Shown here in pieces: positions 1 to 64,000 of a stretch of 64,000 nucleotides of DNA. This stretch comes from Chryseolinea sp. GTDB taxonomy: Bacteria > Bacteroidota > Bacteroidia > Cytophagales > Cyclobacteriaceae. How positions within the stretch are numbered: position 1 is the stretch's first letter; every line of letters begins with the position of its first letter. Both the position numbers and the translations under genes were made by a program. The stretch is from NCBI GenBank assembly GCA_025923195.1, contig JAICGJ010000005.1, positions 22,981 through 86,980 on the forward strand, given 5' to 3'. The notes under the pieces are model-generated. The model worked only from the letters and a program-made list of their open reading frames with translations. It was not told the origin of the DNA and searched no databases.

Positions 1-1921
1 CAGCGGCCAGATCCCAAAATTTCGTAACGCCATCTACACTGTGGCTTATCAGAAGCTTTCCGTCCGGACTAAAAAGGAGAGAAGTGATTTCTGCTTTGTG
101 CCCTTCCAGGGTTTTCGATTCTGCCGCGGTGTTGATATCCCATATTCGAATGACGCGATCCGCTCCACTCGAGTAGACCAGTTTTTCGTCTTCGCTGAAA
201 ATGGCAGCGTGCACTGGCCCTTGGTGTCCGCTGAATTTTTTTGACATTAATCCCGTGTTTACGTTCCACATCCGAACTGTTCCATCCCAACCGGCACTCA
301 GAAGCGTGGATTCATCTTTGCTTATTTGAATTGAAGAAATGATGTCTGTATGTCCGACAAAACTTCTTACTTCTTTCTTTGTATCAAGCTCCCACATTTG
401 CAATGTGTTATCCAGCCTCGCCGTGAAAACATACAGACTGTTGGGATGAAAAATTGCCTCGTAGGCCGACGCATTTTCCAATTGAAAGAGGGTAGATAAT
501 TTGCCGGTTGACAAATCATGTATTTTCATCGTCGCATCCCAACTGGACGAAACAACTTGTTTTTCATCCGAGCTGAAGTGGATGTCGAAAATCGGCTCAC
601 GGTAACTTTGAATGACTTGCAGCGAGTCGCCGGTTTCAAGATCCCAAAGCATAATCTTGCCGTCTCCTCCTCCCGTAAGAAGTCGTTGCCCGTTCTGCGA
701 CAGATCATAGCAAAGCACTGCTCTCTTATGTCCGTTGAATTCCATTTTGGTTTTCCCGGTCGTGATGTCCCATTGTTTGACGCTGGTTCCGAACTTACCT
801 CTGATCAACGTTTTTCCATCCTGACTTATCAATAACTTATTCTTGAATCGAACGTATTTTGCGATTGCTGATTGCCAGAAAAAATTCGGATCATAGTCAA
901 GTCCACCGCGATCGCGCTCATTAAGATAACCAGTGAGTATCCTGTCAGTTTTATTTCGGGGGTGATTCCATACAACCACCGTATTATCATCGGAAGTTAT
1001 AAGGATGGTATTTGGGTTAGCTGCAAATGCGATCTCGTGAAACTCACCTTTATCACCAGCGGTGATCACAGCAACTGAATCGCCTCCGGATTCTTGCCAG
1101 ACGCGGGTTTCGTTTTCCGTGGATCGCGCCAGCCATTTTCCATCACGACTAACTGCAAGTCCCGTCAGATCTTCTGTATTTTCCTCATAAGTAAACTTAT
1201 GCTTATGAGAAGCCAATTCGTACTTCCTTACGCCACTGTGATTTGAAGCACCATATAAGTACTTGTTATCAGGACTGAATGCGACACGCGTTCCACAACC
1301 TCCACACCAGCCCTCGTCTGGGCGAAATGTTGCCATCCTGGTCCAGTCACTGGTATGGTAGACATTGATAGTACGGTTATCCTCGCCAACAGCCAGAAGT
1401 TTTCCATCGGGCGATATTGCGACATCAACGCCGCTACCGAGACCTTTATCCGGCGCGACAGATATTGCAAGCACTTTGGATCTAGATTTCAAATCATAGA
1501 CGGTAATCGAATCACCGTAGCCGCTGTTTCCATATCCTGCCACGACAAAAAATTTCTGATGCGGATCGATCGCCAGTTCTGTCACAATCTCATCCATGTA
1601 GAGGACAGAGATTTCTTTTCCCGTTAATACATCCCAAAAACGAATGGATTTATCGTTGCTTCCTGTTATGATTGTCTTCCCATCCGGAGCAAATTCTACA
1701 CTTGTGACCGTGGCTTGATGCCCAAGAAAACTTCTGACTTCTCGGCCCGTACTCATTTCCCATAACTTGGCCGACTTGTCTTTGCTGCCGGTGGCTATGT
1801 AGTTACTATCAGGGCTTATGGCAACCGTTACGACGGCCAGTTCATGACCTTTCTGAATGACGGTTTCCAATGTTTGAGAAAGTGAAAAGAACGGAAAGCA
1901 GATGAAAACAAAAAATCTCAT
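1..1921 (-). CDS. WD40-repeat (beta-propeller) protein with N-terminal signal peptide; 3' end beyond the window
   Basis: Not in the ORF track, apparently because it has no stop inside the window. Minus-strand translation from ATG at 1921 gives MRFFVFICFPFFSLSQTLETVIQKGHELAVVTVAISPDSNYIATGSKDKSAKLWEM..., and the same frame reads SPDGKLLISHSVDGVTKFWDLAA at the left edge. GH...SPD...WD repeat pattern. Confidence 0.9.
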   Translation of the reverse strand, partial: MRFFVFICFPFFSLSQTLETVIQKGHELAVVTVAISPDSNYIATGSKDKSAKLWEMSTGREVRSFLGHQATVTSVEFAPDGKTIITGSNDKSIRFWDVLTGKEISVLYMDEIVTELAIDPHQKFFVVAGYGNSGYGDSITVYDLKSRSKVLAISVAPDKGLGSGVDVAISPDGKLLAVGEDNRTINVYHTSDWTRMATFRPDEGWCGGCGTRVAFSPDNKYLYGASNHSGVRKYELASHKHKFTYEENTEDLTGLAVSRDGKWLARSTENETRVWQESGGDSVAVITAGDKGEFHEIAFAANPNTILITSDDNTVVVWNHPRNKTDRILTGYLNERDRGGLDYDPNFFWQSAIAKYVRFKNKLLISQDGKTLIRGKFGTSVKQWDITTGKTKMEFNGHKRAVLCYDLSQNGQRLLTGGGDGKIMLWDLETGDSLQVIQSYREPIFDIHFSSDEKQVVSSSWDATMKIHDLSTGKLSTLFQLENASAYEAIFHPNSLYVFTARLDNTLQMWELDTKKEVRSFVGHTDIISSIQISKDESTLLSAGWDGTVRMWNVNTGLMSKKFSGHQGPVHAAIFSEDEKLVYSSGADRVIRIWDINTAAESKTLEGHKAEITSLLFSPDGKLLISHSVDGVTKFWDLAA

Positions 1922-1956
1922 GCTCCTAAATTGTACATGAATTTAAGGGAAAGATC

Positions 1957-2820
1957 TCATGCTTTAGCGGCGTGCGACTCCGCAGACTCAGTTTCTTCGA
2001 CAGATAGTTCTTCCCAACGGGTAGGTTCATTATTATGCAGGTAATCTAGAATTTTCTTCTCAACGTGTTTAAGCTTTATTAAGCGGAGATACTTACCGTT
2101 TCGTGCAAGGATCAGCCGTCCGGTCTCCTCCGAAATCGCCAGAACCAGTGTATCGGTATTTTCCGACATGCCTACCGCAGCCCTGTGACGTAGTCCGTAG
2201 TGCGCAGGCAGGTTATCATTTTCGGTAACGGGCAGTACACAACGCGCTGCTTTTATCCGGCCTTTATAAATGATAACAGCGCCATCGTGCAAAGGCGAAT
2301 TCTTGTTAAAGATTGAAAGCAAAAGCCTTTTGTTAACCGTCGCGTCAAGTGCGTCGCCAGTCTGCGCATAGAATTTCATTTCTGAATCCCGGGAAAAAAC
2401 GATGAGCGCTCCTGTCTTCGTAGCCTTAAGAGATTTAGCAGCCTCGATGACTTCACTTACATCAAAATCATCGTGGTACTCATGTCGCCAGTTTGAAATC
2501 GTTTTGAAGATGTTCTCACGGAATTCAGTTCCTCTTCCGATAACCAATAAAAATTTGCGTATCTCAGGTTGAAAAAGAATGATCATTGCTAATACGCCAA
2601 CGCCCATAAATTGTCCGAGGATCGTGGCCAGCAGTTCCATTTGTGCCGCGCGAACAATAAGGTAGATCAGGTAAAGGGCAAGAATTCCCAGGAAGATGTT
2701 CATAGCTATACTTCCGCGAATTAGCTTATAAACCTGATAGAGAAGTACACTGACCAGTGCGATATCTATGAAATCAACCCAGCTTACCTCAAGAAACCCG
2801 ATCTTAAAAAGAAAAATCAT
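1957..2820 (-). CDS. cdaA: Diadenylate cyclase, CdaA/YbbP type (DisA_N domain, N-terminal TM helices)
   Basis: 287 aa with N-terminal hydrophobic helices and NKNSPLHDGAVIIYKGRIKAARCVLPVTEN...LRHRAAVGMSENTDTLVLAISEETG (DGA and RHRAA motifs). Confidence 0.95.
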   Translation of the reverse strand: MIFLFKIGFLEVSWVDFIDIALVSVLLYQVYKLIRGSIAMNIFLGILALYLIYLIVRAAQMELLATILGQFMGVGVLAMIILFQPEIRKFLLVIGRGTEFRENIFKTISNWRHEYHDDFDVSEVIEAAKSLKATKTGALIVFSRDSEMKFYAQTGDALDATVNKRLLLSIFNKNSPLHDGAVIIYKGRIKAARCVLPVTENDNLPAHYGLRHRAAVGMSENTDTLVLAISEETGRLILARNGKYLRLIKLKHVEKKILDYLHNNEPTRWEELSVEETESAESHAAKA

Positions 2821-2881
2821 TGTACTACAAAGGTAGGGTACATTGCACTATTTACGAAGTAACAATCTAGATTAAAATGGT

Positions 2882-3757
2882 TTATCGTTGATGTGACGGG
2901 GTAATTGCCGAAATCAACTTACATACTTCCCATGCTTCGCGAACATCGTGAACGCGCAAGATGTTTGCGCCTCTCAACAAGGCAAAGGTATTTAGGCAAG
3001 TAGTGCCGTTTAGTGAGAGATCAGGCGTAGTCTGTAGTGTCTTCCAGATCATCGACTTTCGCGAGATACCGACGAGAACCGGTTTATTTAGAATTTTAAA
3101 ATAGTTCAGCGCGTCGAGGAGCTTAAAGCTTTGCTCAGCTTTCTTGGCAAATCCAAATCCCGGGTCGATGATGATATCCTTTACACCCAATTTATGAAGG
3201 TGATCGATCTTTCTATGAAAGTAATCCGCAACTTCCTTCACGATATTTTCGTAATCGGATAGCTGATTCATTGTTTGAGGATTACCTTTCATGTGCATCA
3301 GAACATAGGGTACTTGTAACCTTGCCACGAGGGCAAACATGCCGTCATCTAATTCACCTGCGCTGATATCATTTATCAGCGAAGCACCTTCTTGTACTGC
3401 GGCGTGGGCAACCTGAGAACGAAATGTGTCAATGGAAATTATGATTTCCGGAAAATTCTTGACAATGAGCTTTATCGCTTTGGATATTCTCCTGATTTCT
3501 TCGTCGACGGATATGTCGTCGGCCCCAGGACGAGAAGAATAACCACCAACGTCAACAAACGAGGCGCCTGCAGTTATCATTGTTTCGGTTTGTGTAAGAA
3601 TCGCTTCATCAGAATCATACTTGCCTCCGTCGTAAAAGCTGTCAGGCGTTACATTCAAAACACCCATTATCGAGGGATTGGCGAGTGAAACCAACCGTCC
3701 CCGGATGTTCATTGTCTGATTTGTGCAAAATATTTTATTTTCAGCCCAGGATTTCAT
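2882..3757 (-). CDS. folP: Dihydropteroate synthase
   Basis: MGVLNVTPDSFYDGGKY...DVGGYSSRPGA...DPGFGFAKKAEQSFKLL...VGISRKS. The ORF track extends to 3841; ATG at 3757 or 3712 is more likely given the family N-terminus. Confidence 0.95.
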   Translation of the reverse strand: MKSWAENKIFCTNQTMNIRGRLVSLANPSIMGVLNVTPDSFYDGGKYDSDEAILTQTETMITAGASFVDVGGYSSRPGADDISVDEEIRRISKAIKLIVKNFPEIIISIDTFRSQVAHAAVQEGASLINDISAGELDDGMFALVARLQVPYVLMHMKGNPQTMNQLSDYENIVKEVADYFHRKIDHLHKLGVKDIIIDPGFGFAKKAEQSFKLLDALNYFKILNKPVLVGISRKSMIWKTLQTTPDLSLNGTTCLNTFALLRGANILRVHDVREAWEVCKLISAITPSHQR

Positions 3758-3812
3758 GAGTATGATGGATTTCCGATTCAAATTAAGAAGTTTGCCAGCT
3801 AAATAATTTCCC

Positions 3813-4364
3813 TTGATCGAAAAAACAACTGAAGAATACAACGAAGTTATCAGAAACTGTAAGGCACTTTTTGAAAAAAAAACCCGTGATTACGGCACCG
3901 CGTGGCGTATCCTACGCCTACCTTCCATTACGGATCAGATCTTTATCAAGGCGCAAAGGATTCGAAGCATTCAGGATAAGGGAATTCAATTGGTCAACGA
4001 CCCGGTCAGCGATGAGTTTATAGGTATCATCAACTACTGCCTGATAGCTCTCATCCAAATGCAATTACAAAATACAGCGCCCCTTGAAATGTCTTTTGAA
4101 GAGTTAGAACCATTTTATGACCGCGCTGCTCAGGACACACGTGGGCTGCTTCAAAATAAAAATCATGACTACGGCGAGGCATGGCGAGAAATGCGGATAA
4201 CTTCAATTACTGACATTATTTTAATGAAGCTTCTGAGGGTAAAGCAGATTGAGGACAACAAGGGGAAGACCATAGTCAGCGAAGGCGTTAGGGCAAATTA
4301 TCAGGATATGATAAATTATGCCGTCTTTGCATTGATAAAATTGAAAGAGATTGAAAAATTGTAA
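3813..4364 (+). CDS. DUF1599-type protein with two tandem copies of the domain
   Basis: 183 aa, TTG start. Internal duplication: KKTRDYGTAWRILRLPSITDQIFIKAQRIRSIQD / NKNHDYGEAWREMRITSITDIILMKLLRVKQIED. Confidence 0.8.
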   Translation: MIEKTTEEYNEVIRNCKALFEKKTRDYGTAWRILRLPSITDQIFIKAQRIRSIQDKGIQLVNDPVSDEFIGIINYCLIALIQMQLQNTAPLEMSFEELEPFYDRAAQDTRGLLQNKNHDYGEAWREMRITSITDIILMKLLRVKQIEDNKGKTIVSEGVRANYQDMINYAVFALIKLKEIEKL

Positions 4365-4379
4365 CATTGTAAAATTGTT

Positions 4380-5528
4380 ATGCCATTGATCTCCGAACCT
4401 TCCAATCTTTCAACTTTACAATCTCTAACAGATAAGATCTCGAGATTCATTGTAGGTGGACTTTTCATATTTTCTGGCCTGATCAAACTGAACGATCCTG
4501 TCGGCACAGAAATAAAACTTGAGGAATATTTCGAAGTCTTTGGACAAGATTTTGGTTCGTTCTTTCTCTACTTCAAACCCTTCGCGCTTGAGCTTGGAAT
4601 GTTTTTGATTGTATTAGAGGTTGTACTTGGCGTCGCGGTTCTCATCAATTATCGAATGGAGAACACCACAAAAATTCTCCTGGCGTTGATTGTGTTCTTC
4701 ACATTCCTGACATTTTATTCAGCGTACTTCAACAAAGTAACAGATTGCGGATGTTTCGGCGATGCTATTAAACTAACGCCATGGGAGTCCTTTATAAAGG
4801 ACTTGATACTTGTGGTCCTCATTCTCCACTTATTTTGGCACCGGAAGAGATTAAAGCCGTTACTGGTCCCGAAATATGGGCACACGATCATCGCGGCGAC
4901 TACCCTAATAAGTTTGGTGTTAGGGATTTATGCTGTCCTGCATTTGCCGTTTATTGATTTCAGAGCGTATCGGATTGGAAATAATATTCCGCAACAAATG
5001 CAACCTCCAGAGCAACCTGTGTTTGAATACACTTTTTTGAAAAAAGACAACGGTCAGGAGATAACGTCGGACAAATACCTGACCGATACGCTGCAATACA
5101 AATATGTTGGAGTCGAACAGACCAACGAGGAAAAAACAAAAGCGAAGATTACGGATTATGCCGTGTCCAGCATAGAGGGTGAAGATGTTACACAAACTAC
5201 CTTTGAAGGCGTCAAACTATTTTTTATCATCTACGATGCCACCAAAGCTTCTGTCAAGAATATTGAAGAGATCAGGGAACTAATTGGTGGGCTGGACGGC
5301 AAAATTGAAATGATGGCGTTGACCTCTTCCAGCGCTGAGCAATTTGAAGCATTTCGCCACGAGAATCAATTGGCCATTCCATACTACTTCGTGGATGCCA
5401 CTGTGCTTAAGACCATAGTTCGATCAAACCCAGGTATCACACTGTGGGTAGACGGAACCGTCAAAGGAATGTGGCACCACAACGATACGCCTGATGCGGC
5501 AGAGGTTCTGTCAGCCGCAACGGAATAA
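4380..5528 (+). CDS. DoxX/MauE-like membrane protein with C-terminal redox-type domain (BT_3928-like family)
   Basis: N-terminal TM helices, DCGCFGDAIKLTPWESFIKDLILV motif, then a soluble C-terminal domain. Confidence 0.75.
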   Translation: MPLISEPSNLSTLQSLTDKISRFIVGGLFIFSGLIKLNDPVGTEIKLEEYFEVFGQDFGSFFLYFKPFALELGMFLIVLEVVLGVAVLINYRMENTTKILLALIVFFTFLTFYSAYFNKVTDCGCFGDAIKLTPWESFIKDLILVVLILHLFWHRKRLKPLLVPKYGHTIIAATTLISLVLGIYAVLHLPFIDFRAYRIGNNIPQQMQPPEQPVFEYTFLKKDNGQEITSDKYLTDTLQYKYVGVEQTNEEKTKAKITDYAVSSIEGEDVTQTTFEGVKLFFIIYDATKASVKNIEEIRELIGGLDGKIEMMALTSSSAEQFEAFRHENQLAIPYYFVDATVLKTIVRSNPGITLWVDGTVKGMWHHNDTPDAAEVLSAATE

Positions 5529-5537
5529 TCTGTCATT

Positions 5538-6038
5538 ATGAAAATATTTCTCGTCGGACTGGTAGGCTCTGGTAAGACAACGCTGGGTAGGCAACTAGCT
5601 GAAGTTCTTCAAGTGCCATTCGTGGACATGGATTGGGAAATTGAAGGGAGGGAAGGCAGATCCATCAGTGAAATTTTTGCACAGCATGGCGAGGATTACT
5701 TTCGCAGGATAGAGGCTGAAACTCTTCGTGATTGGGCTGGGTCCAATAAGGATTTTGTTATGGGTACGGGTGGCGGAGCTCCTTGTTTTTATAATGGAAT
5801 GGATATTATAAATGAGTCGGGACTTAGCATTTTTCTGGATGTGCCGGTTGACGAACTCAACCTGAGGCTGGCTGCTGCTACAGACCGTCCGTTGTTACAC
5901 ACCACCGACGATATTGAACGGAAGAAAAGATTGCAGATTATGCACGATGCACGACGACCGATCTATCGCAAGGCTCACATCATACTTGAAAATGTAACGT
6001 TCGAAAATTTGCTGCGGGCTGTCCGGCTTAAAACGTGA
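5538..6038 (+). CDS. aroK: Shikimate kinase
   Basis: GLVGSGKTTLGRQLA (Walker A), VDMDWEIEGREGRSISEIF, GTGGGAPC. Confidence 0.95.
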   Translation: MKIFLVGLVGSGKTTLGRQLAEVLQVPFVDMDWEIEGREGRSISEIFAQHGEDYFRRIEAETLRDWAGSNKDFVMGTGGGAPCFYNGMDIINESGLSIFLDVPVDELNLRLAAATDRPLLHTTDDIERKKRLQIMHDARRPIYRKAHIILENVTFENLLRAVRLKT

Positions 6039-7596
6039 ACCCTAACGTTAGGATATAGCTTGCAGTCTTGAGTTCTTGTAACACTACCGGGTTCACACCA
6101 ATGGATGAAAAGTATGGCGATCTGCGGGTTTCGGTCGAGCTAAACACTGCCCCTAAGTCGGCGAAGAACTTCTTTGTTCTGACTCCCAAGCCACCGCTGA
6201 AAGATGTTACGCTGCGGTCCACATCCCCAGTCTGCCGGTACGGATCCGCCATGTAATTAAACCCTCCGCGCACTCTATAGATCTTGTATCTGTATTCGGC
6301 ACCAGTCCTGTAATTAATGACTGATTGGTATTCTGCTTTTACACTATTATTCTCTGCATCGAAGTTATCATCGATATCTGAGTTATATTTTGCATTTGAA
6401 TAATCTACAAATTCAACATCTGCCGTAATAAACCCAAACTTCGAAATGAAAGTCACTCCGGTGCTTACGCGTAGGGGTGTGGATAAATTATATTCTGATA
6501 TGAGTGGGATGTCTTCAAAATGCTCTGTCACATTGCGCTGAGGCGGAAAACTTGAATTATCGGGATCGCCGAAATAATTCCATTCGCTTGTAATGCGCGC
6601 TGAATAAGTATCTGTCAATCTATAATAAGTGGGAGTTACAAAGGAAGCACCTATCTGCAGAAAATCCACTGGTCTTAGTATGGCCCCAAGCGTAAAGTTT
6701 ACCCCCGTGCCTCGGATGTCGTAATTCTCATTAGCATTGTAGTGTTCAATCGGGTTATAGTCAGGGTCCTCACTGTAGCGGAAATTCGATTCCGTGAAAA
6801 TCTGTGTCAGTTTGTAGCGAATAGAAGCAATTCCAATTCCTGCGCCTACGAAAAACTTGTCGCTAAAGTTCGCGCCGTACGAAATGGACCACTGATATTG
6901 AGATCCCTTGGACTCACTTAATTCTTCCTGGTCTATTGTTCTGATCTCTGCTGGAAAACCAGGTTCTTCCGGTAATGGACTTAATACCGAACGGTAGGCA
7001 TACTCGCCGGTGTTGTCCACAAAGTCCTCAATGAGGTAGTTGTTGAACGCCATCGCAGTCAACGTACGAAAATTATCCCCAGGATCTTCATTTTGCCGCC
7101 AAAGCATCGACTCGGGATCAATCCCATATGCATCATCAATGAAGTAATCTATTAGTGAGTTTTCGCTATTCGTACCCTGGTAATTGAATTTTCGGTTGAA
7201 GTCATTTGTTCGCGTCATGGAAAGACCAAAGCTACCTCCTAGAAACCCTCGTTCCTTGCCCGACTCGTGATGATATACCAGACTGAGCCCGGGAATAACA
7301 AACATGGATTTTGAGGCGTCTGTTTTTACACCGAGATAATTTGACGAAATATCATTGACTGTTAAGCCGGGGCTAAAAGTGACTTCAGAACGGTTATACA
7401 TTCCCAAACCAGCTGGGTTGGAGAGGGCGGAGCTGTAATCTCCGCCGAGTGAAACCTGAGCGCCACCCAGGGCCTGGATACGCGCACTCCCGCTTGGCCG
7501 CGTTCTGCTGAACAATAAGGCGTTATCAATGAAATCCTGGGCAATAGTCAAGGACCCAAAAGACATAAGAATAACTATGAAGACAATTTTCTTCAT
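6028..7596 (-). CDS. Outer-membrane beta-barrel transport protein, OmpP1/FadL-like
   Basis: Signal peptide, ARIQALGGAQVSLGGDYSSALSNPAGLGMYNRSEVTFSPG, barrel-like C-terminus ending LTLGFTF. Confidence 0.8.
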   Translation of the reverse strand: MKKIVFIVILMSFGSLTIAQDFIDNALLFSRTRPSGSARIQALGGAQVSLGGDYSSALSNPAGLGMYNRSEVTFSPGLTVNDISSNYLGVKTDASKSMFVIPGLSLVYHHESGKERGFLGGSFGLSMTRTNDFNRKFNYQGTNSENSLIDYFIDDAYGIDPESMLWRQNEDPGDNFRTLTAMAFNNYLIEDFVDNTGEYAYRSVLSPLPEEPGFPAEIRTIDQEELSESKGSQYQWSISYGANFSDKFFVGAGIGIASIRYKLTQIFTESNFRYSEDPDYNPIEHYNANENYDIRGTGVNFTLGAILRPVDFLQIGASFVTPTYYRLTDTYSARITSEWNYFGDPDNSSFPPQRNVTEHFEDIPLISEYNLSTPLRVSTGVTFISKFGFITADVEFVDYSNAKYNSDIDDNFDAENNSVKAEYQSVINYRTGAEYRYKIYRVRGGFNYMADPYRQTGDVDRSVTSFSGGLGVRTKKFFADLGAVFSSTETRRSPYFSSIGVNPVVLQELKTASYILTLGFTF

Positions 7597-7623
7597 TTCA
7601 TGTTAGTTAAAAAAGACAATTAC

Positions 7624-8718
7624 TTAGTTGCCGCGGCCTGAGGATCTGGAACCTGAACTGGATCCGCCACTAGAGCTGCCGGATGACGAGCTACCCGTGC
7701 TGCTTCGTCCACTATCAAATCCCGAGCTCCTTGTAGTATTTCCCGAATTTGAATCTCTCCAAGAGCTCCGGGAATCGCTTTCCCATGATGACCTGCCGCC
7801 GCTGGAGTTTGAGTTCTGGCTATCATAGCCTGAGTTCTGTGTTTGATTTCTCCATCCACGGTTATAGTAATCTGACTGAGTGCGCGAGTTAGTGCCTACC
7901 CGTCCGCCGATCTTCGGCCGTGTCTCGGTTGAATTCAACGCATCCGGGTTGGTAGTACGGGTACTTCTATTTGAATAATTGCGGCTCAATTCGCTGCTAC
8001 GTGAACTACGTTTTCCGTAGGCAGGGCCATAACGATTGCCTGATTCGATAATAACTACTTGGCTTGGGTATCCCCATCCACCGTAGTACGAATAGGGTGA
8101 ATATCCGTAGCCGTAGTAAGGGTTCCATGCCCATGCGTTATACGGGTTGCAATAGTTGCTGTAACCAAAACCCAGGCCCCATCCGTAATTCCAGGTGTTC
8201 CCCCAATGATAGCTGAACGAGCTTGACCATCCTGAACGGTAATAAGGATTGTGCCATGGATTGCCCCAGGTATCGTAATAACTGCCATAATAGGGACTAT
8301 TCCAGGAACTAATGTATGGATCATAGTAGTTCCCTCCGTACCAGGGGTTATTATACCAATTGTTGAAATTATTGTTCCACCTGTTCAGATTGTTCGCGTT
8401 GTTGTACTGATAGTTATTTATAAAGTAGTCCTCGTTGTCGGCTTTAGCTGTTTCCGAATTTGAGCGCGCTTCATATTCTGGATTAACATTGCGTGCAGAG
8501 TAGCTGTCGGTAGGGTTTACGGACTCCTGCTCGACTAACTCCTTCTTGTTATTCTTTTTTATGCTGGCCGTATAGGAAACTTCCTTGACTTTCGACGCAT
8601 TGAGCTTCGCACGATCTTTCGAATTAAAATACATGTCATCATTCTCAATGTCTTGAGCGGATAAGGCAAAAGTTAACAGCATTGAAACCAAGCTTAATAA
8701 CGCCACTCTGCTTTTCAT
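7624..8718 (-). CDS. Secreted low-complexity protein (Tyr/Trp/Asn/Gly-rich centre, Ser/Arg/Gly-rich tail)
   Basis: Signal peptide MKSRVALLSLVSMLLTFALSAQ, then NNWYNNPWYGGNYYDPYISSW... and SSGSSSGGSSSGSRSSGRGN. Confidence 0.75.
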   Translation of the reverse strand: MKSRVALLSLVSMLLTFALSAQDIENDDMYFNSKDRAKLNASKVKEVSYTASIKKNNKKELVEQESVNPTDSYSARNVNPEYEARSNSETAKADNEDYFINNYQYNNANNLNRWNNNFNNWYNNPWYGGNYYDPYISSWNSPYYGSYYDTWGNPWHNPYYRSGWSSSFSYHWGNTWNYGWGLGFGYSNYCNPYNAWAWNPYYGYGYSPYSYYGGWGYPSQVVIIESGNRYGPAYGKRSSRSSELSRNYSNRSTRTTNPDALNSTETRPKIGGRVGTNSRTQSDYYNRGWRNQTQNSGYDSQNSNSSGGRSSWESDSRSSWRDSNSGNTTRSSGFDSGRSSTGSSSSGSSSGGSSSGSRSSGRGN

Positions 8719-8863
8719 ATCTTTCTGAATTTAGTCTTGTCTCTTATGAAACGTTAAAACGCTTTAAAAGTGTTGATAAAGCTACAAAATTTAAGCAGTA
8801 TTTGTTCCTACTAAATTTATATTTGCGATTCTGTAAAAAAAGACTCAATAATTATACCAAGGC

Positions 8864-10342
8864 ATGGGGAAAGAAATACCTACTCGAAGTGAAGACTATT
8901 CTTTGTGGTACAATGAACTCGTAAAAAAGGCTGATCTAGCGGAACACTCTGATGTTAGGGGGTGTATGGTGATCAAACCCTATGGATATGCCATTTGGGA
9001 GAAGATGCAGCAAGCACTGGATACGATGTTCAAGAATACAGGCCATGTAAATGCGTATTTTCCCTTGTTTGTGCCAAAGAGCATGTTCGAAGCTGAAGAA
9101 AAAAACGCCGAAGGTTTTGCCAAGGAATGTGCCATCGTGACACATTACCGCTTGAAATCTGATCCGCACAATATGGGAAAATTAATCGTCGATCCAGACG
9201 CAAGACTTGAAGAAGAACTGGTCGTGAGACCGACCAGTGAGGCTATCATATGGAATACCTATAAAAAGTGGATCCAATCCTACAGGGACCTTCCATTGCT
9301 GATAAATCAATGGGCGAACGTGGTACGGTGGGAGATGCGTACCAGGCTTTTCTTGCGCACATCGGAATTCCTCTGGCAGGAAGGGCACACCGCACACGCG
9401 ACCCAGGAGGAAGCCGTTCGCGAAACCGAACAGATGCTTGACATTTATGCTGAGTTCGTCGAAAGATTTATGGGGGTTCCAGTTGTAAAAGGCAGAAAAT
9501 CAGAAGGCGAAAGGTTTCCTGGAGCTGTAGAAACATATTGTATCGAGGCGATGATGCAGGACGGAAAATCGCTGCAAGCAGGTACTTCCCACTTCCTGGG
9601 ACAGAATTTTGCCCAAGCTTTTGATGTAAAATTTGCCAACAAGGATGGCACGCTCGACTATGTCTGGGGTACTTCGTGGGGCGTCAGCACACGGCTGATT
9701 GGTGCTTTGATCATGGCACACTCTGACGATGACGGCTTGGTCCTCCCACCAAAATTAGCGCCTATCCATATAGTGATAATACCTATTTTTCGCAATGGCG
9801 AGGAACTTAAGAAGGTTTCTGAAGCTGTTGATCCGATCATGAAGTCGCTAAGAGCTCAAGGTTACGCCATAAGATTCGACGACAGAGACACACAGAAACC
9901 AGGGTTCAAATTTGCAGAGTGGGAGTTGAAGGGAGTTCCTGTGAGGCTTGCAATAGGACCAAGAGATCTCGATAAGGCTACGATAGAGGTCGCAAGGCGC
10001 GACACCAAAGCGAAGGAGACCCGACCGCTGGCAGGCATCGCCGATGAAATTCCTAAGTTGCTGGACGACATTCAGAAAAATATGTTCGAAAAAGCCTTAA
10101 AGTTCAGAGAAAACCTGACCACGGAAGCAAATTCGTTCGACGAATTCAAAAGTATTTTGGACGGGAAGACGGGTTTTGTTTCTGCCCATTGGGACGGCAC
10201 TATAGAAACGGAAATTGCGATCAAGGATGAAACCAAGGCCACAATCCGTTGTATCCCGCTTGATTCCAAGAAAGAAAAGGGAGTTTGTATTTATTCGGGC
10301 AGACCATCCGAACAGCGAGTTCTATTTGCACGGGCATACTAG
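8864..10342 (+). CDS. proS: Prolyl-tRNA synthetase, archaeal/eukaryotic-like type
   Basis: 492 aa: [52 protein letters not shown]; ends in Tyr, as typical of this ProRS type. Confidence 0.95.
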
Positions 10343-10402
10343 CTGGTTGTAGATTTTATTGAAAATTATCCTCACATTCGTAGTCCCTTAAATCCGTGCT
10401 CC

Positions 10403-10873
10403 ATGTTCATGTGGGTAATCATCATAGCTCTGCTGGCGATAGGCCTGGGACTCATAATTATTGAGCTCGTCTTCATTCCAGGTACGACAGTGGTGGGATT
10501 GTTAGGCCTGATTTTTACTATTGTCGGTATTGTTATTAGCTATCGGCATTTTGGCAATGATATTGGGCTTTACATTTTACTGGGCACATCAGCTGCAGCG
10601 TTGGTTACCCTTTACTTTAGTTTTCGTTCGCGGGCATGGTCACGGTTTTCACATAAGTCCGCCATCGACAGCAAGGTAAATGAAGGCATGCTTAAAGAAT
10701 TAAATGTCGGGGATGAGGGAACCACGCGGTCTGCCCTGCGACCCATCGGAACTGCCGAATTTGGAAACCGGAACTTTGAGGTACGAACAACGGGAACTTT
10801 TTTAGACACCGGAACGCGAGTGAAGATCGTTCGAATTCAATCCAATCAAATAATAGTTGAACCCTTAAACTAA
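10403..10873 (+). CDS. NfeD-like membrane protein with OB-fold
   Basis: TM segments then [53 protein letters not shown]; directly upstream of a flotillin gene. Confidence 0.85.
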
Positions 10874-10881
10874 TTAATATC

Positions 10882-11877
10882 ATGCCCACCGAAGCCGTTT
10901 CTCTACTAGTACTGATTTTTGGTCTTCTCATCCTTTTTTTCATATTCCTTTATTTTGTTCCCGTCAATCTCTGGATCACAGCCCTGTTTTCAGGCGTAAA
11001 GGTTAGCTTGCTGAACCTGATTTTGATGAGGATTCGTAAAGTACCACCTCGCGTGGTGGTGGATTCTTTAATAACGGCTACGAAAGCCGGATTACAGATT
11101 TCATCCAATGATCTTGAAACCCACTACCTGGCAGGTGGGAACGTGCCAAACGTAATTCGTGCCTTGATATCGGCCGACAAAGCGAACATCAGCTTGACTT
11201 TCAAACAAGCTACCGCTATCGATCTGGCTGGACGCGATGTGTTCCAGGCTGTTCAGATTTCCGTTAATCCCAAAGTAATTACGACACCCAAAGTCGCCGG
11301 GGTTGCCTCTGATGGCATTCAGTTAATTGCCATTGCTCGCGTGACAGTTAGGGCGAGTATAGCTCAATTGGTCGGTGGCGCTGGTGAAGATACAATTCTT
11401 GCACGTGTAGGCGAAGGAATCGTATCCTCTATCGGTTCTGCCAAGTCTCACAAGGAAGTGTTGGAGAGCCCGGACAAAATTTCAAAGTTAGTTCTATCCC
11501 GTGGGCTAGACGCAGGTACCGCGTTCGAGATATTATCTATCGATATAGCAGACGTCGATGTTGGAGCAAATATTGGTGCAAAACTGCAAATAGATCAGGC
11601 CTCCGCCGACTTGAAGGTTGCTGAAGCAAGAGCTGAGGAACGCAGAGCAATGGCGGTAGCACTGGATCAGGAAATGAAGGCAAAAGCCCAGGAGGCAAGG
11701 GCAAAAGTTATCGAGGCTGAGGCTGAGATACCGAGAGCGATTGCATCCTCTTTTGAAAAGGGAAATCTGGGAATCATGGACTACTATAGAATGCAAAATG
11801 TACAGGCCGATACGGAGATGCGCCAGTCTATTTCGGGCTCTGGAAAAGGTGCGCCCGGAGCTCCGAAGAAAGACTAG
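10882..11877 (+). CDS. floA: Flotillin-like protein FloA
   Basis: N-terminal membrane segment, [36 protein letters not shown], coiled-coil C-terminus. Confidence 0.93.
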
Positions 11878-11880
11878 AGT

Positions 11881-12107
11881 TCCGTTGTCCGTTGTCCGTT
11901 ATCCGTTATCCGTTAATAGTTAATAGTTAATAGGGAGTGAGCGAGGGTGTGTCGCTCGATTACAACTCGAATGGCGAAGAATGGACAAGACTACAAATTA
12001 ATAATGTTACCGATTGACATCCTGCACTAATCGGGATCGAGCGACACACCCTTCCCCGCACCCACTATTAACTATTAACGGATAACTAATAACGGTTAAC
12101 GGTCAAC
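11881..12107. repeat. Palindromic intergenic element, copy 1: outer GTTATCCGTTAATAG-type arms, inner 16-bp perfect inverted repeat, about 75 bp centre
   Basis: 11945-11960 gggtgtgtcgctcgat is the exact reverse complement of 12036-12051 atcgagcgacacaccc; outer arms CCGTTAATAGTTAATAG / CTATTAACTATTAACGG. Confidence 0.85.
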
Positions 12108-12110
12108 ATT

Positions 12111-14231
12111 TCAAAATCTCACCTCGCTCCACTGGGCGTTAACCTTGCCCAAGAAAACATCATTATAGGCATCGTAGCTGATGTAATCGTAAATCAGCGG
12201 TATTGTACTGATGCCCTTCAGACTAATGGCACCATATTTTCCATTGCGCTCGACAATTATGTATCCATTGTTCAGATCTCTCAGTTGGCTATATTTTGGG
12301 TTGATGAGTATTTTACCCTGCGCATCCGCAAGTCCGACTAAATTGTCCTGCCGGATTATAATATTACGGTGAGGCAAAATCTCGATTGACTGGTAGCGAG
12401 GGAAGAGTACAAGTTTGCCAGATGTCGCAGCAACACCAAACAGTCCTTTTTGTTTGACAACGGACAGGCCATTCTTGAAGGCAGACACTTCATCAAAGAT
12501 CGGTTGTATGGCGATTTTGTCATCGTGACCAATGAAGCCCCATTTTCCTCTGATTTTCATGGCAGCATATCCGTCGCTGAACGGCTGGATGTCGTCGTAG
12601 CGATTGGCGATTCTCAGTCGTCCTTGCGAATCAATGAATCCGAACTGACCATTCTTCTTTATCCCTCGTAAGCCTTCACTTTCGGGGTAGATCTTTTCTA
12701 CGCGCTCGGGCAATAGCTTCCGGTCAAGTATTACACCATTCATTCCAATCTCCCATATCGTGCCTGAGGGAAGGTATTCGAACAAGCTCTCTTCCCGCAC
12801 CTCAAGTCTGTTCTCAGAAAAATATACAATATTATTATCCAATGACTTAAGGTACACCGTCGGAGACCCGAATTCTAGAAAACGATCGTCGCCTATGAGC
12901 ACAATTTTGTTGGGCCTCGGCGTAACAAGCCAATGCTCTCTTTGATTGATGATTCCATATTGACCGTGAAACTTTACGACAATCTTGTCGCCGTGTTGCT
13001 GAAGTATAGAGTCATAGGTACAAGAAAGTATTTGTTTCCCATCCGGGTTAATGGCGCCCCAGAAGTTTCTGCTGATAACGGGGAAGAAACGACCATTGAA
13101 GGGAAGTATGGCATCGTACATTTTGGTGTGAAGAGATCTGCCTGTTGAGTCAAGCAGTATCCATCCGTCTTTACCCGTTAGCTTTTGATGCGACGGATAA
13201 TAGTGGCCATCACGCTTCAGCGCTGAATAATTTGGCGGAATTATCACCTTACCATCACCTCTAATTACACCACATTTTCCGTCTATACAGAATATAGCCG
13301 TTCCATTTCGAAAACTTTCAAGCGAATGCATTCTTATCGTCGATACAGGTTTTAAGGTGTAATCTGTGAGTTGGATTGCGCCTGAATTCCTGATCGCCAA
13401 CAAATTTTTACTGATTTCCCCCACCGAGTCGGCCGATACTTTTTGATGGAGCTTGTTTTCCCCGCTTAGAAAAAACCATGTGGCGGTTTGCCTTGTGGAA
13501 ACTTTACCATCCCCTTTGATTTGAATCTCTTGAGACTGAGCTTCAATTTTAGTGACTCCATTCCGGTCTATGAGACCCTGACGTCCACTTTGATATATAA
13601 TGGCATAGTCCTTTTTGAAGTGTGACATGCTATCGTTATCAAAGTTTGTAAGCTGCTTGCCGATATCTGTGAACAGAGCCCATTTACCTTCGAAATTTTC
13701 TGCAGCATAGCGCAGGCTACCAACGGATTTTATATTCTTAAACGTTTGAGGAATGAGCATTCTGTTTTCAAGATCTATCAGTCCGTACTTGTATTGATCG
13801 CCGACTTTGCTAAAAACAATGGCGCGAAGGGAAGACAGTCTGATATCGTCGTATTGAAATGGAATAATTTCTTTACCCGCAGGATTGATGACCCCGGAGA
13901 CTACACGAAGTGATAACGGAGATCTTTTTCTTGCAAACAGTAGTGTTGCGTCGACTGGAGAGATTTCTTCGAACTCCGCTTTAGTGATAAGCTGGTTGGA
14001 AATATTTATCAACCCCCATTTTCCGCCAGTGCGATAGCCAGTCGCATTACTCATGATTGAGAACTTTCCATCGCTCCAGCCAAGAGCCTCATACTTTGCC
14101 GGTATTAAGACTTTACCAGCCTCGTTCTTAAGGCCTACCTTGCCGTTGTCCTCAAACACGCTATACCCTCTGGCAAATAGGGAGCAGAAGCAGAGGATTA
14201 CAACGCAAAAAATGTTTTTCACACGTTTCAT
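12111..14231 (-). CDS. WG-repeat protein with signal peptide
   Basis: 706 aa with repeated GKWGLI / GQFGFIDSQGRLRIANRYDDIQPFSDGYAAMKIRGKWGFIGHDDKIAIQPIFDEV units. Confidence 0.9.
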   Translation of the reverse strand: MKRVKNIFCVVILCFCSLFARGYSVFEDNGKVGLKNEAGKVLIPAKYEALGWSDGKFSIMSNATGYRTGGKWGLINISNQLITKAEFEEISPVDATLLFARKRSPLSLRVVSGVINPAGKEIIPFQYDDIRLSSLRAIVFSKVGDQYKYGLIDLENRMLIPQTFKNIKSVGSLRYAAENFEGKWALFTDIGKQLTNFDNDSMSHFKKDYAIIYQSGRQGLIDRNGVTKIEAQSQEIQIKGDGKVSTRQTATWFFLSGENKLHQKVSADSVGEISKNLLAIRNSGAIQLTDYTLKPVSTIRMHSLESFRNGTAIFCIDGKCGVIRGDGKVIIPPNYSALKRDGHYYPSHQKLTGKDGWILLDSTGRSLHTKMYDAILPFNGRFFPVISRNFWGAINPDGKQILSCTYDSILQQHGDKIVVKFHGQYGIINQREHWLVTPRPNKIVLIGDDRFLEFGSPTVYLKSLDNNIVYFSENRLEVREESLFEYLPSGTIWEIGMNGVILDRKLLPERVEKIYPESEGLRGIKKNGQFGFIDSQGRLRIANRYDDIQPFSDGYAAMKIRGKWGFIGHDDKIAIQPIFDEVSAFKNGLSVVKQKGLFGVAATSGKLVLFPRYQSIEILPHRNIIIRQDNLVGLADAQGKILINPKYSQLRDLNNGYIIVERNGKYGAISLKGISTIPLIYDYISYDAYNDVFLGKVNAQWSEVRF

Positions 14232-14341
14232 CTAGCACAAAGTTAGATCAGAAAATGGAATCAAATAATTTTTATGAAATTTGTCCGGTAGACGGTATAA
14301 GGAGGGATGTAAGATACCTGTCAAATTAAAAGCAAAAAGAG

Positions 14342-15718
14342 ATGTATATCCAACAGCTGTATACAAATTGCCTCGCTGAAGCGGCATACTATATCGAGTC
14401 AGAAGGCAATGCAGCCATCATTGACCCGCTGCGCGAGACCGAACCGTATTTATCGCTTGCCAATCAACGCGGAGCAACCATTCGGTACGTTTTCGAAACT
14501 CACTTCCACGCAGATTTTGTCTCTGGACACATCGATTTGTCAAGGAAAGTTAACGCGCCAATTATATATGGCCCCGAGGCAAATACAAATTATGAGGTTT
14601 ACAATGCTAAGGACGGTGAGGAATTTAAACTTGGAAGGGTTAAAATACGCGTGCTGCATACCCCTGGCCATACGCCGGAATCTTCGTGCTACTTGTTGAT
14701 CGATGAAAACGGAAAAGAATATGCGGTCTTTACAGGCGATACTTTGTTTGTAGGTGATGTGGGCAGACCCGATTTACTAGACGGTGTCATATCCAGTGAA
14801 ACGCTCGCGGGCATGTTGTATGATTCCCTTCAACAAAAAATAAAAATATTGGCCGACCATGTCATTGTGTACCCGGCACACGGTCCCGGTTCCGCATGTG
14901 GAAAGAGTATTGGAAAAGAAACATTCTCTACGATCGGCGAACAAAAGAAGTTTAATTACGCCCTTCAGGAAATGTCCCGAGAAGAATTTATTGAAAAAGT
15001 AACGGAAGGAATTTTGCCTCCTCCTGCGTATTTCTTTGAGGATGCGCGTATTAATAAAACTGGCTATACTCCTATCGACGACGTGATCACCAGGAATACA
15101 AAGCCTTTAACCCTGCAGCAGTTCAAAAAAGCCGTTGATAATGGAGCTTACATACTTGACACACGCGCGGCGGACGACTTCGAAAAGGGATTCTTACCCG
15201 GCTCGATAAATATTGGACTTAACGGTCAGTTTGCGGTCTGGGTGGGTACACTGGTTGATATTCAACGGGAACTTGTCCTAGTAACCGAACCCGGCAAGGA
15301 AGTTGAGAGTGTATTGAGGCTTGCAAGAGTCGGGTATGAAAAGATTACTGGCTACTTACAAGGCGGACCGTCAGCATACGATGGCCCGCTAGATCACGTT
15401 GACTCTATCGCCGGGGATAAAATTCAGGAGGAATTAAATTCAGGAGCCATCATTCTGGACGTCCGGAAGCCAGGCGAATGGAATGTAAGTCATGTTAAAG
15501 GAGCTATTTTTTTACCACTTGCAGACTTTCCTGACAACCTAGCCAGCCTTGATAAGAACAAAAAATATATCGTGCATTGCGGAGGCGGCTATCGTTCCAT
15601 GACCGCTATCTCCATCATGAAAAAGCTTGGCTTTAATAATCTAGTAAATATTTACGGAGGATTCGGAGCGCTTCAGGATGCAGGACTTGAAATTCTGACG
15701 GAAGCTCTAACGGCATGA
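14342..15718 (+). CDS. Metallo-beta-lactamase-fold hydrolase (persulfide dioxygenase-like) fused to two rhodanese domains
   Basis: THFHADFVSGH, HTPGHTPES, GDTLFVGDVGRPDL; then ILDTRAADDFEKGFLPGSINI and ILDVRKPGEWNVSHVKGA...VHCGGGYRS. Confidence 0.93.
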   Translation: MYIQQLYTNCLAEAAYYIESEGNAAIIDPLRETEPYLSLANQRGATIRYVFETHFHADFVSGHIDLSRKVNAPIIYGPEANTNYEVYNAKDGEEFKLGRVKIRVLHTPGHTPESSCYLLIDENGKEYAVFTGDTLFVGDVGRPDLLDGVISSETLAGMLYDSLQQKIKILADHVIVYPAHGPGSACGKSIGKETFSTIGEQKKFNYALQEMSREEFIEKVTEGILPPPAYFFEDARINKTGYTPIDDVITRNTKPLTLQQFKKAVDNGAYILDTRAADDFEKGFLPGSINIGLNGQFAVWVGTLVDIQRELVLVTEPGKEVESVLRLARVGYEKITGYLQGGPSAYDGPLDHVDSIAGDKIQEELNSGAIILDVRKPGEWNVSHVKGAIFLPLADFPDNLASLDKNKKYIVHCGGGYRSMTAISIMKKLGFNNLVNIYGGFGALQDAGLEILTEALTA

Positions 15719-15762
15719 CCATACGCATGAGTCCTCATTTAGTCGGTCAGGCTCACTAAGGA

Positions 15763-16902
15763 TTATTCCAGCTTTTTGTGAAAGAATAGCTCGTGGTCTT
15801 CCAACAATTCAGGATGAGCGATTTTGACAAGATCTTTCAAAATTAGGTCAGGTCGCAAGTAACCAAGCTCCAGAAACTCGCTTCCCCCTTTTGCCCCTCT
15901 GCGCGCATTGGATGTGTAGACTTGATTTTCTCGGTAAGCCCTGAACCTCGCATATCTATGATCGGCATGTTGAATTTCCTGCATAGACTCAAATGAACCT
16001 ACGCCAATCCATAAGTCCGCATTGTAAGCCCTTTCATAGACCGATTCAAAGTCTAATTCGAGGAATCCGTTTGAAGTATCATTGCTCCACAAATAGTTGC
16101 AACCACCGTCTCTCAGTAATTTGGCGGCATAATTCTGGCCGCCCGGCAGGAACCATGCATCACCATAAACAACGCCGCTTAACACCGAGGGTCTTTCGGC
16201 GGCATTATCCACTAGAGCTTTCGTGTTTAGATAATCTTTTTCGATGGTCTTGAAAACAGAGTCCGCTTCTTCCTCTTTGTTGAAAAAAAGCGCCATAAAT
16301 TTTATCCACTCTGCTCTGCCGAGAGGGTGTTTTTCCAGATACTCAGCATTTATAGCAACCGGTACATTCAAGTCTTCAATTTTCTTAAATTGCCCGTAGT
16401 CGCTGTTCATCGTATAGCCCAGGACCATATCGGGCTTTAACATGGCAATACGTTCAAGATTCAACCCTTTATCCACACCTAGCTCCTGAACTTTGCCGGC
16501 ATCAATCCGGTTTCGCGCCCGTTCTGAGCTGATGTAGTCCGTGGTAGGGAACCCCGATAGTTTGTCGGTTTCATTCAGGTAATCCAGAAGCGGTATATGG
16601 GTTGTTGATGTGCAAACTATTGATGATAACGGGATGCGGATTATGCGCACATCAGCCTCATGCGATGGAACGGTCTTTCCTTTTGATACTAATAAGTACT
16701 TGTATCCTGACGTCGCTCCCTGGAATGGATATAATACTTCAACCAGCTTGGTACCGTCGTCCTGATATGCGACCCTGAATCCTGTCGCATACTGGATGGT
16801 TGTCGCTGAATTATTAGTGGCATAGGTGTCAGCACTCTTTTCTTTCTGACAGCCAATTAGGATCAAAATCACAGTCACTCTCAATACGAATATATGCCTC
16901 AT
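15763..16902 (-). CDS. ABC-transporter periplasmic binding lipoprotein, BtuF/FepB-like
   Basis: MRHIFVLRVTVILILIGCQKE (lipobox), LNLERIAMLKPDMVLGYTM, LRDGGCNYLW; divergent from a riboswitch-controlled receptor. Track start 16989 is likely too early. Confidence 0.85.
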   Translation of the reverse strand: MRHIFVLRVTVILILIGCQKEKSADTYATNNSATTIQYATGFRVAYQDDGTKLVEVLYPFQGATSGYKYLLVSKGKTVPSHEADVRIIRIPLSSIVCTSTTHIPLLDYLNETDKLSGFPTTDYISSERARNRIDAGKVQELGVDKGLNLERIAMLKPDMVLGYTMNSDYGQFKKIEDLNVPVAINAEYLEKHPLGRAEWIKFMALFFNKEEEADSVFKTIEKDYLNTKALVDNAAERPSVLSGVVYGDAWFLPGGQNYAAKLLRDGGCNYLWSNDTSNGFLELDFESVYERAYNADLWIGVGSFESMQEIQHADHRYARFRAYRENQVYTSNARRGAKGGSEFLELGYLRPDLILKDLVKIAHPELLEDHELFFHKKLE

Positions 16903-17024
16903 GTTTGCAAGATAGCGGTTCCAGTGGTGATGATCAGAAAGCCCTGAAGTCGGAGTGACAAATAAATTGTGACGATAGCGCATTTGCAAAATACAACGGA
17001 GTGGCTTACGTTTGTTTCGGATTT

Positions 17025-17205
17025 TGGTTCTTCTGCTGTTACAACATCAGAAGATTAAAAGGGAATACCGGTGTGATACATATCAATTCCGGAGCTGTCC
17101 CCGCAACTGTAATTCATATCGTAATGCTGACAATCCGATTGCCACTGTGTCGCAATTCGCGCCATGGGAAGGCGTCAGCAAGTGAAAAGCCAGGAGACCT
17201 GCCAC
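17025..17205 (+). promoter_or_regulatory. Cobalamin (AdoCbl) riboswitch
   Basis: Ordered conserved blocks: aaaagggaataccggtg, ccggagctgtccccgcaactgtaa (B12-box-like), gattgccactg, catgggaaggcg, gtgaaaagccaggagacctgcc. Confidence 0.92.
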
Positions 17206-17243
17206 AAATCTAAATTTTAATCAGAGCTTTCGGGTGAAAGGCA

Positions 17244-19454
17244 ATGAGTAGATGGGCTTATCCCTGTTTATTTTCATTTCTTCCAGAGCTCATGGTATTT
17301 ACAACTTGGCAAACCCAAAATGCTGTGAGAAAATTTTACAAATTAATCTTGACCTTGAATGCCTGTTCACACCTGGTTGTTGCTCAGGATTCATTAAAAA
17401 CAACCATGCTTGATGAGGTTGTCACAACGGCCACCCGGTACGACCAAATGCTTATCGAAGCCCCTAGAAGTGCTGCCGTCATTAGCAACGATTTCATCAG
17501 AAAAAGCAGTTTCAGTTCAGTTGGTGAATTGCTTTCCAGCCAGGGTAGTATCTACGTCGTTGGCGCTTATCAAACCCCGGGCAGTTCTCAAAGCTTGTTC
17601 ATGCGGGGCGCCAACAGCAATCAGACAGCCGTCTTGATTGATGGCGTGCGAATTACCGATCCCTCGTCGCCAAACGCAGCTATAGACATCAATGAATTGT
17701 CGCTCACAGATGTTGATCGCATAGAAATAATACGTGGTTCTCACAGCACCTTGTACGGCGGGGCAGCTGTAGGAGGCGTGATTAATATCATTACAAAAAG
17801 AGGACACAACCCCGGTTTCCATGGTGATGTCAGCCTATCTGGAGGAACCTTTGGAAACTCATCCTCAGTTTTATCACAGAACGTAAGCGCGAATTATACC
17901 CTGAAAAGTGGGATTTACTTCACAGGATCTCTATTTAATCAAAATGTGAATGGCCTTAATGCCTCCTTGGATACACTAACGGACACCGGGGTTTATCATA
18001 CAGCAGATAAGGATGATTTCGAAAAAACCGATGCGTATGTGAAAGCGGGATTCAAGAATAACCTTTGGAATGGCTTTGTCTCCTACAAAAGAACAGATCA
18101 GCGTGCTGATATTGACGACGGCGCATACAATGATGACGACAATGCATACCTTGATTTCAAACGGAATCTGGTCAACTATCAACTTAGCTATCAATTAACG
18201 GACGATTGGCGAATTGCCGGGGTCGGCTCATGGAGCGATTCAAAGAGACTCAGCTTGAACGATTCATCGATTGTAGACGAGATTGGTAACTATGATGCAA
18301 CGTTTATCAATGGACTTTATAGAGGTAAAATTAACACGAATGAATTACAGCTGAACTATCATCATCAACGATTTATCGCCGTAGCCGGCGGGGGCCGTTA
18401 TGGAGAGGATATGAACTTCAATACTTTTTACTTTAGCCGCTCGGTTTTTGGCGAATTCACATCGATCGTAAATTACGACACGCTTGATACGTCGGCCTCA
18501 ACCAATTACGCCTTCGGACACGTAACACTTAAACTTGACCATTTCAATTTCGCCGTTGGCACTAGGTGGAGTGATCATTCTTTATTCGGGAATCACTGGA
18601 CCTTCGAAGCAAATCCATCTTACTATTTTAGCAACACGCACCTTTACGCCTCTCTGTCGACAGGATTTAATCCGGCTTCCTTGTACCAATTATACGATCC
18701 GTCACAAGGTTTTAACGCATATACTACCCGTGGTAATCGGAATTTGAAGCCAGAAGAATCAATGTCACTAGAATTGGGAATAAAGAAAGAATTTAAGCCA
18801 GGAAGTTACGTGACTTTTTCAGCCTTTCGGACAGAAACCAAGAATTCCATTGAATACGTATACCTGTGGAACAAGAATACGGCCATTGAAGAATTGACTT
18901 TTTCTGATAACATGGGAGACACTTACCTGAATATTGCCCGGCAGGTTGTAAACGGCCTGGAGATAGAAGGAAGTACCGAAGTTGACAAGTTCCAGTTGCG
19001 CGGTAACGTAACCTGGATCGAGGGAACAATTTCCATTGATCCTTCGGATATCAATACGCAACAAACTGGTGGACATCATGTGCAGTTATTCAATTATGGT
19101 ACGTTTGTTACCGGCGATGTTAACGTCGATAAGCTAGTCAGAAGACCGAGCTTCATGGCCTATGCGGAATTGAGTTATAAGCTGCGAACCAACCTTACGA
19201 TGAGTGCGGCATACCGTTATACCGGATCGCGGTTCGATTCCGGTTATGATGAAACACTCGGTCCTTACGGAGCTTTAAACCAATTTGAAGTGGAATACTA
19301 CGACCTGATAGATATCGGACTTAACTGGGAAGTGTCGAAGGGGTTTATGTTGGGCGTAAAAGTGGAAAATATTCTGGACGAGTCCTATCGGGAAATAATC
19401 GGATTTCAAACTCGAGGAAGGAGTGCCACCGCAAAGCTAAATTTTAGATGGTAA
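17244..19454 (+). CDS. TonB-dependent outer-membrane receptor, BtuB-like
   Basis: Plug domain (DEVVTTATRYDQMLIEAPRSAAVIS...VEIIRGSHSTLYGGAAVGGVINIITKRG-type), C-terminal barrel ending ...ATAKLNFRW; directly downstream of the riboswitch. Confidence 0.92.
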   Translation: MSRWAYPCLFSFLPELMVFTTWQTQNAVRKFYKLILTLNACSHLVVAQDSLKTTMLDEVVTTATRYDQMLIEAPRSAAVISNDFIRKSSFSSVGELLSSQGSIYVVGAYQTPGSSQSLFMRGANSNQTAVLIDGVRITDPSSPNAAIDINELSLTDVDRIEIIRGSHSTLYGGAAVGGVINIITKRGHNPGFHGDVSLSGGTFGNSSSVLSQNVSANYTLKSGIYFTGSLFNQNVNGLNASLDTLTDTGVYHTADKDDFEKTDAYVKAGFKNNLWNGFVSYKRTDQRADIDDGAYNDDDNAYLDFKRNLVNYQLSYQLTDDWRIAGVGSWSDSKRLSLNDSSIVDEIGNYDATFINGLYRGKINTNELQLNYHHQRFIAVAGGGRYGEDMNFNTFYFSRSVFGEFTSIVNYDTLDTSASTNYAFGHVTLKLDHFNFAVGTRWSDHSLFGNHWTFEANPSYYFSNTHLYASLSTGFNPASLYQLYDPSQGFNAYTTRGNRNLKPEESMSLELGIKKEFKPGSYVTFSAFRTETKNSIEYVYLWNKNTAIEELTFSDNMGDTYLNIARQVVNGLEIEGSTEVDKFQLRGNVTWIEGTISIDPSDINTQQTGGHHVQLFNYGTFVTGDVNVDKLVRRPSFMAYAELSYKLRTNLTMSAAYRYTGSRFDSGYDETLGPYGALNQFEVEYYDLIDIGLNWEVSKGFMLGVKVENILDESYREIIGFQTRGRSATAKLNFRW

Positions 19455-19472
19455 GCAAAAATCCCAACTACC

Positions 19473-20312
19473 TTGAGCTACAGTGAAGACTACTATTGGG
19501 AAAATGGCTTGTTGGTCTTCACGGAAGCATATCACCTCAAACGAGGTTACTGCTGTCAGAATGGATGTCGGCATTGTCCTTATGGTAAAGAGCGACTGAG
19601 ACAAAAAATTACGGTTAGCTGGAGTGGGGGCAAAGATTCGGCGTTAGCCTTGTACAAGATCCTAACATCAAAAACTTTTGAGGTTGCGAACATCCATACC
19701 GTTATTGACGCAGGCACAAAAAGAGTTGGCTTACACGGGGTATCGGAAACGCTTATTGAACGACAGGCGGAGGAAATCGGAATTCCGCTGGAAAAAATTC
19801 ATATTCCTTCCACCGATGGCACAAGTGCGTACGAAAGTCATTTAAGAACGTTTTATCAGCGATGTGTCGAGGAAGGTATTGTAGGAGTTGCCTTCGGTGA
19901 CATACATCTTCAGGATCTAAAGGAATACAGGATACTTCTGTTGAAACCCTCTGGACTGTCTGCCATATTTCCGCTTTGGGGACTTGAAAGCAGCTTTATA
20001 TTGAAGGAGATAATTGCAGCCGGATTCAAAACGAGAATTTGCGCGGCTAACGCTAGTTTGTTCTCAATCGATCGAGTAGGAGGAATAATCGATGATCATT
20101 TTGTTGAGACCCTTCCGCAAGGTGTCGATCCTTGCGGGGAAAACGGCGAGTTTCATACGTTTGTCTATGATGGTCCGTTATTCAAAAGGGAAATACAAAT
20201 CGTGGCAGGCGAGGTTGTTCGACAAACATACCGGTATAAAAAACTGAATCCCTCTGGTGAAATTGAAGATGTTGAGACGGCTTTTTGGTTTAGAGATTAT
20301 TTGCAGTTGTAG
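19473..20312 (+). CDS. DUF5522-like Cys-rich N-terminal module fused to Dph6-type ATP pyrophosphatase
   Basis: Apparent TTG start. YYWENGLLVFTEAYHLKRGYCCQNGCRHCPYG then VSWSGGKDSALALYK (PP-loop) ... DPCGENGEFHTFVYDGPLF. Confidence 0.85.
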   Translation: MSYSEDYYWENGLLVFTEAYHLKRGYCCQNGCRHCPYGKERLRQKITVSWSGGKDSALALYKILTSKTFEVANIHTVIDAGTKRVGLHGVSETLIERQAEEIGIPLEKIHIPSTDGTSAYESHLRTFYQRCVEEGIVGVAFGDIHLQDLKEYRILLLKPSGLSAIFPLWGLESSFILKEIIAAGFKTRICAANASLFSIDRVGGIIDDHFVETLPQGVDPCGENGEFHTFVYDGPLFKREIQIVAGEVVRQTYRYKKLNPSGEIEDVETAFWFRDYLQL

Positions 20313-20319
20313 ACTCCGT

Positions 20320-21336
20320 CTATTCACTATTTTCCCTAATTGCACTATGATAGGTTCTTAACAACTTTTCCGCTGCAGCATTCGCAGAAATTTTTTTTTC
20401 GAAAACTTTACCCTGCAATTTCTCTCTTTCGGATTGCCATGAACGAAATCGCGCAACATCCAAACCCAAGAGCTCTTGAAAATAAATTTGGAGCAAGTCA
20501 TTATTTTGTGCCTTTCTATTCGTGACAAACGTGCCGTCTGCTGTTGACTGATCAACATATGATGTTATCAACCGCCAGATTTCTTCGATACCCTTTTTGG
20601 TGTGAGCCGACGTCGTCAAAACCTTCGGCGTCCAAGCCGTGCCAGTTGATGGGTTAAGGTGCAATGCTTGCTCATAAGAAGCTTTTGCAGCGAGGGCATT
20701 TTTGATATTGTCACCGTCAGCTTTTGTAATGACAATCGCATGAGCAACTTCAGTGATACCTTTCTTTATTCCCTGCAGTTCATCGCCTGCACCTGCCAGC
20801 ATGAGGAGCAAAAAAAAGTCTACGAGATTTTTTACACTTACCTCAGACTGGCCGACGCCTACAGTTTCAATGATTATAATTTCGTAGCCTGCAGCTTCAC
20901 ACAATAGCATCACGTCATTTGTTTTTTGAGCGACACCTCCCAATGTGCTTCCCGACGGGCTTGGTCGGATGTAAGCTGATGGCTGTCTTGAAAGTCCTTC
21001 CATCCGAGTCTTGTCGCCGAGTATGCTTCCTTTGGTAATTTGGCTGCTGGGATCCACCGTCAAAACAGCTAGCTTTTTCCCGAGGCTTGTGATGTGCGTG
21101 CCGAAGGACTCAATGAAAGAGCTTTTACCAACTCCCGGGACACCCGTAATTCCAATACGAATTGATTTACCTGTTGCATGTATGATTTTCTCTAAAAGCC
21201 GTGTGCTTAATTTCCGATCGTCGGCTAGATTACTCTCAATAACTGTTATAGCTTGGCTTAGGATCATACGGTCACCTTGCAAAACACCATCTGCTAACGA
21301 TTTTAAAGGCGGCCTGGGTTTGATCGATTGCTTCAA
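20320..21336 (-). CDS. meaB: Methylmalonyl-CoA mutase-associated GTPase MeaB (ArgK-like)
   Basis: GITGVPGVGKSSFIESFG, AVLTVDPSSQITKGSILGDKTRM, ETVGVGQSEV, ITKADGDN. Confidence 0.93.
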   Translation of the reverse strand: MKQSIKPRPPLKSLADGVLQGDRMILSQAITVIESNLADDRKLSTRLLEKIIHATGKSIRIGITGVPGVGKSSFIESFGTHITSLGKKLAVLTVDPSSQITKGSILGDKTRMEGLSRQPSAYIRPSPSGSTLGGVAQKTNDVMLLCEAAGYEIIIIETVGVGQSEVSVKNLVDFFLLLMLAGAGDELQGIKKGITEVAHAIVITKADGDNIKNALAAKASYEQALHLNPSTGTAWTPKVLTTSAHTKKGIEEIWRLITSYVDQSTADGTFVTNRKAQNNDLLQIYFQELLGLDVARFRSWQSEREKLQGKVFEKKISANAAAEKLLRTYHSAIRENSE

Positions 21337-21391
21337 GATTCTCGTAATGCTCGCTTAAATTTCTAAATTTACTTAACACTCGTGAATCAAT

Positions 21392-22711
21392 ATGAGAAAT
21401 TTTTGGATTGATTGTGTTCTGGCTACGCTCCTCGTATTTCTCTTGATGTGGGGAATTCTTGGAATATCCAACCTAAACATTTTCAACGCATTTGATTCAA
21501 TCGGTCAGGCTTTGTCAGATATCCAGTTGACAGATTACGTTTTTTCAAACCTTCGTAAAGATCCAGATGTTGATCAAAATATTGTGGTGGTTAATATCGG
21601 CGATTTATCAAGAGGCGAAATTGCGGAAGAAATCAAGATCATCAGTCAACATAAGCCAAAGGTAATTGGTATCGATAGTTTTTTTGGATGTCCTTCTTTG
21701 TTGAGAGATACAGTCAACTGTCCAAAGTTGAGGGATGTCATGGGTAATTTGTTATTGAGCAATGCTATACAAGAAGCGGGCAACGTTGTTCTTGTTACGA
21801 AAGTCCTTCAAGCTGATACGCTTCTGCCGCCAAACCAATACGATTCGCTAAGGAGGTCTGATCCGATGTTTAGCGACTTTGCCGTTCGCGAGGGCTATGC
21901 AAACCTGGACACAGATGCTGAGTTCCAGGATGATGCAAAGACCTGCCGTGTATTCAATCCGAGAATCGAGGTCGATGGCAAAACAAACTATGCATTCGCA
22001 GTCGAGATAGCAATGGAATACGACTCGGTGAAAACGAAAAAATTTCTAGAGAGAAACAATTACGAGGAGGTGATTAATTATCGCGGCAATGTATATGACA
22101 TTTTTGGATCAACAGGCTATCCGAATATGTTTTATACACTTGACGTCGACGATGTTCGTTCGGGAAATTTCATGCCCGACATGTTAAAAGACAAGATCGT
22201 GATTTTCGGATTTTTAGGATCATATTTAGGCGACCCTTCCTGGGATGATAAGTTTTACACGTCCTTAAATAAAAAGCTAGCTGGCAGGGCCAATCCCGAT
22301 ATGTTTGGAGCTGTAGTTCACGCCAATATCGTTTCAATGATCTTAAATGAGGACTACGTTAATCAAATGGCCGAATGGCAGGAAGTTGCGATGGCAATAA
22401 TTCTTTGTTTGTTGAATGTGGCACTATTTTCGTTAATCAACACTCATTTGCCCCTTTGGTATGACGGCATTACCAAACTTTTGCAGCTCATTCAGTTATT
22501 GCTGTATACAGTATTAATGGTAATGATCTTTCATTGGTTTTCATTTAAACTGAATGTAACACTTACCTTAGCGGCAGTAGCATTAGTAGGAGATGTTTAC
22601 GAGATTTATATGAGTGTAATCAAAAACATGTATTTTAAGATAAAGGGATGGTTTATGATTACCCCAAAAGACGATGCTGTATTAACCGCGGTAAATACCG
22701 AAGAATCTTAA
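21392..22711 (+). CDS. CHASE2-domain membrane protein lacking a recognisable C-terminal output domain
   Basis: N-terminal TM, IVVVNIGDLSRGEIAEEIKIISQHKPKVIGIDSFF, then TM helices and a short cytoplasmic tail. Confidence 0.8.
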   Translation: MRNFWIDCVLATLLVFLLMWGILGISNLNIFNAFDSIGQALSDIQLTDYVFSNLRKDPDVDQNIVVVNIGDLSRGEIAEEIKIISQHKPKVIGIDSFFGCPSLLRDTVNCPKLRDVMGNLLLSNAIQEAGNVVLVTKVLQADTLLPPNQYDSLRRSDPMFSDFAVREGYANLDTDAEFQDDAKTCRVFNPRIEVDGKTNYAFAVEIAMEYDSVKTKKFLERNNYEEVINYRGNVYDIFGSTGYPNMFYTLDVDDVRSGNFMPDMLKDKIVIFGFLGSYLGDPSWDDKFYTSLNKKLAGRANPDMFGAVVHANIVSMILNEDYVNQMAEWQEVAMAIILCLLNVALFSLINTHLPLWYDGITKLLQLIQLLLYTVLMVMIFHWFSFKLNVTLTLAAVALVGDVYEIYMSVIKNMYFKIKGWFMITPKDDAVLTAVNTEES

Positions 22712-22739
22712 CTTGCCACAGTCTTGAATTTAAATAATC

Positions 22740-23630
22740 ATGAAAGCTAGCGTATTGACTCTTTCTCTTTCCATTTTCATCTCTTTCACCCAGGCGCAAG
22801 ACTATGCATTCAAAGTCCTCGCGAATAAAGGAGCAAATGAAGTCAAATCCGGCAGTGACTGGCTTCCTGTTAAGACAGGCGCCAGCTTAAAAAATGATGA
22901 TGAGCTTAAGCTTAGCGCAAATGCTTATATGGGCTTAGTACATGCTACAGGCAAACCACTGGAGTTAAAGCAACCTGGAAGCTATAAGGTCTCAGACCTT
23001 GCCGCTCAAGTAAAGACCGGTAGCAGTGTTTTGACCAAGTATACAGATTTCATCCTTAGTAGTAACTCACCCGAAGCCAAAAAGAACCGGCTGAGCGCTA
23101 CCGGAGCAGTGGATCGCGGTGATAATGCAGCCATTCAGTTACTATTACCGCAAAATCAACATTCTGGAATTTACAATAACGTCGCAATTATTAGCTGGGT
23201 AGGAACCAACGTACCTGGACCCTATATTATAACGGTTCGAAACATGTTTGACGATGAGTTGGCGCAATTGGAAACCCCCGAGGCTAGTTACCAAATCGAT
23301 TTAACTGATCCCAAATTTTCGAAGGAGAACGCGCTTTTGATTGAAGTAAAGGCCAAGAATGACCCCAAACAGGTTTCCAAGCAGCATTTGATTAAGAAGC
23401 TCGCTCCTGCGGAACAGGAAAACGTCAAGAAGTCGCTAAATGAGATTATGGGCGAGGTTCAGGAGCAAACTGCTCTAAATAAGTTCATTTTAGCGGGTTT
23501 TTATGAGGAGAACAATCTCTTTATAGATGCTATTTCGGCCTACGAAGAAGCCATCAAACTCGCACCTGATGTCACCTCCTACAGGGAGGCCTATGATGAC
23601 TTTTTGATCCGGCACGGAATTAAAAAATAG
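22740..23630 (+). CDS. Secreted protein, paralog A: FecR-like N-terminal motif and helical TPR-like C-terminus
   Basis: Signal peptide; QDYAFKVLANKGANEVKSGSDWLPVKTGASLKNDDELKLSANAYMGLVHATGKPLELKQPGSYKV; alignable along its length with the next gene. Confidence 0.7.
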   Translation: MKASVLTLSLSIFISFTQAQDYAFKVLANKGANEVKSGSDWLPVKTGASLKNDDELKLSANAYMGLVHATGKPLELKQPGSYKVSDLAAQVKTGSSVLTKYTDFILSSNSPEAKKNRLSATGAVDRGDNAAIQLLLPQNQHSGIYNNVAIISWVGTNVPGPYIITVRNMFDDELAQLETPEASYQIDLTDPKFSKENALLIEVKAKNDPKQVSKQHLIKKLAPAEQENVKKSLNEIMGEVQEQTALNKFILAGFYEENNLFIDAISAYEEAIKLAPDVTSYREAYDDFLIRHGIKK

Positions 23631-23652
23631 ATAAAATATTTTAAGAAAAATG

Positions 23653-23672
23653 AAGCCGCGCGGCGGCTTTTT
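23653..23672 (+). terminator. Rho-independent terminator after paralog A
   Basis: agccgc-gcg-gcggct hairpin followed by ttttt. Confidence 0.8.
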
Positions 23673-23755
23673 CCGTTTATAGGTGGTATAAAATTTCTCA
23701 ATGGATTATCTTATTTTTGTCTAAATAAGTCCTTCCCTTTAAAATTTCTCTTACC

Positions 23756-24655
23756 ATGAAATCACGTAGAATGGCTTTCTTCGCAGTCCTCCTTTTGGCA
23801 TTTGGGTACTGTCCGGCACAGGATTATGCGTTCAAAGTCCTTGTAAATAAGGGCAAGAACGAACTGAAGTCAGGAAATAGCTGGCAGCAGTTGAAGGTAG
23901 GATTGAGTCTTAAATCAGCAGACGAATTAAAGATCTCTGAAAACGCATACCTCGGTCTGGTCCACGTCAGTGGAAAGGCGTTGGAACTGAAGCAATCCGG
24001 AAACTATAAAGTCGTGGATCTGGCAGCGAAAGTTAACGGGGGTTCTAGTGTTTTAAATAAGTACACAGATTTCATCTTAAGCTCCGCCACGTCGCCGAAA
24101 AATCGTCTTGCAGCAACTGGTGCAGTTGATCGGGGAACAGACAACATTCAGGTATATCTTCCCAAGCCGGAGTTGGCAGTTGTTTATAATAATGACGTAA
24201 TCATAGGCTGGGATTCTGAAGCAGCGCCGGGCCCCTATATAGTAACATTCAAGAGTTTGTTCGATGATGACTTGGGTAGGGTTGAAGTACCTGAAAATAC
24301 CGTGGCTGTTCAATTAAACAATCAGAACTTCGCTAATGAAGACAACATTATTGTGGAGGTCTCCTCACTGTCCAACAAGAATAAAATCTCCGACAAGTAT
24401 ACACTAAAGAAACTATCGAAGGCCGATAAAGACAGGATCAAGAATTCTTTACGTGAAATCGAAAACCCAACGGCCGAGCCCAATGCGCTCAACAAGTTGT
24501 TGATAGCCGGCTTCTATGAGCAAAACAACCTCCTCATCGACGCAGGCACGGCTTATCTCGAGGCGATCCAACTTGCGCCCGACGTTCCTCAGTACCAGGA
24601 AGCCTATGATAACTTCCTCTTGCGTAACGCGCTGAAAAAGCCTGTTAAGAAATAG
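23756..24655 (+). CDS. Secreted protein, paralog B
   Basis: QDYAFKVLVNKGKNELKSGNSWQQLKVGLSLKSADELKISENAYLGLVHVSGKALELKQSGNYKV; same architecture as 22740-23630. Confidence 0.7.
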   Translation: MKSRRMAFFAVLLLAFGYCPAQDYAFKVLVNKGKNELKSGNSWQQLKVGLSLKSADELKISENAYLGLVHVSGKALELKQSGNYKVVDLAAKVNGGSSVLNKYTDFILSSATSPKNRLAATGAVDRGTDNIQVYLPKPELAVVYNNDVIIGWDSEAAPGPYIVTFKSLFDDDLGRVEVPENTVAVQLNNQNFANEDNIIVEVSSLSNKNKISDKYTLKKLSKADKDRIKNSLREIENPTAEPNALNKLLIAGFYEQNNLLIDAGTAYLEAIQLAPDVPQYQEAYDNFLLRNALKKPVKK

Positions 24656-24684
24656 TGATTCACATATTCAGGACTGAAAAATCG

Positions 24685-24718
24685 AAGAGCTGTCCGATTG
24701 AGGGCAGCTCTTTGCTTT
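24685..24718 (+). terminator. Rho-independent terminator
   Basis: aagagctg ... cagctctt stem followed by T-rich tttgcttt. Confidence 0.7.
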
Positions 24719-24728
24719 ATTGGCGGGG

Positions 24729-24759
24729 TTTGGCTGAAAGCATTAATATTCTATTTTTG
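24729..24759 (+). promoter_or_regulatory. Bacteroidota-type promoter upstream of sucD
   Basis: TTTG (24729-24732), 19-nt spacer, TATTTTTG (24752-24759), matching the TTTG / TAnnTTTG pattern. Confidence 0.65.
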
Positions 24760-24781
24760 TGCAGCCCATAAAAACAAGCCC

Positions 24782-25660
24782 ATGAGTGTATTGGTAAATA
24801 AGAATTCACGAGTAATCGTCCAAGGTTTTACTGGCTCCGAGGGGTCGTTCCATGCCGGACAAATGATAGAATACGGAACAAACGTTGTCGGAGGTGTTAC
24901 ACCGGGCAAGGGAGGAAATGAGCACTTAGGCCGACCGGTTTTTAACACAGTGAAGGAAGCTGTTGAAAAAACAGGAGCAGATGTTTCAATAATTTTTGTG
25001 CCTCCCGCTTTTGCCGGAGATGCAATCATGGAGGCGGTGGAGGCCGGAATAAAAGTTATCATCACAATCACGGAAGGTATACCGGTAAAGGATATGATGG
25101 TGGCCAAGAAATACCTTCAAAACAAAGGGGTGATTCTTATCGGTCCAAATTGCCCGGGGGTCATTACACCTGGCGAAGCAAAAGTCGGAATCATGCCTGG
25201 GTTTGTTTTCAAGAAAGGTAGAGTTGGGATCGTATCCAAGTCCGGAACACTCACTTACGAGGCTGCCGACCAAATCGTAAAGGCAGGTCTTGGAATTTCT
25301 ACGGCAATCGGAATTGGTGGAGATCCTATAATCGGAACACCAACAAAGGATGCGGTGGAATTGCTAATGAATGATCCGGAAACGGATGCCATAGTCATGA
25401 TAGGAGAGATTGGGGGCAGCTATGAACCGGTAGCTGCACGTTGGATCAAGGAACAAGGAAACAAGAAACCTGTGGTGGGCTTTATCGCTGGTCAAACCGC
25501 GCCACCCGGGCGAAGGATGGGTCACGCAGGTGCTATCATTGGAGGAGCCGAGGACACGGCATCTGCCAAAATGAAAATTATGAAGGAGTGCGGTATAACC
25601 GTCGTGGATTCCCCCGCGGAGATAGGCGAAACCATGTCGAAAGTGCTAAAATCAAAGTGA
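24782..25660 (+). CDS. sucD: Succinate-CoA ligase subunit alpha
   Basis: [45 protein letters not shown]...[20 protein letters not shown]...[16 protein letters not shown] track extends upstream to 24698. Confidence 0.97.
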
Positions 25661-25664
25661 GAAA

Positions 25665-25916
25665 TTAGAAGCTCGTCTTAAATTCGTTCGCCAGGTAATC
25701 GTTAAGACTTTTTAGACCCTTAAGCATATTAAGCTTCTCGGGAGCTTCGTCCGCATTGTCGTTTTTATAGAAGACTTCGATAAACAAGTCGCTCAACATA
25801 TAAATGTAGATCTTACGGCCTCCCTTCACTCGGGTACCTAAGGCAATACCCTTTTTCTTCAGGTACGCGACCTGTTTTTCGGCTGAGAGTCGGCTGAAGA
25901 AAAACCTGAATAACAT
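25665..25916 (-). CDS. Small hypothetical protein (83 aa)
   Basis: Fills the gap convergent to sucD; plausible protein composition. Confidence 0.6.
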   Translation of the reverse strand: MLFRFFFSRLSAEKQVAYLKKKGIALGTRVKGGRKIYIYMLSDLFIEVFYKNDNADEAPEKLNMLKGLKSLNDYLANEFKTSF

Positions 25917-26053
25917 AAATGCAGTTCTTGGTGTGCATACAGGGACTCCAATATTGCGCCAACCACAAAAAGGGCGGAATCAGGCGGTTTCAATAGATAA
26001 TTAGACTATTTGCGTCTTTAATTGGGAATTTTTTTTTCAAAACAGGGAATTTT

Positions 26054-26626
26054 TTAATGGCAGATTCTGAGAGTGGATTCGTCCTCAACCTCGCCAAACC
26101 AGACCAGCCCATATTCCTTGTAAATTCCTATTCCTATTGCATTCCATTTAACCTTGCTCCATGACCCGCTATTTATTAAAAGCGGATTATGTCCTGCACT
26201 AATCTTCCAGCCATCAATACCTTCCTGCGCCGAAGCACCTAAGGAACTGTAGTATGCGATTTCAAATCCATTTCCAGAATAGCCCGCAATTTCCTGAGGT
26301 TTGGTCCACATGCAGCTGGCTTCCTTATGGTCATTGGTGTAACAGCAAGACGTCCATTTGCCTTTTTCAGACCAGCTATGAGGGTTGCATTTATTCTTTG
26401 GATTGAATTCGTAATGCTCGGCAAGATCCCTTGCGTGTGTCTGCGCCACGAGAGTGAGCTTGGATGAGATAGGAATGGCGTCCAAACTCTTACTCCTCCT
26501 ATAGTCCATAATGAGATCATAAAGTTTTTTTTCCTCTTTGGACAGACAAACTTCATTTAAGGCCGGCTTCGCGTTGAAGCCCGTCATTAGTAAAAATAAA
26601 AACGCAGACAGTGCAAACGATCTCAT
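26054..26626 (-). CDS. Secreted CAP/SCP-like domain protein
   Basis: Signal peptide; LTLVAQTHARDLAEHYEFNP...NPHSWSEKGKW...SGHNPLLINSGSW-like C-terminal region. Confidence 0.8.
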   Translation of the reverse strand: MRSFALSAFLFLLMTGFNAKPALNEVCLSKEEKKLYDLIMDYRRSKSLDAIPISSKLTLVAQTHARDLAEHYEFNPKNKCNPHSWSEKGKWTSCCYTNDHKEASCMWTKPQEIAGYSGNGFEIAYYSSLGASAQEGIDGWKISAGHNPLLINSGSWSKVKWNAIGIGIYKEYGLVWFGEVEDESTLRICH

Positions 26627-26756
26627 ATTTAGTATTTCGTTGATAAACGCTTATGATATAAAAAATATCCTTCGATTGTAACCTTATTTTTTTAATTTGC
26701 CGCCCGCAAAAAGCAAGCCCCTCTTCTGAGGGTAAAAATCATTAACTCTTATAAAA

Positions 26757-27983
26757 ATGAGCGATCAGAAAATCAGTCTCCAAAATGGTAAACTCAATGT
26801 GCCAGATAAACCCACGATCCCTTTTATTGAAGGTGATGGTACCGGTATAGATATCTGGCCAGTGTCTCAGAAAGTTTTTGACAGAGCTGTTGAGAAAGCC
26901 TTTGGAGGCAAGCGTAAGATTAACTGGAAGGAAGTTCTGGCCGGAGAAAAAGCATTTAAAAAAACGGGTAATTGGTTGCCAGATGAGACGCTCGGAGTTT
27001 TTAAGGATTACCTGGTTGGAATAAAGGGGCCGCTGACAACTCCCGTAGGAGGCGGTATTCGCTCCCTTAACGTCGCACTTCGTCAGGAACTGGATTTATA
27101 TGCCTGCGTACGACCGGTGCGTTGGTTTAAAGGGGTTCCTTCTCCTGTGAGGGAACCGCATAAGACGGATATGGTTTTGTTCAGGGAGAATACGGAGGAT
27201 ATATACGCCGGAATAGAGTTCCAAGAGGGTTCGGAAGATCACAAGAAATTCATGCGCCTTTTCAAGGAGAATTTTCCAAAAGGCTATAGTAAGATCCGCT
27301 TCCCGGAAAGCTCGAGCATAGGGATCAAGCCCGTATCGCGGGAAGGCACCGAAAGATTGGTCCGGTCAGCGTTGGAGTATGCGTTGACGCACAAGAAGCC
27401 AGATATGACTTTAGTACACAAGGGAAATATCATGAAATTTACAGAAGGTGGCTTCCGCGACTGGGGATATGCTTTGGCGAAGCGCGAATTTGGGGCCGTC
27501 GATCTGGATGGGGGCCCATGGCAGGTAATAGAAAGGGGCGGGCATAAACTAATTCTCAAGGATGCCATTGCCGACGCGTTTCTACAACAAATTCTGCTAC
27601 GTCCGGATGAATATTCCGTAGTGGCCACTTTGAACTTAAATGGCGATTACATTTCAGATTCCCTGGCTGCTATTGTTGGAGGAATTGGGATCGCGCCTGG
27701 TGGAAATATAAACTATACTACGGGCCATGCGATATTTGAAGCTACTCATGGTACAGCACCAAAATATGCCGGGCAGGACAAAGTCAATCCCGGTTCTGTA
27801 ATACTCTCCGGTGTTATGATGTTTGAATATATGGGCTGGAACGAGGCTGCGGAATTGATTTACAAAGGACTTGAGGCCGCTATCTCAAAAAAGAGGGTGA
27901 CCTATGACTTCCACCGCTTGATGGAAAGTGCGACGTTGTTAAAGTGTTCAGAATTTGGTGAGGAGATCATAAAAAATATGTGA
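26757..27983 (+). CDS. icd: Isocitrate dehydrogenase (NADP-dependent type)
   Basis: [56 protein letters not shown]. Confidence 0.96.
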
Positions 27984-28006
27984 TCTCCGACCTTGGTAAG
28001 AAAGAG

Positions 28007-28031
28007 AAGCTCCACCAATAGGAGCTTTTTT
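28007..28031. terminator. Terminator between convergent icd and ribH
   Basis: aagctcc ... ggagctt followed by tttttt. Confidence 0.75.
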
Positions 28032-28044
28032 GTGAGTTTTAAAA

Positions 28045-28512
28045 TTAAAAATTGAGCATTTTAATGGCAGTCAAGGCAGCTTCTTCGCCTTTGTTTCCGA
28101 ATTTCCCTCCAGCCCGGTCCAGGGCTTGCTGATGATTCAATGTCGTTATCACGCCAAAGATCACCGGCTTTCTGGTCTTAAGTCCTGCCTGGGTTATTCC
28201 GTACGCAACGGCCTGACAGATATAATCGAAGTGCGGGGTATCGCCCTGAATGACACAGCCTAGGCAGATCACTGCATCTACTTTCTTTTCTTCAGCGAGC
28301 CAGAGGGCCCCCAATGACAGTTCAAAACTGCCTGGAACGCTCTTCCGAATGATATTTTCTTTTTTTACGCCATGGGATTTAAGGCATGTGACGGCGCCGT
28401 CGTAAAGTGCTTCGGTTATTTCTTCATTCCATTCCGCCACGACAATGGCAAATGTCTTCTTAGCGAGATTAACCTTGGAACTAACCTTGCCTGATGTTAA
28501 CGGTCCAGCCAT
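28045..28512 (-). CDS. ribH: 6,7-dimethyl-8-ribityllumazine synthase
   Basis: [45 protein letters not shown]. Confidence 0.96.
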
Positions 28513-28592
28513 ACGAAATTATTTTTTGAGATACCCTTTGGAACAAAAAAAGGGATAGATAAAATCTATCCCCATTATTTTTTATCTAAAAT

Positions 28593-29282
28593 TTAAGAAT
28601 TGGGCTCTAACCGCGCTCTAAACTTCCTAGCGTTCTGATATTCTGATGATTCCCAATATTGGTTAATAATTTTGTCGTACGTTTCCCTTGCTTTATCGTT
28701 TTGATTGAGTTTTTCGTACGCCAACGCTTCTTTCATCAGATACCCAGGTGAGAAATATTTGTTAGGTTCATAGTTTGCAGCTTTATGATAGAACTTCGCG
28801 GCATCATCGTATTTTTCCTCTTCCATGTACGTGTCACCGACCAGGCTATACGCCCGGGCCTGTATCAATAGATCGTTGGCGCTGAAATCCTCAAGGTACA
28901 GCCGGGCCAATTCGAACTTGCCCTGTTTAAGGTAGCTTACTCCAGCATAGTAATTCGCCAGATTAGCAGCATCTGTGATTCCAAATTCGTCGATGATCTG
29001 AAGAAAACCCAGGTTGTTTCCATCGCCATTTAAAGCCTTGTCCAGGCTATCTGCTTCAAAATAATAGACAGCTTGGAACATTTCCGACTGCGCAAGTGCA
29101 TCTTGATTGCCCTTATAATAGTTGAAGGCAAAATAGCCCCCGACAACAATAAGTATTACTGCTGCAATGCCTACGACGATTTTTGGGTTTTGCTCCAGCC
29201 AACTTTCGGCACCTTCCAATTTTTCTTTAAGGGCTTCCGGATTTTCTAGAAGTTCGTGTTTATGTTCTGCCTTTTTTGCCAT
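28593..29282 (-). CDS. Membrane-anchored tetratricopeptide-repeat protein (YfgM-like)
   Basis: Single N-terminal TM followed by TPR-like helices (AKFYHKAANYEPNKYFSPGYLMKEALAYEKLNQNDKARETYDKI). Confidence 0.8.
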   Translation of the reverse strand: MAKKAEHKHELLENPEALKEKLEGAESWLEQNPKIVVGIAAVILIVVGGYFAFNYYKGNQDALAQSEMFQAVYYFEADSLDKALNGDGNNLGFLQIIDEFGITDAANLANYYAGVSYLKQGKFELARLYLEDFSANDLLIQARAYSLVGDTYMEEEKYDDAAKFYHKAANYEPNKYFSPGYLMKEALAYEKLNQNDKARETYDKIINQYWESSEYQNARKFRARLEPNS

Positions 29283-29395
29283 TGTAATTCATGTTATTCC
29301 TAACGGGAAACCGATGGAATCCAAATTCTATTACTCCAAAATACATCGGAGGGGCGCAAAACTAAGAAATTAGATGTTTCTAAACAAAGCAGAAC

Positions 29396-30439
29396 CTAGT
29401 CCAGGATAAAAGGATAATCTGTTTGGACATATACATCCGTCAAGGCTTCCGCCGGATCGGGATATTTGGATTCTTCCGCAAATTTGACGCTTTCGTCTAC
29501 CTTGGAGACAATCTTTTGGTCAATCTCGTCCAGTTCTTTTTCGGTAGCAAATTTCTTATCCAAAATCGATTTTTTCACTACCTCAATAGGGTCGCGTTGT
29601 TTGTACTGCTCCACTTCATCCTTTGTCCTGTACTTCTGAGGGTCAGACATGGAGTGACCCTTATAGCGATAGGTTCTAAATTCAAGAAGGGTTGGGCCTT
29701 CCCCGTTTCGGGCGCGTTCGGCCGCTCTCGCGACAGACCTGTGAACGTCTTCAACCTTCATGGCGTCGACGGGCTCCGACGGCATATCATAGGCGTCAGC
29801 AAGTGTATAAAGATCCGTCACATTCGAAGTTCTTTTCACCGACGTGCCCATTGCGTAACCGTTGTTCTCAATGACAAAGATCACCGGCAACTTCCAAAGC
29901 ATGGCCAGATTAAGAGCTTCGTGGAAAGACCCCTGTCTAACGGCGCCGTCTCCCATATAACAAATACACAAATTTCCTGTCTTGTTATATTTTTCTGCGA
30001 AGGCCATTCCTGCTCCAAGCGGAATCTGAGCACCTACAATTCCATGGCCGCCAGCAAAGCCCACATTCTTATCAAATATGTGCATGGACCCGCCTTTGCC
30101 TTTTGTTGTTCCTGTTTCCTTTCCATAGAGCTCTGCCATAATTGCCTTGGGATCAGTTCCAAGTGCGAGCGGGTGCCCGTGATCCCTATAAGCAGTAATC
30201 CATTTGTCACCTTTTCGTAAGGCAGTAACCGCGCCGGAGGCGCACGCCTCCTGTCCGATGTACAGGTGGCAAAAGCCCTTAATTTTTTGCATCCCGTAGA
30301 GCTGTCCAGCCTTTTCTTCGAACTTTCGCATCAATTGCATGCTTTCATACCAATAGAGGTATGTCTCACGGGAGAACTGCGTAGTATCATTCTTCTTAGC
30401 CTCAGCCGGCTCGTTCTTCGCTTTGGTTGTCGTAGGCAT
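29396..30439 (-). CDS. pdhA: Pyruvate dehydrogenase E1 component subunit alpha
   Basis: YWYESMQLMRKFEEKAGQLYGMQKIKGFCHLYIGQEA, GDGAVRQGSFHEALNLA, YRYKGHSMSDPQKYR. Start set at MPTTTKAKNEP. Confidence 0.95.
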   Translation of the reverse strand: MPTTTKAKNEPAEAKKNDTTQFSRETYLYWYESMQLMRKFEEKAGQLYGMQKIKGFCHLYIGQEACASGAVTALRKGDKWITAYRDHGHPLALGTDPKAIMAELYGKETGTTKGKGGSMHIFDKNVGFAGGHGIVGAQIPLGAGMAFAEKYNKTGNLCICYMGDGAVRQGSFHEALNLAMLWKLPVIFVIENNGYAMGTSVKRTSNVTDLYTLADAYDMPSEPVDAMKVEDVHRSVARAAERARNGEGPTLLEFRTYRYKGHSMSDPQKYRTKDEVEQYKQRDPIEVVKKSILDKKFATEKELDEIDQKIVSKVDESVKFAEESKYPDPAEALTDVYVQTDYPFILD

Positions 30440-30516
30440 ATCCCTATTTTTGATCCGAGTTGCGAAATTAATTCCCAAACGAACATTCGCCAAACTTTCA
30501 TTCATTAATTCCTTTC

Positions 30517-31635
30517 ATGTACCTTGAAACGCTCCATCTTATAAGTTTTAAAAATTATTTGGAGTTAAATCTTCATTTTTCATCCAGAATCAATGTTTTT
30601 GTGGGAAGGAACGGCAGTGGCAAGACCAATTTGCTGGACGCTATTTTCTATCTCGGGTTCACCAGAAGTGCTTTTTCACCTTCCGACCAGCAATGCATTA
30701 CACAAGGCCATAGCTCATTTTTTATCAAAGGAGAGTTTCGGTCGGGTGTAAAGGCTAGCCAGGTTGCTAGCTCAGTTCAAATTGGAATGAAAAAAATGTT
30801 CCGGGAGAACTCGGAAGAATATCAAAAGTTGAGCGACCACATTGGAAGGTATCCCATTGTGATGATCGCGCCGGATGACGTAAGTTTAGTGAAGGAAGGG
30901 AGCGAGGTTCGCAGAAAATTCTTTGACAGCATTATTTCTCAGCTCGACAAGATATATCTGGAAAACCTGATTCAGTATAATCAAGTGCTAAAGCAGCGAA
31001 ATGCATTGTTAAAAATTTATGCTGATCGTGGTACGGGAGTCGACTGGCTTGCCATGGAGTCGTATGATCGGATACTCATAGCGTTGGGTAATCTGCTTTA
31101 CACAAGACGGGCTGATTTTATTCGGGAATTCCTGCCTGTATTTGAAAAATATTATCGGTACCTAGTCCAGGATTCAGAGGAAGCGCTAATTCAATATTGG
31201 TCAGAATTAAATGAGAAAGAAATTGGACAGGGACTCCTGGAAAACCGGGAAAGGGATGTGGCCTTGCAAAGGACAAACTTTGGAATTCATCGCGACGATT
31301 ATGAGTTTATATTGGGAAAGGAAGCATTAAAGAAGTTTGGTTCACAGGGCCAGCAGAAGTCATTTGTCATAGCAATGAAGCTAGCGCAATTTGAAATTTT
31401 GGAGACGCATAAACAATTCAAACCGATCCTGCTTCTCGATGATATTTTTGATAAATTGGACGACTTTCGGATTGCCCGGTTGTTAGAACTTATAAAGTCG
31501 GATTTTGGGCAACTGTTTATTACGGACGCCCGGCCCGAAAGGACTACCGGCCTGTTGAGAGGCCTTGATGTGCCTTCAACCATTTACATTGTAGATCAGG
31601 GAAAGGTTAATTTGCATGAGCACCAAGAAAAATGA
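30517..31635 (+). CDS. recF: DNA replication/repair protein RecF
   Basis: MYLETLHLISFKNYLELNLHFSSRINVFVGRNGSGKTNLLDAIFYL, GSQGQQKSFVIAMKLAQ, LLLDDIFDKLD. Confidence 0.96.
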   Translation: MYLETLHLISFKNYLELNLHFSSRINVFVGRNGSGKTNLLDAIFYLGFTRSAFSPSDQQCITQGHSSFFIKGEFRSGVKASQVASSVQIGMKKMFRENSEEYQKLSDHIGRYPIVMIAPDDVSLVKEGSEVRRKFFDSIISQLDKIYLENLIQYNQVLKQRNALLKIYADRGTGVDWLAMESYDRILIALGNLLYTRRADFIREFLPVFEKYYRYLVQDSEEALIQYWSELNEKEIGQGLLENRERDVALQRTNFGIHRDDYEFILGKEALKKFGSQGQQKSFVIAMKLAQFEILETHKQFKPILLLDDIFDKLDDFRIARLLELIKSDFGQLFITDARPERTTGLLRGLDVPSTIYIVDQGKVNLHEHQEK

Positions 31636-31912
31636 ATTTCAATCTGTAGGTCAGGCCATCCGTGATATGCTCAATACATATCGGCTGACAAACAAATACG
31701 ATGAGGCAAGTATCATCGAATCGTGGGAAAAACTGGTAGGGAAGCCGATCGCCAGCCGAACACGCAAAGTTTATATTAAGAATAGAGTCCTTTTTGTGGA
31801 GTTTGACTCACCCACCATGAGACACGATTTTTCGATTCACAAGACGCAGGTGCTTGAAGTTTTCCGTAAAGAATTCGGTGATGGTGTTATAACTGAAATT
31901 ATTGCGATGTAA
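31616..31912 (+). CDS. DUF721 (DciA-like) protein
   Basis: 98 aa, overlaps recF 3' end: IIESWEKLVGKPIASRTRKVYIKNRVLFVEFDSPTMRHDF. Confidence 0.88.
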   Translation: MSTKKNEFQSVGQAIRDMLNTYRLTNKYDEASIIESWEKLVGKPIASRTRKVYIKNRVLFVEFDSPTMRHDFSIHKTQVLEVFRKEFGDGVITEIIAM

Positions 31913-32056
31913 GTCATGTTAAATATGTATCCCGGCAAAAAAAAATTGAAACTGGCCTAAAAAGTGGATCATGATCAGCGCCTTATTCATGAGTTAAATT
32001 CTCAGCATTAGTTTTGAAAAAGGGTAAAAGCGTATAATTTTGCACTCTCTTTTTAA

Positions 32057-32088
32057 AAAAAGCCTCCGGATCGCTTCCGGAGGCTTTT
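32057..32088 (+). terminator. Strong rho-independent terminator
   Basis: aaaagcctccgga-tcgct-tccggaggctttt. Confidence 0.85.
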
Positions 32089-32112
32089 CATTCGTTCTTT
32101 ATAATAAGGTAT

Positions 32113-32195
32113 GGGGGAATACCAAAGCGGCCAACTGGGACAGACTGTAAATCTGTTGTCTTATGACTTCATAGGTTCGAATCCTATTTCCCCCA
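32113..32195 (+). tRNA. tRNA-Tyr(GTA)
   Basis: 83 nt with long variable arm; acceptor GGGGGAA/TTCCCCC; anticodon loop CTGTAAA; T-arm AGGTTCGAATCCT. Confidence 0.95.
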
Positions 32196-32196
32196 C

Positions 32197-32247
32197 GTGT
32201 CCGCCGAAACCTTGGTTAAGGCGGGTGTGTCCACCGAAGCTGGACGG
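32197..32247. repeat. 30-bp-period repeat adjacent to tRNA-Tyr (intergenic member of the family at 55011-55100)
   Basis: gtgtccgccgaaaccttggttaaggcgggt (32197-32226) then gtgtccaccgaagctggacgg (from 32227). Minus-strand units at 55011-55100 read GTGCCCGCCGAAGCTTCAGCGAAGG. Confidence 0.7.
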
Positions 32248-32326
32248 TTTATAGTTTGAAGTTTCGAGTTTGAAGTTTGAGGTGTGGCAAGTTCCCGGCT
32301 TTCAGACTGAAACTTCGAGGATAAAC
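32247..32326. repeat. Imperfect inverted repeat of degenerate (G)TTTGAAGTTT words
   Basis: gtttatagtttgaagtttcgag ... cagactgaaacttcgaggataaac. Confidence 0.6.
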
Positions 32327-32344
32327 AAGTTGGTTGGTAATTAT

Positions 32345-32418
32345 AGATTGTAGATTTAAGATTTACGATTGAAGATTTGGCAGATCAATCTAAAATCATC
32401 AATCTAAAATCGTCAATT
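32345..32418. repeat. Imperfect inverted repeat of degenerate AGATTTAAGATT / AATCTAAAATC words
   Basis: agattgtagatttaagatttacgattgaagattt ... caatctaaaatcatcaatctaaaatcgtcaatt. Confidence 0.65.
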
Positions 32419-32423
32419 GAATT

Positions 32424-32496
32424 GCGGGAGTAGCTCAGTTGGTAGAGCGATAGCCTTCCAAGCTATAGGTCGCGGGTTCGAACCTCGTCTCCCGCT
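32424..32496 (+). tRNA. tRNA-Gly(TCC)
   Basis: 73 nt; acceptor GCGGGAG/CTCCCGC; anticodon loop CTTCCAA; T-arm GGGTTCGAACCT. Confidence 0.95.
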
Positions 32497-32506
32497 CTTT
32501 TGAGCG

Positions 32507-32574
32507 GTTGTCCGTTATCCGTTATAGTTGGTTAATTACTGGTACCAATTAACTGATAACGAATAACTGACAAC
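32507..32574. repeat. Imperfect palindrome of GTTATCCGTTA words
   Basis: gttgtccgttatccgttatagttggttaatt / reverse complement of ggtaccaattaactgataacgaataactgacaac. Confidence 0.75.
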
Positions 32575-32584
32575 GGCAAGGAAA

Positions 32585-32656
<72 letters not shown>

Positions 32657-32684
32657 CTGAGTAGATGTTTGAATGAGCGGGAAG

Positions 32685-32746
32685 CGATCGTGAGTTCTCC
32701 CGATCCCGATAGCTATCGGGACTATCGGGACCTCATCAACAGCTCT
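32685..32746 (+). pseudogene. Degraded copy of tRNA-Thr 3' end split by a palindromic insertion
   Basis: atcgtgagttc (as in the intact tRNA) ... cctcatcaacagctct (identical to 32643-32658) at 32731-32746, separated by tcccgatcccgatagctatcgggactatcggga. Confidence 0.75.
32704..32721. repeat. Perfect 18-bp palindrome TCCCGATAGCTATCGGGA
   Basis: Self-complementary over all 18 bases; followed by a partial copy ctatcggga. Confidence 0.9.
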
Positions 32747-32825
32747 TTAAATTGGAGAGGCAGGGATAAATAATTATAAAAACTAAAACTTCTATACTTT
32801 TAAATTTTAACAGGGATTTTCAAAT

Positions 32826-34013
32826 ATGGCTAAAGAAACATTCGATCGTTCTAAACCACACGTAAACGTTGGTACCATAGGTCACGTTGACCACGGTAAA
32901 ACCACACTTACCGCTGCAATCACAAAAGTTCTTTCATCTAAGGGACTTGCTGCAATGCGCGATTTCTCTTCAATCGACAATGCTCCTGAAGAAAAGGAAA
33001 GAGGTATTACCATCAATACTTCGCACGTTGAGTACGCGACAGACAAAAGGCACTACGCGCACGTAGATTGTCCAGGCCACGCTGACTATGTGAAGAACAT
33101 GGTAACGGGAGCCGCTCAGATGGATGGTGCTATTTTGGTGGTGGCGGCAACCGATGGTCCTATGCCTCAAACTCGCGAGCACATTCTTCTGGCTCGTCAG
33201 GTAGGTGTGCCTGCACTCGTCGTGTTTATGAACAAGGTTGATTTGGTTGACGATGCCGAATTGCTGGATCTTGTTGAAATGGAAGTCCGCGAACTTATGT
33301 CGACTTATAGTTTCCCTGGCGATACAATGCCAGTGATCCGGGGTTCCGCTTTGGGGGCACTTAATGGTGAGCCTAAATGGGTAGAAAAAGTAGAAGAATT
33401 GATGAAGGCTGTTGATGAGCATATTCCTCTTCCGGTTCGTTTGATCGACAAAGATTTTCTGATGCCGGTTGAAGACGTATTTTCAATCACAGGTCGTGGA
33501 ACTGTGGCTACAGGCCGTATCGAGCGCGGTGTTATCAAGACAGGCGATCCTGTTCAGATTTTGGGTATGGGCGCTGAAAACCTGACGTCGACGATCACTG
33601 GAGTTGAAATGTTCCGCAAAATCCTCGACAGAGGAGAAGCTGGCGATAACGTTGGGCTTTTGTTGCGCGGTATTGAAAAAGAGCAAATCAAGAGAGGTAT
33701 GGTTATCTGCAAACCAGGCTCTGTAACTCCTCACGCAAAATTTAAGGCAGAAGTCTACGTCCTTTCAAAGGAAGAGGGTGGTCGTCACACTCCTTTCTTT
33801 AATAAATATCGTCCTCAATTCTATTTCCGCACCACGGATGTTACCGGCGAGGTAATGCTTCCAGCAGGAGTAGAAATGGTAATGCCTGGAGATAACATCT
33901 CCATTGAGGTCCAACTGATCAATAAGATCGCCATGGAAAAAGGACTCCGTTTCGCTATCCGTGAGGGCGGCAGAACTGTGGGGTCTGGTCAGGTGACTGA
34001 GATCTTAGATTAA
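32826..34013 (+). CDS. tuf: Elongation factor Tu
   Basis: [36 protein letters not shown]. Confidence 0.99.
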
Positions 34014-34333
34014 GCTATAAGCAAAAAAGTAGAAGGCAGAAGGTTGAATGTATTTTCACTTTCTGCTTTTTAGTTGGAACTTGGCCGGAACAGCCTGGTA
34101 TAAATTTCCTTTAGGGGTCAAAAACTTTTAGCTTTTTGCTTCCCGCTTTTTACTTTCTAGCTTTTTCTTCTACCTTTGCAGTCCTTTTGGGCTGAGGGTA
34201 TCGGGTGCGGCTCAAAAGGATTGAGTAGGCGCACAAAAACGTTATATAAAAGGTTCAAACTCAGCCCGGCACATGTTGGGGGGTGGAAGCAGCTGGGGAT
34301 CAGCTTCGAAACCGGGGGAAACCGAAAAAATAA

Positions 34334-34406
34334 ACGGGTGTAGCTCAATTGGTAGAGTAGCGGTCTCCAAAACCGTTGGCTGGGAGTTCGAGTCTCTCCA
34401 CCCGTG
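34334..34406 (+). tRNA. tRNA-Trp(CCA)
   Basis: 73 nt; acceptor ACGGGTG/CACCCGT; anticodon loop CTCCAAA. Confidence 0.95.
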
Positions 34407-34431
34407 CTTTGAAAGAGTATATTAATAAGGT

Positions 34432-34475
34432 ATGGCTGGGGCTGTCAGCAGATTGGTTCGAGTCGCCTCCCGTGC
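34432..34475 (+). pseudogene. Possible degraded copy of the tRNA-Trp 3' half
   Basis: atggctggggctgtcagcagattggttcgagtcgcctcccgtgc resembles the tRNA-Trp tail ggctgggagttcgagtctctccacccgtgc. Confidence 0.5.
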
Positions 34476-34495
34476 AAATCCTAGAATGTAACTGA

Positions 34496-34687
34496 ATGGA
34501 TAAGATTAAAACCTATATCGGAGAGTCGTGGGACGAGATCAAGAATAAGGTCACTTGGTCGAAGTATAACGAGTTGCAGGGTAGCGCTATTCTGGTTTTG
34601 GTAGCGTCTGCCATTTTTGCGGTTGTAATAGGTGCGATTGATTGGGTTTTCAAGACCGGTATTGGGTGGTTTTACAGTGAATTTTAA
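34496..34687 (+). CDS. secE: Preprotein translocase subunit SecE
   Basis: 63 aa single-TM protein directly before nusG; ESWDEIKNKVTWSKYNELQGSAILVLVASAIFAVVIGAIDWVF. Confidence 0.93.
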   Translation: MDKIKTYIGESWDEIKNKVTWSKYNELQGSAILVLVASAIFAVVIGAIDWVFKTGIGWFYSEF

Positions 34688-35256
34688 TGCAGAAGGTAAT
34701 GGCCGAACTGAAATGGTATGTTCTCAGGGTCGTCAGTGGCCAGGAAAAGAAGGTTAAGTCCTACTTGGAAACTGAGATCGAGCGGTCAAAGCTTACGGAT
34801 TTTATACCCCAAGTTTTGATCCCTTCTGAAAAAGTATATGAAATGAGAAACGGTAAGAAGCGTGTACGTGAGCGCAACTTCTTCCCGGGTTATGTTCTTA
34901 TTTCCGCCGATCTCTCCAATGGAGAGGCTTATCACGCTGTGAATAGTATTCCTGGCGTGATCGGGTTTCTCGGCAACAACGGCACCGGGGCTTCCAAGGA
35001 TCCAGTTCCTCTTCGTCAATCAGAGGTCAACAGGATTCTCGGTAAAGTTGATGAGATTGATGAATTCGAGGAAAAGCTCGATACACCATTTATTAAAGGT
35101 GAGTCTGTCAAAGTAATGGATGGTCCATTCAGCGGATTTACCGGGACTGTTGAGGAGATTTTTGAAGACAAGAAGAAACTCAATGTTATGGTGAAAATTT
35201 TCGGCCGTAACACGCCGGTGGAATTAAGTTATATGCAGGTTGAAAAGCTAGATTAA
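34687..35256 (+). CDS. nusG: Transcription termination/antitermination factor NusG
   Basis: [20 protein letters not shown]...[10 protein letters not shown]...[18 protein letters not shown]. Confidence 0.97.
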
Positions 35257-35263
35257 GATAACT

Positions 35264-35707
35264 ATGGCAAAACAAGTAACAGGTTATCTGAAATTACAGG
35301 TAAAAGGGAATCAGGCAAATCCAGCTCCCCCCATAGGTCCTGCGTTGGGTAGCAAAGGTCTCAACATCATGGACTTTTGCAAACAATTTAATGCCCGTAC
35401 GCAGGATAAGCAAGGTCAGGTTTTGCCCGTTTTGATTACTATATATAATGATAAGTCATTTGATTTTGTAATTAAGACACCGCCAGCTGCTGTGTTAATT
35501 TTAGATGCTGCTAAGAAGCAAAAAGGGTCTGCGGAACCAAACCGTACGAAGGTTGGATCAATCACATGGGCTCAAGTCAAGACAATTGCAGAAACAAAAA
35601 TGCCTGATCTGAACGCATTCAAAGTTGAATCAGCGATGAAGATGGTAGCGGGCACTGCAAGAAGTCTAGGTATAACAGTTTCAGGAAATCCCCCTTGGGA
35701 AAAATAA
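35264..35707 (+). CDS. rplK: 50S ribosomal protein L11
   Basis: [35 protein letters not shown]. Confidence 0.98.
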
Positions 35708-35716
35708 TTAAAAGCG

Positions 35717-36415
35717 ATGGCGAAAATTTCTAAGAACAGAAAGACAGTCCTTGCGAAATACAGCCCTGAGAAGGAGTATTCCCTGCAAGATGCATCCAAG
35801 CTATTGAAGGAAATCACCTTTACAAAGTTTGATGCTTCCGTAGATATCGACATTCGTTTGGGTGTCGATCCAAAAAAATCGGATCAAATGGTGAGAGGTG
35901 TAGTTGCATTGCCTCATGGCATTGGTAAGATGGTTCGCGTACTTGTTCTATGCACGCCTGATAAAGTTCAGGAAGCAAAGGATGCAGGGGCGGAGCATGC
36001 AGGTCTGGATGAGTTTATCCAAAAAATTGAAGGTGGATGGACGGACGTGGATGTAATCATCTGTACCCCTACCGTTATGGCGAAGGTTGGTAAACTGGGT
36101 AAAATCCTTGGACCACGTGGCCTTATGCCAAATCCTAAGTCAGGAACTGTTACGCTTGAAGTCGGGAAGGCCGTCAAAGAAGTTAAGGCCGGTAAGATCG
36201 ACTTCAAAATTGATAAACAAGGGATTATTCATTGTAGTGTTGGAAAAGCTTCCTTCTCGGCTGACAAGATCCGGGACAACGCTGCCGAAATGATAAATGT
36301 TGTGGCAAAACTGAAGCCGGCCTCTGCGAAAGGTACCTATTTTCAAAGTATTACCTTGTCGACAACGATGAGCCCTGGTATTGCAATAGATACTAATTCA
36401 GTTGCTGGTGTTTAA
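35717..36415 (+). CDS. rplA: 50S ribosomal protein L1
   Basis: [22 protein letters not shown]...[19 protein letters not shown]. Confidence 0.98.
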
Positions 36416-36426
36416 GAATTAATGAC

Positions 36427-36960
36427 ATGACCAGAGAAGAAAAATCACAGATAATAGACGAGCTTTCAGCCAAGTTTGCTGAAAACACTCACTTCTATAT
36501 TACGGATGCTACCGGCTTTACCGTCGAGCAGGTTAATAATTTCAGGCGGTTGTGCTTCAAGGGCGGCGTTGAATATCGTGTTTATAAGAACACACTTATT
36601 CGCAAGGCACTCGAAAAACGCGAGGGCATTGATTACGCTCCATTGTTCAAGACGTTGCATGGCTTCTCAGGCGTAATGTTCTCTAAGGAAGTTGGTAATG
36701 CGCCGGCAAGGATTATCCAGGAATTTCGCAAGAAACTGGACGGCAAACCGGTCTTGAAAGCTGCTTCTATTGACTCGGACCTATTTATAGGAGATGAGAA
36801 TGTAAAATTGCTCAGCGAGCTCAAATCGAAGAATGAGCTCATTGGAGAAGTTATTTCATTGCTTCAATCACCTGCTAAAAATGTAATCTCTGCGCTTCTG
36901 AGCGGAAAGAATACAATTGCTGGATTGGTTAAAGCGTTGGAAGAACGCGAAACAAAATAA
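36427..36960 (+). CDS. rplJ: 50S ribosomal protein L10
   Basis: Position between rplA and rplL; REEKSQIIDELSAKFAENTHFYITDATGFTVEQVNNFRRLC. Confidence 0.95.
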   Translation: MTREEKSQIIDELSAKFAENTHFYITDATGFTVEQVNNFRRLCFKGGVEYRVYKNTLIRKALEKREGIDYAPLFKTLHGFSGVMFSKEVGNAPARIIQEFRKKLDGKPVLKAASIDSDLFIGDENVKLLSELKSKNELIGEVISLLQSPAKNVISALLSGKNTIAGLVKALEERETK

Positions 36961-36996
36961 TTATTGAAAAAAGAATTTAATTAAACTTTACTAAAA

Positions 36997-37380
36997 ATGG
37001 CCGACATCAAAGCACTCGGAGATCAACTCGTTGAACTCACTGTTAAAGAGGTAAATGAATTAGCTACCTACCTGAAAGAAACACATGGTATTGAACCAGC
37101 TGCTGCTGCTGTGGTTGCGGGACCCGCCTCAGGTGGTGCAGGCGGTGGTGCTGCCGCTGCTGCTGAAAAAACTAATTTCGATGTAGTATTAAAAGCTCCA
37201 GGCGCTAACAAACTTCAAATTGTGAAGTTAGTGAAAGAACTTACCGGACTTGGCTTGAAGGAAGCTAAAGACCTGGTAGACGGTGCTCCAAAAACTATCA
37301 AGGAAGGCTTACCAAAAGACGAAGCAGAAAATCTTAAAAAACAACTTTCTGAAGCAGGCGCTGAAGTTGAGTTAAAATAA
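36997..37380 (+). CDS. rplL: 50S ribosomal protein L7/L12
   Basis: [49 protein letters not shown]. Confidence 0.98.
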
Positions 37381-37421
37381 CCTTCTGAATGACGAAGGGC
37401 TCCGTCTAACAATATTCGGTT

Positions 37422-37465
37422 AGACCCCGTAGCTGTTCCGGTTGGCATCGGACGCAGCGGGGTCT
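37422..37465 (+). promoter_or_regulatory. Strong hairpin in the rplL-rpoB intergenic region (candidate attenuator or processing site)
   Basis: agaccccg (37422-37429) pairs with cggggtct (37458-37465); no long U-tract follows. Confidence 0.55.
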
Positions 37466-37542
37466 ATTGCTATTTGTACCCTGCAATTAATTTTTCACTT
37501 GTTCTCCGTCTAGGATCTTAGAACTTTAAACGTTAAAACACC

Positions 37543-40500
37543 TTGGCAAAGAAGACTATAAACGGTAGAATCGATTTCTCTCAAAGCGAGAGAGTCCTTG
37601 ACTATCCTGATTTTCTGGATCTTCAACTCCAGTCTTTCAAAGATTTTTTACAAATCGAAACACCAGCCGAAAAAAGGCAGAATGAAGGTCTTTATAAGGT
37701 TTTTGCTGAAAACTTTCCCATCAGCGATTCCCGTGAAAACTTTGTGCTGGAATTCGTGGACTATACCATTGATCCTCCTAAGTACAACGTCGATGAGTGT
37801 ATCGACCGCGGATTGACATTCTCTGTCCCGTTAAAGGCAAAGCTCAGGCTCACCTGCAACGACGAGGATAACGAAGACTTCCAAACCATTGAACAGGAGG
37901 TTTTCCTCGGCAATATCCCCTACATGACAGAGAAAGGTTCGTTCGTGATCAATGGCGCAGAACGGGTAATCGTTTCACAATTGCATCGCTCGCCAGGAGT
38001 GTTCTTCGCGATGAGCAAACACACGAATGGTACGAAACTGTATTCGGCACGTATCATTCCGTTCAAAGGCTCATGGATTGAATTCGCTACTGATGTGAAT
38101 GCGGTAATGTATGCTTATATCGACCGGAAGAAGAAATTCCCTGTAACGACCTTGTTACGCGCAATCGGTTATGGCTCAGATAAAGATATCCTCGACCTGT
38201 TTGGCCTGTCTGAAGAAGTTGAGGCTACCAAGAGCACACTAAAGAAAGTTGTAGACCGGAAACTTGCCGCTCGGGTTCTGAAGACCTGGACCGAAGACTT
38301 CGTAGATGAGGATACCGGCGAAGTAGTTTCTATAGACCGAAACGAAGTGTTGCTGGAACGTGATCATACAATCACATCAGAAGATGTCGAAGTGATCCTG
38401 GATTCCGGAGTGAAATCCATTATCCTGCATCGGGATGATATTAACATTGCCGATTATCATATCATATTCAATACGCTGGCAAAAGATACCTCAAATTCCG
38501 AAAAGGAGGCCGTTGAGTATATCTACCGACAACTCAGAAATACAGAGGCCCCTGATGAACAAACGGCGCGTGATATTATCCAAAGCCTTTTCTTTAGTGA
38601 AAAACGCTATGACCTTGGAGAGGTTGGCCGCTATAGAATAAACAAGAAGCTTGGCCTTGACCTTAGCTTCGACCATCGTGTGCTAACAAAGGATGACATT
38701 ATCCTGATCGTAAAATATCTGATTGGACTGATCAACTCGAAGGCAGTTGTAGATGATATCGACCACCTGAGCAATAGAAGAGTCAGAACAGTAGGCGAAC
38801 AGTTGTATTCGCAATTTGGTGTCGGGTTAGCCCGTATGGCCAGAACTATCAAAGAGAGAATGAACGTACGGGATAATGAAGAATTTAAACCCGTTGATTT
38901 GATCAACGCGCGTACACTTTCTTCGGTTATCAATTCCTTCTTCGGAACCAATCAGCTCTCGCAGTTTATGGACCAAACGAATCCATTGGCGGAGATCACT
39001 CATAAAAGAAGGATGTCGGCACTCGGGCCCGGGGGTTTATCCCGTGAGCGCGCGGGCTTCGAAGTACGTGACGTTCATTATACTCACTATGGTCGTCTTT
39101 GTACCATTGAAACACCTGAGGGTCCTAACATCGGATTGATTTCTTCACTCTGTGTTCACGCCAAAGTGAATAAGATGGGATTCATAGAAACGCCTTACCG
39201 CAGAGTTGAAAATGGCAAAGTGAAAACGAAGGATCAGGTAATATTCCTTACGGCCGAAGAAGAAGATACACATTACATAGCACAGGCAAAAGTTGCTTTA
39301 AAACCGAGCGGCGAATTCGTGGACGAAAAGATCAAAGCCCGTTTTGAAGGAGACTTCCCCGTGATAGAACCGAAGGATCTTAAATACATGGACATTGCTC
39401 CCAACCAGATCGTTTCGGTTGCTGCATCCATGATTCCATTCCTCGAACATGACGATGCAAACCGCGCCCTAATGGGATCCAACATGCAGCGTCAGGCTGT
39501 ACCACTGATCAGGCCTGAAGCTCCGATCGTAGGCACCGGTCTTGAAGGCCGAGTCGCACTTGATTCGCGAGCGCTAATTCTCGCTGAAGGCAATGGTACT
39601 GTTGAGTTCGTTGACGCTAAGAAGATCACCATTAAATACGAGGTGTCTGAAGAGCAACAGCTGACAAGCTTTGAAGATGAGTTCAGAACCTATAACCTGA
39701 TCAAGTTCAGAAGAACCAATCAGGATACTTGCATCAACCTTACGCCGCTTGTTATGAAGGGCGACAAGGTTGTGAAAGGCCAACCGTTGTGCCAGGGTTA
39801 TGCAACAGAAAACGGAGAACTTGCGCTTGGACGCAACTTGCTGGTCGCATACATGCCATGGCAGGGATACAACTTCGAGGACGCAATCGTAATTTCTGAG
39901 CGCGTAGTCCGCGACGATGTTTATACTTCCATTCACATTGAAGAGTTTGAACTGGAAGTCCGCGATACAAAACGCGGCGAAGAAGAGTTGACTTCTGAAA
40001 TTCCGAATGTAAGCGAAGAAGCTGTTAAGCACCTTGATGAAAACGGTATCATCCGTATCGGCGCCGAAGTGAGGGAGGGCGATATCCTGATCGGCAAGAT
40101 CACGCCTAAGGGAGAGACTGATCCGACGCCAGAAGAAAAATTGCTCAGAGCAATCTTTGGTGATAAGGCAGGCGACGTGAAGGATGCATCTTTAAAGGCA
40201 CCTCCATCATTAAAAGGCGTTGTTATAGAGACTAAGCTGTTCTCACGTCCTAAGCGGGACAAAGATATCCGTACCAAGTCGAAGAAGGAGTTGGATGCAC
40301 TGAAAAACAAGTACAGCAAACAACTTACAGATCTTCGTGAGGAAATGATCAAGAAGCTTACTCATTTGCTGAATGGCAAAACAAGCAGTGGCGTGAAGCA
40401 CAAATTCGGTGATGAGCTTATCACGAAAGGTGTTAAGATTTCGTCGAAGGTTATTGAGAACAATCTCTTCCCGGATAAGAACATTTATCGCGACGAAAGC

Positions 40501-41415
40501 AATTACAACGTACCGGAAGAAGTAAATCTTATTGCTGACGTCAGCCTGGAGAACTGGACCACCGACGACCATACGAATGACCTGGTAAGTCAGACCGTGA
40601 AAAATTACTTGCTGAAGCGTAATACGATCGCCGGTGAATTTAAGCGCGAACGATTTACCCTTGAAGTTGGCGATGAGTTACCCACTGGTATCGTGCAGCT
40701 TGCGAAAGTGTATGTTGCCAAAAAGCGCAAATTAAAGGTTGGTGATAAGATGGCTGGACGACATGGAAACAAAGGCGTCGTTGCCAGAATTGTCCGTGAG
40801 GAAGATATGCCATTCCTGGAAGATGGAACACCTGTTGATATTTGCCTCAACCCGCTGGGCGTTCCCTCGCGTATGAACCTGGGGCAGATTTATGAAACAG
40901 TTCTTGCATGGGCAGGACACAAACTGCGGAGAAAATATGCAACTCCCATATTCGATGGCGCATCGCTGGATGAAGTGCAAAAAGAACTTGCTGAAGCTGG
41001 TTTGCCAGCCTATGGTAGAACTTATCTGTACGACGGACTGACAGGAGAAAAGTTCGATCAGCCAGTTACTGTAGGAATGGCCTACATGTTGAAACTGGGT
41101 CACCTCGTGGACGATAAAATGCACGCTCGCTCCATCGGACCATACTCGCTCATTACACAACAACCTCTTGGCGGCAAAGCTCAGTTTGGTGGACAGCGTT
41201 TCGGCGAAATGGAGGTTTGGGCAATCGAAGCATTCGGCGCTTCGCATATTTTGCAAGAAATCTTAACGATCAAATCCGACGACGTTATTGGCCGGGCGAA
41301 AGCTTATGAAGCCATTGTGAAAGGCGAGAACATGAGAAAGCCAAATATTCCAGAATCGTTCAACGTTTTGGTGCACGAGCTTAGGGGCTTGGCATTGGAA
41401 ATCACCATGGACTAG
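37543..41415 (+). CDS. rpoB: RNA polymerase subunit beta
   Basis: 1290 aa; [47 protein letters not shown]. Called start codon is TTG. Confidence 0.99.
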
Positions 41416-41463
41416 TGGTTAAGACAACATTAAACTTTAACCTTTAAACTGAAAACTTAAAAT

Positions 41464-44400
41464 ATGTCTTTCAGAAAAAATAAAAAGATCAACAGCGACT
41501 TCTCTAAAATCACCATCAGTCTGGCTTCTCCGGAATCCATTCTGGAGAGTTCACATGGTGAAGTAACGCAACCCGAAACGATCAACTACAGGACGTATAA
41601 ACCTGAGATGGGTGGATTGTTTTGCGAGCGGATTTTTGGTCCGGTAAAGGATTGGGAATGTCATTGTGGAAAGTATAAACGGATCCGTTATAAGGGAATC
41701 ATCTGTGATCGCTGCGGTGTTGAGGTTACGGAGAAAAAAGTGCGTCGTGAGCGCATGGGACACATTGAGCTAGTCGTACCCGTTGCACACATCTGGTATT
41801 TCCGTTCTCTGCCTAACAAGATCGGATATTTGCTTGGACTGGCAACGAAAAAGCTGGATCAAATCATTTATTATGAGCGTTATGTCGTGATTCAACCCGG
41901 GATCAAGGAAGAGGATGGCGTTAAAAGGCTGGACTTCCTCACGGAAGAAGAGTACCTGGATATCATCGATAAACTTCCGCGGGAAAATCAACTTTTGGAC
42001 GACAATGATCCAAAGAAATTCATTGCAAAGATGGGAGCCGACGCCTTGGAAATGTTACTGGGCAGAACTCAGCTGGATCAGTTGTCATATGACCTTAGAC
42101 ACCAGGCGGCAACCGACACATCACAACAACGTAAGGCAGAGGCATTAAAACGCCTCAAAGTTGTAGAGGCATTCCGCGACGCAAGAACCCGTATTGAAAA
42201 TAAGCCAGAATGGATGGTGATCAAAATGGTCCCTGTTATTCCGCCTGAGCTGCGTCCACTGGTACCGTTGGATGGTGGCCGTTTTGCCACGTCCGATTTA
42301 AATGATTTATACAGACGTGTTATTATTCGTAATAACCGTCTTAAGAGACTAATTGACATCAAAGCTCCTGAAGTTATTCTTCGTAACGAAAAGCGGATGC
42401 TCCAGGAGGCGGTTGATTCATTATTTGATAACTCAAGAAAGGTAAATGCAGTCCGGTCTGACGGAAACCGCGCCCTGAAATCCCTGAGCGATATGCTAAA
42501 GGGTAAACAAGGGCGGTTCCGTCAAAACTTGCTGGGTAAACGTGTTGATTATTCCGGGCGATCTGTAATTGTGGTAGGCCCCGAGTTGAAACTTCATGAG
42601 TGCGGTCTTCCAAAAGATATGGCTGCTGAACTGTTCAAACCATTCATTATCCGCAAGCTGATAGAAAGAGGAATTGTTAAGACTGTCAAGTCAGCGAAGA
42701 AAATTGTTGACAGGAAGGATCCCGTGATCTGGGATATCCTGGAAAATGTATTGAAAGGACACCCTGTTCTTTTGAACCGTGCACCAACGCTTCACAGATT
42801 AGGGATACAAGCTTTCCAGCCAAAGCTGATCGAAGGAAAAGCAATTCAGCTGCATCCGTTGGTATGTACTGCATTTAACGCGGACTTTGATGGAGACCAG
42901 ATGGCAGTGCATGTGCCCCTTGGGCAGGAGGCAATTCTTGAAGCATCCATGCTGATGCTTTCATCCCATAACATATTGAATCCTGCTAACGGTGCCCCTA
43001 TTACAGTCCCTTCCCAGGACATGGTGCTGGGTCTTTATTATCTCACAAAAGGCAGAAAAGGAACTAGTGATCACCCGATAAAGGGCGAAGGCAAGAAATA
43101 TTTCTCTGCAGAGGAAGTTATTGTTGCTTTTAACGAAGGAAAACTTTCAAAGCACGCGCATGTAAAAGTGCGTGCCAAGGTAAGAGATAAAAAAACAGGT
43201 GAGTTAACTTCCAAGACGATCGAAACGGTAGCTGGCCGTGTTATCTTTAATCAATATGTGCCTGAGGAAGTTGGCTTTGTGGATGAACTGCTGACGAAGA
43301 AAAAGCTTCAGACGATAATTGCCGAAGTATTCAAAGCCGCAGGTCAGTCCAAGGCTGCCAAGTTCCTCGATGATATCAAGGAGCTCGGATTCCAAATGGC
43401 CTACAAGGGCGGTTTGTCTATGGGCTTGAATGATGTTAAGGTCCCTGACGAAAAGCAGAAGCTTGTCGCCAATGCGCAAGAGGAAGTTGATGGTGTGTGG
43501 AGCAACTACATGATGGGCTTGATTACAGACAATGAGCGCTACAACCAGGTTATCGATATCTGGACCCGTACAAACACATTGTTGACGAATACATTGATGC
43601 GGCAGCTGGAGGAAGACCAACAAGGTTTTAACTCAATCTATATGATGATGCACTCCGGAGCTCGAGGTTCCAGAGAGCAGATCCGTCAGTTAGGAGGCAT
43701 GCGTGGTCTGATGGCCAAGCCACAGAAGAATCTTGCAGGATCCGTAGGTTCAATTATTGAAAACCCAATCCTTTCCAACTTTAAAGAAGGTTTGGATGTG
43801 TTGGAATACTTCATCTCGACCCACGGTGCTCGTAAGGGTCTTGCCGACACAGCCCTTAAGACGGCTGACGCAGGATACTTAACGCGGAGGCTAGTTGACG
43901 TTGCTCAGGATTTAGTGATCACAGAAGAGGACTGCGGCACTTTACGAGGCTTAAAGGTAACTGCTCTAAAGGATAATGAAGACATCGTCGAACCTTTGTC
44001 TGAACGCATTGTCGGCCGCGTCACAGTGCATGCTATTTATGATCCACTTTCGGAAGAATTGATCTGCGAAGCTAACCAGGAAATAACAGATGAATTAGCG
44101 AAACGCATCGAGGATACCAACATCGAAGAAGTTGAGATCAGATCGCTGCTTACATGCGAGTCACGTGTTGGTGGTTGTGCCAAATGCTATGGCAGGAACC
44201 TGGCAACAGGAAAAATGGTACAATCAGGCGAAGCAGTCGGCGTGATCGCGGCGCAATCTATTGGCGAACCGGGTACGCAGCTTACCCTTCGCACGTTCCA
44301 CGTGGGTGGTACTGCATCGAATATCGCCGTTGAAGCAAATATCAAGGCGAAGTTCAGCGGCGTGCTGGAATTTGAAGGCATCCGCGTTATAGATACCACT

Positions 44401-45774
44401 GACCGCGATGGCAAATCCGTGCGTGTTGTAATGGGTCGCACAGGCGAGATCAGAATTCTTGATAAGGAAAGAAATCGTGTGCTGATTACCAATCACGTAC
44501 CGTATGGTGCCTTCGTTCAGGTCGAAGACGGTCAAAAGGTAGAAAAGGGCGATGAATTGTGTAATTGGGATCCGTACAATGCGGTCATACTCTCCGAGTT
44601 TGACGGTAGCATAGAATATGAGGCCATCATTGAAGGGGTTACTTACAAGGAGGAATCTGATGAGCAAACTGGTCACCGTGAAAAAGTAATTACAGATACA
44701 CGCGACAAGACTAAGAATCCTTCAATCATTGTGAAAGGAAAGACTGATACTAAAGGATACAACATTCCTGTCGGCGCCCACTTGGCCGTAGAAGAGGGTG
44801 AGAAGATCAAAGCAGGCCAGGTAATGGCGAAGATACCTCGGACCATGGGTAAATCGCGAGATATTACCGGCGGTCTTCCGAGAGTTACTGAGTTATTTGA
44901 GGCGCGTAACCCATCCAATCCAGCAGTAGTAAGTGAGATTGACGGTGTTGTTACTTACGGCGGTATAAAGAGAGGTAATCGCGAAATATTTATCGAATCA
45001 CGTGACGGTGTTCAGAAACGTTATTTGGTACCGCTGTCAAAACACATACTTGTTCAGGACAACGACTTTGTGAAAGCCGGTCAACCGCTGTCTGATGGAT
45101 CGATCACTCCATCGGATATCCTTTCCATCAAGGGACCTACAGCTGTACAGGAATACTTGGTAAATGAAATTCAGGAAGTATACAGGTTGCAAGGGGTAAA
45201 GATCAACGATAAGCATATCGAAGCAATTGTAAGTCAGATGATGCAGAAAGTTGAAATTATTGATCCGGGGGACACGAGCTTCCTTACCAACGAATATGTA
45301 GACAAGCTTCAGTTCAGAGAGGATAATGATGCGATGCTCGATAAGAAGGTCGTGGTTGAATCGGGAGACTCTCAGGTATTAAAGCCCGGGCAGATCATAA
45401 ATGCTCGTGAGTTGAGGGATGAAAATTCTGCTTTGCGCAGGAGGGATCAAAAACTCGTTGAAGTGCGTGATGCTATGCCGGCGGTTTCAAGACCGACGCT
45501 TCAAGGTATAACCCAGGCGTCGTTGAAAACTGAAAGCTGGCTGTCAGCCGCATCCTTCCAGGAAACAACAAAGGTGCTCAGCGAGGCTGCCATTCGTGGT
45601 AAGACTGACTGGTTGATGGGTCTGAAAGAAAACGTAATCGTAGGTCACTTGATCCCTGCAGGAACTGGTCAGCGTAAATACAATGACCTGATTGTTACCC
45701 ACAAGGATGAGTACGATGCGATGATGACCTCGAAAGAGAGAACTCGCGACCGGGAGAAAGAGCTCCAGGATTAA
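41464..45774 (+). CDS. rpoC: RNA polymerase subunit beta'
   Basis: 1436 aa; [39 protein letters not shown]. Confidence 0.99.
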
Positions 45775-45794
45775 GAAAATACATTTGAAAGTAC

Positions 45795-45826
45795 TGGGTT
45801 GACCCTTCATGGGTCAACCCATTTTT
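45795..45826 (+). terminator. Strong rho-independent terminator downstream of rpoC
   Basis: tgggttgaccc-ttcat-gggtcaaccca followed by ttttt. Confidence 0.88.
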
Positions 45827-45836
45827 ATAATAAGCC

Positions 45837-46169
45837 ATGGCAGACGACAACAAAAACAAGCAGGGCCCACCGCAAAATCAAATCAATATTGAGCTGTCTG
45901 AGGAAATCGCCGAAGGTATCTACTCTAATCTGGCTATGATTGCTCACTCCAATAGTGAATTTGTCATTGATTTTATCAGATTGATGCCGGGGGTTCCAAA
46001 GGCGAAGGTTAAGTCTAGGATAGTGATTACGCCGGAGCATGCCAAACGCTTCTTATTTGCTCTGAAGGATAACATAGAAAAATACGAAAACAGTTTTGGT
46101 GCAATTAAGCGTACTGACGATATGCCTAAGTTCCCTATGAATTTTGGCGGAACCGTTGGCGAGGCTTAG
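45837..46169 (+). CDS. DUF3467 protein
   Basis: 110 aa; NIELSEEIAEGIYSNLAMIAHSNSEFVIDFIRLMPGVPKAKVKSRIVITPEHAKRFLFALKDNI, between rpoC and rpsL. Confidence 0.85.
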   Translation: MADDNKNKQGPPQNQINIELSEEIAEGIYSNLAMIAHSNSEFVIDFIRLMPGVPKAKVKSRIVITPEHAKRFLFALKDNIEKYENSFGAIKRTDDMPKFPMNFGGTVGEA

Positions 46170-46233
46170 ACCTTCCAAAAGTTTAGGAGCTCTCATTAGG
46201 CTGCATATTTCTGATCTTCAACTTTTGGAAGGT
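46170..46233. repeat. 14-bp perfect inverted repeat between the DUF3467 gene and rpsL
   Basis: accttccaaaagtt (46170-46183) is the exact reverse complement of aacttttggaaggt (46220-46233). Confidence 0.8.
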
Positions 46234-46341
46234 GGAAGCCGCTTCAAAGGGTGCAAATTCTTGGGAAAAGGTTTTGCATCCTTTGTTACTTATGATACCT
46301 TTGCAATCCTAATTTTGAAAGGTTAAAAAAGTTAAACATAA

Positions 46342-46758
46342 ATGCCTACCATTCAACAACTTGTAAGAAAAGGAAGAGTGAAATTGACCTTTAAGTCAAA
46401 ATCGCCAGCCTTGGATTCCTGCCCGCAACGCAGGGGCGTTTGTACACGCGTGTACACTACGACGCCTAAAAAGCCCAACTCCGCTATGCGTAAAGTCGCC
46501 CGTGTCCGGTTAACCAACGGCAAAGAGGTGAACGCGTATATCCCGGGTGAAGGGCACAATTTGCAAGAACACTCCATCGTGTTGATAAGAGGTGGTAGGG
46601 TGAAAGACCTTCCTGGTGTGCGTTATCATATCATTCGCGGTGCGCTTGACACTGCCGGTGTCAATGGCCGTAAGCAAAGCCGTTCAAAATATGGCGCTAA
46701 GAGACCAAAGGCAGGCGCGGCAGCAGCACCCGCAAAGGCTGCTCCTAAGAAAAAATAA
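46342..46758 (+). CDS. rpsL: 30S ribosomal protein S12
   Basis: [12 protein letters not shown]...[31 protein letters not shown]. Confidence 0.99.
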
Positions 46759-46770
46759 TGTCCAGATGCG

Positions 46771-47238
46771 ATGAGAAAGTCAAAACCAAAAAAAAGATAC
46801 TTACTTCCCGATCCTAAGTTCCAGGATACGTTGGTTACAAAATTTGTGAATTATCTAATGGAAGAAGGCAAAAAGAGTGTTGCCTATACGATCTTCTATG
46901 ATGCGGTGGAGTTGGTCGAGAAAAAAACAAACGAAAACGGCATCGACGTGTGGAAACGCGCTATGAGTAACCTTACTCCCTCGGTTGAAGTGAAGAGTCG
47001 GCGCGTGGGCGGAGCTACTTTCCAGGTACCTGTGGAAGTCAGGCCAGAGCGTAAGATTAACCTTAGTATCAAGTGGTTGATTGACTATGCTCGCCTTAGA
47101 GGTGAAAAAACAATGATGGATAAGTTAGCTGCAGAAATTATTGCTGCATCCAAAGGCGAAGGCGCCGCCATTAAAAAGAAAGATGATACCCACCGTATGG
47201 CTGAAGCGAATAAAGCTTTTTCCCATTTCAGATTCTAA
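46771..47238 (+). CDS. rpsG: 30S ribosomal protein S7
   Basis: [43 protein letters not shown]. Confidence 0.98.
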
Positions 47239-47250
47239 TAGCAGTACTGC

Positions 47251-49356
47251 ATGGCTAGAGATTTAAGATATACGAGAAACATTGGTATTGCCGCCCATAT
47301 AGATGCTGGTAAGACGACGACTACCGAGCGAATCTTATATTATGCCGGTGTAAATCATAAGATAGGTGAGGTCCACGACGGCGCTGCAACCATGGACTGG
47401 ATGGCGCAAGAACAAGAGCGCGGTATCACCATTACCTCTGCAGCCACTACTGTGTACTGGAAATACCGCAACAACGACTACCACGTAAACATTATAGATA
47501 CTCCGGGGCACGTTGACTTTACGGTGGAGGTTAATCGCTCTTTGCGGGTTCTTGACGGTCTGGTTTTCTTATTCAGCGCCGTAGACGGTGTTGAGCCTCA
47601 ATCAGAAACGAACTGGCGGCTTGCCGATAATTATAAAGTTGCCCGTATTGGGTTCGTTAACAAGATGGACCGTGCCGGATCAGACTTCTTAGGCGTTTGC
47701 AAACAAGTAAAAGAAAAGTTGGGCAGCAAAGCTGTAGCCCTCCAGTTACCAATTGGAGCGGAGGAAAATTTCCGCGGGGTAGTTGATTTGATTAACAACA
47801 GGGGTATTATCTGGAACGAGAATGACAAAGGGATGACATACGAAGTTGTTCCTGTACCTGAAGATATGGTCGAAGAGGCAAAGGAGTACAGGGAGAAACT
47901 ACTTGAATCTGTTGCTGAATTTGATGAGACGCTGCTTGAAAAGTATTTTGATGATCCTAATTCAATATCTGAGGTAGAAATTTTAAAAGCGTTGCGCGCT
48001 GCAACCATTAGCATGGCTATTGTTCCCATGGTGTGCGGATCTTCGTTCAAGAATAAAGGCGTTCAAACGATGCTCGATTACGTGATGGAACTTTTGCCAT
48101 CACCTATCGATAAGGATACTATCGTTGGCACGGACCCCGATACTAATGCTGAAGTACCAATAAAGCCGGACGAAAAAGCTCCTTTTGTAGCATTGGCATT
48201 CAAGATTGCCACTGATCCATTCGTAGGGCGGCTTTGCTTTATCCGCGCGTATTCAGGTGTGCTGGAATCTGGTTCGTATGTATACAATTCACGTTCTGAA
48301 CAGAAAGAACGGATCTCTCGCGTTTTCCAGATGCATGCTAATAAGCAGAATCAGATTGAAAGACTTTCTGCGGGAGATATCGGTGCTGTTGTAGGGTTCA
48401 AAGACATTAAGACTGGTGATACACTTTGTGATGAAAAACACAAAGTTGTACTTGAATCTATGGTGTTCCCTGAGCCAGTTATCGGATACGCTATCGAACC
48501 GAAAAAGCAGGCGGATGTTGATAAGTTGGGAATGGCTATCTCAAAGTTGGTGGAAGAAGATCCCACGCTTCGCGTAAATACTGATCGTGAAACTGGTCAA
48601 ACAATTCTACGCGGAATGGGAGAATTGCATTTGGAAATTATCATTGACAGGTTAAAACGTGAATTCAAGGTTGAGATCAACCAGGGCGCCCCTCAGGTGG
48701 CTTACAAAGAAACTCTTACAAAATCAATAGAGCATAAGGAAGTATACAAGAAGCAGACTGGCGGACGTGGTAAATTTGCTGATATTGTTTTTGAGATCGG
48801 ACCACGTGATGACGGAAAGGATGGTCTTGAGTTTGTCAACGACATTGTAGGTGGTGTGATTCCTCGTGAATTTATACCTGCAATTCAAAAAGGATTTGAA
48901 CAGTCAATGGTTAATGGCCCTTTGGCAGGATACCCTGTTGATTCGATGAAGGTTAGATTGTTTCATGGGTCTTACCATGATGTTGACTCTGACTCTTTGT
49001 CCTTTGAATTGGCGGCTCGTGTAGGCTTCAGAGAAGCAGCACGCAAGTGCGCTCCTCAATTACTCGAACCTATTATGAGCGTTGAAGTACTATCGCCTGA
49101 TGAATTTACAGGATCCGTAACCGGTGATTTAAACAGAAGAAGAGGTCTTATGAAGGGGATGGATACACGGTCCGGCGCACAGGTTATTAAAGCTGATGTT
49201 CCCCTGTCTGAACTGTTCGGCTATGTCACAGACCTGCGAACGATCACCTCAGGGCGTGCGTCCGCATCGTTGACTTTTTCTCACTATTCTCCAGTTCCTA
49301 AGAATCTGGCAGAAAAAGTAATTGAAGAGGTAAAAGGAGCAACAGTATCGAAGTAG
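47251..49356 (+). CDS. fusA: Elongation factor G
   Basis: [59 protein letters not shown]. Confidence 0.99.
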
Positions 49357-49399
49357 TAATGAATTAGAAGGATTTAGGCGATTTCCTTAAACAGATATT

Positions 49400-49705
49400 A
49401 TGAACCAAAAGATTAGAATAAAACTAAAATCCTACGATCACAACTTAGTTGATAAATCATCTGAGAAAATCGTTAGAGCGGTAAAAGCAACAGGTGCTGT
49501 AGTGAGCGGTCCTATTCCACTTCCCACTGAAAAAGAAAAATTTACGGTACTTCGCTCACCCCACGTAAATAAAAAAGCGCGTGAGCAGTTCCAGCTATGT
49601 ACTTATAAACGGCTAGTGGATATTTATTCTAACAGTGCGAAAACTGTCGATGCGCTGATGAAACTCGAATTACCAAGCGGTGTTGATGTAGAGATCAAAG
49701 TCTAA
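49400..49705 (+). CDS. rpsJ: 30S ribosomal protein S10
   Basis: [62 protein letters not shown]. Confidence 0.98.
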
Positions 49706-49728
49706 CTCTTCTACGATTCAAAGAACTT

Positions 49729-49758
49729 AAAGCCATTCATTTTTGAGTGGCTTTTTTG
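49729..49758. terminator. Terminator between convergent rpsJ and mocA-like gene
   Basis: aaagccattca-ttttt-gagtggctttttt. Confidence 0.75.
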
Positions 49759-50339
49759 TTTACATAGTTTTGATAATCCTCTTCCGTGTCTAAATCAACT
49801 GCGCCTTTTGGAAAATCAATAGCGGCAACCTGATCAGGGAACTGTTGAACAATTTTTTTTGCGCCCTGATCATCGCTTAGCAACAGGAGATTTGAAAAAA
49901 ATGACCTAGCAAACAAGACGGGCACACCGTTGGAATTTGCATAACGAGACGCAACGATGGCTTTTTCTTTTTCCTGGAATTTTTTGGTCATTTTTTGAAT
50001 GTGTTCTACGGTAAGTGCTGGTTGATCGCATACCAAAATCAGTACAGCATCTAACTCCACGCCGCTTTGAATTAAGTAATTCAATCCTGTCTTGATGGAA
50101 CTACCCATTCCCGTTTTCCAATAATGATTGTTGATGATGTCAACTGGAAGCTGGCTGATTACTTCACGATGCGGCTTTTCATTGGCGCCTAAGATGACGA
50201 CGACATTTTCAGGCGTGGCGGCCAATGCAATCTTCACGCAGCGGCATAACAGTGGTTCACCATCTATTTCTAAAAGTTGTTTTGAACGGCCCATTCGACT
50301 GGATGAGCCAGCGGCTAGTACAATGGTTCCAATATTCAT
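49737..50339 (-). CDS. mocA: Molybdenum cofactor cytidylyltransferase-like nucleotidyltransferase (MocA family)
   Basis: GTIVLAAGSSSRMGRSKQLLEIDGEPLLCRCV, ILVCDQPALT, DLDTEEDY. Confidence 0.88.
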   Translation of the reverse strand: MNIGTIVLAAGSSSRMGRSKQLLEIDGEPLLCRCVKIALAATPENVVVILGANEKPHREVISQLPVDIINNHYWKTGMGSSIKTGLNYLIQSGVELDAVLILVCDQPALTVEHIQKMTKKFQEKEKAIVASRYANSNGVPVLFARSFFSNLLLLSDDQGAKKIVQQFPDQVAAIDFPKGAVDLDTEEDYQNYVNKKATQK

Positions 50340-50344
50340 TTGTG

Positions 50345-52510
50345 TTAGGGTAATGCAAACGCCAAGTAGCTGTCCCCTGACTTAGTTCCAGACTTCCCAC
50401 CACCACACGCAATGACGACAAATTGCTTTCCATCAACTTCGTATACCGCAGGCGTGGCATAGCCGGCAGCCGGCAATTCGTACTCCCATAAAATCTTCCC
50501 GGTGTCCTTGTCAAACGCCCTGAACTTTTCGTCACGACTCGCAGCAATAAAAACTAAACCGCCATCTGTTGCGACAGGTCCGCCATAATTCTCCGTGCCG
50601 GTGGGCGGAATGCCCTTGTCTTTCAATTCCTTAAACTCACCAAGCGGGACCTGCCATTTGATTTCTCCGTTATTCAGGTCGATGGCGTTTAACGTTCCCC
50701 AAGGTGGTTCTACTGCGGGGTATCCTTCAGGCGTTAGAAAGCGGGTGTATCCCGTATTTGAAAAGATCACATCCGGATGTCTTTCAAATATTCCTTGTTG
50801 TTCTTCAGCCGTTCTCTCTTGCAGATCGAGTACATAACGCGCGATGGCATCGCGATCTTTGTCACTCAGATGGGAAAATGCAGGCATCGCGCCTTTACCC
50901 GTCAGCATGAATTTTTTCATGCTTTCCTTATTGAACTTGCTTTGAAGGTTTCTTAACGCAGGGTATACATGTCCGTCGCCTCCACGGTCAATCCCATGAC
51001 AGGTAGCGCAATTTGTCCGGTAGAGGGAAATACCGACCCACGCATCCGCTTTCATTCTTACGTCAACCATTGTAAGTATCCATGGCATTTCGTTAGCGTT
51101 TACGTAGAGTATTCCGGATGGATCAAATGAAGCGCCACCCCATTCTGCACCTCCATCAAAACCGGGAAAAACAATAGTTCCCTCTTTGCTGGGAGGAACA
51201 AACTGTCCGCCTGATCTTACTTTTGAAAACTTTTCTGTTACAAAGGCCTCGATTTCCGGAGTGATCTTATTGATCATGTCCTTTGTAAAAACCTGGCGCG
51301 CAAACGGCGGAGGCTTAAGCGGTAGGGGTTGGGTTGGCCAGGTTTCCTCACCTTCAAGATCGGACTTGGGAACGTCTACTTCTTCGACCGGGAACAGCAG
51401 CTCTCCTGTTTCACGATTCAATACGTAAACATGCCCTGACTTTGTCGTTTGGGCAACGGCATCGATCGATTTCCCGTTATGAGTAACCGTAACCAGGATA
51501 GGTGAGGCAGGGAGATCACGATCCCAAAGGTCATGGTGGACGGTTTGATAGTGCCACTTGCGTTCTCCGGTCTCAGCGTTCAAAGCCAGAATGCAATTTG
51601 CATATAGATTCTGCCCCTTCCTGTTTCCACCCCAGAAGTCAAACGAAGCAGAGCCGGTCCCGGCAAATACCAACCCGCGTTCGAGATCAACAGAGAGCCC
51701 GCTCCAGGCATTGGCGCCTCCTATTCGTTTCCACGCATCCTCGGGCCAGGTTTCATAGCCAGGTTCACCTGGATGTGGTATTGTCCGGAATACCCAAACG
51801 AGCTTTCCGGTTCTAGCATCGAAAGCACGAAGATATCCAGGCGCAGCGATCGGGCCCTCATTCACGCGCGAGCCCATAATGATTAGATTCTTATAAATCA
51901 CTCCGGGGGTATTGGATCCCACCATCAGGTTGGCAGAGCCTTGACCCAGCCCTTCTTTTAAGCTGACCCTCCCCGAGGTGCCGAAACTTTCAATTTTCTT
52001 TCCCGTGCGAGCGTCCAACGCATACAACCATTGACCGAGTGAGTATAAAATTCTTTTGTCCTCGCCTTCTTCCCAATAGGTAACCCCGCGGTTCACTCCC
52101 AAGCCTCCACCGGCTTCTTTTGTGCTGTCGAATCGCCATAGCTGTTTACCTGTTGCAGCATCCAGGGCAAAAGCCTTCAGCGTCGGAGATGTTGCGTACA
52201 AAACGTCATTTACGATTATGGGATTGCATTGTATCTGAGACCGGTTGTCAGCAGTATCCGCCTCTCCGGATTTATATTCCCAAGCCAGTGTGAGTCTACT
52301 AACATTTTCTTTCGTGATCTGATCTAAAGAAGAGTATTGTGTGCCCTTAGGATTACCACCTTTCACCCTCCAAGTCGACAATTCTTCAGTTTTGGATTCG
52401 GTGCTTGTAGTATTGCACGCGAGGAAAAGCAGTGGTACTACGGCAAGGCAATATGAAAAGAGCTTCATTAAAAAATTGTTTGAGCAATGAAACTCTGAAT
52501 TTCTATTCAA
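50345..52510 (-). CDS. PQQ-dependent dehydrogenase with internal cytochrome c site
   Basis: 721 aa; lipobox LFLACNTT, WRVKGGNPKGTQYSSLDQITKENVSRLTLAWEYKSGE, repeated propeller motifs (LWRFDSTKEAGGG, GKLVWVF), CATCHGIDRGGDG, then GGPVATDGGLVFIAASRDEKFRAFDKDTGKILWEYELP. Confidence 0.9.
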   Translation of the reverse strand: MNRNSEFHCSNNFLMKLFSYCLAVVPLLFLACNTTSTESKTEELSTWRVKGGNPKGTQYSSLDQITKENVSRLTLAWEYKSGEADTADNRSQIQCNPIIVNDVLYATSPTLKAFALDAATGKQLWRFDSTKEAGGGLGVNRGVTYWEEGEDKRILYSLGQWLYALDARTGKKIESFGTSGRVSLKEGLGQGSANLMVGSNTPGVIYKNLIIMGSRVNEGPIAAPGYLRAFDARTGKLVWVFRTIPHPGEPGYETWPEDAWKRIGGANAWSGLSVDLERGLVFAGTGSASFDFWGGNRKGQNLYANCILALNAETGERKWHYQTVHHDLWDRDLPASPILVTVTHNGKSIDAVAQTTKSGHVYVLNRETGELLFPVEEVDVPKSDLEGEETWPTQPLPLKPPPFARQVFTKDMINKITPEIEAFVTEKFSKVRSGGQFVPPSKEGTIVFPGFDGGAEWGGASFDPSGILYVNANEMPWILTMVDVRMKADAWVGISLYRTNCATCHGIDRGGDGHVYPALRNLQSKFNKESMKKFMLTGKGAMPAFSHLSDKDRDAIARYVLDLQERTAEEQQGIFERHPDVIFSNTGYTRFLTPEGYPAVEPPWGTLNAIDLNNGEIKWQVPLGEFKELKDKGIPPTGTENYGGPVATDGGLVFIAASRDEKFRAFDKDTGKILWEYELPAAGYATPAVYEVDGKQFVVIACGGGKSGTKSGDSYLAFALP

Positions 52511-52528
52511 GAATACAAATGATGGAAA

Positions 52529-52920
52529 GTTAATAGTTATCCGTTAATAGTTATTAGTTAATAGTGGGTTGGGGCGAGGGTGTGGTTCCTTGATCTTCGT
52601 GCGTAGTCCTAACCCATGAAAAAAGTTAATGAAAAATAATAGCGACACGATAAGAAGACCATGCGCACCACGTCTTCTCATGATAGTATCAGCGGGGCAA
52701 TCATAAACTTTCTTTGCTAAACGTCGTGGGCCAGGATCGACAACTGAAAAATAGCACGCATCATAATAAGCGCACATCACACCCACACCCACTCCCACTA
52801 TTAACTAATAACTATTAACTAATGACTATTAACGGATAACTATTAACGGATAACTATTAACGGATAACTATTAACGGATAACTATTAACGGATAACTATT
52901 AAAACTGATAACGGACAACG
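52529..52920. repeat. Palindromic intergenic element, copy 2: GTTATCCGTTAATAG-type arms around about 225 bp centre
   Basis: ttattagttaatagtggg (52551-52568) is the exact reverse complement of cccactattaactaataa (52794-52811), with further imperfect arm matches outward. Confidence 0.85.
52825..52894. repeat. Perfect 14-bp tandem repeat, five copies of ACTATTAACGGATA
   Basis: Five exact consecutive units, followed by a degenerate actattaaaactgata. Confidence 0.92.
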
Positions 52921-52921
52921 A

Positions 52922-54112
52922 CTACCGGCTGCCCGATACTGAGTTCTTTTGAAACGAATCCGTCAGGTAAACTTGTTTAAAAACCTGATCACTCTTTGAG
53001 TCCCGCTGATGAATGGGCGCCTCACGGTATTTGAGAAATCCGCCCGATCGACTGGCAAACTTACCTTGTATTTCCGACACAATCGCGACGGCAATTTCAT
53101 CCGGTGTTTCCGCGCCGATATCCAGGCCGATGGGTGAGTGGATGCGGTGAATATCCTCCTCGCTCAGCACAATTTCCTGTGCTTGAAATTCCTCCTGCAT
53201 CTTGTCAAAGCGTTTCCGAGGACCAAGAATTCCGATATAGGGTGTATCGGTCTTAATCAGTTTTTTCAAAACATCCCTATCATATTCATAATTATGTGAC
53301 ATTAGAACGCAGGCCGTGAATGGGGTAATGTCAAAATCTCTATCTATGAATTCCCGTTGACACAGAGATAGTTTATCGGCGGTGGGGAAAAATAGAGGCG
53401 CGATGTGCGCGACGCATTCGTCAGTAACACGAACGTCCCAGCCCAGAGATTTTGCCAAACTGCTTACGGGCCTGGCATCAAAACCACCTCCAAAGATAAT
53501 AAGAGATATACCTGGCTGTATGAGTTCCATGAATACTTCGACGTCATCCCCCTCGGCTTGGAAAGACTTCACTTCCGATTTCTTGGATTTGAAAAGTTGC
53601 TTTAAATCTTCCGTTACCCTTGAGCTCAATTCCTTGCGCGTGAAAAAATTATTGCTTTCGCCGGTTGCGTATAGAATAATTTTTTCGCCTACGCCTGAAG
53701 ACGCGTTAAATATTGTCGCCATGGTCAACGGTTCGGACGTGTTGACGAAGCTGTCAAATATATTGATGGGGTTATTTGCCTGGGAGAGGTCTATGGGCTC
53801 AATCAATACATCTATAACCCCATTACATCCCAGGCCTATCCCCAGATTTTGATTACTCTCTTCGCGGGTGTCGTAGGTAACAGTCATAGGTTGCAGGTTA
53901 GCCATAACTTGACGGGCCTTGCGAAGGGCATCGCCCTCCAGGCACCCACCGCTTATAGAGCCCACCCATTTACCATCGTCGGTAATAAGCATGCGAGCTC
54001 CCGGACTTCTATACGACGAACCGCGAACTTTTACGACGGTTGCTAACGCCGCTTTTCGTGTTGTGAAGTCAACTTTCTTGAATTCGGTCACGATCGTCTT
54101 GAAATCCTTCAT
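52922..54112 (-). CDS. XdhC/CoxI family protein (Moco maturation)
   Basis: ALATVVKVRGSSYRSPGARMLITDDGKWVGSISGGCLEGD and LIIFGGGFDARPVSSLAKSLGWDVRVTD; SPIGLDIGAETPDEIAVAIVSEI. Confidence 0.93.
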   Translation of the reverse strand: MKDFKTIVTEFKKVDFTTRKAALATVVKVRGSSYRSPGARMLITDDGKWVGSISGGCLEGDALRKARQVMANLQPMTVTYDTREESNQNLGIGLGCNGVIDVLIEPIDLSQANNPINIFDSFVNTSEPLTMATIFNASSGVGEKIILYATGESNNFFTRKELSSRVTEDLKQLFKSKKSEVKSFQAEGDDVEVFMELIQPGISLIIFGGGFDARPVSSLAKSLGWDVRVTDECVAHIAPLFFPTADKLSLCQREFIDRDFDITPFTACVLMSHNYEYDRDVLKKLIKTDTPYIGILGPRKRFDKMQEEFQAQEIVLSEEDIHRIHSPIGLDIGAETPDEIAVAIVSEIQGKFASRSGGFLKYREAPIHQRDSKSDQVFKQVYLTDSFQKNSVSGSR

Positions 54113-54131
54113 AAACGTTAGCCTTATTACA

Positions 54132-54539
54132 CTACTTCCTTTGCGCCTTTACTTCAGCTGGCGTAACCGCTGCACCTTTATTTCCCCAGGAATTCCTGAC
54201 GTAATTAAGTACATCGCTGACTTGCTCATCAGTCAGGTCAATGGCCGGCATTTCCCCATTGTACACGACTCCGTTCACTTTCATCTCCCCCCTTGCGCCT
54301 TCTAGAATCTCTTTGATAGAGCGATTCTTGTCGGCCATCATGTAATCAGATTTGGCAACCGGTGGAAATACACCTTCAAGTCCTTCCCCCTTTTCCATGT
54401 GACAGGTGATACAGTGAATGCCATAGACTTCCTTGCCTCGTTCTATGCTAGCTTTCAGGTCAAATTTTTGGTTGGTCTCAAAAGACATTAATGAAATTAC
54501 TACTATTAAAAACGTCGACACAATTGTTATTTCCCGCAT
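54132..54539 (-). CDS. Secreted monohaem cytochrome c
   Basis: Signal sequence; YGIHCITCHMEKGEGLEGVFPP ... GEMPAIDLTDEQVSDVLNYVRNSWGN. Confidence 0.9.
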   Translation of the reverse strand: MREITIVSTFLIVVISLMSFETNQKFDLKASIERGKEVYGIHCITCHMEKGEGLEGVFPPVAKSDYMMADKNRSIKEILEGARGEMKVNGVVYNGEMPAIDLTDEQVSDVLNYVRNSWGNKGAAVTPAEVKAQRK

Positions 54540-54579
54540 AGCTAGCGTTTTCGTGAATAAATTGTTTTTTTATCGTGAT

Positions 54580-56832
54580 TTAAACTTCTTCCAAGTTAAA
54601 AGGTAATGTTCTAATCCGTTTACCGGTTAAATCAAAAATTGCGTTGGTCAAAGCAGGAGTAAACGGCGGCAATCCCGGCTCGCCTACACCTCCAGCCTTT
54701 TCATCATTATCCATGACGTGAACCTCGATCTCAGGGGTCTCATTTATTCGTATCATTTTGTACGTATCAAAATTCTTCTCGACAGCCTTGCCATCCTTGA
54801 AGTGCGTTGCGTGTTTGGTGGCGGCACCCAGGGCCATGATTATGCTTCCTTCAACTTGCGCCTTAATGATGTCAGGATTCACGTACCAACCGCAATCCAT
54901 CACCGCCCAGACCTTGTCGATCTTCACTTTTCCGTCGGGTTTCTTAGAGACTTTTACCACTTCGCCCACAATACTGGAGAAGCATTCAGTAATGGCAACA
55001 CCATACCCCACCTTCGCTGAAGCTTCGGCGGGCACGCCAACCTTCGCTGAAGCTTCGGTGGGCACGCCCTCCTTCGTTGAAGCTTCGGCGGGCAAGCCTT
55101 CATTTTTTTTCCTGTTTTTCCATCCACTAACTTCCTCGAGCTTATTAATCAACAAGTGATAACGTTCCTCGCCGAGATGCTGTCTTCTGAATTCGAGCGG
55201 GTCTTTTCCAGCTGCGGCAGCTAATTCATCCATAAAGCTTTCATAGGCAAAACCGTTGGTGGAGGAGTAAACCGAGCGCCACCACATCACCGGGATCGGA
55301 GAGTCAAGCGGCAAGTCAGAAAAACTGAAATGTGGAATACTATCAAAATACGATTCAAGGAATCCTTCGGTAGTACTGCCGTTATAAGAATCCTTGGAGG
55401 CGCCAGGCCATTGGTGGTCCATGTTCTGTCCGGCCATCGTAAATTTATAGCCTGAAATCCTGCCACCTTCATTCAGTCCGCCGGAGCACTTATATACCAT
55501 TCCAGGTCTGAATGGCCCGAGCAATGTGTCGTCTTCTCTTGTCCATATTACCTGCACAGGCCCTTTGATCTCTTTAGAAATGAATGCTGCTTCCTGGGTG
55601 TAGTCGAAAAACGCCTTTCTCCCAAAGCCACCGCCAAGGAAAGTCATGTTTACTATTATTTTATCCTTAGGTATGCCCAGAACTTTCTCCAGGTCATCCT
55701 GTATCCAGCCTGGTGCCTGGATCGGTCCCCAGATTTCAGCGGAATCCGCCTTCACGTCCGCAACGCAATTGAGCGGTTCCATACAGCTGTGCGACTCATA
55801 GGGTGTCTCATACACCGCTTCAACTTTTTTTGTTGCCTTTGAAAGTGCGGCAGTTACGTTTCCCTTCGTGCGGTATGAAATCCCCTCCTTACTTTTCAGC
55901 GACTCATTCATCGCGGCGTACAGCTGCTCCGTGCTGTGATGTTCAAATCCTGTATCGTCCCACTCCACCTTAAGGGTTTTTCTGCCCTGCAATGCGTTCC
56001 AATAGCTATCTGCCACAACGGCAACGCCTTCGCGAGTAGACGAAAATACATTTACTTTCACTGTAAATACATGTTTGACACCAGGCATTTTCCTTGTCGC
56101 TGTATCATCAAAACTTTTTACTTTACCAATAAACCTGGGGTTGCGTTCAATCACAGCATACAACATGCCAGGAAGTTTTTTATCGAGCCCAAAAATCGCT
56201 GATCCATTGGTTTTAAGCGGAGTATCCTGCCTCGGCACTGGTTTACGCAGAATTTTATAGTCTTCGGTTTTTTTCAGGACGATGTCTGCCGGCGGTTGAA
56301 GCTTGGATGCAGCCTCCACCAATTCCCCGTAATGAAATTTCTTATTTGATGATTTGTGTATGACGTTTCCATTTTCCGCGTAGCATGATTCACGGGCTAC
56401 GTTCCATTTTTTTGCAGCAGCTTCGATCAGCATTTCACGTGCGGAGGCACCCATGCGAAGCAAATGTTTATAGGCGGAACGAACTGTTGAGCTTCCACCA
56501 GTTATCTGATTTCCGTATTTCTTCTCATTGCCAATGCCAAAGACAATATCTACTTTATCCAAGTCCACCTCGAGTTCTTCTGCTATCATCTGCGGGACCG
56601 TTTGATAAGCCCCCTGGCCCATCTCAGCACGATGATTCATGATCGTAACCTTGCCCGTAGTATCAATGGAAATCCACGCATTCAACTCTACCCCTAGGTC
56701 CGCTGCCGTGTCACCTTTCAAAATCTTCATTTCCTCTCCATTCACACCATGTAGGCCAAGCGTGAGGGCGGCCCCTGTCATGCTGGAGAGCTTTATAAAA
56801 TTCCTTCTTGATATTGTATTTCTTGTTTCCAT
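54580..56832 (-). CDS. Tat-exported xanthine-dehydrogenase-family molybdopterin-binding subunit (isoquinoline/aldehyde oxidoreductase-like)
   Basis: SRRNFIKLSSMTGAALTLG Tat-like signal, NHRAEMGQGAYQTVPQMIAEELEVD, TFLGGGFGRKAFFDYTQEAAFIS, GGVGEPGLPPFTPALTNAI. Confidence 0.93.
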   Translation of the reverse strand: METRNTISRRNFIKLSSMTGAALTLGLHGVNGEEMKILKGDTAADLGVELNAWISIDTTGKVTIMNHRAEMGQGAYQTVPQMIAEELEVDLDKVDIVFGIGNEKKYGNQITGGSSTVRSAYKHLLRMGASAREMLIEAAAKKWNVARESCYAENGNVIHKSSNKKFHYGELVEAASKLQPPADIVLKKTEDYKILRKPVPRQDTPLKTNGSAIFGLDKKLPGMLYAVIERNPRFIGKVKSFDDTATRKMPGVKHVFTVKVNVFSSTREGVAVVADSYWNALQGRKTLKVEWDDTGFEHHSTEQLYAAMNESLKSKEGISYRTKGNVTAALSKATKKVEAVYETPYESHSCMEPLNCVADVKADSAEIWGPIQAPGWIQDDLEKVLGIPKDKIIVNMTFLGGGFGRKAFFDYTQEAAFISKEIKGPVQVIWTREDDTLLGPFRPGMVYKCSGGLNEGGRISGYKFTMAGQNMDHQWPGASKDSYNGSTTEGFLESYFDSIPHFSFSDLPLDSPIPVMWWRSVYSSTNGFAYESFMDELAAAAGKDPLEFRRQHLGEERYHLLINKLEEVSGWKNRKKNEGLPAEASTKEGVPTEASAKVGVPAEASAKVGYGVAITECFSSIVGEVVKVSKKPDGKVKIDKVWAVMDCGWYVNPDIIKAQVEGSIIMALGAATKHATHFKDGKAVEKNFDTYKMIRINETPEIEVHVMDNDEKAGGVGEPGLPPFTPALTNAIFDLTGKRIRTLPFNLEEV
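55011..55100 (-). repeat. Three tandem 30-bp units encoding an in-frame (G-x-PxEAS-x-K) decapeptide repeat inside the molybdoenzyme gene
   Basis: 55011-55040 ccttcgctgaagcttcggcgggcacgccaa; 55041-55070 ccttcgctgaagcttcggtgggcacgccct; 55071-55100 ccttcgttgaagcttcggcgggcaagcctt. Protein: GLPAEASTKE GVPTEASAKV GVPAEASAKV. Confidence 0.95.
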
Positions 56833-56853
56833 GAGGATAAAATAATTGATGGT

Positions 56854-57333
56854 TTATTTCGCGCTTGCCTTTTGACTCATGAGTTGAGAAGCTGTTTTTA
56901 TCGCCTTACGTATGCGTGGATATGTTCCACATCGGCAAATATGTCCTTGCATAGCTGCATCAATATCTTTGTCTGTGGGATTGGGATTTTTCTTTAATAA
57001 GGCCGTTGCTGCCATTATCTGACCCGACTGACAATATCCACACTGGGGGACCTGTTCCTGGATCCATGCCTGTTGCACAGGATGAGAATTGTCAGTGGAC
57101 AACCCTTCAATGGTGGTGATATTCTTATTATTTGCTGCCGTTACAGGAATGGAACAAGATCGAACCGGCGACCCTTCCAGGTGCACCGTACACGCTCCAC
57201 ATTGGGCAATTCCGCAACCATACTTGGTACCTGTCAGACCTACTACGTCGCGGATGGCCCACAGAAGGGGCATCTTTGGATCAACATCGACGTTATAACT
57301 CTTGTCGTTGATTTTTAACTTTATGGAAGCCAT
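56854..57333 (-). CDS. (2Fe-2S)-binding small subunit of molybdo-hydroxylase
   Basis: [22 protein letters not shown] and [16 protein letters not shown]...[16 protein letters not shown]. Confidence 0.96.
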
Positions 57334-57553
57334 TTTTTGTTGGGTTGATGATATGGAAAGTTACGAATTTAAGCTGTAACCCGTTCAATAAAAGGGCAAC
57401 TGAACATCAGTTTAATGTGGAAATATCGGATGAACGTCGCTTAAAATATGACTAAAACAGGTTTTGACTTGGCATAATTTTTTTGTCAATTTAAGCGGAT
57501 CCAAAATTGTTTGGATGAAAATATATGTGGAAGGACAAACTGCAAAGCCGTAA

Positions 57554-57979
57554 ATGATGAAACTAATAATGTTGTGCGCTATAATTGGACTGTCAGCAAG
57601 TGCAATGTGTCAGACCAACCTTCAGGTGACTGTTACTAACATTAAAGGCAATAAGGGCGATATTATCGTCGGGATTTTTGACAGCGACGAAGACTTCATG
57701 AAGAAACCAATTGAAGGGAAAATGGCCAAACCATCCGGCGACTCAATCACCGTGACATTCGAGAATTTGAAGCCCGGCAAGTACGCGGTGAGTGTGCTGC
57801 ACGATTACAATAACAACAAGGATATGGATAGAAATAAATTAGGTATACCCAAAGAAGGATTTGGCTTTTCGAACAATGTCATAGGGGCTATGGGTCCGCC
57901 TTCATTTGAGCGGGCTCTTATCGATCTAACTCCCGGGTTAAAAGACCTGGGTATTGGTATAAAAATGAAATACATGTAA
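57554..57979 (+). CDS. DUF2141 secreted protein
   Basis: Signal peptide; TNIKGNKGDIIVGIFDSDEDFMKKP...LKPGKYAVSVLHDYNNNKDMDRNKLGIPKEGFGFSNN. Confidence 0.88.
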   Translation: MMKLIMLCAIIGLSASAMCQTNLQVTVTNIKGNKGDIIVGIFDSDEDFMKKPIEGKMAKPSGDSITVTFENLKPGKYAVSVLHDYNNNKDMDRNKLGIPKEGFGFSNNVIGAMGPPSFERALIDLTPGLKDLGIGIKMKYM

Positions 57980-57988
57980 GCAGCATAC

Positions 57989-58462
57989 CTACTTCATGGC
58001 CAAACTGTCACACGACGTGAGTACTTCGGAGACGAATTTGACATCCAATAATCCTTCCTGATGACTCCAGGTATTATAGATATAGGTAGCGATCTCCGCG
58101 ATTTCCAAATCGCTTATACCAAGGGCCGGCATTGCTTGATTATATTCCCTACCATTCACTACCAACGAACCCTGCTTACCATTCCTTATCAAACAAACAA
58201 CATCCTCCAAATGACGTTGCATAAAATCAGAAGTGTCCAAGGGAGGATAGAGCAAACCTAGTCCAGACCCGTCTTTTTGATGACAGTTGCTGCAGTACTG
58301 CAGATACAGTTGTTCACCCTGTACATAATATTGCTGAAATTTTGGCGACGTATTGTTGGATGACCTTGAATTACAGGAAACAAAAGAACAAATGGTTACA
58401 ACGAACAAGCATGCCATGATCAGAAGTCGGGCTCGCCCCGGCTTTGATTCAACCGTGGTCAT
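57989..58462 (-). CDS. Cytochrome c lipoprotein
   Basis: CSFVSCNSRSS lipobox; LYLQYCSNCHQKDGSGLGLLYPPLDTSDFM; 3' part of a cassette with the overlapping SCO gene. Track start is 58483. Confidence 0.88.
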   Translation of the reverse strand: MTTVESKPGRARLLIMACLFVVTICSFVSCNSRSSNNTSPKFQQYYVQGEQLYLQYCSNCHQKDGSGLGLLYPPLDTSDFMQRHLEDVVCLIRNGKQGSLVVNGREYNQAMPALGISDLEIAEIATYIYNTWSHQEGLLDVKFVSEVLTSCDSLAMK

Positions 58463-59102
58463 CTTCCTTCTTAAGTTTCTCAATATCCTCCAAAAGGCGG
58501 TTCACGTCCTCCTCCTTTGTACCGTCATATTTACCACGGATCCTCTTTTCTTTGTCTATCAACAAGAAAGCACCGCTATGAATAAAGCCATCCGGCTCCG
58601 ATTTATCTTCCATGGCCGTGGCAAAATAGCTCGTCTGGGCAATTTTGTATATCTCCTCCTTACTGCCAGTAACAAAATGCCATTTCTTGCTGTTGACTCC
58701 AAGCCTGTTAGCATAGTCGTTCAATAGCCCTACCGTGTCGAATTCGGGATCGATCGTGTGCGACAACAGCAGCACATCTGGATCATTTTCAATAGAATCA
58801 TAGACTCTTAGCATTTGAGTCTTCATAACGGGACAAATTGTACGACATGAGGTGAAGAAAAAGTCGGCTACATAAATTTTATCTTTAAAGGTGTCGTTGG
58901 TTACCTCCGAGCTGTCCTGGTCAACAAATTTGAAGTTGGCAATAGTGTGGTAAATCGTATCATTGCCACTTACTTCACGCTCGCCAAAAATCGGCAACGG
59001 TTTTTCTTTCCTGCTGCATCCCGAAATAGAACAAGCAAAAATCAGAAAGCAGAGGAAGGAAATTGTGTATTTGGCCGGCGGCAGTATTATTTTACTTTTC
59101 AT
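58449..59102 (-). CDS. SCO1/SenC family protein
   Basis: Lipobox ISGCSRK; VADFFFTSCRTICPVMKTQM; LLLSHTIDPEFDT; GFIHSGAFLLIDKEKRIRGKYDGT. Confidence 0.93.
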   Translation of the reverse strand: MKSKIILPPAKYTISFLCFLIFACSISGCSRKEKPLPIFGEREVSGNDTIYHTIANFKFVDQDSSEVTNDTFKDKIYVADFFFTSCRTICPVMKTQMLRVYDSIENDPDVLLLSHTIDPEFDTVGLLNDYANRLGVNSKKWHFVTGSKEEIYKIAQTSYFATAMEDKSEPDGFIHSGAFLLIDKEKRIRGKYDGTKEEDVNRLLEDIEKLKKEDDHG

Positions 59103-59628
59103 TTCTATATTTTTTATAAACCCGGATGCCTATAACGATTAGAAGTGTCACAATAAGTAACCCGGCAATCCCCCACACAACGCTTAAAGCATTTTTTAAT
59201 ACTATTAGAAAAACAATACTGATTAGAAAAAGTGTGGAAACCTCATTCCACAAACGCATCTGAGTGGAGGAAAATTTCACAATTTCCCTGTTCAGTTGGC
59301 GAAACAAGTAATGCAGTGATGCGTGATATAAATACAAAAAGAACACAAGCGCCAGTTTGATGTGCATGAAACCGTGCTCCAACCAGTGAGGTTCGTTTAC
59401 GAGCATGATGACACCAACGATTAATGTTATAATACCAGATGGCCACGTAATGCCGAACCACAGACGAGATGCCATCGTTTTAAGCTGACGCAGCAAAATC
59501 GACCTTTCTGGCTCAGGCCTTTGATGCGCCTCAATCATATAAACTAACAATCTTGGCATATAAAACAACCCCGCAAACCAAGTAACAATAAAAATAATAT
59601 GTATTGCTTTAAGATAAAGAAAGGCCAT
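59092..59628 (-). CDS. HemJ/CopD-like membrane protein
   Basis: YLKAIHIIFIVTWFAGLFYMPRLLVYMIEAHQRPEPER...MASRLWFGITWPSGIITLIVG; four to five TM helices. Confidence 0.85.
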   Translation of the reverse strand: MAFLYLKAIHIIFIVTWFAGLFYMPRLLVYMIEAHQRPEPERSILLRQLKTMASRLWFGITWPSGIITLIVGVIMLVNEPHWLEHGFMHIKLALVFFLYLYHASLHYLFRQLNREIVKFSSTQMRLWNEVSTLFLISIVFLIVLKNALSVVWGIAGLLIVTLLIVIGIRVYKKYRNEK

Positions 59629-59677
59629 GTTGTAAAAGTCTGTACTAAGCCTAGCACAGGCAACAGTTTTGCCGTAT

Positions 59678-60475
59678 TTATTCCGGTATTATTATGTCTC
59701 CAACATTGAGGGTGCCATCCTGCAATGTAACAAGGTTTTTGCCGAAGTAAACCTTGTTGTCCCACTTCCGATAAGAAGACAACGTCTTTAAGGGTTCAAC
59801 GCCTTTTTCACCCGTATCCTGATCCACCGTTGTAAGCACGCAACGGTCGCAAAGCTTCACACCAACAAACCACGTCTTACCAATAGAAAAATTTCGCCAC
59901 ATGTCCTCTTCGTAGGGTTGCCCGCCTTCAAACACAAAATTGGGTCTGAATCGGTTGATGGGTACAGGCTCTTTTAGCCTTGTATTTAAGTCATCTAGTG
60001 AACTTTGGCCAATGATTAAAAAGGGATACGCATCAGCTAGACTGACATTTTCCGCATTGACGTTGTACTTAGGATTTACCGGCCTGGAATTTTCTTCAGG
60101 GAAGAAAACAAGCTTGCAGGAAATGCCAAGTTTCTCTGAAAACCATTGGCTGTACTCTAAACCAACCTCATATGCTATAACATTGTCATCCCAAATTTTT
60201 ACGTGCAGTGGATTTGACAAATGTTGCTTGTCAATATGAACGATTATTTCACTTTGGTTGTATCTAACTATTAGCTGCTTACCAGTAAGAGATAACTTGA
60301 ACAACGCCATTTTTGGATAGACCCTTTGCGTCATTGAATTACCCGTTTCGTCGACGAGCATCCAACGACGGTCATACTGGAGACCTTTTCCCATCACCTT
60401 GGCGGTAGACAGGCTGATTCCTCCGAGGGACTTGATGGGGTAAATCCAAATCTGAGTGAGCTTGAAATCTGGCAT
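59678..60475 (-). CDS. MOSC-domain protein with N-terminal beta-barrel (YcbX/mARC-like)
   Basis: IYPIKSLGGISLSTAKVMGKGLQYDRRWMLVDETG ... NRFRPNFVFEGGQPYEEDMW ... CDRCVLTTVDQDTGEKGVEPLKTLSSYR. Confidence 0.92.
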   Translation of the reverse strand: MPDFKLTQIWIYPIKSLGGISLSTAKVMGKGLQYDRRWMLVDETGNSMTQRVYPKMALFKLSLTGKQLIVRYNQSEIIVHIDKQHLSNPLHVKIWDDNVIAYEVGLEYSQWFSEKLGISCKLVFFPEENSRPVNPKYNVNAENVSLADAYPFLIIGQSSLDDLNTRLKEPVPINRFRPNFVFEGGQPYEEDMWRNFSIGKTWFVGVKLCDRCVLTTVDQDTGEKGVEPLKTLSSYRKWDNKVYFGKNLVTLQDGTLNVGDIIIPE

Positions 60476-60605
60476 GCAGTTTTTGTATTTTTATTGGTAA
60501 CTTAAAAAGTGAGCCACCAATTGTTATTCAAAGAAATCAAAAAAGTTATTACCGAAGGGTGATAGGATAGAAAAAAGTCAACAAGATCATATCAAATTTG
60601 AATTC

Positions 60606-61283
60606 ATGCCAAACACTGCGGCCTTGTGGTATTTCGAATGTGTTAATCTCTACAATATTCTTTGCCCACATAAGGTAAAAAAGATGGGCGAAAAACATGA
60701 ATTCATTAATTTCAAACGCAATCAATTTATTTATATGCCTGACGACTCCGCCACTCACATTTATATGGTGGTTAGAGGTAAGGTGAAGATCGGCCACTAC
60801 CTCGAGGGTGGTGAAGAGGTTTTATCCGCTATATTATCGACTGGTGAACTGTTCGGAGAGTTGGCGATGGCTGGCGAAGAAAAGCGGAAGGATTTTGCGC
60901 AGGCAATGGAGGAAACGATGATCTGTCCCCTCACCATTGAAGAATTGAAAGAGCTCATGTATGAAAATAAGGAGCTCAGTTTTAAAATACTCAAATTAAT
61001 TGGCTTGCGCATCATGAAATTAGAGCGCAAGCTTGAACTGCTGGTATTTAAAGATGCGCGAACGAGGATTATTGAATTTCTGAAAGATGCCGCAGAATGG
61101 AAAGGGAAAAAAGTGGGGTTTGAAACGCTGATACAGACAAGTTTGACGCACAAGGATATAGCTTCTCTTACAGGTACCTCCCGTCAGACCGTAACGACAA
61201 TTCTGAACGACATGAAGGAACAGAATTTAATAAACTTCAACCGGAAACAGATACTAATCCGGGATTTGAACAACCTTCGGTGA
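60606..61283 (+). CDS. Crp/Fnr family transcriptional regulator
   Basis: cNMP-binding fold plus C-terminal HTH SLTHKDIASLTGTSRQTVTTILNDMKEQNLINFNRKQILI. Confidence 0.92.
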   Translation: MPNTAALWYFECVNLYNILCPHKVKKMGEKHEFINFKRNQFIYMPDDSATHIYMVVRGKVKIGHYLEGGEEVLSAILSTGELFGELAMAGEEKRKDFAQAMEETMICPLTIEELKELMYENKELSFKILKLIGLRIMKLERKLELLVFKDARTRIIEFLKDAAEWKGKKVGFETLIQTSLTHKDIASLTGTSRQTVTTILNDMKEQNLINFNRKQILIRDLNNLR

Positions 61284-61430
61284 GATCGGGTGAGTGGTTT
61301 GCAAAAGAGAATAATACCAACCGAAAACGCGACCAAATCTCAGTGTAGGTCAATCGTTCTGAATTGATTTGGCAGGTAACAACACAATCAATAAAAGTGC
61401 GATCCTTCACCACAGCGTAGTCGATGAGAT

Positions 61431-61850
61431 TTAAGCGGCAGACTGAATCCAGGGCTGTATTTCCTCGATATGCTTTATTTCAATTATATTCATTCCGAGA
61501 CTATGTGATTTTTCAGAAATCAAAACGATGTTACAGTCAGGATCTGCAAATCCTCTGATATATGTCACCAATATTTCGTCGTTTTTCTTTTTGATGCAAA
61601 ATGGTGCATCCGAACCAACGCAACTCACAAGCCTGTTTCTCAACTTTTCAATATTGCTTTGCAACCTCCTCATACCTGATTGATTTATCGCAAGGAGCAA
61701 TCATTATCGTGCCAACACAAAATATTGCCCTTGCATGTGAAAAATCCACGGGTTGGGTGACGATCTGCTCCCAATCGGGGATTGAATTTTTGTTTTCGGT
61801 TAAAACAAAAAAATGGATGGACGGTGTTTCGTTTTTGATTGTTAAGTGCC
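61431..61850 (-). pseudogene. Possible frameshifted small gene split between two frames
   Basis: Frame A reads ...FFVLTENKNSIPDWEQIVTQPVDFSHARAIFCVGTIMIAPCDKSIRYEEVAKQY*; frame B continues ...NIEKLRNRLVSCVGSDAPFCIKKKNDEILVTYIRGFADPDCNIVLISEKSHSLGMNIIEIKHIEEIQPWIQSAA*. Confidence 0.35.
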
Positions 61851-61873
61851 GAAATTTGACACGTACAACGTCT

Positions 61874-62962
61874 ATGCGATCTTTAACTACAATTCTCACA
61901 GGAACAACATTCCTCATAACAACTGTCCTCTTCGTCGCATGTGAAAACAAGAGGGACGCAATTCCAAATGCTGACCCGACGTTTTCGATACATCGAGGAA
62001 CCAACATCGCGCATTGGTTGAGTCAAAGCGATCGCAGAGGCGAGGAGCGCGCCGCGTTTTTTACTAAGAAAGACATCCAGTTGATAGACTCCGCGGGGTT
62101 CGACCATATCCGCCTGCCTATTGATGAAGAACAAATGTGGCAGGAAGATGAGACCAGGTATGAAGATGCATTTAAGTTATTGCAAGAATGTATGAAGTGG
62201 TGCGAAGAATCGGGACTTCGCGTAATCCTTGATCTGCATATACTGCGTTCGCACCATTTCAACGAGCAGGAGAAGAGACTTTGGAATGATCCCGGGGAAC
62301 AAGACAAGCTGATCCGACTTTGGAAAGACTTGTCCAAGGCCATAGGTCACTGGCCCAATTCAATGGTTGCGTATGAGTTTATGAACGAACCTGTAGCTGA
62401 CGAAGCGGAACAGTGGAATCAATTATTGTTGCGGGTATCCGATTCAATTCGCACCTGGGAACCAGAACGCTTTCTTGTGATTGGCTCCAACCGGTGGCAA
62501 TCGGTCAACACATTCGACGAACTCAGAATACCTCCTAATGATCGTAGAATTATTCTGAGCTTCCATTTTTATGAACCATTTCACCTTACGCATTTCCAGG
62601 CTTCCTGGACGCGGCTGAAGGATTTTCAGGGCGAGGTAAATTATCCTGGACAGATCGTTATCAATGGTCAGTCTGAGGAAGAAAGGCGTTCTTACAATTT
62701 GGATTCCTTGGAGAAAATGATGGAAAAACCACTTAGAATCGCAGATAGTTTGAAATTGCCACTTTACTGCGGTGAATTCGGCGTCATTTATAAATCGCCG
62801 CTGAAAGCGAAGCTCGCATGGTATAGCGACATAGTTACAATTTTTGAAAAGCACAAAGTCGCGTACGCGAACTGGAACTATAAGGCTGGATCATTTGGCA
62901 TCGTAGATGAGAAAATGAAGCCGGATTCCGCGTTAATTCCTATTTTAGTAGGCGGTCAATAG
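61874..62962 (+). CDS. Glycoside hydrolase family 5-like (cellulase-type) lipoprotein
   Basis: Lipobox VLFVACENK; RGTNIAHWLSQS; GFDHIRLPIDEEQMW; GLRVILDLHI; MVAYEFMNEPVAD; LPLYCGEFGVIYKS. Track start 61601 is upstream of a likely signal peptide. Confidence 0.87.
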   Translation: MRSLTTILTGTTFLITTVLFVACENKRDAIPNADPTFSIHRGTNIAHWLSQSDRRGEERAAFFTKKDIQLIDSAGFDHIRLPIDEEQMWQEDETRYEDAFKLLQECMKWCEESGLRVILDLHILRSHHFNEQEKRLWNDPGEQDKLIRLWKDLSKAIGHWPNSMVAYEFMNEPVADEAEQWNQLLLRVSDSIRTWEPERFLVIGSNRWQSVNTFDELRIPPNDRRIILSFHFYEPFHLTHFQASWTRLKDFQGEVNYPGQIVINGQSEEERRSYNLDSLEKMMEKPLRIADSLKLPLYCGEFGVIYKSPLKAKLAWYSDIVTIFEKHKVAYANWNYKAGSFGIVDEKMKPDSALIPILVGGQ

Positions 62963-62969
62963 CTGGGTA

Positions 62970-63578
62970 TCATTTGAAATTTGGCGGAAGATCTTCAGCG
63001 CGATCAATGTCGTTGAGCGTTTCAAGTTGCCAGAACGAAAGTCCCGACAGTTTGAGGTCGTCAAGTGTTTCTGACAAGACGCTGTTTGTGCCCCAATTCT
63101 TATTTTTAAAAACGGCCGGATGGAGATAATTCATGCCCAGCAAATAATATCCTCCATCAACGGCCGGACCGATTACTACGTCATGTGTTAATAGCCTGCG
63201 AAATGCCTCTTTTATTATCCGGGCACTTAAATCAAGACAATCAGTTCCAATAATACAAATGGACTTGTATCCGCAATTGAAGCCTGTCCTAAAAGCTGTT
63301 TCCATTTTTTCACCCAAGTTATCACCGGATTGAATTAACTTCTCGTGGACTGCTGATGACCAAGTGTCATCTGTATCCACGAAATCTGAATAGTAAAGAA
63401 TTTTGTGAAACGGTAGCTTTTCAACAACATCTCTAGTGTGTTCGGATAACAAAAGATAGATCGAGTACGCCTTCGCGTCACCGATGGTAGCAGCAAGTCG
63501 CGTTTTCACTTTTCCGAGTTCTGGATTCCTGTAAAAAATAATGAGGAGTGATTGTGGTTTTGATTTCCTTTTTGACAT
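62970..63578 (-). CDS. TIGR04282-type (DUF2064) glycosyltransferase-like protein
   Basis: LLIIFYRNPELGKVKTRLAATIGD...CIIGTDCLDLSARIIKEAF...DVVIGPAVDGGYYLLGM. Confidence 0.9.
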   Translation of the reverse strand: MSKRKSKPQSLLIIFYRNPELGKVKTRLAATIGDAKAYSIYLLLSEHTRDVVEKLPFHKILYYSDFVDTDDTWSSAVHEKLIQSGDNLGEKMETAFRTGFNCGYKSICIIGTDCLDLSARIIKEAFRRLLTHDVVIGPAVDGGYYLLGMNYLHPAVFKNKNWGTNSVLSETLDDLKLSGLSFWQLETLNDIDRAEDLPPNFK

Positions 63579-63579
63579 C

Positions 63580-64000
63580 TTAATAGACGATTACCCCCTT
63601 TGACAGCCATTGAGACCAATGCTTATTATACGTATGAACTTGTTCGGTTGGATTTCCCGATAGATCTACTACGCCATTCCCTTTGTTAACCCAGTCGAAA
63701 ATTCCACCATATAGATTTCGGACATTGGTAAAGCCCAGGTTAATAAGCTGCTCCCCGATTCTTTCACTTCGATAGCCAACCGTGCAATACACAACGATAG
63801 GGGTATCTCTTTTAATACTGTCGATCCATTGGCTCTTGAATTTCTTGTAGTCAATGAGGTGGGCGTGTTGAATATGACTGACATTGTATTCTTCCTGTGC
63901 TCGAGTATCGAATAAAATGATTCGTTCTTTTTTCTTTAAGAGCGTCCTGAGTTCCTCAGTGTAAATGAGTGGAACCGAATTTCTATAAAGAGATTTTAGC
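63580..64000 (-). CDS. Rhodanese-domain protein; 5' end beyond the right edge
   Basis: The track lists only an internal start (63792). Reading on to the edge in frame gives LKSLYRNSVPLIYTEELRTLLKKKERIILFDTRAQEEYNVSHIQHAHLIDYKKFKSQWIDSIKRDTPIVVYCTVGYRSERIGEQL. Confidence 0.88.
   Translation of the reverse strand, partial: LKSLYRNSVPLIYTEELRTLLKKKERIILFDTRAQEEYNVSHIQHAHLIDYKKFKSQWIDSIKRDTPIVVYCTVGYRSERIGEQLINLGFTNVRNLYGGIFDWVNKGNGVVDLSGNPTEQVHTYNKHWSQWLSKGVIVY

Follow-up and report, generated by a model that had tools for sequence, protein, structure and literature searches.

In Chryseolinea, a gene for a xanthine-dehydrogenase-family molybdopterin large subunit contains copies of a dispersed REP-like palindrome. 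The insertion is real, keeps the reading frame and is lineage-specific, and the distribution of the palindrome across phyla is unexplained. We consider it probable that the insert represents three tandem units of an untagged, REP-like and probably mobile dispersed palindrome, which was inserted in frame, multiplied and tolerated as a surface loop. The gene (54580..56832, minus strand) lies in the window, the whole 64-kb stretch of DNA analysed here, and encodes a protein of 750 aa with a Tat-like signal, for which the Pfam TAT_signal match was slightly below the cut-off. Pfam domains MoCoBD_1 and MoCoBD_2 were identified, and the closest solved structure is 8gy3_C, the large subunit of a membrane-bound aldehyde dehydrogenase. 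The ORF list contains a neighbouring 159-aa ORF (56854..57333, minus strand) with a 2Fe-2S cysteine pattern; named from these cysteine motifs, it is likely to encode the partner subunit of the molybdoenzyme.

The 90-bp insert and its absence from orthologs

The insertion occupies 55009..55098 on the minus strand (residues 579-608), as defined by TRF and by aligning codons with insert-free orthologs. It consists of three 30-bp palindrome units on that strand, which in coding order read GLPAEASTKE (unit 1, 55069..55098), GVPTEASAKV (unit 2, 55039..55068) and GVPAEASAKV (unit 3, 55009..55038). TRF reported a tandem array at 55010-55098 with a period of 30, 3.0 copies and 89% matches. Together with the ORF translation, this confirmed the proposal of the sequence-only reading that three in-frame 30-bp units repeat with an exact 10-codon period, and the array stood while its earlier coordinates of 55011-55100 proved to be about 2 bp off. 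The palindromic core proposed for the units was also borne out, as GAAGCTTC, a perfect 8-bp palindrome, is present in all three. The TTCGCTGAAGCTTCGGCGGG core occurs three times in the window, at 0, 1 and 1 mismatches, against a chance expectation of 0.01 from dinucleotide shuffles. Units 1 and 2 differ from unit 3 at five bases, and because four of these five differences change the amino acid, the insert peptide is without sign of constraint. The mRNA of the three-unit insert has a predicted fold of -47 kcal/mol (z -2.8).

Orthologs from the same genus (G001-G005), as well as more distant ones, matched residues 1-579 and 609-750, with the middle missing. In a codon alignment, five clean orthologs (G004, G003, G028, G021 and G005) showed a gap of exactly 90 bp between KKNE and GYGVAI; for G001 and G002, which lie outside this alignment, the evidence consists of adjoining match ranges and their inclusion in a later alignment. 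Orthologs with the clean gap are 71-87% identical. The insert sits between KKNE and GYGVAITECF, and its placement is ambiguous by one codon because Gly is found on both flanks. The extra 30 residues were absent from every ortholog aligned, the codon alignment revealed no seed sequence for repeat growth at the insertion site in the orthologs, and no target duplication was detected there beyond a possible GG/GGG. An AlphaFold model built from an 18-sequence alignment (mean pLDDT 82, pTM 0.84) gave pLDDT values below 50 for residues 578-605, between a helix (556-569) and a conserved strand (608-617), and the insert is predicted by this model to be a disordered loop. Homolog alignment and structure modelling, both called for by the sequence-only reading, bore on its two questions: the clean gap established a lineage-specific insertion, and the model favoured a disordered loop.

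Copies, turnover and candidate movers in Chryseolinea

A search for more copies, also proposed at the outset, found almost none in the host genome but revealed an intergenic, REP-like expansion in congeners. One further convincing near-copy was detected in the host genome, at C73:446 with 2 mismatches, directly upstream of a recognisable 5S rRNA gene, together with two 3-mismatch matches of doubtful meaning. With just one further convincing near-copy, the host species shows no sign of a current expansion of the unit. A direct repeat, TTAAGGTGACTATA, borders this near-copy (L004) and resembles the 5' end of the 5S gene. The many copies typical of REPs were missing from the host genome (4 copies) but present in two congeners, with 112 and 154 matches at ≤2 mismatches compared with 0-1 for a reversed-pattern control; one of these is Chryseolinea serpens DSM 24574 (G003) and the other is G001, a complete genome. 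Three other congeners contained 0-1 copies.

All 97 distinct classified sites in G001 were intergenic according to a purpose-built, heuristic codon-usage gene caller trained on G001 loci, and the flanking genes were convergent at 35 gaps and divergent at 7 (p=7.5e-6). The window copy is the sole Chryseolinea copy shown to be coding; at L165 of C. serpens, a gene was called weakly. The spacing of successive units in Chryseolinea arrays was a multiple of three in 10 of 36 cases. Array spacing elsewhere is thus not kept to multiples of three, and the 30+30 of the window is accordingly the spacing that an open frame would demand.

Orthologous gaps of G001 and G003, with flanks about 79-92% identical, have the unit in common but differ in its number, as in the gaps after tRNA-Pro and tRNA-Tyr, where two units in one genome correspond to one in the other. 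Unit orientation also differs in several orthologous gaps, and in one orthologous pair a longer 'CGCAAAG' palindrome has the unit in one arm at L192 and in the other arm at L115. Such turnover in number and orientation, seen as differences between genomes rather than as single events, would be expected of a mobile or recombinogenic element. At L192, L115 and other Chryseolinea loci, units were nested in either arm of longer intergenic palindromes with ACCGCAAAGGCGC...CTTTGCG motifs. The unit consensus, approximately GCCYNCC-TTCGCTRAAGCTTC-GGCGRGC, is about 28-30 bp long and folds with a 7-bp outer stem. The arms covary, in that a right GAG was accompanied by a left CTC in 15 of 29 cases and a right GGG by a left CCC in 132 of 162. 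The idea of a UNCG tetraloop, with an identical base at both TNCG positions, was rejected on the pair counts.

According to the reading that we prefer, one unit would have entered the molybdoenzyme gene in frame after the species split from its congeners, and it would then have multiplied to three, unless the whole array was copied in. With a unit length of about 10 codons and a core that is free of stops in five of six frames, translation would have continued through the insert, yielding a disordered loop rich in Ala, Glu and Lys that was tolerated. Transposition as the process, the order of insertion and tandem growth, and neutrality are the parts of this account that we infer.

Known REP systems combine a GTAG tag with a RAYT transposase. 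It is possible, although we think it unlikely, that the unit is a classical REP for which a Y1 (HUH) tyrosine transposase of the same genome provides the mobility, which would be compatible with the preferred reading and would supply its mover. The unit is REP-like in its size (REPs are imperfect palindromes of 20-40 bp), in its hairpin, in its many copies in the two congeners and in its location in G001, which is intergenic, at gene 3' ends and in convergent gaps; in C. serpens, inverted unit pairs 50-120 bp apart resemble REP doublets. Y1 transposase genes were found in all six genomes. However, these include the genomes without unit copies, none of 16 Y1 loci had a unit (≤3 mismatches) within ~1.5 kb, such that a unit-flanked RAYT gene was not found at these loci, and the Y1 loci of the two unit-rich genomes are followed downstream by unrelated palindromes. 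Neither tag was enriched beside the unit among 191 distinct copies: GTAG occurred within 18 bp in 4 cases on the left and 8 on the right, compared with 15 farther out on the left, and CGTC in 10 and 16 cases, compared with 16 farther out. No donor copy or mobilising transposase was identified for the window insert. CGTC repeats are likewise without a dedicated transposase (PMC3733652), so that the lack of one for the unit does not exclude mobility. The earlier proposal that the units arrived as a mobile element thus draws support from presence/absence and turnover, while the mobilising enzyme was not found.

The GTAG/CGTC repeats share further properties with the unit. They are short hairpins found as singletons, inverted pairs and clusters, mostly intergenic and located at gene 3' ends and in convergent gaps, and some copies lie inside genes of several phyla, with groups encoding 20-30 aa (PMC3733652). 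In contrast, the unit is untagged, has one ~22-bp core common to many phyla including Patescibacteria, is strongly biased to one codon register and often lies against tRNA genes. Bacterial MITEs, for which occasional in-frame fusions are known (PMC10969869), are similarly small, non-autonomous and built on inverted repeats; however, terminal inverted repeats and target duplication were not identified for the unit, which is itself a palindrome. Two further candidates were set aside. A phage vehicle is unlikely, with 2 stretches in 2.9 million viral contigs, and a match to Rfam Ms_IGR-8 was sub-threshold (25.9 bits versus 44), arose from inverted GAAGCTTC pairs, was absent in ten other loci and was judged to be due to chance.

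The tandem arrangement, exact 30-bp period and 89% similarity would also be expected of a local coding minisatellite, a common kind of array, for which slippage would have multiplied a stretch of the gene itself and the likeness to the palindrome would be due to chance. We regard this as improbable. The orthologs offer no seed at the site, 20-21 of the 21 positions of the unit cores agree with the dispersed family, far beyond the window expectation given above, and the same core is abundant in congener genomes; ortholog alignment and genus-wide copies largely refute it.

The unit in other phyla: coding register and tRNA genes

The exact 22-mer was found in at least 118 stretches of GTDB genomes. 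Taxa among the matches listed comprised many Patescibacteria, Bradyrhizobium, Bacteroidota, Planctomycetota, Verrucomicrobia, Omnitrophota and others, including cultured isolates, and 30 genomes with the 22-mer that were searched whole mostly contained several copies apiece (control 0). The distribution is patchy: the unit was present in 17 of 380 Patescibacteria genomes (~0.001 sites expected, control zero) and in 1 of 396 genomes of a Bacteroidota sample, namely the host itself.

Outside Chryseolinea, a composition-based heuristic gene caller placed about a third of sites (39/117) inside predicted coding genes, and at 13 of 117 (11%) a tRNA gene lay no more than 12 bp away. Host genes confirmed by Pfam encode RsmH, DegT, PrmC, HsdM and a RadA-like protein, and the DegT protein with the unit has exactly 10 residues more than a homolog of solved structure, PDB 7b0m, and than two relatives. 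A ValS copy was rejected as a clean insertion, as relatives of equal length exist, and looks like a replacement or an old insertion. These genes support the comparison drawn by the sequence-only reading with a palindrome that persists as an in-frame peptide, as the dispersed family is in frame in genes of other phyla too. In the DegT gene from Patescibacteria (L136:2292-3629), we observed a second in-frame insertion, HSTSSGQAS (8 aa), encoded by TTCGACAAGCTCAGGGCAAGC. Of 40 related genomes, 13 contained this 21-mer with no more than one mismatch (control 0), and it looks like another dispersed repeat family entering genes.

Intragenic copies were strongly biased in register, with 32 of 40 in the xEAS/xKAS register (17 PAEASAK and 15 FAKASAGK; p=2.8e-7 against two of five open frames), although the sites are partly non-independent, the gene calls heuristic and the frame model picked after the data had been seen. 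Because the core is palindromic, PAEASAK and FAKASAGK represent one register read from either strand, and the window insert is read in the EAS/KAS register too. The simplest reading of this bias is that the other registers, which yield a stop or else peptides that are basic or rich in cysteine or proline, have been purged. The preferred registers across phyla give hydrophilic Ala-rich peptides, and the window frame has stayed open through ~5 substitutions, as might be expected if the 30-aa loop had been recruited by selection, for example for partner docking or stability. However, purging of harmful frames explains the bias equally well, the residues are missing from every aligned ortholog and disordered in the model, and the between-unit differences are mostly non-synonymous (4/5). 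We therefore find a functional insert hard to credit.

In-frame palindromes are known as RPEs in Rickettsia, at ~150 bp (PMC10969869), and the earlier comparison with them held for in-frame persistence but not for size and class, in which RPE descriptions set the unit apart. The logic is alike, a palindrome surviving as an in-frame peptide in unrelated genes whose orthologs are without it (the window gene and DegT), and the core was found on one Rickettsiales MAG contig. However, it is very unlikely that the unit is a true Rickettsia palindromic element or a direct descendant of one, since RPEs measure ~100-150 bp and were described from Rickettsia, and RPE-4 and RPE-6 carry a CGTC tag (PMC3733652), whereas the unit is ~28-30 bp, untagged, differently distributed, not Rickettsia-specific and mainly intergenic where abundant. 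Repeats can mislead assembly and the host assembly consists of 379 contigs, but an assembly or binning artefact is scarcely plausible, given that the array lies ~9 kb inside an 87-kb contig with an intact reading frame, that the orthologs remain similar on either side of an insertion of exactly 90 bp, and that the family is present in isolates including C. serpens DSM 24574.

Several tRNA loci displayed particular arrangements of the unit. Two placements were seen among L070, L091, L133, L178, L339, L121 and L076. In Patescibacteria, the unit sits directly against tRNA-Gly or tRNA-Pro at the 5' end of the gene, and its GGCGGGC arm coincides with the start of the acceptor stem. In Bacteroidota, it lies 2-4 nt past tRNA 3' ends. 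At the tRNA-Ser loci L013/L034 and L190/L191, units overlap or abut both gene ends and apparently share acceptor-stem strands (GGCGAGC/GCTCGCC).

Meaning of the palindrome family

Protein-coding palindromes have mostly been seen as peculiar to Rickettsia, apart from intragenic REPs dotted about other taxa. In-frame REPs and RPEs have been described already; neither the cross-phylum family nor its register bias appeared in the literature searched. In that literature, largely without subscription journals, such that an earlier description may exist, the longer core strings were not found, and the 11 papers matching shorter core strings were apparently unrelated, as judged by title.

We tentatively hypothesize that a single family of selfish palindromes, ~28-30 bp long, travels from phylum to phylum (Bacteroidota, Patescibacteria, Alphaproteobacteria, Planctomycetota, Verrucomicrobia and others) and survives in genes by virtue of its stop-free core and a harmless EAS/KAS register from either strand; it might be moved by a novel enzyme, the targets of which may be hairpins and the acceptor-stem sequences of tRNAs. 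An untagged palindrome common to distant phyla, which lies between genes in genomes rich in copies but is in frame inside genes and has a measurable register bias there, represents a natural experiment in the passage of non-coding mobile DNA into protein. The family points to a mobilising activity, maybe other than the known RAYT system, and would account for the FAKASAGK and LPAEASAK peptides that recur among proteins predicted from environmental genomes. Elsewhere in the window, TRF detected 7/14-bp tandem arrays at 11881-11915, 12069-12100, 52528-52565 and 52797-52902, some of them based on TCCGTTA/TAACGGA-like heptamers.
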